From: an uncultured bacterium
Lineage (GTDB): Bacteria; Cyanobacteriota; Vampirovibrionia; Obscuribacterales; Obscuribacteraceae
Reading direction: 5' to 3'
DNA: 64,000 nt
NCBI GenBank assembly: GCA_903835185.1
Contig: CAILLX010000163.1
Coordinates: 52,087-116,086 of the forward strand
Shown: one piece after another, positions 1 through 64,000 of the stretch
How the letters are laid out: each line of letters begins with the position of its first letter
Numbering within the stretch: the first letter of the stretch is position 1
Notes under the pieces: generated by a model
Seen by the model: the letters and a program-made list of their open reading frames with translations, nothing else
What the model was told of the DNA's origin: nothing
Database searches by the model: none
Position numbers and translations under genes: made by a program

Positions 1-2
1 AG

Positions 3-398
3 CATTTTCAGGACCCTGCCGGTTATTACAAGGTGATTAATATTCACCCCTCCCTTTTGCCGTCATTTCCCGGGCGATCAGCTTATGAGGATGCGTTTGC
101 CTATGGTGTCAGAGTTTCCGGTGTTACTGTTCACCTGCTGGATGACCTTGTCGATCATGGACCAATCCTTGCTCAAGAGTCGTACCTGCGGCTGGAATCG
201 GATACGCTGGAGACTTTCCAGGCGCGCGGGCTTGCCATTGAGCATGTGCTTTATCCGGCAGTTTTGCAGTCGATCTCGCGACAAGGGATACGACTGCTCC
301 CCAAGACACGGCATATTGAGAAAGCAGAAGCTGTGGCCGCAGCCAGCGGCTCTTGCGAAACAGTGCGAATTCGGCGAGGTGCCAAAGAATGCCAGTGA
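3..398 (+). CDS. purN: Phosphoribosylglycinamide formyltransferase, C-terminal part (5' end outside window)
   Basis: Frame is open from base 3; INIHPSLLPSFPG and HLLDDLVDHGPILAQ motifs typical of PurN; followed by pur genes. Confidence 0.9.
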   Translation, partial: HFQDPAGYYKVINIHPSLLPSFPGRSAYEDAFAYGVRVSGVTVHLLDDLVDHGPILAQESYLRLESDTLETFQARGLAIEHVLYPAVLQSISRQGIRLLPKTRHIEKAEAVAAASGSCETVRIRRGAKECQ

Positions 399-417
399 GT
401 GATGAGGTAGTAAGCGT

Positions 418-3400
418 ATGACCAAAGCAACAACAGCTCAAAAGGCGGACAAACCGGCTGACATCGCCTGTAGCGAATCAGTGCTTTGCCTGGCTGTGGT
501 ACCGCTCCAGACACTATCTGAAGAGAGCAAGATAGTTTCGTTCCCAATCTATTGGGTGCATTGCAATGAAGCTGGACGTGATCTTGCAGGCGATCTACAA
601 CTGGTTGGCGCCTTGGAAGAGATTCTGACAGATCCGCTCTTGGAAAAGCTGTGGTGTGTGCCTGCTGGTGAGCAGAAGCCGTGGGCTCAGCAATGGGCAG
701 AGAAAGGATTCCGTTTCTGGGCAGAGCGACAGTTTTGCCCAGGAGTCACCGATAATCTTGCACATACTGTCGAGGAGGCTCTGGCACTGAAGAATATTGC
801 AGGTGGAATTAAGGTAGCATCAGGAACAGCTTTCTTGTTCAGATCCGACAGTGAGATGGCATCCAGGGCGGCAGTTGACAGGTACAGCCGGTATCGCTTC
901 TACCACCCGCTAAGCGATCATTTTGAGATTCACGATCTTTCTGGCAAGAAGGCTGCTCGGGAGACTTATCTCACCTTCCCTGCTGTGCATTTGCCGAAGC
1001 CAAAGCCGGCTCAGGTAATTTCGCTTGATTTGAGCGAAGAGTGTCTTGAAGAGCTCAGCCGCACACGGCTGCTGGCTTTAAATGGTGCTGAGATGGCGGC
1101 AATAAAGAAGTATTTTAAAAAGAAGGAGATCAAAAAGGCGAGAGCAGCCAGGAAGCTTCCTGAATGGCCAAACGACGTCGAACTGGAGATCATTGCTCAG
1201 ACATGGTCTGAGCATTGCAAACATAAGATCTTTAACGCCAAAATTGCACATACTGATCATAGCGGCAGTGGTAGCGACCGTCCTGTTGTAATTAAGAGTT
1301 TGTATAAGAGCTATATACAGGCTGCCACTACCGCGCTTGCAGATCAACGACCAGATCTGTTGTCTGTGTTTGAAGACAACTCAGGTGTTGTTCGTTGGGA
1401 TGACGAATCGGCAGTGTGCTTTAAAGTTGAGACGCACAACTCGCCCTCAGCGCTTGAACCATACGGTGGTGCTCTGACAGGCATTCTTGGCGTTAACCGA
1501 GATATTCTTGGTACTGGCCTTGGTGCTAAGCCCATCTTCAATACTGACGTTTTTTGCTTTGCCTTCCCAACAGAATCGCTACCGGAGCGGCCGAAGTTGC
1601 TGCCTGCCAAGACCATCCTGGATGGAGTGCGTAAAGGTGTTGAGGATGGTGGTAATAAGAGCGGTATTCCGACAGTCAACGGTGCCATCTACTTTCATCC
1701 TGGTTATCGGGCCAAACCGCTGGTCTTTTGCGGCACTGGCGGATTGATGCCACTTTCTGTGGGCGGAATGTCGGCAATTGCTAAACATACTGCTGTCGGA
1801 GATACAATTGTTATGGCCGGCGGGCGTGTTGGTGTAGATGGAGTGCATGGGGCTACCTTCTCTTCCGAGGCGCTTCACGAAGGATCTCCAGTATCGGCTG
1901 TTCAGATAGGCGATCCATTTACACAGAAGCGGCTTTCCGACTTTATTATCGAGGCTCGAGACCAGGGGCTGATAACTGGCATCACCGACAACGGTGCAGG
2001 CGGATTGTCATCCTCGGTTGGTGAAATGGCTCGATTGACAGGTGGTGCTGTGATTGAGCTTGACGAAGTTCCGCTCAAGTATCCTGGCCTTACCGATTGG
2101 GAGATAGTTGTATCCGAGTCGCAAGAGCGTATGACTTGCTCGACGAGGAGGTTTGAGGAGCTGCAGAAGCTTGCCTGCAAGCATAGAGTTGAAGTTAGCG
2201 CTATTGGTACCTTTAACGAGAGCGGTTTTTTTGAGGTTACTCGTGCAGGCAAACCGGTGGCATTATTAGACCTTGTTTTCTTGCATGATGGACTACCTGA
2301 GATGAATCTTGAGTCTGAGTGGAGTCCTCTTCACATTGAATCAGAGATTGGACCGTCTCCACGCGAGCTGTCTCAATCGCTTATCTCCTTGCTTTCGCAC
2401 CCAAACATATCCAGTCGGGAGGCTGTCATCAGACAGTATGATCATGAGGTGCAGGGCACAAGCGTAGTCAAGCCGCTCATGGGCCCGCAACAGCAGGCTC
2501 CGTGCGATGCGGCCGTGCAAAAGCCACATTATGACAAGGATGCGGCTCTAGTGGTGTCATGTGGGTTGGCTCCGGCATTGAGCAAGTTTGACACTTATCT
2601 GATGGCTGTTTCGGCGGTAGATGAGGCGGTGCGCAATGCAGTTTGTGTTGGTGCCGATCCAGCGACACTGGCTATTCTAGATAATTTCTGCTGGCCCGAC
2701 CCGGTAGCAGGAGCGCGTAATCCTGATGGCAAGTACAAGCTAGGTCAGCTTGTACGGGCTTGCCAAGGCTTGTTTGATGCTGCGATCGCCTATGCAACGC
2801 CTATAATCTCGGGCAAAGACAGCATGAAGAATGATTTTGATGATGGTGTACTGCGTTTGTCGATACCGCCGACACTGCTGGTCTCTGCACTGGGCAAGAT
2901 ATCTCATTGCGAGAACGCTGTAACGATGGAGTTTAAGTCGGCAGGCGACCTTATCTATCTTGTGACTGCTGGGACTATTGGGCTTGCAGGTAGCCAGTAT
3001 GAGGAGATTCAAGGGTGGTCTTCGGGCTGGCTGCCAACAACTGACATCAAGAGGGCAGCCTGGCTGTATCGCACACTCCACAGTGCTATGGTGAGCGGTT
3101 GGGTACGCTCCTGCCATGATCTCTCTGAAGGAGGGCTTGGTGTGGCGCTGGCTGAATGTGTGATTGGCAGTAAACTTGGTGCTCGCATCGACTCAGATAG
3201 AGTGCTGTCAACATTCAATGACATTCCTGGAGATGTTGCTGAGCGATTCGGCTTGAACAAACGCCTTGATATAGCTTTGTTTGCTGAAGGACCCTCACGA
3301 ATGTTGGTGTCGATTGATCCTCAACACCAGCGCAGATGGGAGACCCTGTGGGGCGGTGTCGGCTGCTTCCGCCTTGGAGCCGTTGAGCAGTTGAGCCGGC

Positions 3401-3504
3401 TGAGGATTTTGTCAGCAGTTGGAAAGCCGCATCTCGATATGACAGCAGAGGGTCTTTCTTTTGCCTGGAAGTCAGCTTTGCCGTTCGGAGAGGAAAATAA
3501 CTAA
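418..3504 (+). CDS. purL: Phosphoribosylformylglycinamidine synthase large subunit (1028 aa, no glutaminase domain)
   Basis: WSEHCKHKIF, KVETHNSPSALEPYGGA and GGNKSGIPTVNG motifs; TAATG overlap with purQ. Confidence 0.93.
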   Translation: MTKATTAQKADKPADIACSESVLCLAVVPLQTLSEESKIVSFPIYWVHCNEAGRDLAGDLQLVGALEEILTDPLLEKLWCVPAGEQKPWAQQWAEKGFRFWAERQFCPGVTDNLAHTVEEALALKNIAGGIKVASGTAFLFRSDSEMASRAAVDRYSRYRFYHPLSDHFEIHDLSGKKAARETYLTFPAVHLPKPKPAQVISLDLSEECLEELSRTRLLALNGAEMAAIKKYFKKKEIKKARAARKLPEWPNDVELEIIAQTWSEHCKHKIFNAKIAHTDHSGSGSDRPVVIKSLYKSYIQAATTALADQRPDLLSVFEDNSGVVRWDDESAVCFKVETHNSPSALEPYGGALTGILGVNRDILGTGLGAKPIFNTDVFCFAFPTESLPERPKLLPAKTILDGVRKGVEDGGNKSGIPTVNGAIYFHPGYRAKPLVFCGTGGLMPLSVGGMSAIAKHTAVGDTIVMAGGRVGVDGVHGATFSSEALHEGSPVSAVQIGDPFTQKRLSDFIIEARDQGLITGITDNGAGGLSSSVGEMARLTGGAVIELDEVPLKYPGLTDWEIVVSESQERMTCSTRRFEELQKLACKHRVEVSAIGTFNESGFFEVTRAGKPVALLDLVFLHDGLPEMNLESEWSPLHIESEIGPSPRELSQSLISLLSHPNISSREAVIRQYDHEVQGTSVVKPLMGPQQQAPCDAAVQKPHYDKDAALVVSCGLAPALSKFDTYLMAVSAVDEAVRNAVCVGADPATLAILDNFCWPDPVAGARNPDGKYKLGQLVRACQGLFDAAIAYATPIISGKDSMKNDFDDGVLRLSIPPTLLVSALGKISHCENAVTMEFKSAGDLIYLVTAGTIGLAGSQYEEIQGWSSGWLPTTDIKRAAWLYRTLHSAMVSGWVRSCHDLSEGGLGVALAECVIGSKLGARIDSDRVLSTFNDIPGDVAERFGLNKRLDIALFAEGPSRMLVSIDPQHQRRWETLWGGVGCFRLGAVEQLSRLRILSAVGKPHLDMTAEGLSFAWKSALPFGEENN

Positions 3505-4298
3505 TGAGCCAACCAAAAGCGTTGATTATTTGTGGAGATGGAATTAATTGCGATGCTGAGACAGCATGGGCGCTTAACTTGGCTGGATTCGATGCGGAGC
3601 GTGTGCATGTAAGCGACCTTTTGCAACGTCCTGCGTTGTTGGACAGCGTCAAAATGCTTACTTTACCGGGCGGTTTCTCCTTCGGTGATGAAATTGCATC
3701 TGGTAAGGTGCTGGCTTTGAAGATTAAGGACCATATGAGCGACCTTCTCCACCAGTTTGTCGAGAACGGGAATCTTGTGCTCGGCATCTGCAATGGGTTC
3801 CAGGTTCTGGTGCAGATCGGCTTCTTGCCGCTGTCAGACAGAGACGCACCACGAGTGGTGACGCTCACCAAAAATGGAGGTGGCAAGTTTGTCAATCGCT
3901 GGGTAGATCTTGTTGTCGACAGCAGTGTCCCCTGTCATTTCTTCGATTCGCTTGAGGTGTTGCAGCTACCTGTGCGTCACGGTGAAGGGCGGCTTGTGGT
4001 TGCAGGCGAGATGCCGCTTGCAGTAGATACTGTCAAGCAGCATGCTCCCTTGCGTTATAAGGAGGACTTTAACGGCAGTTTTGACAGAATTGCAGCACTG
4101 TCAAATTCCACCGGTACAGTTCTGGGTTTGATGCCGCATCCAGAAGCTTTTGTGCGATGGACTCAGCATCCCAACTGGCATCGCACTTTGCCAGAGGTCG
4201 ATAAGACCAGGCGCAAGACCAAAGTGGTTGTCGAGACAGAGCCACATGGTCTGGTCATTTTGCGTAATGCTGCCAGGATGTTGGGTGCTCAGACATGA
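3504..4298 (+). CDS. purQ: Phosphoribosylformylglycinamidine synthase glutaminase subunit
   Basis: DGINCDAETAWAL, LPGGFSFGDE, GICNGFQ and MPHPE motifs. Confidence 0.93.
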   Translation: MSQPKALIICGDGINCDAETAWALNLAGFDAERVHVSDLLQRPALLDSVKMLTLPGGFSFGDEIASGKVLALKIKDHMSDLLHQFVENGNLVLGICNGFQVLVQIGFLPLSDRDAPRVVTLTKNGGGKFVNRWVDLVVDSSVPCHFFDSLEVLQLPVRHGEGRLVVAGEMPLAVDTVKQHAPLRYKEDFNGSFDRIAALSNSTGTVLGLMPHPEAFVRWTQHPNWHRTLPEVDKTRRKTKVVVETEPHGLVILRNAARMLGAQT

Positions 4299-5293
4299 CA
4301 GATAGTGATTACACTTATGCAGCAGCTGGAGTCAATATTCACAGGGCTGAATCTTTTGTTGAGCGATTGAAGTCTTCTTCTCGGCGAGCAGGGCATACAC
4401 AGCTCTGGCCAGGTGCTGGTGGGTATGCTGCAGTTTATCCGGTCACTGAGAACCAGGGTATTGCTCTTACAACAGATGGTGTTGGTACCAAGCTTTTAAT
4501 AGCTTGCCAATTGAAGCAGTACGATACTATTGGGATAGACCTGGTGGCAATGTGTGCCAACGACCTCATCTGTGTTGGTGCCAGACCAACGTTGTTTCTT
4601 GACTATTATGCTGTCGGCTCTCTGGAAGAGACGCAGGCTGACGCGTTAATTGCCGGGATTGTGTTCGGCTGCGATCTCTCAGGCATGATTTTAGCCGGGG
4701 GCGAGACAGCTGAAATGCCTGATTTGTACGACAGTTCGCACTTTGACATTGCCGGGTTTGCTGTCGGTGATGTGTCCAGGCAGCGACTGCTCACTGGCGA
4801 CCAGATTAGACCAGGGCAAAAACTGGTCGGGGTAGCCTCCAGCGGCATTCATTCTAATGGTCTGTCTCTAGCACGCAAGATCTTGCAAAGTGATGAGCGG
4901 CATATGAAGCAGTTGCTCACTCCAACAAGCATTTATGTTAAGCCGGTTAATGAGCTGTTGGAGGTGCAGAGTGAGCAGGTGACCGGGATTTCTCATATAA
5001 CAGGCGGGGGCTGGCGCAACATTCTGAGACTCAACAAGCAAGTCGGGTATCATATTGATAATCCGCTGACGGTCTGCCCGATTTTTTCCGAGCTTGGCAA
5101 GTTCGTGTCGCAGGACGAGATGTACAAAACATTCAATATGGGAATGGGTTTATGTCTGGTAGTGCGACAAGACACCAGGGTGGTTATTGAGGCGTTTGCC
5201 TCTGCTGGTTTTAAGGCATCCGAGATTGGTTTTGTGACTGATAAGACAGGACAGATAACAATTGCAGGTTCACAGGTTGTTCTTCATAATTAA
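4295..5293 (+). CDS. purM: Phosphoribosylformylglycinamidine cyclo-ligase
   Basis: TTDGVGTKLLIA, GGETAEMPDLY and SSGIHSNGLSLAR motifs; ATGA overlap with purQ. Confidence 0.93.
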   Translation: MTDSDYTYAAAGVNIHRAESFVERLKSSSRRAGHTQLWPGAGGYAAVYPVTENQGIALTTDGVGTKLLIACQLKQYDTIGIDLVAMCANDLICVGARPTLFLDYYAVGSLEETQADALIAGIVFGCDLSGMILAGGETAEMPDLYDSSHFDIAGFAVGDVSRQRLLTGDQIRPGQKLVGVASSGIHSNGLSLARKILQSDERHMKQLLTPTSIYVKPVNELLEVQSEQVTGISHITGGGWRNILRLNKQVGYHIDNPLTVCPIFSELGKFVSQDEMYKTFNMGMGLCLVVRQDTRVVIEAFASAGFKASEIGFVTDKTGQITIAGSQVVLHN

Positions 5294-5326
5294 TGGCATC
5301 CCAAATATTTGAGGAAGTTTGAGCAC

Positions 5327-6895
5327 ATGCTGACAATTCTAGTAAGCGTCTCCGACAAGACCGGTTTGGATAAGTTCCTCAAGCGACTGGAGCGGTTTGA
5401 CACGCTGAAACTAATAGCTACCAGGAGTACCAGTAAGTTTCTTGAAGAACATGGTTTTGCCTGCACCACAGTGGAGGAGCTAACAAAGTTTCCTGAGATA
5501 CTTTCTGGTCGTGTGAAGACATTGCATCCCAAGGTATTAGGTGGCATTCTCTCCCGCCCGTCAGTCGAAGATAGGAATGTCTTGTCGCAGATGGATATTC
5601 CTGAGATTGATATGGTTGTAGTCAATCTTTATCCTTTTGAAGCGAAGCTCAAGGAAGGTTTGAGCGAACCGGAGATGGTCGAACATATTGATGTTGGCGG
5701 CGTTACTCTGCTGCGAGCTGCTGCCAAGAATTTCCAACGAGTAGCTGTCGTTTGCCATCCGGATGAGTATGATCTGGTGATTGAGAATATGGATGCCAAC
5801 GGCGGGCAGATGACTGTAGCAGCCAGAAAGATGCTGGCATATAATGCCTTTCAAAAGAGTTCCGGGTATGATCAGCAGATTGCCTCTTATTTTGCCAGAC
5901 AGGTTGCTGCTGGAGAACTTGATCTGGAGATTCCTGAACTAATAGATATTCGTCTCAGTCAGCACGAAGCGCTTAGGTATGGTGAAAATCCGCATCAGGC
6001 TGCCGGTTGGTATCAAGATGATGCTGGACGTTTCCCTGATTTTAAGTCGTTCCCACCATTTGAACAGCTTCAGGGTAAAGAGATCTCAGCTAACAATATT
6101 ACAGATGTCTATGCTCTGGTGAGAATCCTGCGTGAGCTGACCGGTCCGGCTGCTTGCATAATTAAGCATAACAACCCTTGTGGTGTGGCATTAGGTAGAA
6201 CTCTTGCCGAGGCTTTCGAAAAAGCGCATGCTTGTGATCCGCTCTCTGCATTTGGTGGCATATACGGAGTTACCGGCAGAATAGATGGTGCACTGGCAAA
6301 ACGCATCATTGAGGGGTTTGTTGAAGTAGTTGTTGCTCCTGGATTTGAGCCAGAAGCGCTTGATGCTTTTAGGCGACGAAAAAATCTCAGGGTACTGCGC
6401 ATTGAGCCCGCAGTGCTGCATCCTTCGCATTTCGGAGCATGGAAGGTCAAAGACCTCCAGGAGTTCGGCTGGATTGTCGAGAAGGAGACGGAGCCGCCGG
6501 TTACACCGCTACAGTTTAAATGTATAGTGGGTACTCCACCAGGACCAGATCTGTTGCCTGATATTGGATTTGCCTGGTCGGTAGTGAAGCATCTTACGTC
6601 TAATGCTATCTTCATAGCCAGGCACGGCTCATCCATCGGATTTGGCATGGGGCAGACCAGTCGCATAGCTGCAGTCAAACATGCTCTGGCTCAGGCAGGG
6701 GATAAGGCAGCTGGAGCTATTATGGCTTCCGATGCGTTCTTCCCGGCGGTTGATAATATTGAAGCTGCTGCAAAAGCAGGGATAAGTCTCATTATTCAAC
6801 CGGGCGGCAGCGTGAAAGATGAAGACGTAATTGCAGAATGTGCTAAGGCAGGCATCACAATGCTCTTCACAGGGCAGCGTGGCTTCAGACATTAA
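5327..6895 (+). CDS. purH: Bifunctional AICAR formyltransferase/IMP cyclohydrolase
   Basis: SVSDKTGLDKF, GRVKTLHPKVLGG, KHNNPCG and SDAFFPAVDNIEAAA motifs; start at 5327 chosen from the GAGGAAG ribosome-binding site. Confidence 0.93.
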   Translation: MLTILVSVSDKTGLDKFLKRLERFDTLKLIATRSTSKFLEEHGFACTTVEELTKFPEILSGRVKTLHPKVLGGILSRPSVEDRNVLSQMDIPEIDMVVVNLYPFEAKLKEGLSEPEMVEHIDVGGVTLLRAAAKNFQRVAVVCHPDEYDLVIENMDANGGQMTVAARKMLAYNAFQKSSGYDQQIASYFARQVAAGELDLEIPELIDIRLSQHEALRYGENPHQAAGWYQDDAGRFPDFKSFPPFEQLQGKEISANNITDVYALVRILRELTGPAACIIKHNNPCGVALGRTLAEAFEKAHACDPLSAFGGIYGVTGRIDGALAKRIIEGFVEVVVAPGFEPEALDAFRRRKNLRVLRIEPAVLHPSHFGAWKVKDLQEFGWIVEKETEPPVTPLQFKCIVGTPPGPDLLPDIGFAWSVVKHLTSNAIFIARHGSSIGFGMGQTSRIAAVKHALAQAGDKAAGAIMASDAFFPAVDNIEAAAKAGISLIIQPGGSVKDEDVIAECAKAGITMLFTGQRGFRH

Positions 6896-6939
6896 GGTGC
6901 AATGGTAGTCTGCATACAAGATTGACTGCCTGCCAGACC

Positions 6940-7043
6940 CAATACCGTTTAGATAAGCGGTCTACAACTTGAAGAGGGGCGGCTCGCGAGCCGCCCAGTG
7001 GGCGCGTTCCGACGCGCACCTACGTCTTAACTGAACGGTATTG
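6940..7043. repeat. MITE/REP-like element copy 1: inverted ends CAATACCGTTTAG ... CTGAACGGTATTG around two GC-rich hairpins
   Basis: 13-bp inverted ends with one mismatch; perfect 20-bp palindrome GGGCGGCTCGCGAGCCGCCC (6977-6996); GCGCGT-TCCG-ACGCGC hairpin (7002-7017). Confidence 0.8.
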
Positions 7044-7171
7044 TTGCTAGATCACAGGCAGCACAGCATTTGGCGCATGGGAAACAGGCTCTTGCTTGGC
7101 AGATCCTGCGAAGTTTAGATGTTATACTCTGCGGCATTGGCTAGCCAGTTTTTCGGCAGGAGGACAGCAGC

Positions 7172-8419
7172 ATGATGGCAAGGGTAAACACTTCAGGATC
7201 CTTTATGCGAACCGTATCATCAGTCTTTGCAGCGTTGTTGTTGCTGTCAGCTGTCCCATGCTGTGCAGCTATTCAGACAGACGGGAATGCTCTGGTTCCA
7301 GGGTGTAACCAGTTCGGCGTGAAGTTGTTACAGCTGATCGACAAGTCCTCCGCCGGCAAGAATATCTTAATCTCCAGCTATAGCATCTCTGAAGCAATGA
7401 ATATGACTGCATCTGGTGCCTCTGGCGCCAGCACTCGCGAAATTTATGACGTCATTGACGGGAGCAAACTTTCGGCTGAAGCGATTAGTTCTGCAGCAAA
7501 GCAGCTCAGAGATTCATTGCGTGAGTCAACGGACGCTGATCCTAAGGTTAAGATTACAATCGCCAATTCTCTCTGGGTAAGTCAGCAGGTTGTGCTGAAG
7601 AAGAGCTTTATCGACGAATGTAAATCAATGTATGACGCAATGGTTCGCAATGTCGATTTTGGCACAGCTGCTGCAGTGGACGCTATTAACAACTGGGTTA
7701 AGCAAGCAACAATTGGCAAGATTAGCAAGTTGGTCAGTCGCAGCAATGTGGATAGCTCCACTGTTGCTGTACTCGTCAATGCAATCTATTTTAAGGGGCT
7801 CTGGTCAAAACCGTTCAAGAGTCAGCTCACAACTGATCAGGAGTTCCACAGGACGAACAATGACACCAAAATGGTCAAAATGATGAATGACACCAGGAAG
7901 TTTTTGTACGCTTCCAGTGGAGATGCTGAGATGATTGCTCTTCCTTACGGGCAGGGGCGTATGCGTATGCTTGTAGTCCTGCCTGCCAAAAACCTGACTG
8001 CCAGTGCCTTCTTGTCCAGCCTGAACACTGATAAGCTCATGAATATGAGACGCTCTCTCAATTCTCGTCAGGTCAATCTCCTTCTGCCCAAGTTTAAATT
8101 GGAGTTTGGTGTTTACTCGCTGCCTCCTGCTTTGAAGATGATGGGCATTAAGGGAATCTTTCGGGGCGGGGAGTTCCAGAAAATGAGTTCAGCTGGAGCC
8201 ACGTTCCAAGTTACAGACGTTCTTCATAAGGCAATCATGGAAGTTGATGAAGAAGGGACGGTGGCTGCAGCTGCAACAGCTGTTTTAATTTCCAGACACG
8301 CAGTGCAGTTTGAACAACCGCTCGAAATGCGTGTCGATCATCCATTCCTAGTATTCATTGAAGACACCAAATCTGGGATGTTGCTATTCTCGGGGCTTGT
8401 TAGAGATCCTCAATTTTGA
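7172..8419 (+). CDS. Secreted serpin-family protease inhibitor
   Basis: Signal-peptide-like N-terminus; hinge EVDEEGTVAAAATAV; serpin signature DHPFLVFIEDTKSGMLLFSGLVRDP. Confidence 0.92.
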   Translation: MMARVNTSGSFMRTVSSVFAALLLLSAVPCCAAIQTDGNALVPGCNQFGVKLLQLIDKSSAGKNILISSYSISEAMNMTASGASGASTREIYDVIDGSKLSAEAISSAAKQLRDSLRESTDADPKVKITIANSLWVSQQVVLKKSFIDECKSMYDAMVRNVDFGTAAAVDAINNWVKQATIGKISKLVSRSNVDSSTVAVLVNAIYFKGLWSKPFKSQLTTDQEFHRTNNDTKMVKMMNDTRKFLYASSGDAEMIALPYGQGRMRMLVVLPAKNLTASAFLSSLNTDKLMNMRRSLNSRQVNLLLPKFKLEFGVYSLPPALKMMGIKGIFRGGEFQKMSSAGATFQVTDVLHKAIMEVDEEGTVAAAATAVLISRHAVQFEQPLEMRVDHPFLVFIEDTKSGMLLFSGLVRDPQF

Positions 8420-8475
8420 AAGTGTATAAGCTCAATGTTTGACTATGCAATCAGCAGGAGGGACTTTCTGATCTG

Positions 8476-9225
8476 TTATGGGCTGTAATCACCAGGTTCG
8501 GAAGAACGATTATTGACTCTGGTGTCAGGAAGCGAAAGATGATTGAGAGCCACATCGACGAAGACAAGTGATGACGGATCTCTCTGCACTACATAAGTTG
8601 CGCTGTGCTGTTTGTTGCTGCCAGGCTCTGTTCTGTTTGAATCTGAGCCGACCGAGATTCCGTCTGGTACTCTGGTCAGCCCTTTGCTTAAGGAGATGCT
8701 CTGGCGCGAGGACAATATCTCTTCAACATTTATTGCCGTGCGAGAGAGGATAAAGACCAGATGCTCAATGCCTGGATTATTGTCGAAGCGAATGAGCCCG
8801 TTGCCGGGAAGAACATACTCTTGACCGGCATGGAGCAAATTGTTCTGTGGTGATGCTGGCGATGGGAATAGACGGGCTTGTTTGCCGGTTGTACCTTCAG
8901 CTAAGGCGATATAGGCATAGCCGGTGAAGCTGGTTTTGATATGTATAGCAATACCGTCACCGCTATAAAAAGAATCGTCAGCCGAACAAAGGATGGGGGT
9001 TTGTCCGGCGCGGTGCAATTCAATTGTGTAAGACAGACCGTTGCTTAACACTGCGGACGGTTTGTGTAGCTGCTCGACAAAGAGATCTTTGGCATTTTCA
9101 TTTGCCGGAGCAACTGGCTGCTGCGCGAGCGCACTATGAGCAGTAACAATAACGGTGAGGAAAACAGCCAGGCACAGGTTGACAAGGCAACGTTTTCGAC
9201 CGGATTGCGTAAACTGGTTAGCCAT
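8476..9225 (-). CDS. DUF4384-like exported protein
   Basis: Signal peptide after MANQFTQSGRKRCLVN; GDGIAIHIKTSFTGYAYIALAEGTTGKQARLFPS...YVLPG pattern of DUF4384; translationally adjacent to the caspase gene. Confidence 0.65.
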   Translation of the reverse strand: MANQFTQSGRKRCLVNLCLAVFLTVIVTAHSALAQQPVAPANENAKDLFVEQLHKPSAVLSNGLSYTIELHRAGQTPILCSADDSFYSGDGIAIHIKTSFTGYAYIALAEGTTGKQARLFPSPASPQNNLLHAGQEYVLPGNGLIRFDNNPGIEHLVFILSRTAINVEEILSSRQSISLSKGLTRVPDGISVGSDSNRTEPGSNKQHSATYVVQRDPSSLVFVDVALNHLSLPDTRVNNRSSEPGDYSP

Positions 9226-9226
9226 A

Positions 9227-11212
9227 TCACTCCGTTGTAGACGAGTTGTGAGTTTTTTGTGTGTCCAGCCTGGCGTCGTTGTCCAGCAAGCCGCGTCCTG
9301 ACCAGTGCCCTGCCAGCAGTGGTGTCTGTTTGTTAGCAAAGTCGCTCAGAACCTCCTGAGATACTTTATTCCGCAGTTGTGTAAATATGTTGTGAAAGTC
9401 CTGATATTGCGGGTTCTGCTCTAATGTCTCAATTAACTGCCGAGTAAAGACTGCATTTTGATACCGTTTCGATTCCCACGAACGTTCGTTGCAATCACTT
9501 GATGAGACGAGGAGCTGGTAGGCTGAGCTGACAAGGAGATCCGGATCTGCATTGCTGGCTGTGATAGCACCAGGGGCACCGAGACCGCCGGCATAACAGG
9601 TGTCGAGTATAACAAAGGCGTGTCTTTTCTTGAGCTTGCTGCGCACCATCCGTACTATGCTCTGCATCGGCATTGATGTTGTGAAAAGATGATCCAGGCT
9701 GGTGTCATAAGTGACAACAGAGTTTGAGGCGCCCAGCTCTTTGTATGCAGGAGTTCCATGTGAAGAGATAAAGACAAAGACTAAATCGCCCGGATGTGTG
9801 ACTGCAGGCAGCCAGCTGCCAGCCAGGCAGTCAGTAATTGCTGCTCTGGTAGCATTGCTGTTCAGGAGAGTCTTTATATGATCCGGCTTAAAGCCAGCTT
9901 TAGCGATGAGAAACTGTTCCAGATCCTGGGCATCTTTGGCCGGGTAGTGCAGGTAATGAATCTGCGGGTCAGCAAACTGTGAGACTCCCACAACCATCGC
10001 CCAGCGGTCGTGTACTGTCTCGGCTACCGGGGTTGAGCTTTCCGTAAAGCCAAAAATATGGTCAAGATGTTTCTTGAGCGTATGCAAATGGCTGGCTTCA
10101 TCAGCAAAACTGAGAGCGTATTGACGATCAGCAGAAGCAGTAGCTTTCTGTCCCAGGCGCTCACGGCAATAAGAACGCCAGAGCGAGGCTTGAGCTGCTT
10201 CCAGGCGGTTGCCGCGCTGAATTGGAGAACGCTCCAGACCGACCAGAGATCTTGTCAGATGTCGATCTGCCTGGTCATACTGCCCGGCTAGTGCTGCCAC
10301 TACACCCAGTGATTCGTCGGCAAGCGGATCGAGCTCTTTTGTTGCAGGGGAATTCAGCTCTGTTTTAGCAAGTTCTATTTGGTGGCGGGCAGGCTGCTGT
10401 TGATTGCTCAGTGCATAAGCAAATGCTAGTGCTCTGTGCAGATGTCCGCGAGTTTCTGCAGTTGGTGCTTGTGCTGCTGCTCTTTCAAGCCAGGCAATTG
10501 CCTGCTCCTCTTTCTTTTGTGCGATATACAGATCCCCAAGATAATAAGTGGCATAGGAGTTGTCTGGTTCGTTTTCCAGGCACTGCTTCAGCTCATTTTC
10601 AGCTTTCTGGTAGTCGCCTGACCAGAAAGAGGCACACCCTGAATAGAAATAGAGATCGCCCAACTGAGTTTTCTGGTCAGGATTAGCCTCTGCTATGGAC
10701 AGAGCCAGCCTGGCGCAATGGGCTGAGGACACCGGCTGTCCGAAGCAAAGATAAAAGATAGCAGAACTTTTGTATGAGTTTAATTTGGCACTTTTAAGAG
10801 GTGTCCGGGCTGCCTGCAAAGAGGCAGCTCCTGGCAACTCCAGCGCATCCACAATCATCTGCCACTCAAGCAAGTTTGCGTCTGACTGTTCATACAGATC
10901 ATTAAGCTCATCGTCATTCTTGCGGAAAGTCTCGACATCATAACTGTCTGCTGCTTTGAGATGAGACAAGATATGTTCTTGAACTGAGCGTGCCAGAAGG
11001 CTGGATCTTTGAGCGCAACTAAGAATGCGAGCAGATGCCTCGCCTGAGGCAATTTTGAGCTTCGGCTCGGGTGTGATTAAAGGTGGCTGTGCACGCAGGA
11101 GCCCTTTACTGTTCTCCTGTGCGTAAGCAGCAGGAGACAGGAGCAGAAAAGAAACAGCAAGACAGACCAGAGCAGTAAAACTCTTGACAAAAGCTCTACC
11201 AGCTAGTGACAT
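9227..11212 (-). CDS. Exported TPR protein with C-terminal caspase-like (peptidase C14) domain
   Basis: Signal peptide; TPR-like YATYYLGDLYIAQKKEEQAIAWLERA; WAMVVGVSQF...FVFISSHG...FVILDTCYAGG (His/Cys dyad). Confidence 0.88.
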   Translation of the reverse strand: MSLAGRAFVKSFTALVCLAVSFLLLSPAAYAQENSKGLLRAQPPLITPEPKLKIASGEASARILSCAQRSSLLARSVQEHILSHLKAADSYDVETFRKNDDELNDLYEQSDANLLEWQMIVDALELPGAASLQAARTPLKSAKLNSYKSSAIFYLCFGQPVSSAHCARLALSIAEANPDQKTQLGDLYFYSGCASFWSGDYQKAENELKQCLENEPDNSYATYYLGDLYIAQKKEEQAIAWLERAAAQAPTAETRGHLHRALAFAYALSNQQQPARHQIELAKTELNSPATKELDPLADESLGVVAALAGQYDQADRHLTRSLVGLERSPIQRGNRLEAAQASLWRSYCRERLGQKATASADRQYALSFADEASHLHTLKKHLDHIFGFTESSTPVAETVHDRWAMVVGVSQFADPQIHYLHYPAKDAQDLEQFLIAKAGFKPDHIKTLLNSNATRAAITDCLAGSWLPAVTHPGDLVFVFISSHGTPAYKELGASNSVVTYDTSLDHLFTTSMPMQSIVRMVRSKLKKRHAFVILDTCYAGGLGAPGAITASNADPDLLVSSAYQLLVSSSDCNERSWESKRYQNAVFTRQLIETLEQNPQYQDFHNIFTQLRNKVSQEVLSDFANKQTPLLAGHWSGRGLLDNDARLDTQKTHNSSTTE

Positions 11213-11243
11213 GCCTGAAAGCAGTTGTATCTGCTCCTTTTAG

Positions 11244-11741
11244 CTACTGCGGTGGTATGAGAGATGGGCAGCTTTTTGCTTTAGCTAATATCTCCTGGTG
11301 ATACTGGCTGTATTTGGCAGCTGTATGCTCGGCTGGGAGCAAGACGCGCTCTTTGTCGTAAGCTGCTGCGGCAGGATCTTTCCAGGCGTCATAAGGGAAA
11401 TCCCAGCTCTTATTGCGGCGGTACCAGAGTTCAATCGCCTCCGGTTTCCACACTAGAAGCATCGGTAGCGGGCGTCCCTCATCATATTTTTCAGTCAAAT
11501 ATAACAACCAGGAGAGGTTAAGCTTAATCTGCATTCCGCCTGGAAAAACCTTGACCTCATGATCCTTAATTGCCTCAATGATGTCAGGAGCACAGTTGTG
11601 CACTGCAACGAGCGTTTTTTCTCCTTGCCGGCACCAGGGAATAGTCTTTAAGAATTCCAGAAAGTTCTGGCAGCTCACGCAGGTGCTTACTGCTTCAGCC
11701 ATTATTACAAGCTCCTTGATCCAAAAGTAGTTGTCGCTCAT
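11244..11741 (-). CDS. Conserved-looking hypothetical protein
   Basis: 165-aa ORF; same strand as and just upstream of the caspase gene. Confidence 0.5.
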   Translation of the reverse strand: MSDNYFWIKELVIMAEAVSTCVSCQNFLEFLKTIPWCRQGEKTLVAVHNCAPDIIEAIKDHEVKVFPGGMQIKLNLSWLLYLTEKYDEGRPLPMLLVWKPEAIELWYRRNKSWDFPYDAWKDPAAAAYDKERVLLPAEHTAAKYSQYHQEILAKAKSCPSLIPPQ

Positions 11742-12043
11742 TAGTGTAACCGCCTCCGGGAGGCAAGACCTGAAATGTTACTGCTTGGCATCTCGATATT
11801 GCCCTGGCTCATACCTTTCTCGTGAGATGCTCGAACTGCTGGTGCAGGATGACAATCCTTGATGTTGCTTATAGAGCTCAGCAAACTTTGAGGAGACTCA
11901 CTCTGTCTTCAGAAGCTGATGTATCTTTTGGAAGAGAAAAATAATTGGTGTGTCAGTAGCTAATAGTTACTTGCTTGGGTTAAGCTAGATGGAGCGTAAA
12001 GGGTCCGTCGGCGGCTGGAGAGCTGGTTTGGCTTGAGCTGATA

Positions 12044-13375
12044 GTGTTTATAGAGAGTAAGAAATTTAGTTTGCAACCAGCTGTGCTGGTGATCATTCTT
12101 GGGCTGGCTGTCTGCCTGGTCTCCTGCCGGGCTCCAGAGTGCCTGCCGCCTCCTCCGATAGCTGACTCCCTCCGCCCGTGTTCGACGCAGCATCCAGGTA
12201 TGTACACAGTCAAACTGGCTGCAGAACAGGAGAAGGAGCTGGGGCTTCAGTACGGACAAGCAGCTGAGCGGCTCCTTGACTTTGATGTGGCTACAACCGG
12301 TCAGGTAATGGCCAACGCAAATTTGCTCACTCATGTGACCGCCCCGCTGAGCGGTCGTGTGAGACAGGTCTTCAAGAGCGCAGGAGATCATGTGCGGGAG
12401 GGAGAGCCGCTGCTTGAGGTACGTAGTACAGATATAGAGCAGGCAGAAGCAGATCTTTTAAATAATGAGTCCCAGGTGCGTGCCGATCTCAAGCGTGATC
12501 TGCTGCAGATAGATTCTGATATTAGTCAGGGGCAGGCTCAAATCAGGCTGTCTGAAGCTACTTTCCGGCGGTCTCAGGATCTGGTGAAGGAGAAGATTGC
12601 CTCGCGGGCAGATTATGAGGCGGCCAGAACACAATATGAAAAAGACAAGATCTCTCTGGAGTCTAATGAACGGAAGAGAGTGTCATCTGTCGCACTTTCG
12701 TCCGAGCGACTAAGGCTGCTTACAGATCCGATAAGGCAGAAACTAAGGTTGCTGGGAGAATCAGATGGCGATATAGATATGGTGCTTAAAACACGCAAGG
12801 TTGATCCGCTTGCGACTATAGTCTCTCCACACTCTGGGATTGTCAGTGAGCGCCTTGTTAATGTGGGCGAGCTGGTCGATCCTGCTAAAGCGTTATTTAC
12901 AGTTGGCGATTACCACAATGTCTGGCTCCAGGCTAATATTGTTGAAAAGGACATTACTAAAGTAAAGTGCGGACAGCCGATTAGGCTATCTGTGGACAGC
13001 TTCCCAGGTGAGCAGTTCTCCGGGCGGCTCAACTACATATCAGACACCATTAACCCTGAAACGAGAACATTAGTTGTGCGTGCTGAAGTGGATAATCCAG
13101 GTCTGAAGCTAAAGCCCAAAATGTTTGCCAGGATGACCATTTTAGTAGGCGAGCATCTGGCGCTTACTGTACCCAGGCAGGCTGTGCAATATGCCGGAGC
13201 GTATAAGGTAGTCTATGTGCCGCTGTCACCTGGCTGTTTTGAAGAGAGACGAATTCAGGTGGGGCGAGAGTCTGGCGGATTGGTTGAAGTTGTGTCCGGA
13301 GTGCGGACAGGCGAGAGAGTGGTTGCAAAAGGAAGTGCAGAGCTCAGCTCAGAAGCTCTTAAAGTATCTGGCTAG
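12044..13375 (+). CDS. Efflux RND periplasmic adaptor (HlyD/CzcB-like), probable lipoprotein
   Basis: Lipobox-like LVSCRAP; TAPLSGRVRQVFKSAGDHVREGEPLLEV lipoyl-like half-motif; coiled coil; GELVDPAKALFTVGDYHNVWLQANIVEKDI. Confidence 0.88.
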   Translation: MFIESKKFSLQPAVLVIILGLAVCLVSCRAPECLPPPPIADSLRPCSTQHPGMYTVKLAAEQEKELGLQYGQAAERLLDFDVATTGQVMANANLLTHVTAPLSGRVRQVFKSAGDHVREGEPLLEVRSTDIEQAEADLLNNESQVRADLKRDLLQIDSDISQGQAQIRLSEATFRRSQDLVKEKIASRADYEAARTQYEKDKISLESNERKRVSSVALSSERLRLLTDPIRQKLRLLGESDGDIDMVLKTRKVDPLATIVSPHSGIVSERLVNVGELVDPAKALFTVGDYHNVWLQANIVEKDITKVKCGQPIRLSVDSFPGEQFSGRLNYISDTINPETRTLVVRAEVDNPGLKLKPKMFARMTILVGEHLALTVPRQAVQYAGAYKVVYVPLSPGCFEERRIQVGRESGGLVEVVSGVRTGERVVAKGSAELSSEALKVSG

Positions 13376-13378
13376 ACG

Positions 13379-13484
13379 CAATACCGTTTAGATAAGTGGT
13401 CTACAACTTGGGAGGCTCGAGAGCCGCCCAGCGGGCGCGTCGACGCGCCACTAGACCATCATGCGCACTAAGTTGACGGCGTTG
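13379..13484. repeat. MITE/REP-like element copy 2 (5' end CAATACCGTTTAGATAAGTGGTCTACAACTT; degenerate right end GACGGCGTTG)
   Basis: First ~31 bp match copy 1 almost exactly; shared AGAGCCGCCCAGCGGGCGCGTCGACGCGCC core. Confidence 0.75.
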
Positions 13485-13505
13485 GGCTTCCAGCAGGGGC
13501 GGCTG

Positions 13506-13551
13506 TAGGGGCGGCTCGAGAGCCGCCCAGCGGGCGGGTCGACGCGCCCCG
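13506..13551. repeat. Additional GC-rich core copy (TAGGGGCGGCTCGAGAGCCGCCCAGCGGGCGGGTCGACGCGCCCC)
   Basis: Same double-palindrome core as the other copies, preceded by a partial AGGGGCGGCTG. Confidence 0.75.
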
Positions 13552-13645
13552 ACGCCTGTACTTTATTGGGGTTGGACGCAATGTGGACCTTCCTTGACAT
13601 GCTGCAGCCGTACTTGAATGCTGCTTGACCTGCCTGAGGGCAGCT

Positions 13646-16201
13646 TTACCAGCTCTCTCCTACTAATACCCAGGCCGCCCAGTTAATTGGCCTGGCAAAC
13701 CTGTCATATGGCTCGTTCTTTACTGTCAATTGTGCCTGGCGGAGAGCCTCTGCTGAGGAGAGCTTCTTTACCCATAAGTTGGTATAAAATTCCTGCATTA
13801 ATTTCATAGTAGCTTCGTCCGGTACCTTCCACAAAGACATGAGGATGCTGCGTGCGCCAGCTGCCATTATGGATGCGCGCAAACCAAGTACTCCCTGTCC
13901 GGTAGCTGACTCACCCAATCCTGTTTCACAAGCAGATAAAGTCATCAATTGCACACCAGCTAAATTAGCTCCCACCATCTCCTCTGCTGTCAGATAACGC
14001 CCTGACCCGCTACTTGCGGTGGTGCCACCAGAGTGTTTCGCCAGTACAATACCTGACTCGACCAGCGGGTTGCGCAAGGCCCTGTGCAAAACTGTCTTTG
14101 AACCTGTCTTGCGACTGGCTGCTCTGGACAACCTGGCTTCGTCAAAGAAGAATCCGTGAGTAGCTAGATGTACCCAGGCATTATGTGGTAAAGCCTTGAG
14201 AACTTCGGCTTTGCTTGCTTGCGAGCCGGTCAGGAATGTGACTTTCATTCCTTGCTTTTCAGCAAGCTTCCTGAGCTCTTCTGCCTCCTTGAGAGTCCCG
14301 GGGAGCGATGGTATGTCATAGCCGACAATCTGCTTATCAGCTTCTGTACTGCCAAAATCAATCCCGCCGCCAAGGAGGAGGTCCAGTTGAGCAGCAGTCT
14401 TTGGGCGAGCTAGTAAACGCAGACCGGCTAGCTCTCTGGCTGAGTCTAGCTGAGCAACCATGCTGCTTACAGGTGAGGCGGCAGCAAACAGGTGCCACGG
14501 TAGGCGTGACAGCTGTCCGTCCGGACTCAACCATATTTTACTGATACCACCAGGGAATAGACTCACCACAGGCTTCCACAGCAGTTTGGCTAATTGCTCC
14601 CATTCAGTGCTGGCTTCGTTTTTGAACAACACCTGCTTGCGCCATTTATAAAGCGCCTTGTCGTCATCTGCAACTGAGCCTAAATCGACAAATGCTAATG
14701 GTCCTTTCCTGTTTGACAGTACTGCTCCATATTCTGATAGCTGCTCTGGTTGAGCGTCTGTTGGTAGATAGCAGTAAATGTCCACCAGTAACTCATCTGC
14801 ACTGAGAAGGTGACAAAAATCAGACAGGCTCAAGGTGCTGAGGATGTCGGTAAGGCTGCCTGGTTTCAGTGAACGTGCCAGCTCTCTTTCCAGCGCTTCT
14901 TTGCTGGCTGTGAGCTCGTTGTTTGTCTTCTCCCAGTCGCTGTAAGGGACGCTGCCTGCTTCGTGGTACCAGGCTGCCAGGCGCGAGCGCAAAGATTTGA
15001 GCTGTTCTACCTGCCGGTGGTACTCTGTTTGTTCTCCTAAGTTCAAGACAGACTTTTGCCAGCGTAGCGATTCGATAAGCAATCCTTTCCAGCGGAAAAT
15101 AAAGTTGTATGCATCTGAGAGCGACTGTCCGCTGCGGCAGGTCGACAACAGCAAGGAGATCTCCTCCGGGACTTTGGTGGCTAGAAATGCTCTCTGCTCA
15201 GCAAAGGATAAGCTGGGCAAGACATTCTCAATATGGTGGTTGATTATACCCGCTGAGCGGAGAAGATTGCTTTGGGCCTCGACTGTGCGACCTTGCTTCC
15301 AGTCCAACCTACCAAGATTATTGAGGGCAGATGCTACGTCTGGATGGTAAGGACCGAGGCTGTGTTCATCAATTTGCAATGCTCGATTAAGAAGCTGCCT
15401 GGCGCGGGTTGTGTCACCGCCTGCGGTGAGCACCATAGCTAAATTATTGAGGCTTTCGGCAATATCAGGATGATCTTTAGGTAGCGCGCTCTCGCGTATT
15501 TTGAGCGCATGCTCAAACAGTGAAGTCGCTGAGCTCAGGTTGCCCACCGCCTCATAGAGGGAGCCGAGATTGTTCATGCTAGTGGCAACATTGGGATGTT
15601 CTGGTCCGAGCGCTTTGGCTGTAATGGCAAGGGCACGCTCGTAAAGCGGCAGCGCTCCCTGGGTCTGCCCGGTAGATTCGAGCAGCACTGCCAGATTGTT
15701 CAATGTTTCTCCCACTTGAGGGTCGTCCGGACCGAGAGCTTTTTCCTGGATGCGCAGAGCTCTTTCATAAAGCGGTCTGGCAGCGGCACAATCGCCTTGA
15801 AAAGACACAAGGGCGGCCAGGTTATTCAAACTGGTGGCAACTTCACAATCATCCGCTCCAAACGCATTTTCGTTAATGGCTAGAGCTCTTTCAAAAAGAG
15901 GGCGTGCTCCTGAATAGTCGCCAGAGGCTTGCAGGAGCCAGGCTAAATTATTGAGAGCTTTTGCTACAATTTGTCCCTGGCTGCCGTGAGTTTGCTCTGT
16001 GAGTTTAAGCGCCTTCCGTGCCAGAGGCAGAGCCTCGTCATATTTCCCTGCTTCATAAAGGCCGGCTACTTGAGAGTTGATCTCTTCTGCGGGATCGGCA
16101 GCAAAACCGCCGGCAAACGGGCTCTGTCCGCTAGCAGCATCTGCGCCAGGCGCAACTGCCAGCAGAAGTAAGATAGCACAGACTCTTAGTATGAAGACCA
16201 T
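13646..16201 (-). CDS. Exported TPR-CHAT protein (caspase-HetF-associated peptidase domain)
   Basis: Kinesin-light-chain-type TPRs (EKALGPDDPQVGETLNNLAVLLESTGQ...); VHLATHGFFF and LMTLSACETGLGE His/Cys signature; C-terminal INWAAWVLVGE. Confidence 0.93.
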   Translation of the reverse strand: MVFILRVCAILLLLAVAPGADAASGQSPFAGGFAADPAEEINSQVAGLYEAGKYDEALPLARKALKLTEQTHGSQGQIVAKALNNLAWLLQASGDYSGARPLFERALAINENAFGADDCEVATSLNNLAALVSFQGDCAAARPLYERALRIQEKALGPDDPQVGETLNNLAVLLESTGQTQGALPLYERALAITAKALGPEHPNVATSMNNLGSLYEAVGNLSSATSLFEHALKIRESALPKDHPDIAESLNNLAMVLTAGGDTTRARQLLNRALQIDEHSLGPYHPDVASALNNLGRLDWKQGRTVEAQSNLLRSAGIINHHIENVLPSLSFAEQRAFLATKVPEEISLLLSTCRSGQSLSDAYNFIFRWKGLLIESLRWQKSVLNLGEQTEYHRQVEQLKSLRSRLAAWYHEAGSVPYSDWEKTNNELTASKEALERELARSLKPGSLTDILSTLSLSDFCHLLSADELLVDIYCYLPTDAQPEQLSEYGAVLSNRKGPLAFVDLGSVADDDKALYKWRKQVLFKNEASTEWEQLAKLLWKPVVSLFPGGISKIWLSPDGQLSRLPWHLFAAASPVSSMVAQLDSARELAGLRLLARPKTAAQLDLLLGGGIDFGSTEADKQIVGYDIPSLPGTLKEAEELRKLAEKQGMKVTFLTGSQASKAEVLKALPHNAWVHLATHGFFFDEARLSRAASRKTGSKTVLHRALRNPLVESGIVLAKHSGGTTASSGSGRYLTAEEMVGANLAGVQLMTLSACETGLGESATGQGVLGLRASIMAAGARSILMSLWKVPDEATMKLMQEFYTNLWVKKLSSAEALRQAQLTVKNEPYDRFARPINWAAWVLVGESW

Positions 16202-19200
16202 GCTAAAGAATCAGTTGTCTGTGAGCCGGCTCCATGAGCGACCAACGGTGGCTTGAAAGGCCAATCAGGCAGCTCCGCCTTCTCCCTCTGTTGCATGTAA
16301 TAACGGCCGCGAGCTGACGTTGCCAATTCAACAGCTGCAGCCAGTTTGAACACGCGGTCTCTCATCTGCTTGTTGCTGGCTGATTTTGGGTGAAGTAATG
16401 GCGAGAGGAAATCGTAGCTAATGAGAGCAGAGATTATGGAGAAATCACCAGTGACTATAGAAAGCTTTTTGTCCAGGCTATTGGCTGAGAGATTTCGTCT
16501 GGCCACTCCGTCGGCAGGAAGAGATTCTGCCTTGGAAGGGCGATGGCTGACAAGAAGAGCTTCCCTGCCTGGTCCAAGGTTGATCTGGTGCCCGGCAGCT
16601 TCAAGAGAGACAGTGTTTGGACCGGAGAGCGACTTTACTCTAAGTTTGCCCTTGCGAAATTCAACAACAGTCATGGCATCACCATGTGTCTTAATTGATC
16701 CCAGAGCTGTCTTTATAGTTAGCGGTTGTCCGGAAGCGACAAAGATGGCTCCCAGCTGTAGCTCCACTGCGCCGCAGTCGGTCTGGCGGAAGAGAGTCCC
16801 TTCTTTGGCCAGCAGCCGTGGCGGTCCTCCGGCTGTCCGGTCCAGCAGGGCAGATGCTGCTTGTGGTGCTTTGAGGAGTTGGAAATTGGGGTTTTGTGTC
16901 TTGGCAGCTTGATTGACATGTGAGATAAAGCGCTCTAGATCACCACGTTTTGACCCGCTCAACCTGATTGCTCTGTTAGCTATAACATCCTCTTTGGCAA
17001 GCATCTGTTCGAGTGAAAACGTTGTCTTGACAATATTGCGCTCCTGGTTTGAGCTGCGATCTATAGTTGGTGTACTGTCCGAAACATCCTTAGCATTAGC
17101 TGTGGCTACATAAACATGGTCGTCACTCAAGATCAGCTCTTCGCCAGGTCCCAGCGGTATAGAACGAACAATACCGCGGGTTGCTACTGTTACTGCTCCT
17201 TGTCCTCCGCCCAACGCCATGATATGTACGGCGCCGCCCGGTTCGTCAATAATTTCAGCTGTGGAATTGGAGGCGATCTTGACTGTGCCCAGCCTTGTTG
17301 TCACTTCAAGCTCTTGTTTGCCGTTGTCGGCAAGCAGCTTGCCAGAGTGCAAAACAAGTCCACCATTAGCTACACTTACGGCAGTGCCCTGTTCTCCCAG
17401 AGCAATTGTTTCAGACTTGCTACTTTGGACTCCGGTTAACACCTGGCTTGACGTAGTGAAGATAGTTAGTTCGGAATGGTTTCCAGTAATGCGAATAACT
17501 GGTTGAGGAACTGAAAGCCGCTGGCGTACCGACAAAGGAACACCTAACTGGCGCTCCTCCTGCCTGACATATCCAGGCAAGGACAAGGCGTCAGTTGGTC
17601 CTGGCTGATTTGCTGCTGTTGGCTGCTGGCTGGAGCCGACTTCGACTACTGTTTGATTGGATGCAACTGGTGTATTGCCTTCGCCTTCATCACTGGTGGT
17701 GCTGTCAGCCAATTGTTCCCCTTCAACTGATTGTTCACAGGGTCCCTGCTTGTCTGATGCTGATTCTAGTGCTTGTGTCACTGACGATCTGAGAACTGTT
17801 TGCAACTGATTTTGATCGACAGGTGTAACAGTGGGTGCAAAGTCGACCTGGGGTAATGTGGCTTCTGCTATACGGAATGATGTATCTATATTTTGCACAT
17901 AATCATCAAACATTTTTGGTGGTGCAACATCGTATGACTGAACTGCAAAAATGGAGCCGGGAAGAGAGACCTGAGCCGATGAACCTACCGAATCAATTAA
18001 AAAACTGCCATTGGCGATGCTGATAGTTGAGTTGCTGATATTTATAGTTCCGCCGCCTAACTTATTCGGGCTGAAGAGTCCTGCATTCACTTCGTTGTTC
18101 AGCAACTGGACTCCATCGCCGACAAGTGTCGAATCAGTTATATAACCAGCCTGGTCAAGCGCAGGACCAACAAAGTTGCTGTGAGCTGCCTCCAGTCTTT
18201 GGGCTAAGCCTGCGGCTGCTGACATTATCTGTGAGTGTGCTGGAATCATATCTGCACTATGAGAGCTAAGGCTCAGCGGAATAAGATCAGGATGGAATGA
18301 GAATCCTGAGGCTATGTCAATAAGACCGCCTGTAAAGAAGTTAGGCGTCCCTGCTGCACGCGACACGAAGAGATCACTGCCGCCTGTTACTATACCGCTA
18401 GCAAATATAGCCAGATAACCGCCATTTGATACAAAAGCAAGTTGTGGATCTAGATTAACGTCTCCACCAACTGCAGCGAACACCAGGTCTCCACCGTTAG
18501 CTGTAATTGATGATTGAACTGTCAGTCCTGCACCGGATACCACGACAACGCAGCCAGGGCTGGCTATATCGGCAGGTCCAAGTGTCCCCATTGTGGGTGA
18601 CAGGACAGATAGCGCTCCGCCTGATATAACTGCTCCAGGCTGTATAGAGATGCCGCCGCCACCAAGTATACCGAGATCACCACTGCTCAACAGCTGATCA
18701 CCAGCACTTGTTGTCACAGAGCCCTGTTGGGAGAGTAATCCGACAAAGTCGTGAGCAGCTATGTGTGTGTTAGCTGCCAGGCTAAGATTGTTAAGAGAGG
18801 CCAGTATTGTAGCGCCGTTCGGGCTCATATAAATGTTGTTGCCCAGATCGTCAATCGAGCCATTCTCACTCACAATGACAAGATCACCAGCTGTGATAAA
18901 TGTGCTGCCGCTGCCCAGCGATATAATGGATTCAGCTCCGGCAGAGTCCAGTAGGATTAGATGAGCAGAAGATAAATGATTGTTGCCAGCGAGGTTGATT
19001 CCAGCTCCTGAAGAGCCAAGGATTAATTGACTGGAAGCGTTAACTGAAACAGCAGCTCCCAGATCTAGCTGACCGGATGTAGTTAACGTTATGTCTGCTC
19101 CCGGGTTGGTCGTTGTGCTGGGGGAAGATGGACCGGGGTTGTCAGCAAAATAATAGCTGTTATTGATTGATCCGTTAATTGACATATTCACTAATGGATG

Positions 19201-20973
19201 TCCCGGATCAGCAAGGCATTGAAAAGCGCCTGTGCCGGAAACAGCGCCATTGCTGTCGAATATGATTGTTCCGCTGGGTTGCGGGAGTCCGCCGTTTATG
19301 GAGACTGAGCCGGGATTGAGCGCTGCAGCTGTGGTAATTGGACCGTTGCAAGTAACTGCTCTTTGACCAATTATAAGGACATTGCCGGCGGTGCCAGAAT
19401 GCGAACTGGCGTCAATTGATCCTATTGTCACATTGCCGTTGTAAGTGCCGTATGCACCAGACATGGTGCCATCCGCAGCTATGAGAGTGACATTTCCAGC
19501 TTGGCTAGAAGCGGCGATGCCATTATTGCTGGTGTTGATTGTTACTCCGCCCAGATTTATGTTGCCGCCATAAGCAGAGCGTGCCCCCAGGGTATAGGTA
19601 AACCCACTGCCCGAAGTGTAGTTGCTCGTGAAGTCAAAGCCTGCCACCATGGTGAGATTGCCTGATGGACCTGAAGTGCTGGAGAGATCTATCAAGTTTA
19701 GCGGGCCGTTAATGCTGCCTGAAGCTAATACAGCAAGATCTTCTCCTGGTAAGGAGAAAGTTTGCCCGTCCGGTTGGTTCGCTGCTAAATCAATCGATCC
19801 ACCGGTATTCTCCAGTGTCGGATCGCCGCTGAGATTGAGAGAGGCTATCGATAACGTGCCTGCGTGCGTCATTACATGCGCACTGCCTCCAGATATATGC
19901 AGTGCACCATCTATTTCATCCGCAACTATATTCACGGCTCCGTTACCACCGAAACATCTGATTGCTGCCGCTGAAAGCTGCCCGCCTGTTAGAGCAGTGA
20001 TGTTACTGGCAGCAAACGCCTGGTCGCGTATGTTAATGGCACCCAAGCTGGCTATTATCTGCCCGGTCGCATTATTTACAATAAGATCGTGCCCAACGCT
20101 GCCGTTTATGTTGACATTGCCCAGAGCGGAAGTGATAACTCCGGAATTGGTTATAGCGCCAGTACCGGAGAAAATGTTGACTCCTTGTGCTCCGGAGATG
20201 ACAGGCATCACATTGCCAGTTGCCTGGTTGACGATGCTGCCGGCGGCATGAAGGTTTACAACACCACTTGCGCTAATTGTCCCGGCATTGATAATGTTGG
20301 AGAGAGAAAAGATGGAGAGACTGACTGGCGATGATGGCATCGGCAACAGGTTTTGCAGGGAAACCGGAAGTCTGGTAGTGATACTACCACCGGTGCCAAC
20401 CTGAACCAGCCCTGCTGTGATGCTGTAGCTGTTTGTACTCCCGCCCGGCAAGGCGAGCAAAACTCCGTTGGCGATCAGATTGCCTGACATATTGAGGGCG
20501 GCTCGTGAAGAGGAGTCGATGGCAACAACACCTGTTGGGATTACCAGCGTGGATATATGATTGAGCGGTAAGAGGTTGAGTGAAATGGTGCCAGAGACAG
20601 CTCTGTTGCTCGCGTCTAGTGTGAGAGTTTGCTGTGTCCCGGAGGCTACCTGTAGTAAGGCGGCAAATTCTGCAGGAGTAATAAGATTGCCAGCTTGCAC
20701 AACCTTTTGTACTCCGGCTACTGTGATACTGCTTGAGGCTGTCCGGGCTGCCAGGTGGTTGCTAACTTTTATTGACTCGGTCGAACTGGAGAGATCTAGA
20801 GCCAGCCCGGTGCCGTTGTGATTATGGTGGTGATGCCCGCTTGGTTGCTGTGTCGCGGGCAGCGGATCTGCTGCAGCGATAAGAGGGTAGGCGCTGTTTG
20901 CCAGCACTAATGCCAGTCCAAGCAGTGCAAGGCTTGCCGTGCGAACCAGTCTGTCAATCTCTGCTTTTATCAC
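16186..20973 (-). CDS. Giant secreted beta-helix (filamentous-haemagglutinin-like) protein with C-terminal FecR-like domains
   Basis: Signal peptide; repetitive G/N/S-rich beta-helix pattern (INAGTISASGVVNLHAAGSIVNQATGNV...); FecR-like ELEVTTRLGTVKIASNSTAEI and IKTALGSIKTHGDAMTVVEFRKGKLRVKS. Confidence 0.8.
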   Translation of the reverse strand: MIKAEIDRLVRTASLALLGLALVLANSAYPLIAAADPLPATQQPSGHHHHNHNGTGLALDLSSSTESIKVSNHLAARTASSSITVAGVQKVVQAGNLITPAEFAALLQVASGTQQTLTLDASNRAVSGTISLNLLPLNHISTLVIPTGVVAIDSSSRAALNMSGNLIANGVLLALPGGSTNSYSITAGLVQVGTGGSITTRLPVSLQNLLPMPSSPVSLSIFSLSNIINAGTISASGVVNLHAAGSIVNQATGNVMPVISGAQGVNIFSGTGAITNSGVITSALGNVNINGSVGHDLIVNNATGQIIASLGAINIRDQAFAASNITALTGGQLSAAAIRCFGGNGAVNIVADEIDGALHISGGSAHVMTHAGTLSIASLNLSGDPTLENTGGSIDLAANQPDGQTFSLPGEDLAVLASGSINGPLNLIDLSSTSGPSGNLTMVAGFDFTSNYTSGSGFTYTLGARSAYGGNINLGGVTINTSNNGIAASSQAGNVTLIAADGTMSGAYGTYNGNVTIGSIDASSHSGTAGNVLIIGQRAVTCNGPITTAAALNPGSVSINGGLPQPSGTIIFDSNGAVSGTGAFQCLADPGHPLVNMSINGSINNSYYFADNPGPSSPSTTTNPGADITLTTSGQLDLGAAVSVNASSQLILGSSGAGINLAGNNHLSSAHLILLDSAGAESIISLGSGSTFITAGDLVIVSENGSIDDLGNNIYMSPNGATILASLNNLSLAANTHIAAHDFVGLLSQQGSVTTSAGDQLLSSGDLGILGGGGISIQPGAVISGGALSVLSPTMGTLGPADIASPGCVVVVSGAGLTVQSSITANGGDLVFAAVGGDVNLDPQLAFVSNGGYLAIFASGIVTGGSDLFVSRAAGTPNFFTGGLIDIASGFSFHPDLIPLSLSSHSADMIPAHSQIMSAAAGLAQRLEAAHSNFVGPALDQAGYITDSTLVGDGVQLLNNEVNAGLFSPNKLGGGTINISNSTISIANGSFLIDSVGSSAQVSLPGSIFAVQSYDVAPPKMFDDYVQNIDTSFRIAEATLPQVDFAPTVTPVDQNQLQTVLRSSVTQALESASDKQGPCEQSVEGEQLADSTTSDEGEGNTPVASNQTVVEVGSSQQPTAANQPGPTDALSLPGYVRQEERQLGVPLSVRQRLSVPQPVIRITGNHSELTIFTTSSQVLTGVQSSKSETIALGEQGTAVSVANGGLVLHSGKLLADNGKQELEVTTRLGTVKIASNSTAEIIDEPGGAVHIMALGGGQGAVTVATRGIVRSIPLGPGEELILSDDHVYVATANAKDVSDSTPTIDRSSNQERNIVKTTFSLEQMLAKEDVIANRAIRLSGSKRGDLERFISHVNQAAKTQNPNFQLLKAPQAASALLDRTAGGPPRLLAKEGTLFRQTDCGAVELQLGAIFVASGQPLTIKTALGSIKTHGDAMTVVEFRKGKLRVKSLSGPNTVSLEAAGHQINLGPGREALLVSHRPSKAESLPADGVARRNLSANSLDKKLSIVTGDFSIISALISYDFLSPLLHPKSASNKQMRDRVFKLAAAVELATSARGRYYMQQREKAELPDWPFKPPLVAHGAGSQTTDSLAWSSY

Positions 20974-20988
20974 CTTTATATATCCTGT

Positions 20989-22365
20989 TTATTTATTTTT
21001 GGAAGGTTCTAATTGTTGAGTTACTGCCTGGGCTGCTGCACCATCAGGCACATATTTTAGGATGTCACCGGTTATCCAGTCGAAAATCTCTTTTTGCCCT
21101 TCTTCAGGGTGCACCTGGTCAGACAGTTTACGACTTCCGAAATGGCGCGGCGGCTTGCCGTCAAGGAAGCTGATATGGTCGATGTCGCGAAATACGCGCA
21201 CCAGGTGTAAATCACTGGCATGCTTGAGTATTGGCAGCTGGTACTCGAGCAGCATCGGGTTTTCACGGATCACTTCAGGCGGAAGGAAAAGAGCGCTGCT
21301 CACTGGAGCGATGCCGTCGTTGAGTACATATGAATGGGGAGAAGGCGGTCCATAAAGCCGTGCATCAGGATTAACAGCCAGGTTGCTCATCTCTTTATTT
21401 AGCATTCTCAGTGCTGGATGTTCTCTTCCCAGCTGCACCGGCAGTTTTACTGTCACAAAATGATATGGGGCAAGGAGAGTCTTCTCCAGAAATTTGCGCT
21501 TACCGTGCATGAGATAAACGTTGACCAGATAACCACTGTAAGCTATGAACTTGCCCTTGTTTAAACGTTGTTGTTCGTTAATTAGCGCCAGCTCTGGATT
21601 CGCATCGTCTTTTGGAGTGAGGTCACCACTGGGACCTAGCCCTAATCCACGCTTGAACTTACCGACATCAGGGATAAGCTCGTCAAAGTTGTCCCACTTC
21701 AAATCTTCCTGGAGCGCCTTGTGGCGGCTAAAGTAAATGAGATAATCTAGATTGTGAACTGGGCGTGCCCACGGCATATACCACTGTCTGTCAAGGCTGT
21801 ACTCAAACCAGTCTGGTGAAAACAGTGGTGATCCGTGAAACGGTGATCCAAGGGAAAATACGAGATCTACTGCTGCATTGGCAGCAGGATCAAGCATTAC
21901 TCTTTGAGCCAGGTTGCCGCCCATGCTCAGACACAGTAAGCTCAACTGATTGACTCCGTAAGATTGGCGCAGGCGGAGCAATGCTTCCTTCAGCTTGGCA
22001 GAGCTGCTGTTCAGGCGCTCTTCAGTGTTGTAGCGGTAGAGAAATATTTTGTAGCGCTGGTTGAACTCGCTGTTAGCTGTAAACGCTGTAATTAACTTGC
22101 CCCAACGAAAAAAGAGCCGCTTCTCGCCACCACCACCATGTATCAGCAGGAGGATCTTGCGTCCGTTGAGCTGGCTGGTGTCAAGCTGAAAAATCTGACC
22201 CTGGTCTGCGTTGGAGCGGATACGCTTGTGAGGCAGGAGCGGCCACTCAGCCGAAGGTAGCTGCTTGCCTGCTTCTGGCTGTGCTTGGGCAGCCTGAACT
22301 GTTGCCCAGGGGGCAATAACCAGATTTACGCACAGATAGGCAATAACCAGACAGCGTATAAGCAT
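20989..22365 (-). CDS. Exported alpha/beta-hydrolase (lipase-like)
   Basis: Signal peptide; KILLLIHGGGGEKRLFF; nucleophile-elbow-like LLCLSMGGNLAQ; LGSPFHGSP. Confidence 0.7.
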   Translation of the reverse strand: MLIRCLVIAYLCVNLVIAPWATVQAAQAQPEAGKQLPSAEWPLLPHKRIRSNADQGQIFQLDTSQLNGRKILLLIHGGGGEKRLFFRWGKLITAFTANSEFNQRYKIFLYRYNTEERLNSSSAKLKEALLRLRQSYGVNQLSLLCLSMGGNLAQRVMLDPAANAAVDLVFSLGSPFHGSPLFSPDWFEYSLDRQWYMPWARPVHNLDYLIYFSRHKALQEDLKWDNFDELIPDVGKFKRGLGLGPSGDLTPKDDANPELALINEQQRLNKGKFIAYSGYLVNVYLMHGKRKFLEKTLLAPYHFVTVKLPVQLGREHPALRMLNKEMSNLAVNPDARLYGPPSPHSYVLNDGIAPVSSALFLPPEVIRENPMLLEYQLPILKHASDLHLVRVFRDIDHISFLDGKPPRHFGSRKLSDQVHPEEGQKEIFDWITGDILKYVPDGAAAQAVTQQLEPSKNK

Positions 22366-22609
22366 AAAAATAAGCCTGCACCACCCAATCTACATTCTAT
22401 CTTGCCCTTGGCAATCAAGCGTTTCCAGACTTATTTAATTTGTACTAAGCAGCTTGAGCAGCCCGCTGAGAGCGGTCGGTGCTGGCAGTTCTGCCATGGT
22501 TTGTTGCATTTCCTTATTTAAGCTCTGTATGTGCAATTGCACAGTGCTTGTTGCGGCAGTGGCAGCTAACATGCGGGCATTAATACGAGTTGAGAGCGGA
22601 GCTGTGCTG

Positions 22610-24877
22610 ATGGCAAAGAATTCTTATGACGCCCGCCAGGCCAGCGCCTGGACTGTTGATAACTTTGGTAAACCGTTGCTTAACGCTGCTCTGCTGGAGC
22701 CATATATTGTGCTCTCGCAGACAGCCAAAAGGCTTACTGGTGCTTCGTTTATGCCCGTCGGGCAGCTGCTGGAAACACAGCGCTGTCAGAGGTACTCAAG
22801 AGAATACTGGGTACAAACTGTCGCTTATGGAGCTGGCTCTGTACTGCCTTACACATTATCTGGTCGGCTGGCTTGCGGAGCTTTGCGTGCTGCAGGAGCA
22901 GCTGCCCGGTTGCAAGGGTTGGCAGCCGCAGTGGCGCAGAGCGATCAGGCTGGACAGATTGTCGGAGCTGCTCTTTATGCCGGGCTGCAAGAAGCGCGCC
23001 CGGGCGAATCCAGGCTGGCTAATGCCGGCGCCACTGCAACTGCATTTGCCCTTTTTGAGGCTGGCGATGCCCTGTCCGCCAGGAAGCATTTTCTGCCAGC
23101 AGCGGCCATCCGTCTGGTCTCTGGTGCTGCTGGCTCAGCTGCTCAGATTGCTGTTTCGCAGGCAGGCAAGCTGGGCTCCTGCTCTCTGGAGACGCAGCAA
23201 GAGCTTACGGCCTCGGCTGCTGCCGGCGCGGTCATGAACTTACTGCGCCCGGCAGCGCGCTCTGCTCTGAGCCGGGCTGAGGACCAAACTAATCTTGCTT
23301 TGCGGTTGGGAGTGCCTCTGGACCGGTATCTACACCAGTCCTGCCCGCCCGAGCAGCTGTCAGCATTGCAACCAGAGTTGAAAAGACTGCTTGCCAGCAA
23401 CACCTGGGCCCGTGTCCAGACAGGGGCTGGTGCGACCACTTATCGCTGGCGAGCGGATCTGGTGGAGCTCCGAGGAGACCGCCCCCGACTTGCTTGTCTT
23501 ATTCATGAGCTTCAGCACAGGCAGGATGCTCTCTTGCAGAAGTCCGAGCCAGCTTTTCGACTGGCTGCCAGCTATTTGCAAGCAGGCGATGAGCAGAATG
23601 CCTGGAGAGTGTACCGCCAGACCAGGCTGGCTGCCGAGACAGGAGCACATCTGACCGAAATCTCTCTGGTGACTAATCGATCCGCCACTATTACTGGCCT
23701 CAAGCATAATGAAGGACAGAGAAACAGCATCGCCAATTACACCACCAGCTGCGGACTGACTTACCAGCAGATCTGGGCAGGAGAGTTTGCACAATTCAAA
23801 AAGACTGCCGGTCGATTTCGCCCGCTGCTCGATTACGCCTGCCCGGATCCGCTCATTCGCCTCGAGCAGCAACGCAACCGGTTAATAAAACTTGTGGCAG
23901 GCAAAGAGCCAGAGATAAAGGATGCCATAAAAGAAGTTGAGCAGTCCAGCAAAACAGACCCGGCTTGCCTGGCGGATATTTATCATGATCTGTCTCGTCT
24001 CTTCTTGTCGCCTGACAAGGTGCCGTTGCAGAGAAAACCATACAAACTGGCTGTCAACCTGCTTGATCTTGTTGCTGATCCTTCCGGTGTGACTCAAGGG
24101 ATGCATCCAACTTGCGCTCCAGCTGCAGTGGAGTACTTAACTTATGCAGTCAAGCCAAGTGCAGCTGTGCACTTGGTGACTGAGGCAGCCAGATTAGCTC
24201 AGGTGTCTGCTTCTGATGGCGGCAAGATTGCCCTTTCTGACCTAAGCCTGTGTCCGGAGCGTTATGGAGGCCGCAGCCCTGCAAGTCAGATCTTTCAAAA
24301 TGCTGCTGTCAATATTTACTGGCAAAGGCAGGATAGGTTCAGGTGCTGGACGCAGCAGCCAGGCTATATCTGCCAGCCTGCAGCAAAGGGATCTTTCCGC
24401 TATGAGCGTGTCTTGACTGACAACCTGGATGAAAGTCCTTACAGGCTCATGGATTATACAAAGACACCACCTGTGGGTCTGGTTGAATCATTAGCAATCA
24501 GCGGTGATCCGGCTAATCCTTTTATGACTCGCTCCGCAGTTCAAGATATCTTTGCCCAGCTCCATGAAGTCGGCGCCAGAGAAATAGTTCTGCCTGAAAA
24601 CCCTGCCACTCCAGGGCGGTTGGCAGAAATGTTGGACCAGGCTAAGCGAGCCGGACAACTTCCTGCCATTATGGCTGTACATACAGGAACGCAACCGTTT
24701 GTTACCCGGGCGGCAGCTTCTAATCAAGGTGGGTGGCATTCTCTGGTAGTTACTGACTTTGACAGAAGTCGAGGACATGTGTCAATCTTTAACCCTTGGG
24801 GACGCCATGCCCAGTCAGACGGTTTCACCATAAATGAGCTCTGGCTTGCAAGTCGCGAGCCGATAAAATCTCATTGA
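22610..24877 (+). CDS. Large hypothetical protein with HExxH and C-terminal papain-like/C39-like cysteine peptidase signature
   Basis: LIHELQHRQDAL (HExxH); MHPTCAPAAVEYL ... GGWHSLVVTDFD ... IFNPWG (Cys/His/Asn order). Confidence 0.6.
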   Translation: MAKNSYDARQASAWTVDNFGKPLLNAALLEPYIVLSQTAKRLTGASFMPVGQLLETQRCQRYSREYWVQTVAYGAGSVLPYTLSGRLACGALRAAGAAARLQGLAAAVAQSDQAGQIVGAALYAGLQEARPGESRLANAGATATAFALFEAGDALSARKHFLPAAAIRLVSGAAGSAAQIAVSQAGKLGSCSLETQQELTASAAAGAVMNLLRPAARSALSRAEDQTNLALRLGVPLDRYLHQSCPPEQLSALQPELKRLLASNTWARVQTGAGATTYRWRADLVELRGDRPRLACLIHELQHRQDALLQKSEPAFRLAASYLQAGDEQNAWRVYRQTRLAAETGAHLTEISLVTNRSATITGLKHNEGQRNSIANYTTSCGLTYQQIWAGEFAQFKKTAGRFRPLLDYACPDPLIRLEQQRNRLIKLVAGKEPEIKDAIKEVEQSSKTDPACLADIYHDLSRLFLSPDKVPLQRKPYKLAVNLLDLVADPSGVTQGMHPTCAPAAVEYLTYAVKPSAAVHLVTEAARLAQVSASDGGKIALSDLSLCPERYGGRSPASQIFQNAAVNIYWQRQDRFRCWTQQPGYICQPAAKGSFRYERVLTDNLDESPYRLMDYTKTPPVGLVESLAISGDPANPFMTRSAVQDIFAQLHEVGAREIVLPENPATPGRLAEMLDQAKRAGQLPAIMAVHTGTQPFVTRAAASNQGGWHSLVVTDFDRSRGHVSIFNPWGRHAQSDGFTINELWLASREPIKSH

Positions 24878-24923
24878 GTTGTCTCAAGTGGTGAAGATGA
24901 TCTTTTGACTGTAGTGAGGTGAG

Positions 24924-25427
24924 ATGAAAGTTGCCAATCTGGGCGTGATAAGAAGCATGCTGCTGCCGGAAGGCTGGCTTGCGTCGCGCCAGATTTTTGC
25001 TCAGGCAGGCAATAGTTACCTGTTGCGTTATACCCCGCCAGGTCTTTCGCAGGTGCGGCTCTGTTTTTTTTACAGAGGCAAACTTACTGAAGTGGACTCC
25101 GGACGTGCTCTGCGTCGCATTTTGCAACAGAAGCTGCACAGACTGGAACCTGCTGAGATTGAGGAACTTTCAGAAATCCTGCGCGATCAGTCATCACCCG
25201 AGCTGTTCCAGCTTGAAGAAGCAATGACAATTGACTTGAATAGCAGGGCGGTGCTAATGAGTCATGGAAGGTTTGTTGAGTTCAACTTCAAGGCTTACTC
25301 CATCTTTATTGATTCTGGTGAAGATGGCTGTGCTGTACAGGAGATTTATTTCACAGCGCCACCGCAAATGTGGGATAGGTATCTGCCGCCGGTATTGAAC
25401 AGTCTGGCAGCAATTGAATGGCAGTAG
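24924..25427 (+). CDS. Hypothetical protein
   Basis: 167-aa ORF, co-directional with and downstream of the peptidase-like gene. Confidence 0.5.
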   Translation: MKVANLGVIRSMLLPEGWLASRQIFAQAGNSYLLRYTPPGLSQVRLCFFYRGKLTEVDSGRALRRILQQKLHRLEPAEIEELSEILRDQSSPELFQLEEAMTIDLNSRAVLMSHGRFVEFNFKAYSIFIDSGEDGCAVQEIYFTAPPQMWDRYLPPVLNSLAAIEWQ

Positions 25428-25589
25428 AAGCCTTCCTTTCTGGGGTCCCGTTTCGGATGGAACTAAGAATATTTGCCACACTGACCGGTGTTGCCAGCTC
25501 CCTATTTCCAGCCTGAACTAATCGAGCGGATGCGCTGTACAATATTTTTTGCTTTCGTTCTTTCGTTCTTTCGTGTTTAAAGAGATGTC

Positions 25590-25898
25590 ATGACAAGCAA
25601 CCCACCACAAACAAGCCGCCTGCCAGTGCTGGTTCACTTGACTACTGGTGAGCGCATCGAGCTCGCCAGTCAGAACGTGACAATTGGACGAGCTGATGAC
25701 AACAGTGTTGTAATTGCTATAGATCCTTATATATCTGCACACCATGCCCGGGTGTACTGGGAGCAAGGGCGTTGGTGGCTTGAAGATTTGAACAGCAGCA
25801 ACGGCACGACTGTTAACGAGCAACTGATTTCAGGACCGTGGCAACTTTCACCGCATGATGTAATAAAAGTCGGACGAACTCTCTTTCGTATTGAATGA
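25590..25898 (+). CDS. Stand-alone FHA-domain protein
   Basis: NVTIGRADDNSVVIAIDPYISAHHARVYWEQGRWWLEDLNSSNGTTVNEQ: GR, SxxH and NG FHA residues present. Confidence 0.9.
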   Translation: MTSNPPQTSRLPVLVHLTTGERIELASQNVTIGRADDNSVVIAIDPYISAHHARVYWEQGRWWLEDLNSSNGTTVNEQLISGPWQLSPHDVIKVGRTLFRIE

Positions 25899-25983
25899 GA
25901 TCTTGACCTGAGTTTGCTGGCTTTGTGCAAGCCTTAGAAGATAGCTGCTCAGGCGATGAGTGCAAAGTTGGTTTGCTCTGTGC

Positions 25984-27444
25984 TCAGCGGGCTCTCCCAT
26001 AATAGTGAACAAGCGGCGCGTCGCTGCCAGTTGAGCTGCTCTGTCCAGCTGACTGTGTAGCTCCACTGTTGCTGTTGGCTGCATCTGGCTGAGGCTGACT
26101 CTGGGCGGCAGATGGGTATGCTTGTGATTGGCTGCCTGCTGTTGTGGACTCTTCGCCAGTGGTGCCTCCTTTGCCGTCGGGGAATTGCCAGTAGTCCGAG
26201 TAGTCGTCAGATCCGGAGGACGTTGAGCCAGTAATTGTGTTGCTCCTGGTTGGTGTAGGTGTGGAGGACTTTCTTGCTGTGGTTGGAGGAGCTGGCGCGG
26301 GCTGAGCAGTCGGCTGTCTGGATTGATCAGCTGTTTTAAAGCTGTCGGCTCCAGATTGTGTAAATTGTGAACCTGCTTGAGGCTGAACTGCACTTTTAGG
26401 CGCCTGTGGCATCATGAGTAGAGCTGCCAATACCAGGGCGACGAGCAAACAACCACCGACTGAAGCAAAAATGATGTTACGCCTCTTCTTCAGTCCCACA
26501 GGACAGTCGCGCGTCAAAAATTTGCCGTCTGCTCGCTTGTAGAGTGTTATCTTGCTTAGATTCTCCCTCTTGCGGATCAACTCTTCAGCCTGCTGGAGCT
26601 CCAATCCGGACAGGTCATAGACGTGCAGCTGGCACGTTCCACAATAACGAAATCTTTCGCCAGGGGAAGTGTTTTCCCAGATCGAGCAGCATGGCGATGC
26701 CTTCTTGTATTTTGTAATCGGCTCGAAAGGTTTGACAGGTTCGTAAACCCTCTCCTTCAGCTGTTCGGCAACCTTAACTTCCATCTCTGCAGCAGCTTTA
26801 GCCACTGTATCCCAAAGAACTGCGTGATCAAGCATAGTCTTGGCTTCTTTGGGCTTGCCTTTTCTCTTGAGAGCTGCAGGTGGGGGCGGTGGCATCTCCG
26901 GAGCTGCAGGCTTCTGAGGGCTGTCATCTATCTTTGCCTGTTCTGCTGGTGGTGGGGACGGCTCGTGGGCGCGTATATCCTGCCATGTTTGTGTGCCTGA
27001 CAATGCATTTTCAGTGCTGCCTGGCGTGTCTGTATTATTGCCAATCGGATAGTCCAGTAGTGTCTTAGCTGTATTACCGCGCAGAGGCGGAGCTCCAGAG
27101 GCTGGTCCGCTGCCTGACCGGCTGTCTTGTTGCCTGGAGAGAGTATTAGATGACTGGCTGGAGGCATATGTGGAGGTGCCTAAATTATTATTGACAGGTT
27201 GTTCGAGCAGTGTCTTAGCTATAGTGCGGGCTTTCTGAACCTGCTCGCTGGCAACTTTGGATAAAATGGCTGCCACAGGTATTGCCGACCATTCACGCGA
27301 GGACAAGCGGTGACTCTTAACAACGGCAGAGTTGGGCTTCTGCGCTAGACAGCCGTCTGTCGAGGCGCTTGACGACTTGGCTAGTCGCTCGGAGTTGCCT
27401 CTGGCTAGTTGTTGTAAATGGCGATCGCCTGACTCTTCTGTCAT
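25984..27444 (-). CDS. Membrane protein with AKT(L/M)L(D/E) tags, Cys-ribbon (CPVG) domain, TM helix and Pro/Ser/Gln-rich tail
   Basis: Three AKTLLE/AKTLLD/AKTMLD motifs; CCSIWENTSPGERFRYCGTCQLHVYDLSGLELQQAEELI...DGKFLTRDCPVG; hydrophobic segment IIFASVGGCLLVALVLAALLM. Confidence 0.75.
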   Translation of the reverse strand: MTEESGDRHLQQLARGNSERLAKSSSASTDGCLAQKPNSAVVKSHRLSSREWSAIPVAAILSKVASEQVQKARTIAKTLLEQPVNNNLGTSTYASSQSSNTLSRQQDSRSGSGPASGAPPLRGNTAKTLLDYPIGNNTDTPGSTENALSGTQTWQDIRAHEPSPPPAEQAKIDDSPQKPAAPEMPPPPPAALKRKGKPKEAKTMLDHAVLWDTVAKAAAEMEVKVAEQLKERVYEPVKPFEPITKYKKASPCCSIWENTSPGERFRYCGTCQLHVYDLSGLELQQAEELIRKRENLSKITLYKRADGKFLTRDCPVGLKKRRNIIFASVGGCLLVALVLAALLMMPQAPKSAVQPQAGSQFTQSGADSFKTADQSRQPTAQPAPAPPTTARKSSTPTPTRSNTITGSTSSGSDDYSDYWQFPDGKGGTTGEESTTAGSQSQAYPSAAQSQPQPDAANSNSGATQSAGQSSSTGSDAPLVHYYGRAR

Positions 27445-28044
27445 AAACAGGATCACTCCATGAAAATTCTACTTTGGGGACCGATACATTATCTTTTCCA
27501 GACTTTGTGTCAATTAAGAGTACTGCCACACCAGCCAGCCATGTCATGAACATCCAGTAAGATTAAAGCGCACTGGTGGTAAAAAAGTCCCCTGGTTTCA
27601 GGGTAGCATCCAGCTGGTAAAATTTATAGGGCTGCAGACCGATCTGGTGAGTGATCATGATTAAAATTACTGCTTCCAGACAAGAAGCTGGCAGCTCGGC
27701 TCAAGTGGCAACAGGAGCAGGCTCCAGCTTGCATGTCCGTAAAGGAAGGTTCAAATACAGTGGAGCTAGATTGCTGTCTGTCGGACTGGAGTGCAAATGT
27801 CAGTTCAACAGAGCATTTGAGGAGTTGTCGGAGCGGACAGCCAGACCAACCTGTGACTTAAGTCATGCCTCCTGGTGATTACCGGTGGATGCGTGACCGA
27901 TGCTGCTGAAGTACAGTGAAAGCACTCCGGCGACCGAAGGCTCTGCCTCATCAGATGCCGGCCGCTAAGAAAGTGAGGGGTGTCACGCATGCTGGGCTCT
28001 GGGCGCGGCTGCTTTGATTCATGTATTTATGGGGTAGACAAACT

Positions 28045-30879
28045 ATGGCAGAAGTTGAAGAAAAAGAGAGCAAGAGCAGGCGCTTTTGCATTCCAGGATT
28101 TCTGGAGCCGCCACCGCCTCAGTCACCGCTGCAGCCAGCAGAGGCTCACTGTGAGGAAATGCCACCACATCAGGAGAAAAAAACTAATTTATGGCAACCC
28201 TGGGCTGGTTTAAGCGTGATGACTTTCGGTGTAGTGTTGCCGCTTCTGGCTGTTACAGTGGCCGGCAGCCTTAGCCTTGAGTCTATCTGGCATATGGTTT
28301 TAAGGCGCCCGCTTGAAACAGCCGTGGAATGCGGTCTTGCTGTTTGCATACCGTTTGCCAACTACAGTACCTGGTCTGCCATTCTTGCCAAAGAAAGCAG
28401 ACACCCGATCCGGCTGGGGCTAATAAACGGTGCTGCCATTACCGGGGCGATGGTTGCTTTTGTGCTGGCCACCATTCCGCTTTTCTTGAACTATCCTATG
28501 CTTGATGCTGACGGAGTGTTGCACCCGCTACCATTTTTGCTTGTCTCAATGGTCTCTTTAATGGCCGCAGCCAGCGCCATCTATCAGGCTGAGCAGCTAC
28601 GTATTTCCAAGTCGACAAGGGGGGCACGCTTACGTACTGTCCTATACTCTACCCTTGGCGTCTTGCTGTCACTGACAACTCTTGCCGGTACAGAAGCTTA
28701 CAACACCAGCATGCGTTTTGCTGAACATCTGGCTATGTCAGATTCTCCGCAAGAGCGTATAAGTGGGCTTAGCTATCTCAGGCAACATAATCCGGAAAGA
28801 GATCTCCGCATGGATTGTGCAGATCCTAGAAGTAGCGGACTGCCTGGGTTATTCTTGCGTTTTGATGACTATACTTTGCGTCAGCTGTATTTCTCAGCAA
28901 CTGGCAAGCCATATAAGCATACTGAAACTGCTGATGTAACCTTGCAGTCGGATTCATTCTTGAGCAGACATGTAGTCGGTGAGCCTGTTTCGGGACTGTC
29001 GCTAGTGAGATCGCAACTGTCCGGCTCGCTCAATTCAGGTTCGCTGTCATCAACTTTAGAGTGGACTTTTGTCTTTAAGAATAAAACTTTCACCGGACAG
29101 GAAGCGAGGGCTGAAATAGCTTTGCCACCACATGCGGTGATTTCCGGTCTGACGCTCTGGATGGATGGCGAGCCTCGCAAGGCAGCATTTGGTGCTACAG
29201 ATAAAGTCAAAGAAGCTTACAATTGGATTGTAGTCAATCACCGCGATCCTGCCCTTGTCACCGATCTTGGCAGAGGTCGAGTCCTTTTGCAGTGCTACCC
29301 GGTGCCAGCTCAGGGAGAGTTGAAGGCGCGAGTAAAAGTGACAGCTCCGCTGGCGCTTGACTCTCCGGCAGAAGCGTCACTAAATCTGCCCCGATTGATT
29401 GACTCCAATTTTGCTGTCTCACATGCTCATTCCGTGCAACTGAAATCTCATCAGGATCTTGAAATGGGTGTGAAAAAGGTCCGCCAGGTCAAGACCCCCA
29501 ATGGCGACCAGCTGATAACAGCTGATGTTGCAGACGGCGATCTGTCAGGATCAGGTCTGGCTGTAAGAGTTAAGCGATCTGCTGCATTTGGAGCAGTGGC
29601 TGCTGCAGATCCATGCAGTAAAGTAGCAAACTATATAGTCGAGACAATTAAGGAGGTCCCGGCTCGCATACCCCAGCATCTTGTCGTTGTGCTGGATGGA
29701 TCGCAAAGTGTGAAGGAGCACATCACAGACATTCGTTCAGCGCTTGCCAAGCTGCCCTCTGGAATCACCAGCTCTCTTATTGTCGCTGCCGATGAGAGTA
29801 ACGGACAGATTGAGTCGACACCGCTGACCGATGGGCTGAAGAATCTCAGTACATATCACTTCACCGGTGGAAATGACAACCTGGAGGCAGTGATTAAGGC
29901 TGCCGAAGAGGCTGGCGATAGTGATCGTGGTGCTGTTCTATGGATTCACGGACCACAGCCAGGATTTAATCGCGAGATTTATATCATGACTCCGTTTGCT
30001 GCTGTGCCTGCTTTCTATGATCTGGATGTAGAAAACGGCGGCACCAATCTCAACGAGTTTTTCAAGAATCATCGCGAGATAGGACCGTTTATTCCTGTGG
30101 CTCGCAGCTCCTCGGTAGGCAAAGATTTGCAAAGGCTCATTGCCCGCTGGCAGCCAGATGGCAAAGAATATGTCGTCGAGTATGGCAGATCCAACTCCAA
30201 GCCATCCCAGACTATTGCCGCAGGTGAACAAGCAAGCGAACTGGCTGGACTCTGGGCTGCCGATCGCTGTGCCAAGCTGCTTGGAGCCGGCAATATGCTT
30301 AAGGCTGCAGAGGTGGCAATACAGTACGGATTGGTGACACCAGTGAGCGGCGCCACAGTGCTCGAAAACAAGGTTGATTATCAGAAATTTGGACTTACAG
30401 AAGATGGGTCCAAAGTAAGCAATCAGTCTAAGCCAGCAGAAAGCAACAAGTTGGCTGAAGTGGCAGGACAAATGGCCGGAACGCAAGGAGCAACCAACGG
30501 AACTGATGCCATAACTACTTCCTACGCTGTTCAGGGTGCAACCAACGGAACTATCGGGCCGCAGGCTGGCGATGCAACAGTTGTTCAAGGGATCAATACT
30601 GCAGGCTCAGTCAGAGTTAATAACCTTGCCAGCCTTGAAGCACTGTTGAACTTCCTTTCTTACGGATTCGAGATACTTGGACTGGCACTGGGAGTGTTCC
30701 ATATCATTGCTGGTGTCATGAATAAACCGCTAGCGTACCTGCTTCCAGGCTGCCCATGCCGCATGAGCCCGAAAGCACGCATCCTTCTAGGAGTAATGCT
30801 TGCACTGGTAGCAATCATGGTGCCTGGTTGTATCAACTGGTTGGTTGCCTCTGCCTGCGACGCCAATCTGTTCTCGTAA
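28045..30879 (+). CDS. Multi-TM protein with VIT-like and vWA-like domains (resembles MSEP-CTERM/XrtN-system VIT proteins)
   Basis: Several N-terminal TM helices; LEWTFVFKNKTFTGQEARAEIALPPHAVISGLTLWMDGE...KEAYNWIVVNHRDPALV (VIT-like); LVVVLDGSQSVKEH (vWA-like); LVTPVSGATVLE. Confidence 0.72.
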   Translation: MAEVEEKESKSRRFCIPGFLEPPPPQSPLQPAEAHCEEMPPHQEKKTNLWQPWAGLSVMTFGVVLPLLAVTVAGSLSLESIWHMVLRRPLETAVECGLAVCIPFANYSTWSAILAKESRHPIRLGLINGAAITGAMVAFVLATIPLFLNYPMLDADGVLHPLPFLLVSMVSLMAAASAIYQAEQLRISKSTRGARLRTVLYSTLGVLLSLTTLAGTEAYNTSMRFAEHLAMSDSPQERISGLSYLRQHNPERDLRMDCADPRSSGLPGLFLRFDDYTLRQLYFSATGKPYKHTETADVTLQSDSFLSRHVVGEPVSGLSLVRSQLSGSLNSGSLSSTLEWTFVFKNKTFTGQEARAEIALPPHAVISGLTLWMDGEPRKAAFGATDKVKEAYNWIVVNHRDPALVTDLGRGRVLLQCYPVPAQGELKARVKVTAPLALDSPAEASLNLPRLIDSNFAVSHAHSVQLKSHQDLEMGVKKVRQVKTPNGDQLITADVADGDLSGSGLAVRVKRSAAFGAVAAADPCSKVANYIVETIKEVPARIPQHLVVVLDGSQSVKEHITDIRSALAKLPSGITSSLIVAADESNGQIESTPLTDGLKNLSTYHFTGGNDNLEAVIKAAEEAGDSDRGAVLWIHGPQPGFNREIYIMTPFAAVPAFYDLDVENGGTNLNEFFKNHREIGPFIPVARSSSVGKDLQRLIARWQPDGKEYVVEYGRSNSKPSQTIAAGEQASELAGLWAADRCAKLLGAGNMLKAAEVAIQYGLVTPVSGATVLENKVDYQKFGLTEDGSKVSNQSKPAESNKLAEVAGQMAGTQGATNGTDAITTSYAVQGATNGTIGPQAGDATVVQGINTAGSVRVNNLASLEALLNFLSYGFEILGLALGVFHIIAGVMNKPLAYLLPGCPCRMSPKARILLGVMLALVAIMVPGCINWLVASACDANLFS

Positions 30880-30909
30880 GAGTCGACAGGTCTACCCGAC
30901 TCTGCGACT

Positions 30910-30938
30910 GGACCCACAGGCTTACCGCCTGTGGGTCC
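30910..30938 (+). terminator. 12-bp perfect stem-loop downstream of the VIT/vWA gene
   Basis: GGACCCACAGGC-TTACC-GCCTGTGGGTCC followed by TT; no long T-tract. Confidence 0.5.
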
Positions 30939-30948
30939 TTAGTTAGTA

Positions 30949-31103
30949 GGGGCGGCTTGCAGCCGCCCAGCGGGCGCGTCTCGACGCGCGGCTACGCAGA
31001 GCGCCTGCGATAAGTGTAGGGTGGAAGGGGCGGCTTGCAGCCGCCCGTCAGGCGCGTGCAACGCCTCCCTACAGTTATTCCAACCGCTTAAATTTACGGC
31101 ATT
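30949..31103. repeat. MITE/REP-like region copy 3: two GC-rich double-hairpin cores and a degenerate right end (CTTAAATTTACGGCATT)
   Basis: GGGGCGGCTTGCAGCCGCCCAGCGGGCGCGTCTCGACGCGC and GGGGCGGCTTGCAGCCGCCCGTCAGGCGCGTGCAACGCC. Confidence 0.75.
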
Positions 31104-31212
31104 AGGCGAGATGCTCGCGTTTCTCTATTGATTTCAACTGCTTTTACTTATGGGTTCAACAATATTTGTGTATACTGCTTTGGATGCTAGATTGAGAAGG
31201 ACAATTGACGCA

Positions 31213-32529
31213 ATGCGTACCCTGAAACGTCAGTGGCAGACATGGCATCATAATGCTATCAACGCTTGTATTTTGATGTTGAGCTTCTGTCTGGTGTGCT
31301 GTGGACTGCCTGTTGCAGCAGTACCTGACAATAAATCGCAACCTCCTGAGCATGTTGTAATTCCTGTCTATTATCTAACTGATAGAAATCGTATCGGCAA
31401 TACATTTGGACCTGATCGCAAGTACACAGTTAATTGCCTGCATGACATGTATTACGGTGTAGCTTATCTGCCGGTTGACAATGTCAAGTCGCGGCTGCCG
31501 GATCAAGTTTTTGATCGCCTGGGCTGGTCTGGACAAGGCAAAGTACGAGAGCAGGTCTGCCGCAAAGAGATGATTGAGAAGTCCACTCCGGAAGAGGAGA
31601 AGAAGTCGTTTTTCGATCTTCTGTCCGACGCTCTCGCCTGGTCTGGAAGTAATCACATCTGTTTGTTCTTGCATGGTGCTGCCGATCCGTTTGAGGATGC
31701 AGTTGATGATGCTGCCCAAATGGCTTATTATCTGGAGTGTCCGATTATCCTGTATTCCTGGCCATCTGTCGGCAAATTGCGCAAATACAGGGTGGATGAA
31801 GGTAATGTTGAGTGGTCGCAAGCGCACTACAATACGTTCCTCCAAGATCTTCAAGAATTTTCCCAGACACATCCTCTCGAAGTTTCCCTGGTGGCGCATA
31901 GTGTCGGCAATCGGCTGCTGGCAAGGTCTGTCTGGTTGATGGTGCAGCAAACTCTATATCAAGACGTTTCGCTTGTTTCACCAGATATAGATGCCGAAAT
32001 TTTCAAGCACTATATTATGGGCTATAAAGGGCGTGGTGCTAAGGTTCGTCTTTATGTCTCCAATCGAGACAAGGTGCTGCCTTTTACGCAGATGCTCTAT
32101 GGCGGCTATTATCGTCTTGGCGAGAGTGTCGGCTCAATGCTATCTATGGTCTCCACGCCGCAACGAGCTTTGTTTCAGCCACACCGGGTACTTCCAAAGC
32201 TGTCCAGGTCCGGAGTTAAGACGGATTTCACAGTGGCGCTACAGCAGCAGCGAATGGAAAAGATTGATTTTACCGCTCTTGATAGACGCTGGATTGGGCA
32301 TCATTTCCCCTTTGAGCTTGTCGCCAGTATGATCCGCTCCGGGCATCCTGGAGCGGGACTAGCTTTTTTGTCTGAGACGATGGGGCGAGGCAATAGATTT
32401 GCTCGCTTTGCTCGCTGGCTAAATGATCTGCCTCCGGATGATGTGACCAGTTATGGAATGTGCAAGAGAGTAGTCCGTGCTGAACTGCTCAAGCAAGAGC
32501 CGGCCGACTCATTGTGCAGAGAACATTGA
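31213..32529 (+). CDS. Exported alpha/beta-hydrolase (DUF900-like)
   Basis: Signal peptide; VVIPVYYLTDRNRIGN; ICLFLHGAADPFEDAV; SLVAHSVGNRLLAR; LVSPDIDAEIF. Confidence 0.75.
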   Translation: MRTLKRQWQTWHHNAINACILMLSFCLVCCGLPVAAVPDNKSQPPEHVVIPVYYLTDRNRIGNTFGPDRKYTVNCLHDMYYGVAYLPVDNVKSRLPDQVFDRLGWSGQGKVREQVCRKEMIEKSTPEEEKKSFFDLLSDALAWSGSNHICLFLHGAADPFEDAVDDAAQMAYYLECPIILYSWPSVGKLRKYRVDEGNVEWSQAHYNTFLQDLQEFSQTHPLEVSLVAHSVGNRLLARSVWLMVQQTLYQDVSLVSPDIDAEIFKHYIMGYKGRGAKVRLYVSNRDKVLPFTQMLYGGYYRLGESVGSMLSMVSTPQRALFQPHRVLPKLSRSGVKTDFTVALQQQRMEKIDFTALDRRWIGHHFPFELVASMIRSGHPGAGLAFLSETMGRGNRFARFARWLNDLPPDDVTSYGMCKRVVRAELLKQEPADSLCREH

Positions 32530-32671
32530 CATAAAATCCTTTTGCTTTTCAAAGTGCGATGCAGAGGAGCCAGCCTGAAATGCCGCCTGTTCCCACTGCA
32601 GCTGCCACGACTCCCAATCTGCCATCACGAGATCCGGTGCCGCAGGTTGAGTCCCGATAAACGGTTCAGTC

Positions 32672-33076
32672 TCAATGTGAGACTGTTACGATCGGTTCAG
32701 TGGACCTTGCATGAAAGTGCGGGGTGCTGCTGATTCCTGGCATGGGTACAGGCAGGTGGACGTCCATGTCCAGGGTCACTGACACTGTGTCATTGGGAAC
32801 ATAATCGACCTTCGTGAGGCTTATCTGAGTGCAATATGGCGAAGCATAAAATGACTGGAGAGCTGTCTGAGCAGCCTGCGTTGCGCCGGCTTGGTCAGGC
32901 TGATTAGCAGCTGCTCGAGCACAGTCCTTAGCAAACTTATCTACCATCTGATTAGTAAGAGACATTACATACATGTCAAACAGGAAAAGTGCAATAGGGA
33001 TTAATAAGATAAGACCAGCTCCTAGTTCGACCAGACCCTGCCCGTACATGCTTCTGCGTCGACTCTTTATTAGCAC
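32672..33076 (-). CDS. TadE-like pilus assembly protein
   Basis: YGQGLVELGAGLILLIPIALFLFDMYVM N-terminal TM of TadE type. Confidence 0.7.
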   Translation of the reverse strand: MLIKSRRRSMYGQGLVELGAGLILLIPIALFLFDMYVMSLTNQMVDKFAKDCARAAANQPDQAGATQAAQTALQSFYASPYCTQISLTKVDYVPNDTVSVTLDMDVHLPVPMPGISSTPHFHARSTEPIVTVSH

Positions 33077-33097
33077 ACGTCCTCCTATTGGGGTTGA

Positions 33098-33580
33098 TTA
33101 AGGAGCGTTTTCCGGATTTTCGACAACGTGCTCGCTTGTATAGCTAAAAGGCACAGGAGCGTTGATACCAGGCACCCCAGGCAGAAAGGGAATGCCGATA
33201 TTCACAAGTGGGCTGACCACAATACTGGTAGTTAAGACAACTATCTTGTCTCCAGCTACGCCGGTCTTGTAAATAACTTGTGTGTCTACTGGTTGAGCCA
33301 GTTTGCAAAACCTACCCAATCCTCCTTGAATCCATTGATCGACAATTGCCTGCTTGACAAAGCCGCTGGTGGAATTGACCTGTGTGTACGGCTCTAGCGC
33401 TGCCTCCCGCACCTGTGACCCGTTTAAGACAGAGCCGGCATTATAAAACAGAGCAACTGCCAGAAGATCAATTAGTGGGAAGGCAATCATTATCAGTAGG
33501 ATGAAAAGTACAGGTCCAAATTCGGCTATAGAGCTGCCGTTTTGACTTGTGCGACTGTCTTTTGTGCGAGCTGCTATCAT
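33098..33580 (-). CDS. TadE/TadG-like protein
   Basis: QNGSSIAEFGPVLFILLIMIAFPLIDLLAVALFYNAG. Confidence 0.65.
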   Translation of the reverse strand: MIAARTKDSRTSQNGSSIAEFGPVLFILLIMIAFPLIDLLAVALFYNAGSVLNGSQVREAALEPYTQVNSTSGFVKQAIVDQWIQGGLGRFCKLAQPVDTQVIYKTGVAGDKIVVLTTSIVVSPLVNIGIPFLPGVPGINAPVPFSYTSEHVVENPENAP

Positions 33581-33747
33581 ACCCAGCCAACCAGTTCATG
33601 AAAGTACGGATAATCAAATTCCAGCATTAGTATACCTAATATCATGGCAACGACTCTTTCTCTGAACTTCTCAGTTGAACTTGCCTACCGCTGTTTAATG
33701 TTGTGTGTGGCTCAGGTTATACTTGCTAGTTAATTGATCTGATATAG

Positions 33748-33781
33748 CCGGGAAGATTCAGATACCGGGAAGATTCAGATA
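33748..33781. repeat. Perfect 17-bp tandem duplication CCGGGAAGATTCAGATA x2
   Basis: Read directly; ends 12 bp before the start of the TadG-like ORF. Confidence 0.95.
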
Positions 33782-33793
33782 AAGGTAAGCGAG

Positions 33794-36388
33794 ATGCAAA
33801 AGGGAAGGCAAAATCATCTAAGATCCTTACAGGCAAAGCTAATGATTGTTTTTGCACTCAAAGGTTTAAACCCTCGACTTCTTTGTGGACCTGGACTGCT
33901 AAACGGCAAACCTGTCCGTGGTCAGACTATACCGCTTGTTGCCACAATTGCCTTTGCCATAGTGATACTGGGTGTTGGGATCTTCTTCCTGATCCAGCTA
34001 TTAGGCGGCTCCAGAGAGTTCCAAAATGCTGTCGACTCAGGCACGCTGCAGGTTTCCAAGAAGGCCCTTTTTGCGCCCAGGGTGCAGCTGAGTCATTCCA
34101 ATCCAACGACAGGTGTAGATGAGATAACTGAGTTTGGTGGAGTGTCTCTTAAGGTTAAGCAGCTTGAGCTGTCCAACTTTCCTACTATTGTTCCACCGGA
34201 TGACGGCAACTACTATGTCGATCTTTTAGGAATAAACGGCATATGGGGACAGGCTCTGCTTGAGGCTCTCAATGTGCAGAGGATGCAGATGGCTGGGGTT
34301 GCTACAACTCAAGCAATTCGAAATGCTCAGCGTATTCAACGGACAGCTGCTGATATCAGCAGCCGGCTTTCTCAGAACCTGCTCAGCGACAGCGACCCCA
34401 CCCAGAGCGATCCGGGAGTTTCCAATCCGCTTGATACAACATTTCGGCGGCTAGCAAATGATAATACAGTGAGAATGCTGGAGCAGACAGGACTGGTCAG
34501 GAAGGATGATTATTCCAATTCATTCACCTATCGTGGGAAAGATAGCAATATTGAGTTAAATGTTGATCAGCAAACAGTTGGATTGCTTAATCTCAATGGT
34601 GTAACTTCAGGTCAACCTTATCTTGGCACCAGTAACTCGAGCGGGGTTTATCTTAAAGGATACGTTCCTGCCACTGTTCCGCTAGGTGCTGTATCTCTCG
34701 ACTTCATGTTTGTTCCGCTTGAAGTTCAGAAGAAACCTCATTTGATCTCTCAAATCCAGTTCAATCAGGATGCCAATGCTACAACAATCGGCTCTCCCCT
34801 GACTGCTTCCGTGCCTCCTAGTATCCCTCCCGATGCTTTTCACTTCAGCGCTCTGGTTAATGTCGAGAAAGCCTCAAAGGACATGGAGCATAGAGCATTT
34901 GCTGCTAGCAAGGATATGACAGGGGGGCTCAAGATAAGCAGTCCGCGTGGGTTTATTCGGATTGAAAATCCAGGTGGCGCTAACGGCACTCCTTTCCATG
35001 TTCTCGAACTGGCCAACCAGGAGACAGTCAACGGATACAACGCCATGCAGGGACTATTAGGCGGAGAAGCCGGACCAGTCCTAGGCAATTCGCTCTTCAA
35101 CCCGGTGCAGAATAACTACGGCAATAATTCTTACGCACAGGACGGAGCAGCGCTCATGGCAGTTGCGTGTTCCACTATGTCACTGCTCGGATGGAACAAT
35201 GTTGCTTTTATTACATGTATTCCATGTTTGTTTGCTATCCCACCCTGTTTCAATGTATGTTATCCAGCTATGTGCTTCGCACAAATAGTTTGTGCATTTA
35301 CACAAGGTTGCGGTGATGTGCCTGATTATGATGCCGGCAGCTTCTGGAACATAGCCAATCCTGGCTTTCATCCGGTGTATGCCTACATGCCGGGGGAGTC
35401 GATGCCAGGAACCGGAAGAGGACATAACAGCATTGACACCAGAGGTATATGCAATGTGACACCCGAAAATGCAGGGCTGCGGGAGCATAAGATCTTCTGG
35501 GACTGGCTGGAGGGGAAGTCTTATATCGATTTTAATGCTCTGGTGATCAGTTTCATGACAGCTCCATGTAGTCTTTGCTGGTGGAGTCAGAACCTTCATG
35601 GTGGGGGAATTTCGCAGTACCCAAAGTTCAACAACTTCGATGCTGATTCAGCCGAGTCCGGTATGAAGGACAGGATGCCGGCGGGGGGACATACGTTCAG
35701 TTTGCTGAACCGTCGTACGCTAACAAATTTTACGACAACTGGAACACTAAGTTCGCTGCTGTACGGGCGACTCTCAACAGATCCAACGCCGCCTGGCGCC
35801 GTCACTACCGTCTATAATCTCATGTACCAGCGAATCCGAGAGATTGCCCCCGAGTCACCAGCAGCAGAAATACAATCCGTGCTCTCAAGTACCAAACCTA
35901 TACCTATGGGTGCCAATGCATTTATCTATCTCGATGACAGTCAGCATCTTCAGCTGTCTGTCCCTGCCAACGGGGACGTACTACCTCCCTGGCTTACACC
36001 AGTACAGAATGCACCTCCCGATGGAGATGATTTCCATAAGATCAATCCAACGCAATTTGAGTACCGTGATCCAGATCAAAAAAACCGTTGCTACAGGTTA
36101 GTCAATCCCAATCAGGATTTCATCACGGGTACAGAAATATATGCACCGACGTCAGATAACTATCCAACAAGGGTTTGCAGCTACGATATATACCATTTCT
36201 CGCCGTCTTCTGGTTTCAACGGACTTATGGGAGTGCTGAAGCTCGGCTCGAAAGTGGAAAGAAAATGCATGGTGCATGGAGTGATCGACACTTCGAAAAC
36301 TCCGTGGACACAGCCGGATGATTGTTTTTGCTATCCACATCCTGATGGCTCAAAGGATCAGACCATTTGCAAGCCTAGCGTTTTCTAG
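33794..36388 (+). CDS. TadG-like membrane-anchored protein with Cys-rich segment
   Basis: GQTIPLVATIAFAIVILGVGIFFLIQLLGGSREFQNAVDSGTLQVSK; CIPCLFAIPPCFNVCYPAMCFAQIVCAFTQGC. Confidence 0.6.
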   Translation: MQKGRQNHLRSLQAKLMIVFALKGLNPRLLCGPGLLNGKPVRGQTIPLVATIAFAIVILGVGIFFLIQLLGGSREFQNAVDSGTLQVSKKALFAPRVQLSHSNPTTGVDEITEFGGVSLKVKQLELSNFPTIVPPDDGNYYVDLLGINGIWGQALLEALNVQRMQMAGVATTQAIRNAQRIQRTAADISSRLSQNLLSDSDPTQSDPGVSNPLDTTFRRLANDNTVRMLEQTGLVRKDDYSNSFTYRGKDSNIELNVDQQTVGLLNLNGVTSGQPYLGTSNSSGVYLKGYVPATVPLGAVSLDFMFVPLEVQKKPHLISQIQFNQDANATTIGSPLTASVPPSIPPDAFHFSALVNVEKASKDMEHRAFAASKDMTGGLKISSPRGFIRIENPGGANGTPFHVLELANQETVNGYNAMQGLLGGEAGPVLGNSLFNPVQNNYGNNSYAQDGAALMAVACSTMSLLGWNNVAFITCIPCLFAIPPCFNVCYPAMCFAQIVCAFTQGCGDVPDYDAGSFWNIANPGFHPVYAYMPGESMPGTGRGHNSIDTRGICNVTPENAGLREHKIFWDWLEGKSYIDFNALVISFMTAPCSLCWWSQNLHGGGISQYPKFNNFDADSAESGMKDRMPAGGHTFSLLNRRTLTNFTTTGTLSSLLYGRLSTDPTPPGAVTTVYNLMYQRIREIAPESPAAEIQSVLSSTKPIPMGANAFIYLDDSQHLQLSVPANGDVLPPWLTPVQNAPPDGDDFHKINPTQFEYRDPDQKNRCYRLVNPNQDFITGTEIYAPTSDNYPTRVCSYDIYHFSPSSGFNGLMGVLKLGSKVERKCMVHGVIDTSKTPWTQPDDCFCYPHPDGSKDQTICKPSVF

Positions 36389-36439
36389 CGTATCCCGAAG
36401 TGCAGCTACAAGTAAATCAATGCAGGGAGTACGATTACA

Positions 36440-37252
36440 ATGAGACTTATAAACCAGCGATGCCCGTTTGAAGTTGCCCGGCAACTATCTGGAGCCGGCA
36501 CTAAGTGTGTGCTGGCACTTGTGCTGGCGGCGCCTGGATTATCAGCAATCTCGGAGCCGTTATCCTGGCAGCAGCAGTCGATTTTGGCACAGAGCAACTC
36601 ACAGCAGGGGTCTCAAAATCTCAGCCCGGCCGAAAGAGCAAGCAAGAACAGCGCCAGTGTTGACAAGTGGGTCACCGACTTCAGACTGGACCCAGCAGTT
36701 GGAGCAATGATGAAAGATGTCTACCAGAAGGCGCCTCAAACGCCGATTCAGCCGTCTCCATCGATTGTCAATTTCGTCAAGCAGCAAAAGCGGGCACAGA
36801 GCGTCGCAACTAGCAGTCCGCCATCAGATTTTCCAGCACCTGTTTTCGAAGGGGCAAATACGCGGTATCAGACGAAGTCTCCTGTTAGCTATTCTGATTC
36901 CAAGCTGTCTCTGACAACATACATGCTGCAAATCACGACTTCTGCATCGACCAGAACAGTCGGCATCTGGTACCGGTCTTCTTTGGCGCAGGCTGGCTGG
37001 CAGGTTATTGATATCGATGCTGTAGCCCAGAAAGCGCGCGATTCGCAGATGCTTGCGCGAATTCCCGGTGGTATGGCGGCACCATTGCAGAGCTTACCCG
37101 GTGGCTCAAAACGGGCTACTTTAGCCGGTCCTGGCGCTTCTGAGACCATTATGGCTAAGAAAAGTAATATGCAGTGCACGGTGCAAATCATAGAGGACAG
37201 GCAGCCGCCGCGAACCGAGGTATATGTTAGTGTTGGCAAACCTCAAGGCTAG
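36440..37252 (+). CDS. Exported hypothetical protein
   Basis: Signal-peptide-like N-terminus; 270 aa; downstream of and co-directional with TadG-like gene. Confidence 0.55.
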   Translation: MRLINQRCPFEVARQLSGAGTKCVLALVLAAPGLSAISEPLSWQQQSILAQSNSQQGSQNLSPAERASKNSASVDKWVTDFRLDPAVGAMMKDVYQKAPQTPIQPSPSIVNFVKQQKRAQSVATSSPPSDFPAPVFEGANTRYQTKSPVSYSDSKLSLTTYMLQITTSASTRTVGIWYRSSLAQAGWQVIDIDAVAQKARDSQMLARIPGGMAAPLQSLPGGSKRATLAGPGASETIMAKKSNMQCTVQIIEDRQPPRTEVYVSVGKPQG

Positions 37253-38696
37253 CTGCCGAACAGCGCTTCTCATCTGTGTCTTGGCTTCAGTCATCTTTGG
37301 TGCAAGCATTCAGTTCTCGCTGGCTGCGGACCACAAGCAGCTCGGGTCTCAGCCTTCCTGTGGCTGTAAGGGGCTGGCAAATGTGATGGTTGGCAAGTTT
37401 ATGAAGAAAAGTTTTGCGGATGACCTGATCAAGCAGCTTCTGAGAAATCCGTATAACCCTGAGGCACGGCTGGCAATGGGCATGTACTATGAGGTGCACG
37501 GTATGTCCTATGAAGCTCTTTCTCAATATACAGAAGCAGAAAGACTCAAGCCTTCGAATCCTGGAGGTATGCTGGGGCAAGCTCGTGTATATATGGTAGT
37601 CAGGCAATTCGATCTGGCGGATCGTTTTTTGAGCCGGATCAGAAGTAAGTTTCCCGATGTTTTGGATGGCGATCTTCTGCAGTTCATGTCTTATAGCATG
37701 CAGGGGAAACCCGACGTGGCAGAGCGTTGGTTGAATCAACGGATACATTTGTACCCCAACAATTTCAAACTGAAACTGGTTAAGGCGACTCTACTAGCGG
37801 TGCACAACCACATTGAGGAGTCGCTGGGCATCTGCAACCAGGTTCTTGCGGTGCAGCAAAACTATTTCCCGGCAATAATCTTAAAAACAAGTGACCTGAA
37901 GCGCCTCGGGCATAACGAGGAGGCGTTTCGCGTGGTATTCCGATGTTTTGAAGAGATGCCATACGAGATACGCATGTGTTGGTTTTATTTGCGGTTGTTG
38001 CTTGACGAAAAACGTCCGGACCTTGCCCTGGAGCCAGCCCTGGCCATGTTTGCATTAAGCGAGCCGGGCAATGAGCACGAAGAGAAATTGGCACGACTTT
38101 TTGCCACTTCATTTCTGGCAACAGCCGCGTCTCAGGCTGCGGAGCAAACAATTGCCAGAGTTACAAGCAAGCTTACTGACAAAAAAGTGGCAGCACGATT
38201 CCAGAAAAATATGGGTGATGTTTTTGATCGTCTTGGGCGCCCCAATTTAGCACTGCAGCATTACAGCTCGTCGCTTTTGTTATCCGAGCATGAGGTAGCA
38301 GCGTATATGCGGGTTGCCCGCTATGCCGAAACAAGAGCGCGAGATTGTCAGGCAGCTTTAGCTGAATATGAGGCGGCGCTTAAATATGCGAGCCCAAAAG
38401 ACTGCGTAGTCTTGCTTCCCCGCATAGCTCACCTGAAGGCAAGGGTATCATTGCTTCCCAACGATGTTGTCTGGCAGCTGCGGGACAAGTGCTGGTTTGC
38501 CTGGCTCGCAATGGCGTCTCCTCTGCCGGTCGCGGTAGACCTTGTCAGATTTCGGAAGGAGCTATCTAACCCCTATGCACTGCTCGGTCTACCGGAGATG
38601 GCATCTGGATCGGGTGGATCTGGAGTGTTGCCTGCTGTGATGAAACCTGCAATGAGTCCTGTGATCAGCTTGCCTCAGCAAGCGAAAATGAATTGA
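37224..38696 (+). CDS. Exported TPR-repeat protein
   Basis: Signal peptide; PEARLAMGMYYEVHGMSYEALSQYTEAERLKPSNPGGMLG TPR-like repeats. Confidence 0.7.
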   Translation: MLVLANLKASCRTALLICVLASVIFGASIQFSLAADHKQLGSQPSCGCKGLANVMVGKFMKKSFADDLIKQLLRNPYNPEARLAMGMYYEVHGMSYEALSQYTEAERLKPSNPGGMLGQARVYMVVRQFDLADRFLSRIRSKFPDVLDGDLLQFMSYSMQGKPDVAERWLNQRIHLYPNNFKLKLVKATLLAVHNHIEESLGICNQVLAVQQNYFPAIILKTSDLKRLGHNEEAFRVVFRCFEEMPYEIRMCWFYLRLLLDEKRPDLALEPALAMFALSEPGNEHEEKLARLFATSFLATAASQAAEQTIARVTSKLTDKKVAARFQKNMGDVFDRLGRPNLALQHYSSSLLLSEHEVAAYMRVARYAETRARDCQAALAEYEAALKYASPKDCVVLLPRIAHLKARVSLLPNDVVWQLRDKCWFAWLAMASPLPVAVDLVRFRKELSNPYALLGLPEMASGSGGSGVLPAVMKPAMSPVISLPQQAKMN

Positions 38697-38738
38697 TTCA
38701 GTGGCAGCCTGTTCTAATACGATGAATGGGTCTAAGGG

Positions 38739-40241
38739 CTAATCATCCCACGGCTCCTTGGGATGTGGAGGTGAGAGTGCAGCTGTGCCGCCTGTAGGTG
38801 CTGTATAGTGCATGTCCACAAACGGGTGTGACATTACACCATTCTCGTCAGCAACTGGCGGCTCAGACAGGTCAATTCTTGCTGCATCATTATGCAAAGA
38901 ATTGGAGACTGGAGGGATGTATGTGGCAGGCGAATGAGGCGTTGCATTGACGGCTGGCTTGTCAGGTTGGTGAGTGACAGTTGGGACCAGTATGACCGGA
39001 TGTGGTGGCATATAAGGTGAAGATGGCTGCTGCGCCGGTCTATTGGTAAAGCTTAAGAGCAGGAGCCCAGCTGCAATGAGGATAGCTGCTCCGGCAGCCA
39101 CTCCACGAACGATGGTCCGAGTCTTTTGGGCTGCCCCCACAGGGCAATCTTTCACCTGAAACTTGCCATCCTTTCTCCTATAGAAGCAGAAGTCTTCTCG
39201 TCCTTCGTGCTTCGCGACCAGCACTCTTGCCTCTTGCTCGTCCAGCTCGGACAGGTCGTAAACCTGCTGGTGGCATCGTGTGCAGTATTTCACGCGCGAT
39301 CTACCGCTCATCGAAGCCCACTGGACCGGACAATCGGAGGACAGACGAAAGTGTTCCAGGGGGCGGATTGGAGGCGAGGGTGCTGGTGGCTGTTCGTGTA
39401 TGACTGCAGCGGCAACGAGAATGCGTTCTGCCTCCTTTCTGCTGGCTTGCTGTTCTATCTTTTGCAGTTGGTCGAGATCGAAAATGGTCTTCTTTGCATC
39501 TCTTGGCAGCTTGGCCCCTTTGAGAACCTGATTGATAGGTGCTGCCTGCAGAGGAGCTGCCGGATTGGCATTACTCCCTGGACTGGTGATTTCTACAGGC
39601 GATTGTCTCACCTGAGAAGGTACCTCGCCTGAGCATAAAAGCTCAACCTGACCTGGCTTACTGTCCGAATGATAAGAATTGTCTGTTAGTGGTCTGTCCA
39701 TGTCCGGTTCATGTGGATCTGTCACCCGGTCGGAGGCGCTGGGAGCAGCAGCTACAACGTCAAGATCTTGAAATGTTTTTTTCAGAAATCTCGGGTTTTT
39801 GAATGGATCGGGCGTCTGGTCCAACTGTTGAGACTGGGTGGGTATCGGGACCTTTGCTTCAGCAGCCGAATGGACAGGAGAGGCAACAGATTGTTCGGGG
39901 GCTGATCGTTGCTCTGGTACGGTCAGTGAAGAAAGCGGTTGATGCTCTGGTGCTATTTCGGGGAAGGTTCGTTTAAGCAGCTTTGAAACTTTGACTCTGC
40001 CTGGGCCGGCACTGCCGCTACTGGAGGCTGACGGAAGCTGGCTGCCGGGCACAGCTGTATCAGCGGACGCGACAATGTTGTCTGCCGAGCGATAGCTCTT
40101 ATCGTCTGGACCTACATTCGTGCCATTGTCCAATTTGTCCTCGCCGGTGCTAAGAAAAATCTTTGCATTGCAACAAAAAGCAGACCAGCTCAATGTTTCT
40201 TTCACTATGATACACAGAACAAAGCATTTTCTGAGCAGCAT
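38739..40241 (-). CDS. Paralogue of the 25984-27444 protein: K/R-T-x-x-D/E tags, Cys-ribbon (CPVG) domain, TM helix, Pro-rich tail (start codon uncertain)
   Basis: LKRTFPE, LKKTFQD, AKKTIFD; CPVQWASMSGRSRVKYCTRCHQQVYDLSELDEQEARVLV...DGKFQVKDCPVG; AAGAAILIAAGLLLLSF. Confidence 0.75.
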   Translation of the reverse strand: MLLRKCFVLCIIVKETLSWSAFCCNAKIFLSTGEDKLDNGTNVGPDDKSYRSADNIVASADTAVPGSQLPSASSSGSAGPGRVKVSKLLKRTFPEIAPEHQPLSSLTVPEQRSAPEQSVASPVHSAAEAKVPIPTQSQQLDQTPDPFKNPRFLKKTFQDLDVVAAAPSASDRVTDPHEPDMDRPLTDNSYHSDSKPGQVELLCSGEVPSQVRQSPVEITSPGSNANPAAPLQAAPINQVLKGAKLPRDAKKTIFDLDQLQKIEQQASRKEAERILVAAAVIHEQPPAPSPPIRPLEHFRLSSDCPVQWASMSGRSRVKYCTRCHQQVYDLSELDEQEARVLVAKHEGREDFCFYRRKDGKFQVKDCPVGAAQKTRTIVRGVAAGAAILIAAGLLLLSFTNRPAQQPSSPYMPPHPVILVPTVTHQPDKPAVNATPHSPATYIPPVSNSLHNDAARIDLSEPPVADENGVMSHPFVDMHYTAPTGGTAALSPPHPKEPWDD

Positions 40242-40407
40242 TATGCTTAAACCTTTGGATTGTCATATCCAGGCTAATTGCTGCGTTTGCGAGAGTTATA
40301 CTATCGGTGTGATTGTGTGGAAACTCCATTCGCCTTAGACCAGGGAGCATCGTTGTGCCAATCGACACAATGCTGCCCTGACTGCCGATACCAATTGTTG
40401 GTGATGC

Positions 40408-41694
40408 ATGTCCAAAGTCTTGATTGCTGCTGGCGACGCGGAACTGTCTTCTCTGATGGAGAACTGGCTGTGTCAGGAGAAGCATATTGTTGCTGTGGTG
40501 GACAACGGACTGGACTGTTGGGAGCATCTCAATACTTTTCGATACGATCTTGTGCTTATTGACTGGGACTTGCCCCAGTTGCAGGGCATTGATATCCTGA
40601 AACGATTCCGCGGCACAGGTGGTACCACGCCGATCATCCTTCTGTCTGCACATACGACTGTTGCTGACAAGGAATTAGGATTTGATGCCGGTGCTAACGA
40701 TCTTTTGACAAAACCGTTTTACTTCAATGAGTTCTCGCGACGAGTTAACAATATTTTGTGTGGACGGGGAAGTGAGGCTGGTTCAAGCTGCTGGTCGGGA
40801 GCAGGCAATGAACATGTTTTGCAAAGAGGAGATCTAATCGGAACTGCTCTTGCCTCCAAGTATGAGTTTCTTGAAGTATTGGGTGAAGGTGGGCTAGGGC
40901 TGGTATTTAAGGTGAGGCACCCGCACCTGGGAAGGCTGCTGGCAGTTAAGATGATTGTTTCTCCTGATACGAGTGTACAGGGTGTGGCTCGATTTGAACG
41001 CGAAGCTAGAGCTTTGTGCCGGCTGGATCATCCGAATATTGTCACCATCTATGATTTTGGTGTTACTGAGCGCAAGCAGTCATATATGGTTCTGGAGTTT
41101 ATTGATGGTCAAGATCTTGACACGATTTTGGAGCATGAAGACCATTTATCAGTTGAACAAACACTTGAGATATTGATTCAGGTCTCTGATGGGCTGGCTC
41201 ATGCTCATGAGATGGGCGTTTTGCATCGTGACATGAAACCAGGCAATATCATGCTCAGGCGAACTGGTGGCAGGGTCTCTGTGGTCAAAGTGCTTGACTT
41301 TGGACTGGCCAAGTTGACAGTGCCAGAGTCACAAAATCAGATTGCACTCACCTGGACAGGGCAAGTGTGTGGTTCGCCACCTTATATGAGCCCCGAACAG
41401 GTGCGTGGCAAACAGGTAGACGAAAGGTCAGACGTTTATTCTGTGGGTTGTATGCTCTATGAGATGTTGACTGGCTACACTCCGTTCGTGTCGAATAAAG
41501 TCATAGATATAATGCTTATGCACCTGGAGTATCAGCACGAACCGCTGCGCTGCGTTCGCCCCGACCTGGATTTGCCGGAGGATTTGGAGTCTATCGTAGC
41601 AAGAGCGCTCGAAAAGGATCCGCAACTGCGTTATCAGTCGATTGTGGCATTCAGAGATGATCTTGAGCACGTTCAGCATAAGTATAAGAGCTAG
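40408..41694 (+). CDS. Receiver-domain / Ser-Thr protein kinase fusion (degenerate receiver)
   Basis: Receiver with VLIDWDLP and LTKPF but AAGD in place of VDDD; kinase VLGEGGLGLVFKV, LHRDMKPGNIML, DFGLAK, GSPPYMSPEQ. Confidence 0.92.
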   Translation: MSKVLIAAGDAELSSLMENWLCQEKHIVAVVDNGLDCWEHLNTFRYDLVLIDWDLPQLQGIDILKRFRGTGGTTPIILLSAHTTVADKELGFDAGANDLLTKPFYFNEFSRRVNNILCGRGSEAGSSCWSGAGNEHVLQRGDLIGTALASKYEFLEVLGEGGLGLVFKVRHPHLGRLLAVKMIVSPDTSVQGVARFEREARALCRLDHPNIVTIYDFGVTERKQSYMVLEFIDGQDLDTILEHEDHLSVEQTLEILIQVSDGLAHAHEMGVLHRDMKPGNIMLRRTGGRVSVVKVLDFGLAKLTVPESQNQIALTWTGQVCGSPPYMSPEQVRGKQVDERSDVYSVGCMLYEMLTGYTPFVSNKVIDIMLMHLEYQHEPLRCVRPDLDLPEDLESIVARALEKDPQLRYQSIVAFRDDLEHVQHKYKS

Positions 41695-41750
41695 CCAGTA
41701 ATCTGGCTCTTCAATAGCTATCCTTGATCGGCTCACAAAGATGGCTGCCT

Positions 41751-43079
41751 CTATGCTTGCTGACCGCCTTGAGCCATTTTGAGCTTTAACTTGATGGCTT
41801 CCAGTGCGTCGATAAACTCGCGCATTGACGAATATCTTTCTTCGCGAGACCGTGCCAGAGCTTTGAAAAGAACAGGCTCAAGCTCTTCTGGGAAATTAAA
41901 ATCTGGGCGCAGTTCTTTCAGTGGAACAACATCTTCCTCAAGATGTTTGAGCATCACTTCCATACTGTTTTCGCCCAGGTGAGGCGGGCAGCCGGTCAGC
42001 GCTTCGTAGGCGACGCAGCCGAGTGCATAAATGTCTGAGCGCTCATCAAGGCTTTTCCCTCTCACCTGTTCTGGTGCCATATAGGGTGGGCTGCCAAAAA
42101 CTTGGCCCAGTTGTGTTAACTGCAGCGACTGTACAGATGGAATCGATTGTCTAATTTCAGGCTCTTTGAGTTTAGCAAAACCGAAATCGAGAATCTTTAC
42201 AACTGGCGGACGACCTGTATATTGTTTGAGCATTATATTGCTAGGCTTGATGTCCCTATGCAGAATGCCCATATCGTGAGCGTGAGCAATGCCGTCCCCT
42301 GCCTGAGTGCAGATATCAAGCGCCGATACTATTTCAAGCGCTCCTTGCTCGGACATAAGATCGGCAAGTGCTTTACCATCAATAAATTCCATCACCATAT
42401 AGGGTTGATTGTGTTCAGTGACGCCAAAATCATGAATAGTGATGATGTTATGGTGGTCCAGTCGGCTAACTGCTTTAGCCTCACGCTTGAAGCGCTCTAT
42501 GCTCTCTTCCTTCAACTGGTGTGAATGCAGCATCTTAATGGCAACCAGCTTTTCCATAAGCGGATGCATGGCTTTAAATACCATTCCCATCCCGCCTTCG
42601 CCTAAAACTTCTAGAAACTCATAGCGAGACGCCAGAAGTGTGCCTGTCAGATTAGCTCTTTTCAAGACGTCTTCGTTGCCGCTGCCGAGAGCCTTATAAA
42701 CAGTCGCCTGCGACTCCATCCGCCTTAATAAGGCACGAATGCGGGCAGAGAGCTCTTTCATGTGAAACGGTTTGGTCAGATAGTCATCAGCGCCGGAATC
42801 AAGACCAAGCTCTTTGTCGTTTACATCTGTGTGACCAGTTAGCATGAGGACAGGTGCCTTGCCGCCAGAGGCTCGATAGCGCTTGAGGATGTCTATGCCG
42901 TTAATGTCGGGAAGGTCCCAGTCAAGGATTAAGAGGTCGTATTGATTGTCTGATCGGCTTTTCTGCCAGCCTTCAAAGCCTGTGTGTACTACCTCGAGAG
43001 AATGCTTCTCATAAGCAAGCCAGTCTTCAACCGCTGAGGACAATTGCAGATCATCGTCAACGTAGAGAATTTTGGCCAT
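41751..43079 (-). CDS. Receiver-domain / Ser-Thr protein kinase fusion (canonical receiver)
   Basis: KILYVDDDLQLSS, LLILDWDLP, YLTKPF; kinase LGEGGMGMVFKA, LHRDIKPSNIML, DFGFAK, GSPPYMAPEQ. Confidence 0.93.
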   Translation of the reverse strand: MAKILYVDDDLQLSSAVEDWLAYEKHSLEVVHTGFEGWQKSRSDNQYDLLILDWDLPDINGIDILKRYRASGGKAPVLMLTGHTDVNDKELGLDSGADDYLTKPFHMKELSARIRALLRRMESQATVYKALGSGNEDVLKRANLTGTLLASRYEFLEVLGEGGMGMVFKAMHPLMEKLVAIKMLHSHQLKEESIERFKREAKAVSRLDHHNIITIHDFGVTEHNQPYMVMEFIDGKALADLMSEQGALEIVSALDICTQAGDGIAHAHDMGILHRDIKPSNIMLKQYTGRPPVVKILDFGFAKLKEPEIRQSIPSVQSLQLTQLGQVFGSPPYMAPEQVRGKSLDERSDIYALGCVAYEALTGCPPHLGENSMEVMLKHLEEDVVPLKELRPDFNFPEELEPVLFKALARSREERYSSMREFIDALEAIKLKLKMAQGGQQA

Positions 43080-43260
43080 AAGCTAGTAGTCACCTGTCTT
43101 CTTTGACACTATTGACCTGCTGTTCTAGAGACTGCCAGCAATAATCATAGCGAATAAAGTTGTGGTATAGCCAGATGTGTATCTCCGTTTGTTGCTCATT
43201 GCTTGTTCTGTCACAGTTCAGGTCAGCAGTCGAAGGAGATGAGTGGAGGTTAATCTTTTA

Positions 43261-45567
43261 TCAGGAGGATTGGGTACTCAAACATTCAACGATAAGTTCG
43301 CCTTCTTTCTCGTCGACGAGCGCTTTGCCGCCTTGTTCGAGTTTGCCAAAAAGGATCTCTTCGGCAAGTTTTTCTTTGACCTTTTGCTGAATAAGTCTGG
43401 CCATAGGTCGCGCCCCGAAAAGCCTGTCGAAACCCTTGGCAGAGAGCCACTTTCTTGCTTTATCAGTTAGCTCAAGTTCAACTTGCTTTTCTTCTAGTTG
43501 CTCACGCAATTCGTTCATGAATTTATCAACTACCCTGCTAATGTCTTCCAGTGTCAATTGATTGAACACGATCCAGGCATCAAGACGATTGCGGAATTCT
43601 GGAGAGAATGCCCTTTCTATGGCGCTCCTGGCTTTAGCGCCGTCGGCTTTGCTTGCTGTGCGGGTGGTTGTATCAGCTGCTGAGGAAGTGGCAATACGAA
43701 AACCTACGTCTTCGCTTGTCATTTCGCGAGCACCAGCATTGGTTGTCATAATGACAATGACATTGCGAAAGTCGGCTTTCTTGCCGTTGTTGTCAGTCAG
43801 TGTGGCATGGTCCATCACCTGCAGCAGAATGTTGAAGAGATCTTCGTGAGCTTTCTCAATCTCATCGAGGACCACAACTGCATATGGTGTCTTGTTGATT
43901 GCGTCAGTAAGCAGTCCGCCTTGATCAAAGCCGACATAGCCTGGCGGTGCCCCAATCAAGCGTGAAACAGTATGTTTCTCCATATATTCGCTCATGTCAT
44001 AGCGGAGGAAGCTGACACCGAGCACTCTGGCAAGCTGTTTGGCCAGCTCAGTTTTTCCCACACCGGTAGGACCAGAAAAAAGGAAAGATCCAATAGGTTT
44101 GCCGGCATTACCAAGCCCTGATCGTGAAAGCTTGATTGCTTTGACCAGTTGCTCTATGGCATGATCCTGTCCATAGATGACGCTCTTGAGCTCGTGTTCG
44201 AGGTCTTGCAGGCGTTGCTTGTCCGACCCCGATACCGACTTCGGTGGCACTTTAGCCATTCTGGCAACTACAGCCTCGATATCTTGCTGCGTAACTTCGC
44301 GCGATGGTCGCTCTGCCAGTGGAACAAGCTTGACCATTGCTCCTACTTCATCGATAACATCAATGGCTTTATCAGGGAGAAACCTGTCGTTTATATATTT
44401 AGCTGCAAGCTCAGCTGCTGCTCGAATGGCATCATCAGTATAAGTGATACCGTGGTGCTCCTCGTAGTAGCTCTTGAGCCCTTGTAGTATGCGCACTGTG
44501 TCAGCAATACTTGGCTCGCCGATCTCGATCTTTTGGAAGCGCCTTCCCAGAGCTTTGTCACGTTCAAAGGATGCTTTATATTCAGGATAGGTGGTCGAAC
44601 CAATACAACGTAGATCACCGCTGGCCAGAGCCGGCTTGAGGATGTTTGATGCATCTATAGAACCGCCGCTGACTGCACCGGCTCCAACAATAGTGTGAAT
44701 CTCGTCTATGACTAGAATGACACCAGGTTTCTTTTGGAGCGCCTTAATTACTGACTTCAGACGCTGCTCAAACTCGCCACGATATTTAGTGCCAGCAATT
44801 AGAGCCCCCATATCGAGTCCGTATACTTCAGCACCTTTGATGGCATCAGGCACTTCATTGCGCTGAATCTTAAGAGCCAGTCCTTCGGCAATTGCAGTTT
44901 TGCCTACACCAGGGTCGCCGACATAAATAGGGTTGTTCTTCCGTCTGCGACAGAGAACCTGGATTGTGCGAGCTACTTCAGCTTCTCTGCCAATTAATGG
45001 ATCGATCTTGTTTTTTTTAGCCTGGTCAATCAGGTTGACAGTGAAGGCACTCAGTGGATCGCGAGCATCTCTGGAGCCTGCCTCTGGATCCTTATCACCT
45101 GCTTGCTCAGTTTCATCATCGTCTTCGCCAGCTTGTGATTTTGACACGCCGTGAGAGATGAAATTCAAGACGTCAAGACGGGTGATGCCCTGTTTTTCCA
45201 GGAGATAGGCAGCGTGTGAATTGCGTTCTTGATACATTGCTGCCAGAATATTTCCGCTGTCAATAGTAACCTGTCCGGAAGATTGTGCCTGCAGTGCGGC
45301 CCTTTGTAGCACACGTTCAAATGAAGAAGTCTGCTCTGGCAGTGTGTCTGCGTAATGTGGCAGCTGCTCCATCTGCTCTAAGAAAAACTTCTCAAGTTGT
45401 TGCTTCAGCTCGTCAACATGACCGCCGCAACTTTTCACGACTTTTATACCGGTCTGTTCATGGAGCAGAGCATAAAGGAGGTGCTCAAGTGTGATGTACT
45501 CGTGGTGTCGCCGTACAGCTTCTTCAACTGCTGCATTGAGAGTTCGTTGCAATTCTTTGGAGATCAT
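43261..45567 (-). CDS. clpA: ATP-dependent Clp protease ATP-binding subunit ClpA
   Basis: Clp N-domain; GDPGVGKTAIAEGLA and GPTGVGKTELAKQLA Walker A; FSPEFRNRLD; adjacent to clpS. Confidence 0.93.
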   Translation of the reverse strand: MISKELQRTLNAAVEEAVRRHHEYITLEHLLYALLHEQTGIKVVKSCGGHVDELKQQLEKFFLEQMEQLPHYADTLPEQTSSFERVLQRAALQAQSSGQVTIDSGNILAAMYQERNSHAAYLLEKQGITRLDVLNFISHGVSKSQAGEDDDETEQAGDKDPEAGSRDARDPLSAFTVNLIDQAKKNKIDPLIGREAEVARTIQVLCRRRKNNPIYVGDPGVGKTAIAEGLALKIQRNEVPDAIKGAEVYGLDMGALIAGTKYRGEFEQRLKSVIKALQKKPGVILVIDEIHTIVGAGAVSGGSIDASNILKPALASGDLRCIGSTTYPEYKASFERDKALGRRFQKIEIGEPSIADTVRILQGLKSYYEEHHGITYTDDAIRAAAELAAKYINDRFLPDKAIDVIDEVGAMVKLVPLAERPSREVTQQDIEAVVARMAKVPPKSVSGSDKQRLQDLEHELKSVIYGQDHAIEQLVKAIKLSRSGLGNAGKPIGSFLFSGPTGVGKTELAKQLARVLGVSFLRYDMSEYMEKHTVSRLIGAPPGYVGFDQGGLLTDAINKTPYAVVVLDEIEKAHEDLFNILLQVMDHATLTDNNGKKADFRNVIVIMTTNAGAREMTSEDVGFRIATSSAADTTTRTASKADGAKARSAIERAFSPEFRNRLDAWIVFNQLTLEDISRVVDKFMNELREQLEEKQVELELTDKARKWLSAKGFDRLFGARPMARLIQQKVKEKLAEEILFGKLEQGGKALVDEKEGELIVECLSTQSS

Positions 45568-45575
45568 TTCTCGGG

Positions 45576-45896
45576 TTATTCCTGCTCAACTGTACACAAG
45601 AGTGGATATTCATTAGCTTGTGCTATCTGTGTGACCTTATTGACTTTAGCCTCGGCAACTTCATAGGTATAAACACCGGCTATGCCTATGCCCTGCTGGT
45701 GCACGTCTAACATTATTTTGACAGCTTCTTGCTCCGGTTTATGAAAAATGGAGACCAGCACAAATACGACAAACTCCATTGTCGTGAAGTCATCGTTGTG
45801 TAAAAGGACCTTAAAGAGCGGTGGTTTCTTGAGTTGCTGCTTGCGCTCTGTTGACAGTTCGCCTTCGTGCTGACCTTCATCTTCCCATGCAGGCAT
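45576..45896 (-). CDS. clpS: ATP-dependent Clp protease adaptor ClpS
   Basis: PLFKVLLHNDDFTTMEFVVFVL...HQQGIGIAGVYTYEVAEAKV; 8 bp upstream of clpA. Confidence 0.93.
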   Translation of the reverse strand: MPAWEDEGQHEGELSTERKQQLKKPPLFKVLLHNDDFTTMEFVVFVLVSIFHKPEQEAVKIMLDVHQQGIGIAGVYTYEVAEAKVNKVTQIAQANEYPLLCTVEQE

Positions 45897-46061
45897 GGTT
45901 AAGCCTCTCTTCTTATTTGTATCTGCAATGCTAGCACAGGCGTCCGGGACCGTTTGATGTAGGTCATGGGTGCAGGCAGTGCCACTCTTGCTGCTCACAG
46001 CCGCTTTGTTCACTTGCCTGCATCTTCGGGCAGCTTCCTTTCGGGAACAAGATGCAGCGAT

Positions 46062-46094
46062 AGTTAGTCTGGCTAACTATTAGCCTGGCTAACT
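46062..46094. promoter_or_regulatory. GTTAG/CTAAC half-site array, distal block
   Basis: AGTTAG-tctgg-CTAACT-ATTAG-cctgg-CTAACT read directly. Confidence 0.65.
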
Positions 46095-46253
46095 GCCCAC
46101 CTGTATGTATGGCGGTTGAGCAGAAGGAGTCCCTTGTGAGGATCTGCCGTATGACAACCGTAGACACCAGCCAGGAGGTTTGTTTAACGGACCTCTTGAA
46201 AAGTAAATTTCTATTTAATCCTCTGTTTATTCATTGTCGAGGAACATATGATA

Positions 46254-46280
46254 CTAACCGTTAGTCATACTAACAGTTAG
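46254..46280. promoter_or_regulatory. Putative MarR operator: tandem CTAACnGTTAG palindromes
   Basis: CTAAC-C-GTTAG-TCATA-CTAAC-A-GTTAG, ~45 bp before the MarR start codon. Confidence 0.75.
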
Positions 46281-46325
46281 CAATTCTGAGTGGCGTATAC
46301 CTATGTATGGCAATCGGAGAGAACC

Positions 46326-46832
46326 ATGCTCATTGGAGTGAATGAAGTGCCAGTTGTCGATACGACCCAAGAAGTGACAGCGCAGGCTGTGGCAGCTAGG
46401 ATTATGGAAACTGCTCCATTAATCATGTATTTCATCAGGCGCAACGCACGCAAGAATAAGAACTCGGAAGCATCTATAGCACGAGTGCGTGTGTTGGCCT
46501 TTCTGCAAAACTGTCCTGACTCATCGCTGACGAGGCTGTCAGAGTCGTTAGGTGTTACCAATGCGACAGCGTCTACTCTGGTGGAAAGTCTTGTTCAGGC
46601 TGGTCTTGTAGCGCGCAAGGATGATCCGGCAGAGCGACGCCGTATTTTGTTGCGGTTGACTAAAACAGGGCAACAACAGTTGGAGACATCACGACGGTTG
46701 CGTGTTGAAGAGATTGTTGAGGTAATCTCTAATCTATCACCGTCTAAACTGAAGCAGGTAGAAGAAAGTTTGACGTTACTCAAAGACAGCTTTAATCAGT
46801 CCAATTCTCAATATAGTAGCTGGAGTGTATAG
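46326..46832 (+). CDS. MarR-family transcriptional regulator
   Basis: SLTRLSESLGVTNATASTLVESLVQAGLVARKDDPAERRRILLRLTKTGQQ winged-HTH. Confidence 0.9.
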   Translation: MLIGVNEVPVVDTTQEVTAQAVAARIMETAPLIMYFIRRNARKNKNSEASIARVRVLAFLQNCPDSSLTRLSESLGVTNATASTLVESLVQAGLVARKDDPAERRRILLRLTKTGQQQLETSRRLRVEEIVEVISNLSPSKLKQVEESLTLLKDSFNQSNSQYSSWSV

Positions 46833-46838
46833 CATTCG

Positions 46839-48293
46839 ATGATTACACAGGACGGGAGCGCCGTGAAGCCAGAAGTTGGCAAAAGTATGAATATGGATCC
46901 GGCTAGCAGCTCCAGAGCTGAAGTTGCCGCCAGTCCAAACTGGGTGCGATCTGCCCCTGGTGGCAAGGGGAAGAGAAGCTTGCAGCGAAGTATTCTCATT
47001 CCAGCTGCTATTTTGCTGGTTGTTGCTGCAGGCATATGTACTTATCTACATTTTAACGGTCCTGCTCATGGCATTATGAAGAAGGAGAGGGCTGTGCCGG
47101 TCAATGTTGCTGTGGCATGCTTGAGCGCAGTGCCTATTCAGGTTCGTAGCATTGGCAATGTCACCCCTTACACGATTGTTAATATCACTCCGCAAGTGAG
47201 TGGGCAGCTGTTGAGAGTCTTTTTCTCTCAGGGGCAACTGGTTAAGTCCGGAGATCTGCTCTTCGAGATTGATCCGCGCCCTTACAGGGCAGCGCTCAAC
47301 CAGGCTGAAGGAAATGTGGCTAAAGACACAGCTCTAGTAGAGGCAGCTCGAGCTAATCTGTCCAAGGATAAGGCCCAGGTTGGACAGCTGCAAGCTAATC
47401 TAAATAGGGATGTTGCCCAGCTTACATATGCCTCAAGAGAGAAGGTAAGGTATGCTGAGTTGGTTGAGCAAGGGGCGGTGTCGCATGAACAGAGCGACCA
47501 GGTTAACACTAGCGAAGCGCAGGCTACTGCAACAATTGAAGCCGATAAGAAGGCTATAGAAAATGTTCAGGCAGTTGTGCGTTCTGATGAAGCTCAAATT
47601 AATACTGCTATTGGTACTTTGAAGGCTGATCAAGGAGCAGCTGAGAGTGTGCGTATTCAGTTGGGCTGGACTCAAATCCGCTCTCCAATTGATGGACGTA
47701 CAAGCAGTCTCAATGTTTATCAAGGAAATGTTGTTACTGCCAACAGCACCAACCCGATTGTGACCATAACACAGGTGCGACCAATCTATGTCACTGTGAC
47801 CATACCGGAGCAGTATCTTAATGATGTCAGGCGGGCCCAGCAGACAGGCAGTCTGAAGATGGAAGCAGAGATTGAAGGGTCTAAGAAGGATCTCTGGGGT
47901 GGCACGATCTCTTTTATGGAGAATACTGTCAACACCAGCACCGGTACCATTATGTTGCGAGCAAGCTTTGACAATAACGATATGCACCTGTATCCCGGAC
48001 AGTTTGTCGATGTTGTGCTGACTATGCCACCGTCCGGACCTGGAGTTGTCATTCCAGCTCGGGCAATACAGACAACACAGCAAGGACATTCTGTTTATAT
48101 AGTCAAAGCTGATGGTACTGTTGAGCTCAGGACAGTCAAAATAGGACAGACTTTTGGTGAGCAGGCAACCATCTTGGAAGGTCTGTCGGCATCAGAAGTG
48201 GTGGTAATTGATGGGCATCTACAGTTGACTCCAGGGGCTCGGGTGAAAGTTCTGCACGAAAGGGCAGAAGTTAGCCGTGGTGTTGGTAGCTAA
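46839..48293 (+). CDS. RND efflux periplasmic adaptor (MdtA-like)
   Basis: VNITPQVSGQLLRVFFSQGQLVKSGDLLFEIDPRPYRAALNQAEG; RSPIDGRTSSLNVYQGNVV. Confidence 0.93.
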   Translation: MITQDGSAVKPEVGKSMNMDPASSSRAEVAASPNWVRSAPGGKGKRSLQRSILIPAAILLVVAAGICTYLHFNGPAHGIMKKERAVPVNVAVACLSAVPIQVRSIGNVTPYTIVNITPQVSGQLLRVFFSQGQLVKSGDLLFEIDPRPYRAALNQAEGNVAKDTALVEAARANLSKDKAQVGQLQANLNRDVAQLTYASREKVRYAELVEQGAVSHEQSDQVNTSEAQATATIEADKKAIENVQAVVRSDEAQINTAIGTLKADQGAAESVRIQLGWTQIRSPIDGRTSSLNVYQGNVVTANSTNPIVTITQVRPIYVTVTIPEQYLNDVRRAQQTGSLKMEAEIEGSKKDLWGGTISFMENTVNTSTGTIMLRASFDNNDMHLYPGQFVDVVLTMPPSGPGVVIPARAIQTTQQGHSVYIVKADGTVELRTVKIGQTFGEQATILEGLSASEVVVIDGHLQLTPGARVKVLHERAEVSRGVGS

Positions 48294-48295
48294 AT

Positions 48296-51200
48296 ATGAA
48301 TCTCTCCGGACCGTTCATCATGCGTCCTGTTATGACGACACTGGTGATGGCCGCCTTTGTCATCTTTGGCTTAATCTCTTATTTCACTCTGGCAATTAAC
48401 GATCTGCCGGCGGTAGACTTCCCGACCATAACAGTGAGCGCTTCTGTTCCTGGCGCCAATGCTGATACTGTGGCTTCAGCAGTAGCAACTCCGCTTGAAA
48501 AGCAGTTCAGCACAATAGCCGGGCTTGAAAATATGAACTCAACAAGCTCGCTTGGGTCCTGCTCGATCACTTTACAGTTTGATCTTAACAGATCTATTGA
48601 CGGTGCTGCCCAGGATGTTCAGTCAGCCATTATTGCTGCCAGACCTTATTTGCCTACAAGCATGCCGACCCCACCAACATTCAGGAAGGTCAATCCGTCC
48701 GATGCTCCTATTCTCTTTATTGCCTTATCGTCTCCGACGCTGCCGCTTTATTCAGTAGATGAATATGCTGAAAATGTAATTGCCACGCGTATCTCAATGG
48801 TGAGCGGCGTGGCGCAGGTGCAGGTATATGGTTCGCAGGTGTACGCTCCTCATGTGCGAGTTGATCCTCGCAAGCTGGCATCTTACGGAATTGGTATTGA
48901 TCAAGTTGGAGCTGCCATCAGGCAGGCTAATGTGAATCTGCCTTGCGGCACTCTTTACGGCCCGCAAAAGTGCTGGAACATTATGGCTAACGGGCAGCTT
49001 TTTAATGCCTCACAGTTTCGCCCGGTCATAGTCACATACAAGAACGGCGCTCCTGTGCGCCTGGGTGATGTTGGCGATGTCATTGACAGTGTCCAGACTG
49101 ATAAAGTGGCAAGCTGGTTTAACAATACCCGCGCTGTTATTCTGGCTGTGCAACGGCAGCCCAATACTAATACGATAAAGATTGTCGATCAAATAAGAGA
49201 ACTGCTGCCCACATTTAGAGCCATTATGCCTGCCTCTGTAGACCTCAACATCATGTTCGATCGCTCTCAAGGCATACGTCGAGCAGTGAATGAAGTGCAG
49301 AGGACACTTGTGATTACAGTGTGTCTGGTCATTTTGGTCATATTCCTTTTCTTGGGCAATGTGTCTACCACTATCATCGCCTCTCTGGCGTTGCCTATTT
49401 CACTAGTGGGGACCTTTGCTGCAATGAAGTTGTTCGGGTTTACACTCAACAATATCTCTTTGATGGCGCTCACTTTGTGCGTGGGTTTTGTCGTGGACGA
49501 TGCCATAGTTGTTCTGGAGAATATAGCCAGGCATATGGAGATGGGTAAACCTCCACTGATGGCGGCTATGCACGGTTCAAAAGAAGTATCTTTCACAATT
49601 GTCTCTATGACTGTGTCGCTTATAGCTGTCTTTATTCCCATTCTGCTCATGGGTGGCATTGTAGGGCGACTCTTCCTTCAGTTTGGTGTCACTATATCAG
49701 TGGCAATCCTTATCTCCGGCTTTGTCTCCATTACACTGACACCGATGCTCTGCAGTCGCTTTTTGCGTCCGCCAGGGGATGAGCGTCGCAACCGGCTGCA
49801 TGCTGCTTCGGATCGTGTTTTTGCTCGGGCGCTGCATTTTTACGATTTGACATTGCAATTGGCCTTGAGGCACAAACCGGCAGTGATTGTGCTGTTTGTA
49901 ATGATGCTGGCAGGCTCTGCCGCTCTGCTCATTTTTGTACCTAAAGGTTTTTTGCCTAGTGAGGACACCGGGCAGGTCATGGGCATTACACAGGCAGCAG
50001 AAGGGATATCTTTCGACTCGATGGTGCGGCATCAGAAGAAGCTTGCTGCAATTGTTTCCAAAGATCCTAACATTGCCTGCTTTATGTCAAGTGTTGGTGC
50101 TGGCGGACCGAACAGCGCTGTTAATCAGGGACGCATGTTTCTTATACTAAAACCGCGATCAGAGCGCACGACTAACATAGATGAGATAGTTAACGGGTTG
50201 CGCAAAAAATGTGCCAACATTCCTGGTATTAAGCTTTTTATGCAGAACAGACCGTCAATCAATATTGGCGGTCAGATGACAAAAGCAGCTTTCCAGTTTA
50301 CGCTGTCCGGTCCTGATACGACTGAACTGTTCAGCACTGCCACAGCTCTTGAGAAAAAGATGAAAGAGCTGAGTGACCTCCAGGACGTCAATAGCGATTT
50401 GCAGATCAAGAACTTGCAGCTGGCGGTGGAGATTGATCGTGACAAATGTGCCAGGCTCGGGATCTCTGTGATGCAGGTCCAGGATGCTCTCAATAGTGCT
50501 TATGCCAGCCGCCAGGTCTCTGTGATTTATACACCTACTAATCAATACTGGGTAATCCTTGAGGTTAAGCCTGAATATTATGCAGATCCGTCCATGCTGA
50601 GCTGGTTCTTTGTACGCTCCAACTCAGGACAACTGGTGCCGCTCTTCTCCTTAGCTCATGTGTCGCGCACAGCCGGACCGTTGCAGATTAACCACCTTGG
50701 TCAGTTTCCTTCTGTAACTCTGTCATTCAATTTGAAACCGGGAGCAGCTTTAAGTACAGCCGTACAGGAGGTGAAAGCTCTTGTAAAAGGAGCGTTGCCT
50801 GCCAGTATCACTGCCAGTTTCCAAGGAACTGCCCAGGCTTTTGAAAGTTCAGTGCAAGATCTCGGTATTCTTCTTCTCATTTCGGTTCTGGTCATATACA
50901 TTGTGTTGGGCATATTGTACGAGAGTTTTATTCATCCACTTACAATCTTGTCTGGGCTTCCTTCGGCAGGGTTGGGGGCAATCTTTATCCTAATGTTGTT
51001 CCATGTTGAGTTGAACATATACAGCTTCCTGGGCTTAATCTTGCTTGTTGGTATAGTCAAGAAAAATGCCATTATGATGATCGACTTTGCTCTGGACAAA
51101 GAGCGTCGCGAACACACGAGTGCGGAGGAGGCTATTTATCAGGCTTGCTTAACACGATTTCGCCCAATTATGATGACTACTATGGCGGCTCTTCTGGGCA

Positions 51201-51397
51201 GCTTGCCTATTGCCATAGGTATTGGTGAAGGCTCAGAGACAAGGCAACCGTTGGGACTGACTATCGTTGGCGGATTGATGGTGTCACAGATTGTCACTCT
51301 TTATATAACTCCAGTTTTTTACATTTATTTGGACAGGCTGCAGAAAATGTTGCCTGCCAGGAGAGCACGGCGCGTGATTGAGGAAGGTATGGCGTGA
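48296..51397 (+). CDS. RND efflux permease (MdtB/C-like), first copy
   Basis: FIMRPVMTTLVMAAFVIFGL; VGFVVDDAIVVLENIARHME; KKNAIMMIDFALDKER; TRFRPIMMTTMAALLGSLPIA. Confidence 0.95.
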   Translation: MNLSGPFIMRPVMTTLVMAAFVIFGLISYFTLAINDLPAVDFPTITVSASVPGANADTVASAVATPLEKQFSTIAGLENMNSTSSLGSCSITLQFDLNRSIDGAAQDVQSAIIAARPYLPTSMPTPPTFRKVNPSDAPILFIALSSPTLPLYSVDEYAENVIATRISMVSGVAQVQVYGSQVYAPHVRVDPRKLASYGIGIDQVGAAIRQANVNLPCGTLYGPQKCWNIMANGQLFNASQFRPVIVTYKNGAPVRLGDVGDVIDSVQTDKVASWFNNTRAVILAVQRQPNTNTIKIVDQIRELLPTFRAIMPASVDLNIMFDRSQGIRRAVNEVQRTLVITVCLVILVIFLFLGNVSTTIIASLALPISLVGTFAAMKLFGFTLNNISLMALTLCVGFVVDDAIVVLENIARHMEMGKPPLMAAMHGSKEVSFTIVSMTVSLIAVFIPILLMGGIVGRLFLQFGVTISVAILISGFVSITLTPMLCSRFLRPPGDERRNRLHAASDRVFARALHFYDLTLQLALRHKPAVIVLFVMMLAGSAALLIFVPKGFLPSEDTGQVMGITQAAEGISFDSMVRHQKKLAAIVSKDPNIACFMSSVGAGGPNSAVNQGRMFLILKPRSERTTNIDEIVNGLRKKCANIPGIKLFMQNRPSINIGGQMTKAAFQFTLSGPDTTELFSTATALEKKMKELSDLQDVNSDLQIKNLQLAVEIDRDKCARLGISVMQVQDALNSAYASRQVSVIYTPTNQYWVILEVKPEYYADPSMLSWFFVRSNSGQLVPLFSLAHVSRTAGPLQINHLGQFPSVTLSFNLKPGAALSTAVQEVKALVKGALPASITASFQGTAQAFESSVQDLGILLLISVLVIYIVLGILYESFIHPLTILSGLPSAGLGAIFILMLFHVELNIYSFLGLILLVGIVKKNAIMMIDFALDKERREHTSAEEAIYQACLTRFRPIMMTTMAALLGSLPIAIGIGEGSETRQPLGLTIVGGLMVSQIVTLYITPVFYIYLDRLQKMLPARRARRVIEEGMA

Positions 51398-54300
51398 ATA
51401 TCAGCTCCATCTTTATCAGACGACCGGTGATGACGACACTTGTGGTTTTTGCCATTCTGCTGTTCGGCATCCTCGGATACAGGTCGTTGCCTGTGAGCGA
51501 TCTTCCTAATGTCGACTATCCGACGTTGCAAGTTACGAGCACACTGCCCGGTGCGAGCTCTGAGACGATGGCATCGGCTGTCTCGATGCCGCTGGAGAAG
51601 CAGTTTGCCACTATTGCCGGACTGGTGCAGATGACGTCCACAAGCACGCTTGGACAGGCACAGATTACGTTGCAATTTGACCCTGCAAGGAATATTGATG
51701 GTGCTGGACTGGATGTTCAGGCCGCCATTACAGCTGCTTCCAAGCAGCTGCCACCGCAGATGACTATTCCGCCTACTTTTGCTAAGGTCAATCCGGCCAT
51801 GCAACCGGTTGTCTATCTGGCAGTAAGCTCAGATACACTTCCGCTGTACCAGACTGACTATTATGCAGAAACTCTTATTGCCCAGCGTATCTCCAGGCTG
51901 GCTGGGGTGGCACAGGTGCAGGTCAACGGTTCTCAACAATATGCTGTGCGAGTGCAGGTCAACCCGCAGCGGCTGGCCAGCTACGGTTTGGGAATAGACG
52001 ATGTTATGACATCAGTCATAAGCGCCAATCAAAATCAGCCGGTCGGAACTCTCTGGGGAAAGCATCAAGCGTTCACCATTCAATCAAACGGTCAACTGCT
52101 TAATGCTGACGCTTATCGACCAACTATTATTGCATTTCAAAACAATGCGCCCATTCGTCTAGGCGATGTTGCCAATGTTGTTGACAGTGTTCAGAACGAT
52201 AAGGAAGGTGCCTGGTTTAACGGCAAACCGGCAGTTATTCTTGCAGTCTTGAGGCAGCCTGGAGCCAACACTATTCAGGTAGTGGACAGTATAAAGAAGC
52301 TGCTGCCAACTTTTCATGCTGTTGTGCCAGGTTCGGTCAACCTTGATATTCTTTATGATCAATCGCAAACTATTCGAGAGTCTGTGAATGATGTCCAGTT
52401 TACCCTTGTTCTGACCGTTGCTCTGGTAGTAATGGTCATTTTCTTGTTTCTCGGTAATCTGTCTGCGACCATGATTCCGAGTTTAGCGCTGCCAGGATCG
52501 ATCATTGGCACTTTTGCTGCCATGAAGATGCTTGGCTTCAGCTTGAACAACCTTTCTTTGATGGCACTTTCACTAGCTGTTGGCTTTGTAGTCGATGATG
52601 CCATCGTGATGTTAGAAAACATCGTGAGACATATGGAGGCTGGCGAACCACCTTTTACTGCAGCTCTTAATGGAGCCAGGGAGATAGGATTTACAATTAT
52701 CTCCATGACTCTGTCTCTTGTGGCGGTTTTCATCCCGGTGCTTCTTCTTCCTGGAATAGTGGGACGCATCTTTAATGAGTTTGCAATCACCATTTCAGTT
52801 GCCATCCTCATCTCCGGGTTGATCTCCATTAGCCTGACTCCTATGTTGTGCAGCCGGTTTCTTCGTCCGGCCCGAGAAGATAAGCGTAGCGGTTTGACAG
52901 GACTGTGTGATCATTACTTCAAAAAGTTGCTCGCAGTTTATGAGGGGAGCTTGCGTTGGACGCTGCAGCATAAATCAAGCGTGCTGGTGGTGTTCGTAAT
53001 CATGCTGGTAGGTACGGCAGCGCTCTTTATAGCTATGCCGAAGGGGTTCATGCCAAGCGAAGATACAGGACAGATTGTTGGCATGACCGAAGCTGAGCAG
53101 GGCACCTCGTATGATGCGATGGTGCAATTGCATCAACGCTTAGTCGATATAATCTCTGCCGATCCAAATGTTCAATCGCTTATGTCCAGCATCGGAGTTG
53201 GCAACGGCAGTCCAAACATCTCGCTCAATCAGGGGCGCATCCTCATCGTGCTCAAGCCCAGGGATCGCAGAGCGCTAAAAGTTGAGCAGGTCATTCAAGA
53301 GCTTGGTCCCAAGCTGGCTACCGTACCTGGTATCAATATCTACTTGATGAATCCACCAACAATCACTATCGGTGGTCAGGTATCGAAGAGTCTTTATCTG
53401 TTCAGCCTTTCCAGCCCAGATATTGCGGCTCTCTACAGCTCTGCTCAAGTGTTGAAAGACAAGATTGATAAGTTGCCAGGCGTGACCGATGTGACAAGCG
53501 ATATGCAAGTCAACAACCCTGAGGTACATATATCTGTAGATAGAGACAAGTGCTCTGAGTTGGGTCTTACCATGCTGCAAGTTGAAGATGCTCTCGACAG
53601 CGCTTATGCTGCCAGACAGATTTCTACGATGTACACACCAACTAATCAGTTCTGGGTAATTATTGAGGTGTCGCCTGAGTTTTATTGCGACCCGTCGGTG
53701 CTGCGCCAACTCTTTGTGCGCGCCGGTCCAGGCAAATTGATACCGCTTGATACCATTGCTAAGATTGAGCCAGGAGTTGGACCGTTGTTGGTTAATCATA
53801 TCGGACAGTTCCCGTCAGTCACCATCTCATTCAACCTGAAGCCTGAGGCATCACTGGGAACTGTAATTGGGCAGGTTAAAGAGCTTGCCAATCAGAACGT
53901 GCCTAAATCTGTAACTACTGGTTTTCAGGGAACAGCCCAGTCTTTTGAAGATTCTTTCCAAAACCTCTGGGCTCTTCTTGCTATAGCTATTATCGTTATT
54001 TACATCGTGCTTGGCATATTGTACGAAAGCTTTATTCATCCACTAACAATTCTTTCCGGGCTGCCGTCTGCCGGGTTGGGCGCGCTTCTTGTTCTGCTTA
54101 TCTTTCACAAAGATCTCGACATATACGGTTTCCTTGGACTGATTATGCTTATCGGTATAGTGAAGAAGAATGCCATTATGATGATTGACTTTGCCCTTGA
54201 TGCAGAGCGCGAAGGAGGTGTGCCTGCCGAAGCAGCTATTTTTCAGGCCTGTATTACCCGCTTTCGCCCAATCATGATGACTACCATGGCAGCTTTGATG

Positions 54301-54507
54301 GGGGCTGTGCCTATAGCTTGCGGCATCGGCGCTGGAGCTGAATCGCGTCAACCGTTAGGACTTACTGTTGTTGGCGGTCTGCTTGTTTCGCAGCTAGTTA
54401 CGCTCTATATAACTCCAGTGTTCTATATCTATCTGGCACGATTGCAGTCCAGGTTTGCACCAGAAAAGATGGTCGGAAATATGAACAGTAGCAATCTTAT
54501 CTCTTGA
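51394..54507 (+). CDS. RND efflux permease (MdtB/C-like), second copy
   Basis: FIRRPVMTTLVVFAILLFGI; VGFVVDDAIVMLENIVRHME; KKNAIMMIDFALDAER; GTGA overlap with the first copy. Confidence 0.95.
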   Translation: MNISSIFIRRPVMTTLVVFAILLFGILGYRSLPVSDLPNVDYPTLQVTSTLPGASSETMASAVSMPLEKQFATIAGLVQMTSTSTLGQAQITLQFDPARNIDGAGLDVQAAITAASKQLPPQMTIPPTFAKVNPAMQPVVYLAVSSDTLPLYQTDYYAETLIAQRISRLAGVAQVQVNGSQQYAVRVQVNPQRLASYGLGIDDVMTSVISANQNQPVGTLWGKHQAFTIQSNGQLLNADAYRPTIIAFQNNAPIRLGDVANVVDSVQNDKEGAWFNGKPAVILAVLRQPGANTIQVVDSIKKLLPTFHAVVPGSVNLDILYDQSQTIRESVNDVQFTLVLTVALVVMVIFLFLGNLSATMIPSLALPGSIIGTFAAMKMLGFSLNNLSLMALSLAVGFVVDDAIVMLENIVRHMEAGEPPFTAALNGAREIGFTIISMTLSLVAVFIPVLLLPGIVGRIFNEFAITISVAILISGLISISLTPMLCSRFLRPAREDKRSGLTGLCDHYFKKLLAVYEGSLRWTLQHKSSVLVVFVIMLVGTAALFIAMPKGFMPSEDTGQIVGMTEAEQGTSYDAMVQLHQRLVDIISADPNVQSLMSSIGVGNGSPNISLNQGRILIVLKPRDRRALKVEQVIQELGPKLATVPGINIYLMNPPTITIGGQVSKSLYLFSLSSPDIAALYSSAQVLKDKIDKLPGVTDVTSDMQVNNPEVHISVDRDKCSELGLTMLQVEDALDSAYAARQISTMYTPTNQFWVIIEVSPEFYCDPSVLRQLFVRAGPGKLIPLDTIAKIEPGVGPLLVNHIGQFPSVTISFNLKPEASLGTVIGQVKELANQNVPKSVTTGFQGTAQSFEDSFQNLWALLAIAIIVIYIVLGILYESFIHPLTILSGLPSAGLGALLVLLIFHKDLDIYGFLGLIMLIGIVKKNAIMMIDFALDAEREGGVPAEAAIFQACITRFRPIMMTTMAALMGAVPIACGIGAGAESRQPLGLTVVGGLLVSQLVTLYITPVFYIYLARLQSRFAPEKMVGNMNSSNLIS

Positions 54508-54517
54508 ATCCCCTGGC

Positions 54518-55246
54518 TTATGGGACTATCGGTTGATCTGTCCTTGGGCAGGCAACTGCCCTGCCTTGCCGATCTTGGAGAAAGTGATCGTAGATTCTGC
54601 CTGCGCAATGTGCTCCCATCATAGCCAGAGCTTTATAGCACCAGCGGGAGGGTATGAACATGGCGCCGGTTGCACCCAAAAAGTCACCAATGAGAGTACC
54701 GTATTTGATGTGGTCGTGAGGCAATAAAATGCGGTCAATTGTCGAGTCTGCCAGAGTGACACCGAGCGTCCAGAGAGGTCCGCGCCACTGCCCGCGCTGC
54801 TCTATGGCCGCTTCAATAGTCTCTTGCTCGCGAAGTAGTTTGGACATTGCAGGCTCTGGTGCCGAGGCTAGAGCTTGCTTAATCTCATGCAAACGTGTTT
54901 TCTCCAGTATAGTCGGAGGCTCGACCAGGCGTGCGCCCCGATAAGCTGCATTGGCGTTCCATGCCCACGCAGCTGAGCGAAAGAGCGAGCGATCACGCTC
55001 GGCTAGGCGATTACTGAGGCTAGCGCGTTGCTGCTCGAACACCTCTTTTGTAGTGGGTGGTCTACCAGTAATTTTGGGCTGTAAGAACTTTGGATTGATT
55101 GGGGTGCTCTCCACTCCTTCCCCGGGAGACGCGGCACACGGATAGGTTTTAGCTGGTGTGGGCAGTAGATGCGATGTTTCTACCGCTTCTTCTGTCAGGT
55201 TCTTTTGCTGGTGAAAATTATTAGCGGAGTAAAAAATCTCTTTCAT
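54518..55246 (-). CDS. Hypothetical protein
   Basis: 242-aa ORF convergent with RND operon; no recognised family. Confidence 0.5.
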   Translation of the reverse strand: MKEIFYSANNFHQQKNLTEEAVETSHLLPTPAKTYPCAASPGEGVESTPINPKFLQPKITGRPPTTKEVFEQQRASLSNRLAERDRSLFRSAAWAWNANAAYRGARLVEPPTILEKTRLHEIKQALASAPEPAMSKLLREQETIEAAIEQRGQWRGPLWTLGVTLADSTIDRILLPHDHIKYGTLIGDFLGATGAMFIPSRWCYKALAMMGAHCAGRIYDHFLQDRQGRAVACPRTDQPIVP

Positions 55247-55564
55247 TGTGTCTTGGCACTCCTATGCTTAACAGTGCTGGCGCTGGCGCTGGCGAGCACA
55301 ACTGTTTAGCCTTGACTCAGGGACTCCGGAATTGAGGAACTTGAGAGTTCCGAACGTTGCGATGTTGGAAGGTGGGGTCGTCGGGACTGTGTGACTGTGG
55401 AGAGATCGTATGGGCCGCAAGCGAGAGGACCTAGCGTATAGATCCCATTAAGCAATGTGGAAATCCCACTCAGTCCAATCATATCCGCCGGACCAGGGCA
55501 GTGAGCAGCTATCAGTTTGTTGCTAAGGCGCTTGTTTCTGGCAGGCGAGAGGCTGAGAGCTGCT

Positions 55565-58261
55565 CTAGACTGTGACTTTGCCTAAAACAGCCATCTGCGA
55601 CTCAAGACTGGACTTCTGTACATCTAGCTCAGCAAGCTGTTTGCCCAGGGCGTCAACCTTGTCTTTTGGTGCTTTGGCTCTAAAATCAGCATTGTCCAGA
55701 ATTTGACTTACTTTAGCTCTATCTTTCTCCAGAGCTTCCATACGTTGTTTGAGCTTAGTTTTGCTTTTCTCGACGTCAATCAGCTTGTCCAGAGGGACAC
55801 AAATCCTGGCAGTAGAGACTGTGTCCCAGGCTGCTACATCAGGCGCAGTCCCATCGCTAGCAATAGTCAGCGGGCTTACTTTAGCCAGACGTTTGATGTA
55901 ATCCTCGCCAGATTTGAGCAGCGCAAGTTCTTTCGTGTCCTGGCAATATATAAGTACCTCGGCTTGTGAGGCTGCAGGCACATTGTATGTCTGTCTGATA
56001 TTGCGAATTGAGCGAATGGTGCGGGTAAGCATCTCGAGCTGGCTCTCCGCTTCTTCATCGAAGAAACTCTCATCCTCGCGCGGGTAAGGGGCAAACATGA
56101 TTGAAGCCAGTTGCGCATAGAGTGCAAACTTAGGTGTACGGTCCCAGAGATCTTCTGTTATAAATGGCATTATCGGATGCAAAGCGCGCATCAACCCTTC
56201 GAAGATTACATGTAATACTTGCCTGGTCTGTCCACCGCCGGTGGTATCATCCTGTGCAATTTGAATTTTTGCGATCTCAAGATACCAGTCGCAGAAATGA
56301 TCCCAGATGAACTCATAGAAGTCTCTGCATACTTCATTAAAGTCGTAATTGCGTAAGCCTTTGTGGACATCAGCAAGAAGGTGGTTGTAACGGCTCAGTA
56401 TCCAGCGATCGGCAGCTGTCAGCTTGCTGCGCTCTATGCCAGAGGGTTTGTAACCTTCAAGTTCACCGAGAACAAAACGTCCTGCATTCCATAGCTTATT
56501 GGCAAAACGCTTGCATTCTTCTAACCGGTCTTCACGGAAGCGTACATCCTGATCGCCTCGGACACCTAGTGAGGCGAACAAAAAGCGGTTGGCATCAGCG
56601 CCATACTTATCAATCATGTCGAGCGGATCAATGGCATTGCCCTTTGATTTGGACATTCGTTTGCCGTCTGCAGTCTGAATCACAGGGTGAATGAGAACAT
56701 GCTTGAAAGGAATAGTGCCGACAAACTTCAAACTTGTGAAGATCATTCTTGCTACCCAGAGATTGATAATCTCGCGTGCAGTGGATAGCACTGCGGTGGG
56801 ATAGAAGGTCTTAAGTTCGGGAGTCTGATCCGGCCAGCCAAGGGTGGCAAACGGCCAGAGAGCAGAACTAAACCAGGTATCAAGCACATCGGGATCTTGC
56901 TCAAGTGTCTGGCAAGAACAGCTTGGGCAGGATGAGGGCGGCTCTTCGAAAGCATCTTGCTTGCCGCAACTTGTGCAAGTCCAGATAGGAATGCGATGTC
57001 CCCACCAGAGCTGGCGACTGACGCACCAGTCACGGATGTTTCTCATCCAGTCTAAGAAGGTTGCAGCGTAACGATCTGGAATGAAAACAACTCTCTGCTC
57101 TTCCACTACCGCAATGGCTGGAGCGGCAAGCTCTTTCATCCGCACATACCACTGATCAGAGAGCAAAGGCTCAATGACTGCATGACAACGCTCACAACGG
57201 ACAAGCCCGAGCAGATAGTCCTGGACTTCGCTTAAAAGTCCGGCTGTTTCCAGTTGAGAGACAATCTCCCCACGAGCAGCAAAGCGCTCCTTGCCGTGCA
57301 GGTCTGCAGGAACAAACTCGTTGGCTGACAGTTTACCCTGCTGGTCGATTACCACTGGACTAGCTAGATTGTGACGCTGTCCGACTTCCCAGTCGTTGGC
57401 ATCGTGTGCCGGCGTGATTTTAAGCGCTCCGGTGCCAAACTCCATATCAACATACTCATCGGCAATGACAGGTATAGGTCTATCTGTCAGCGGCAGAAGC
57501 ACTGAGGCTCCCACCAGTGATGAATAACGCTTGTCGGCCGGGTTGACAGCAACTGCTACATCTCCAAACATTGTCTCCGGGCGCGTAGTAGCTACAGTTA
57601 AGTGCCCTGAGCCGTCTGCCAGGCGGTATTTGATGCAGTAGAGATGCCCTTTTGTCTCTTCATGTTCCACCTCAAGATCAGAAAGACTTGTTAAGCAACG
57701 TGGGCACCAGTTGGTGACGCGGTTGCCCCGGTAGATGTAACCCTCCTTGAAAAGGGTGCAGAAGGCCCGCATGATTGCCTTGACGTAGTGCTCATCCATT
57801 GTAAAGACCATGCGATCCCAACAAAAACTTACTCCCAGGCGCTTATATTGATTGAGAATCTGGTTGCCATACTGATTGCGCCACTGCCACACTTTCTCAA
57901 GAAATTGCTCGCGTCCAAGTGCATGGCGAGTAACACCTTGTTTCTTGAGTTCGCGCTCAACCACCATCTGTGTGGCAATGCCTGCATGGTCCGTTCCTGG
58001 CTGCCATAAGACGTTGTAGCCCTGCATCCGCTTCCAGCGAATAAGCAGGTCCTGTAGCGTTCCATTTAAGGCGTGCCCCAGGTGAAGATTACCTGTGATG
58101 TTTGGCGGAGGAAGAGCGACAGAAAAGCTTGGTCGATCTGGATCAACGGTTAATGAAAAGAGGTTCTCAGCAAACCAAAATTGGGTCCACTTTGCTTCTA
58201 CTTCTTTCGGGTTATATGCTGACTTGGATTCGCTCTGTTTGCTTTCGGACATAATTTGCAC
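55565..58261 (-). CDS. valS: Valyl-tRNA synthetase
   Basis: PPPNITGNLHLGHAL (HIGH), KMSKSKGN (KMSKS), C-terminal coiled coil. Confidence 0.97.
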   Translation of the reverse strand: MQIMSESKQSESKSAYNPKEVEAKWTQFWFAENLFSLTVDPDRPSFSVALPPPNITGNLHLGHALNGTLQDLLIRWKRMQGYNVLWQPGTDHAGIATQMVVERELKKQGVTRHALGREQFLEKVWQWRNQYGNQILNQYKRLGVSFCWDRMVFTMDEHYVKAIMRAFCTLFKEGYIYRGNRVTNWCPRCLTSLSDLEVEHEETKGHLYCIKYRLADGSGHLTVATTRPETMFGDVAVAVNPADKRYSSLVGASVLLPLTDRPIPVIADEYVDMEFGTGALKITPAHDANDWEVGQRHNLASPVVIDQQGKLSANEFVPADLHGKERFAARGEIVSQLETAGLLSEVQDYLLGLVRCERCHAVIEPLLSDQWYVRMKELAAPAIAVVEEQRVVFIPDRYAATFLDWMRNIRDWCVSRQLWWGHRIPIWTCTSCGKQDAFEEPPSSCPSCSCQTLEQDPDVLDTWFSSALWPFATLGWPDQTPELKTFYPTAVLSTAREIINLWVARMIFTSLKFVGTIPFKHVLIHPVIQTADGKRMSKSKGNAIDPLDMIDKYGADANRFLFASLGVRGDQDVRFREDRLEECKRFANKLWNAGRFVLGELEGYKPSGIERSKLTAADRWILSRYNHLLADVHKGLRNYDFNEVCRDFYEFIWDHFCDWYLEIAKIQIAQDDTTGGGQTRQVLHVIFEGLMRALHPIMPFITEDLWDRTPKFALYAQLASIMFAPYPREDESFFDEEAESQLEMLTRTIRSIRNIRQTYNVPAASQAEVLIYCQDTKELALLKSGEDYIKRLAKVSPLTIASDGTAPDVAAWDTVSTARICVPLDKLIDVEKSKTKLKQRMEALEKDRAKVSQILDNADFRAKAPKDKVDALGKQLAELDVQKSSLESQMAVLGKVTV

Positions 58262-58658
58262 TTTGAAACGCCTGTGACTATTGAATAAGGCTCATTATAT
58301 AAGTGATTGGGCATCGCCTGTCCCAAGTCGTTTTGCAATTTGCAACTATCCTCATTGTTTGAGACAGGTGAAAGGAACAATCACTTAAATAAAAACAAAT
58401 AAATGCTTTTTGACTAATATGAAACAATCTGAATTTCAGTGGTTCGCGCCAGGCTGACAACTGGTGTTGCCCGGCGGCAACTGTGTGCTAGAGTGGGCGC
58501 AGCTTGCCAGAGCCCTATTCTTGAAAGTCGGCCTCAATTGGTGGCAACCCTGTAGGAGACGCAAGCGGGGGATGTTAGAATTCCCCATGGCCTGGGTGAG
58601 CCGGCATTGTCTGGCGACCAGTGCTCCGCCTATTTTTCGGATATAGCAGGAACAGAAA

Positions 58659-59219
58659 ATGATCTCAAGCAACGATTTTCGGCCGGGTGTCACCATTGTA
58701 TATAACAATGGGGTGTGGCAGATCGTGGAGGCAATGCACGTCAAACCTGGCAAGGGTTCGGCATTTGTCCGCACAAAGATGAAAAATGTAGTAACTGGCA
58801 ACGTTATGGAAAATACATTCCGTGCCGGTGAAAAGGTTCCGTCGGCAGTGATAGAAAAATCCGAAATGCAGTACCTCTACAGGTCTGGCGATAAGTTCAC
58901 AATGATGGATGCTGTCAGCTTTGAGCAGTTCGAGCTTGATGAAGGCCAGATTGGGTCAACTGTTGAGTTTCTCAAAGAAGCACTGGAAGGCATTACAGTT
59001 TTACGTTATGACGGAAGAGTAATCGGCGTAGATCTGCCGAATACTGTTGAACTTGAAGTGACGGAAGCTGCCCCTGACGAACGTGGTGATACCAGTTCCG
59101 GTGGCGGTAAGCCGGCTAAGCTGGAGACGGGAGCGACCATTACTGTCCCATTCCATATAAAGGTTGGCGACAAAATTAGAGTTGATACGCGCAGCAGAAA
59201 GTATCTGACAAGAGTTTAA
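58659..59219 (+). CDS. efp: Elongation factor P
   Basis: FRPGVTIVYNNGVWQIVEAMHVKPGKGSAFVRTKMKN; VGDKIRVDTRSRKYLTRV. Confidence 0.97.
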   Translation: MISSNDFRPGVTIVYNNGVWQIVEAMHVKPGKGSAFVRTKMKNVVTGNVMENTFRAGEKVPSAVIEKSEMQYLYRSGDKFTMMDAVSFEQFELDEGQIGSTVEFLKEALEGITVLRYDGRVIGVDLPNTVELEVTEAAPDERGDTSSGGGKPAKLETGATITVPFHIKVGDKIRVDTRSRKYLTRV

Positions 59220-59249
59220 GGCAGCATTAGCAGGGTAGCGAGGCAATCG

Positions 59250-59735
59250 GTGAAAATTGATTTTGATCAGATCCGGGAACTGCTGGCAGTAGTTGGCAAT
59301 ACGGATATAACCGAGCTGACAATTGAATCGGCTGAGGAGAAGATTACTGTCCGGAAATCCGCACCGGTTGTTTTACGTCCTGTTGCAACGACAGTTGTGG
59401 ACTTGCCCGAGGCGTCTGTGCAAGCAGTGTATGGGGCAGCGTCTGCTGCAGCAGGAAGATCCCAGGTTGCTGAGGCGGTGGCAGAAGGCAAGTTCATCCA
59501 GATCACTTCTCCCATGGTCGGTACATTCTATCGCTCGCCTTCACCGAGCGCGCCAGCGTTTGTAGATGTTGGCGATCAGGTGACTTTGGGGCAGACTGTT
59601 TGCATCATAGAAGCGATGAAGCTAATGAACGACCTGCCTTCCGATGTGGCCGGACGGATTGTCAAAGTGTGTGTGGACAGCGGTACTACTGTGGAGTATG
59701 GACAGCCGCTATTCATGGTCGATCCCAACGGATAG
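59250..59735 (+). CDS. accB: Biotin carboxyl carrier protein of acetyl-CoA carboxylase
   Basis: [30 protein letters not shown] biotinylation motif. Confidence 0.96.
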
Positions 59736-59765
59736 CTTCTCACCTAAAAAAGTAAGGCAAGCCCA

Positions 59766-61127
59766 ATGATCGAGAAAGTACTCATAGCCAACCGTGGGGA
59801 GATTGCTCTGCGAGTGATCAGAGCGTGCCACGAGCTTGGCATAAGGACAGTAGCTGTATACTCGCAGGCTGATGTCGAGTCATTGCATGTCAAATTGGCA
59901 GATGAGGCATATTGCATTGGACCACCTGTGTCGAGCCGGAGCTATCTCCATCCGCCAGCATTAATCAGTACAGCTGTTGTTACAGGGGCCGATGCTATCC
60001 ATCCCGGATACGGCTTTCTCTCTGAAAATGCCAACTTTGCCCAGATCTGCACTGATCACAAGATTAAGTTTATTGGACCCAGTGCCGAATCAATCAAGGC
60101 TATGGGAGATAAAGCCTCTGCACGTCAGCGGATGCGCTGTGCCGGTGTGCCTGTAGTGCCAGGCACTGATGGACTGATTACAGATGAAGCAGAGGCGTTT
60201 AAAATTGCATCTCAGATTGGTTATCCGGTCATAGTGAAGGCGACAGCTGGCGGTGGTGGTAGAGGGATGCGTGTTGCTGCGGACTCTTCTTCACTGGCGC
60301 GTGCTCTTGCGGCAGCTCGCGCTGAGTCGGCTGCAGCTTTCGGAGACAGCGGTGTCTATCTGGAGAAGTACCTGAAACCGATAAGACATGTCGAGATTCA
60401 GATACTGGCGGATAAACATGGCAACTGTTTACACTTTGGTGAGCGCGACTGCTCTATTCAACGACGCCATCAGAAGCTGATTGAAGAAGCTCCCAGTCCG
60501 GCTTTAACAGATGAGCTTCGTGCACAGATGGGGGTGTCAGCAGTCCAGGCAGCCAAGTCGATCGGTTATGAAGGTGCTGGAACTGTAGAGTTTATTCTCT
60601 CTGGCGGCAAGTTTTACTTTATGGAGATGAATACGAGGATACAGGTGGAGCATCCTGTGACCGAAATGGTGACCGGGTACGATCTTGTGAAGGAGCAGCT
60701 GAGAGTCGCCTCAGGGTTGGAGCTTTCTTTTAAGCAAGAGGATATTGTCCTGCGCGGGCATGCAATTGAGTGCCGTATCAATGCTGAAGATCCAGAGCGC
60801 AACTTCTTGCCATGTCCAGGCAAAATCCAGGCTTACATTGTTCCTGGCGGTCCTGGAGTTAGAGTAGATAGCCATTGCTATCCGGGCTATTCCATTCCGC
60901 CTTTTTATGATTCGCTTGTAGGCAAACTCATAGTCTGGGGACAGGATCGTGATGAAGCTATTCAAAGAATGCAACGGGCGCTGGACGAATATGCCATTAC
61001 TGGTATTAAGACCACAATACCGTTTCATCAAAAGGTTCTCTCAAACGCACACTTTCGGCACGGCGAGATATCAACAGACTTTATAGAGGAGCATATGGCT
61101 GTAGCGAAGTCAAGCGGTGAGCGGTGA
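59766..61127 (+). CDS. accC: Acetyl-CoA carboxylase, biotin carboxylase subunit
   Basis: [53 protein letters not shown]. Confidence 0.97.
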
Positions 61128-61198
61128 CGTTTTTGCAGCAGTCTCATTTGCAAATGCAAACGATAGGATAGAATCTTTCTGTACGATCAACTCTGGTT

Positions 61199-61270
61199 GG
61201 CTCCGTAGCTCAATGGTGGAGCAAGCGACTCATAATCGCCAGGCTACAGGTTCGAATCCTGTCGGAGCCA
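61199..61270 (+). tRNA. tRNA with CAT anticodon (elongator Met most likely; Ile2 not excluded)
   Basis: Cloverleaf: GGCTCCG/CGGAGCC acceptor, GCTC/GAGC D-stem, loop CTCATAA, ACAGG-TTCGAAT-CCTGT T-arm; CCA not encoded. Confidence 0.92.
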
Positions 61271-61528
61271 AAAATTATTGCAAACCACTCAGAGCATCCA
61301 GCTGTCGGCTTGACAAGGGTGGACAGATGTGATGTCCGATAAATCGCTTCTTGTCCAGTATCTTGCGTGTTGCTCCTGTGTTGTTACTTAGCAATGTTCT
61401 ACACTCCAGGCAGTGATCACAGTGTTGATACTGAGCTTATGGGCTGGTATGTCGGATTCTGGCAGGATGTTACAATGAGAGCCAAGATCAGATGTTTTGT
61501 TTGTTTGACAAAGGGAGCTCATGAAGAG

Positions 61529-62227
61529 ATGTTGAGACAAGCCGGTTTGGGTAGTCGCGTTTCTCTTTACGTACTCTTTGCTGCCATAGCTGTCTTGATA
61601 GCTGGACTGACAAAGTTGCCAGTGTTGAGTCAGGAGTCGAAGCCAGCGCTCAGAGGGCTGGCTCAGTCAGGTACTATTACTGCTGCCGTTGCTGAAATTC
61701 GCCCTGTTTTGTTGTCAGCCTGCAGGGGACACAGCATCAGATGTATGCGGGTGCATATCAAGAACAACACTGATCAGACTATTACAATTGATGGCAATGG
61801 TGCCAAGCTAGCTATATCAGACAATGTCATAACTCCGCGCAGCACAGCGCAGATTACACAAGCATCTTGTTGTGGCATGTCTAAGCCTGCTCAAGCTGCC
61901 GTAGCAGCTGTTTCGCTGGGAACACTAGGATTTGCCGGTCCGATCAGCTATGAGATTTTGACCAACCGGAGGAACAACTACTTTTTCCGGAGCAGCTTTG
62001 GCTATCTGGATGATGGCATAAGACACGAAATCGAATCATTCCAATGCGGTAAGCGAGTCATTCTGCCTGGAGATGAAACTGATGGATGGTTTTGCTTTAG
62101 GAATTCTGAACTTACCGCTGCCGCAGAGCTGCAACTGCCTGTAATTGCGAACAATAAAGCCAGTTTAATTGTAGTTCCAGCTCTGGCGAATGCTTCCTCT
62201 AATCCCCCAGTTAGCCCGCAGCAGTAG
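61529..62227 (+). CDS. Hypothetical protein with N-terminal signal/TM segment
   Basis: LGSRVSLYVLFAAIAVLIAGLTKLPVLSQ; no recognised family. Confidence 0.5.
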   Translation: MLRQAGLGSRVSLYVLFAAIAVLIAGLTKLPVLSQESKPALRGLAQSGTITAAVAEIRPVLLSACRGHSIRCMRVHIKNNTDQTITIDGNGAKLAISDNVITPRSTAQITQASCCGMSKPAQAAVAAVSLGTLGFAGPISYEILTNRRNNYFFRSSFGYLDDGIRHEIESFQCGKRVILPGDETDGWFCFRNSELTAAAELQLPVIANNKASLIVVPALANASSNPPVSPQQ

Positions 62228-62509
62228 ACTCTCGCCCTGAGTCTATACATAGGATTCGTTCGCGTGTCTGATCTGGCAGCGCCACATAGTAATGCTGGAT
62301 GTATAAGCATTGGTATTGCTGATAAACATTGTTGGCGCTTCTGTGAAAAAACAATAACTATTTTGCTTTCGGCAACGCTTTCCTGACTGCGCTTGCCAGG
62401 TAAGCAGTTAGATAATCGAACAGTTTCGCTATGGAAAAACTACTCGACAGGCAGTTCTTGCTACAATCGGTACGTGTCGGTGATGGGAAATTACGGAGTA
62501 ATCAAGCGG

Positions 62510-63136
62510 ATGAACATCTTCGGGAAGGAGCTATTCCGGGCTAGCATCTGTGTAGTGGCACTGATGGTATCAGTATTTGGTCTGATGATCTGCTCTTCTC
62601 TTCAATCTCGGGCCGTGCAAGCAGACAAGCATGTGCTGCTGGCTGCCAGTAAGAAAGAGAAATCAAGTATCAGCAATCCTGTTGTGGTGCTGGAGACTGA
62701 CAGGGGAACAATTAAGATTAAGGTGCTGAAAGCAGAAGCGCCGATTACTGCAGACAACTTTCTCGATCTGGTGCATCGCGGCTTTTACAATAATCTTTCG
62801 TTCCACAGATATGAGCCTGGTTTTGTGATTCAAGGTGGAGATCCCACAGGCACCGGACGTGGCAACTTTATCGATCCAGAAACACACAAGTCCAGAACTA
62901 TACCGTTAGAAGTGAAGTCTGATTTACGGCATGATGCTGCCGGAGTAGTTGCCATGGCTAGAGGTGGTGATCCCAACTCAGCAAGCTGCCAGTTTTACAT
63001 TACTCTGGGACCGGCGTCCTTCCTTGACGGCAAGTATGCTGTCTTTGGCAGAGTGATTGACGGAATGTCAGTTGTTCAACAGCTGCGACCAGACGATAAG
63101 ATGACGAAAGTATTTGAACTTGATTCGAGTAAGTGA
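62510..63136 (+). CDS. Exported or membrane-anchored cyclophilin-type peptidyl-prolyl isomerase
   Basis: N-terminal hydrophobic segment; [57 protein letters not shown]. Confidence 0.92.
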   Translation: MNIFGKELFRASICVVALMVSVFGLMICSSLQSRAVQADKHVLLAASKKEKSSISNPVVVLETDRGTIKIKVLKAEAPITADNFLDLVHRGFYNNLSFHRYEPGFVIQGGDPTGTGRGNFIDPETHKSRTIPLEVKSDLRHDAAGVVAMARGGDPNSASCQFYITLGPASFLDGKYAVFGRVIDGMSVVQQLRPDDKMTKVFELDSSK

Positions 63137-63229
63137 GCTGTGATACCAGCATCGGTACTGTTTGTGATCTTGAACATAACCAGTTGCTGCTTGCTAACAA
63201 GAGACCTATTTCCATGGAGTAAATGAGAT

Positions 63230-63706
63230 ATGACTACAGTTGATCCAGTCGTAGAACTAGAAACAAGCAAAGGAAAGATCAAAATACAAGTTCTTTTGAA
63301 TGATGCGCCGATCACAGCAGGCAACTTCCTGGATCTGGTGGGGCGCGAGTTTTATAACGGCTTGACGTTTCATCGTTATGAACCTGGTTTTGTCATTCAA
63401 GGCGGATGTCCTAAAGGCACCGGCACTGGTGGCTTCACAGATCCGCAAACAGGACGCGAACGCACTATTGCACTGGAAGTGAAACCTGGACTTAAACACG
63501 ATGCGGCAGGTATTGTAGCCATGGCTCGTTCGAATAATCCTAATTCCGCCAGCTCGCAATTCTATATAACGCTTGGAGCAGCATCTTTTCTTGACATGCA
63601 ATATGCTGTGTTTGGAAAAGTTGTAGAAGGGTTGGATGTCGCCAGACAACTGCGGGCTGATGATCGAATGATAAAGGTCACCATCCTGCAGCCGGCTGCC
63701 CTTTAG
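63230..63706 (+). CDS. Cytosolic cyclophilin-type peptidyl-prolyl isomerase
   Basis: [57 protein letters not shown]; no signal peptide. Confidence 0.93.
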
Positions 63707-63960
63707 GTAGACAAGCCAAAATCGAATACCGTTCGACACCGCCCACTAAGGCATCTTCTTTGGTGAGCAGTGGAAGCCTGCTGGTTGGACATCAGTTAGC
63801 GGTTGCTCTGGGTGTAAGCCGGAGCAAATCTTAGGTGGACCCAACTATTAGGGCCAAAAAGGGGCATGCCCCAAAGCTAGTTGAAAATTGAGCGATCTCT
63901 CCCAGGACTAAGCCTGGTATTGTTTTTGGTGACTAAACTAAAACCAATTGGAGAGACCGC

Positions 63961-64000
63961 ATGAAGAAATCATCAAACAAAAAGTCTAAGAATGTCAACC
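63961..64000 (+). CDS. Start of an unidentified CDS running off the window (MKKSSNKKSKNVN...)
   Basis: ATG preceded by GGAGAG; truncated, product unknown. Confidence 0.4.
   Translation, partial: MKKSSNKKSKNVN

Follow-up and report, generated by a model that had tools for sequence, protein, structure and literature searches.

The stretch of Obscuribacteraceae DNA analysed here (64,000 nt, hereafter the window) carries two convergent genes, one encoding a membrane protein with three short threonine-centred tags (P0001) and the other a stand-alone FHA protein (P0002). The features of both, together with those of neighbouring genes, are collected in Table 1. Tag threonines (Thr82, Thr132 and Thr207) are numbered from the GTG codon at 27456; an ATG located four codons further in is an equally plausible start.

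Table 1. Coordinates of the features discussed in the text (window positions)
Feature	Position	Strand	Remarks
Stand-alone FHA protein P0002	25590..25898	plus	convergent with P0001; R34, S49, H52, N71 present
Tag-bearing membrane protein P0001	25984..27456	minus	disordered tag region, helix, four-Cys domain, one TM, low-complexity C-terminal tail
Single transmembrane segment, residues 327-349	26410..26478	minus	hydropathy; basic residues on N side
Four-cysteine domain (C256, C272, C275, C318)	26503..26691	minus	invariant cysteines
Predicted helix 211-237, immediately after tag 3	26746..26826	minus	AlphaFold2
Tag 3, membrane-proximal AKTMLD (Thr207/Asp210)	26827..26844	minus	invariant in wider family
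Tag 2, AKTLLD (Thr132)	27052..27069	minus	T132 column at least 90% conserved
Tag 1, AKTLLE (Thr82)	27202..27219	minus	T82 column at least 90% conserved among orthologues
TadE-like small membrane protein (cluster c3)	32672..33076	minus	8/14 homologues match TadE weakly
TadE-like small membrane protein (cluster c5)	33098..33580	minus	no Pfam match
TadG-like large protein (cluster c2)	33794..36388	plus	6/14 homologues match Tad weakly
Second tagged paralogue of P0001	38739..40241	minus	beside two receiver-kinase fusions
Paralogue membrane-proximal tag KTIFD	39477..39491	minus
Paralogue tag KTFQD	39765..39779	minus
Paralogue tag RTFPE	39957..39971	minus
Receiver-domain + Ser/Thr kinase fusion, candidate writer	40408..41694	plus	kinase match G000:C163:92947-93723
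Second receiver-domain + Ser/Thr kinase fusion, candidate writer	41751..43079	minus	kinase match G000:C163:93912-94709

P0001 possesses one strong transmembrane segment (residues 327-349), in agreement with the preliminary description of this protein as membrane-bound, and the segment is preceded by the sequence KKRR. By the positive-inside rule, this predicted topology should place the tags in the cytoplasm. Residues 1-180 are predicted to be disordered (AlphaFold, pLDDT <50). Profile searches with P0001 returned no Pfam or NCBIfam match, and 43 members of its family gave no consistent match to Pfam. The four-cysteine domain is probably metal-binding; a fold search with it against the PDB retrieved nothing at E ≤ 0.001. 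P0001 orthologues also have in common a D-E-x-G-x-F-W sequence near the C-terminus, and their Trp423 column is at least 90% conserved.

Divergent from the tag gene lie genes for two small TadE-like proteins and one TadG-like protein, an arrangement encountered at 14-15 of the 21 loci examined. Only part of their homologues match the TadE and Tad profiles (fractions in Table 1; best E 0.002-0.004), the first member of each falling below the cut-off. These neighbours suggest a role of the system in a surface structure or in secretion. Kinase genes are found within the 20-kb neighbourhood of most orthologous loci; the genome to which the window belongs (4.35 Mb assembled in 243 contigs) has 33 kinase matches, and four relatives have 88-118, densities of about one per 50-130 kb. 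The two fusions at 40408 and 41751 are, by their proximity only, candidate writers of the tags among these 33 matches. Elsewhere in the window, the gene directly upstream of the tag gene (28021-30879) encodes a large protein bearing a weak resemblance to the VIT / XrtN system, a serpin gene adjoins one for a TPR + caspase-like (Peptidase_C14) protein (7172-8419 and 9227-11212), and this pair is followed by a gene for a TPR-CHAT protein (13646-16201).

Threonine tags in the P0001 family

The hexamers AKTLLE, AKTLLD and AKTMLD are located exactly where the preliminary description had placed them, and three tags were not reached in any of 20,000 shuffled versions of the P0001 N-terminus (mean 0.011). 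Orthologues from other genera of the same family (Ca. Melainabacteria, Obscuribacterales-like) possess up to seven copies of RKVAKT(M/L)L(E/D). In total, 113 tags were counted in 24 orthologue N-termini, against a shuffled mean of 0.61; the commonest 5-mers in these regions are AKTML, VAKTM, KVAKT and RKVAK, and the tag consensus reads R-(K/R)-(V/I)-A-(K/R)-T-(M/L)-L-(E/D). Within five genera, identity reaches 70-92% in the tag columns and 70-79% in the Cys domain, versus 32-48% in the other N-terminal columns, which bears out the expectation that, within the N-terminus, the tags form islands of conservation.

Of 81 residues that follow (K/R)(V/I)(A/P)(K/R), 79 are Thr and one is Ser, a pattern that fits the requirement of a pThr-only reader. 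Asp or Glu occupies the +3 position in 67 of the 72 N-terminal tags of acidic-tag species, but Phe or Tyr takes its place in one clade (see below). Thus, of the Thr/acidic pair on which the preliminary description had relied, the threonine is kept in orthologues, whereas the acidic residue is not universal. Judging from the alignments, what stays constant in the tag is a threonine in its basic/hydrophobic frame, and not a set pairing of Thr with an acid. The membrane-proximal T-x-x-D (T11 and D14 of the alignment) is, like the four cysteines, invariant across 43 divergent family members, whose sole selection criterion was a sufficient length of sequence before the Cys domain; in a short-form subfamily of P0001 relatives the tag region is entirely absent.

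At the DNA level, the AKT(M/L)L(E/D) pattern has only one match in the same genome besides this locus, within the gene of a small unrelated protein. We also considered AKT(M/L)L(E/D) as a proteome-wide motif and rejected it, the matches outside the P0001 family in this genome being due to chance or unrelated. A reordered control pattern scatters comparably outside the family, and the evidence therefore resides in the clustering of tags inside one protein family, not in the raw genome count.

The paralogous family of P0001 is large, with 11 matches in its own genome and 25 in that of a relative (G020). A second tagged member, overlooked in the preliminary description, is encoded in the window beside the two kinase fusions, and its three tags are all of the T-x-x-acid type. 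The P0001 paralogues of this genome contain 12 such tags, where 0.7 would be expected. In a further genome, a 299-aa protein (L107, G013:C6) combines about five KT-x-(L/I/M)-(D/E) tags with a C-terminal TM-like segment and is devoid of the four-Cys domain; by its sequence, it would represent a stripped-down tag platform.

Such conservation could in principle arise if the tags were never phosphorylated and acted as basic and hydrophobic peptides for the groove of another partner, or as helix N-caps, the threonine being kept for its shape and the FHA gene being a mere neighbour. The motif is equally hydrophobic and charged, the AlphaFold helix begins right after the third tag, and both Thr and Asp are good helix N-cap residues. 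However, we regard this explanation as rather unlikely: the surroundings of the N-terminal tags are predicted to be disordered and free of helices, their threonine is not swapped for Ser, Asp or Asn, which are also helix cappers, and the pairing and co-occurrence with the FHA gene would be left unexplained.

The FHA protein and its association with the tags

The small, convergently encoded FHA-only neighbour noted in the preliminary description is real: P0002 is a 102-aa protein, hardly more than one FHA domain, scoring 74 bits against PF00498 (gathering cut-off 20.7). By NCBIfam score, its nearest named relative is FhaB/FipA (NF049868; 94.5, below the equivalog cut-off of 125), and the scores against GarA/OdhI (NF041660; 24.4, equivalog cut-off 200) and T6SS TagH/Fha (TIGR03354; 38, cut-off 120) are likewise below threshold. 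The P0002 orthologue group is sharply set off from other FHA proteins (E up to 1.6e-30, the next being 3e-18); of 50 family genomes, 27 possess a member. Seven residues of the phosphothreonine pocket (G33, R34, S49, H52, N71, G72 and T73) are invariant in 19 P0002 orthologues, and these residues predict that the group is competent for pThr. A literature search, with most subscription papers outside its coverage, retrieved no paper on FHA proteins in this bacterial group.

The P0002 orthologue is convergent with, and directly 3' of, the tag protein gene in 24 of 26 evaluable genomes. The two exceptions (G020 and G034) have the FHA gene without a tag gene beside it, while G070 was left out of the count, as its contig ends there. 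Globally, 36 genomes divide into 19 with FHA and tags, none with FHA alone, 3 with tags alone and 14 with neither, so that tags are found in 19/19 FHA-bearing genomes versus 3/17 of those without FHA (Fisher p 1.8e-7, with no phylogenetic correction). "Tags" in this count means a P0001 match reaching the region of tag 3, and very divergent cases could escape it. Together with the suggestive link at +3 described below, adjacency and co-occurrence uphold the connection between tags and FHA protein that the preliminary description had drawn.

The pairing could also be a historical linkage within a surface-structure locus, with products that make no direct contact. Conservation in the neighbourhood extends to TadE/TadG-like genes and kinases, and convergent genes are not co-transcribed. 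Nevertheless, without selection a convergent order does not normally survive over genus-level distances, both genes occur together, and the tags suit the chemistry of a pThr reader, all of which makes mere linkage very improbable.

A different possibility is that the tags, once phosphorylated, are recognised by other FHA proteins, for example kinase-linked ones, and that P0002 binds a kinase, a Tad-like component or something else at the locus. There are seven FHA matches in the genome of the window, three tag-bearing genomes (G015, G023 and G028) are without a P0002 orthologue, and one Asp tag is kept in the Phe-tag clade. Against these observations, it is the P0002 group that co-occurs with the tag gene and is paired with it, an adjacency kept even where the Tad-like genes are no longer next door (the window, L119, L125 and L126), whereas other FHA groups were not seen in tag loci; we therefore hold this possibility to be unlikely.

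Among 75 FHA loci from other groups, no repeated tags of the P0001 type were found beside the FHA gene. At one of the loci inspected, from the Armatimonadota (L168:4496-5842), a VWA-like protein beside an FHA gene possesses different repeats (DKTQIFG, DKTAMG, ERTVMG and EKTLMG), and the two are possibly a convergent tag-reader pair. One contig (L144, JAJPJO010000157.1) is titled 'Proteobacteria bacterium', probably by misclassification, as its FHA and tag genes are those of family genome G007.

In known FHA domains, selection at +3 has been placed in the binding loop: Asp is selected through Arg83 in Rad53 FHA1, and Phe/Tyr through hydrophobic residues at Ser-1 to Ser-3 in RNF8 (PMC4037201). 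The equivalent of Arg83 in P0002 (Ser-2) is Tyr47, replaced by Phe in some orthologues, and acid recognition at +3 would therefore need another contact. In three genera (g13, g5 and g10), the N-terminal tags mostly have Phe/Tyr at +3 (20/26). An FHA tree proved too weak for placing these switches and an rpoB tree was substituted, in which the three genera fall into one clade with the acidic-tag genus g11 nested within it, implying that the tag class changed about twice. In most family genomes searched, the canonical rpoB-like gene (~1650 bits) is accompanied by a second, divergent one (~1000 bits); the rpoB-like matches include G000:C182:16449-19595.

The FHA column best associated with the class of the +3 residue is position 51, Ser+2 in the loop that holds the pThr-binding Ser49. 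This residue is D/E in 7/7 Phe-tag cases and H/S/N/T in 15 of 16 acidic-tag ones, the counter-example (L121) combining acidic tags with Asp51. An acidic residue 51 would repel an acidic +3. As the covariation stems from about two independent switches, a test on independent pairs cannot reach significance and does not, and the link between tag +3 and FHA residue 51 is suggestive at the level of sequence. The membrane-proximal tag keeps its Asp in 7/7 Phe-tag proteins, a suggestion that this particular tag may have a different reader or a structural role.

A putative phospho-docking platform

Considering the evidence as a whole, we judge it likely that P0001 is a cytoplasm-facing phospho-docking platform whose tags are phosphorylated by a kinase and bound by the convergently encoded FHA protein. 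From phosphorylation and binding to the identity of the kinase, multivalency and output, we infer the following course. A Ser/Thr kinase would phosphorylate the threonine of each (R/K)(R/K)(V/I)A(K/R)-T-(M/L)-L-(E/D) tag in the disordered N-terminal arm, and the small cytoplasmic P0002 would dock on the phosphorylated tags via its phosphothreonine pocket, with a selectivity exerted at the +3 residue. With several tags, several FHA molecules could be held by one platform, allowing graded recruitment at the membrane. The output might be a Tad-like or other envelope structure, serving at the surface or in secretion.

Most of the 11 paralogue matches of this genome have the membrane-proximal TxxD in common, so that many platforms may be served by a single FHA protein. 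The broader proposal that a single FHA adaptor serves 11 to 25 paralogous platforms per genome through repeated pT-x-x-D/E tags, with tag and reader co-evolving at +3 (acid to Phe, accompanied by the change in the FHA loop), is more tentative, and we would not yet favour it over its negation. If true, it would amount to a lineage-specific, multivalent FHA-adaptor phospho-code and a natural series for the evolution of FHA specificity. Knowledge of FHA partners in bacteria has mostly come site by site; in the present case, sequences from dozens of genomes reveal a likely FHA ligand, in up to seven copies per protein and with a natural switch at the selectivity position. The docking platform proposed for P0001 would also give a large unannotated family of membrane proteins a function, and its multivalent phosphothreonine docking is open to test, in bacteria that have 33-118 Ser/Thr kinase matches per genome and have hardly been studied by experiment.

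Relation to known FHA systems

Repeated FHA ligands have a eukaryotic counterpart in the SDTD repeats of MDC1, which are read by the FHA/BRCT module of NBS1. As proposed for P0001, these are repeated phosphothreonine motifs in a disordered scaffold with an FHA-bearing partner, but MDC1 is nuclear, is written by CK2 (PMC8841529) and has no homology to P0001. The candidate tags also resemble the ligand of Rad53 FHA1 in placing Asp at +3 of the phosphothreonine, although the Asp-contacting Arg83 is replaced by Tyr/Phe in the P0002 group (PMC4037201). In mycobacteria, threonines of CwlM and MurJ phosphorylated by PknB are bound by FhaA, which controls envelope synthesis at the membrane (PMC6180346); the reading of pThr by an FHA protein at the membrane is the arrangement proposed here, whereas the sites differ from the P0001 tags and lie in unrelated proteins.

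The principle of FHA-phosphothreonine docking is thus known, and the tandem array of membrane tags appears undescribed. The closest parallel in layout is type VI secretion in Agrobacterium, where pThr14 of TssL is bound by Fha, thereby activating secretion (PMC3953482). Both systems would comprise an inner-membrane protein with a cytoplasmic N-terminal threonine, a Ser/Thr kinase, an FHA reader and a surface machine. TssL, however, has a single site and its Fha is longer (at least 309 residues; PMC3953482), whereas P0001 represents an unrelated, unannotated family in which the tags are repeated.
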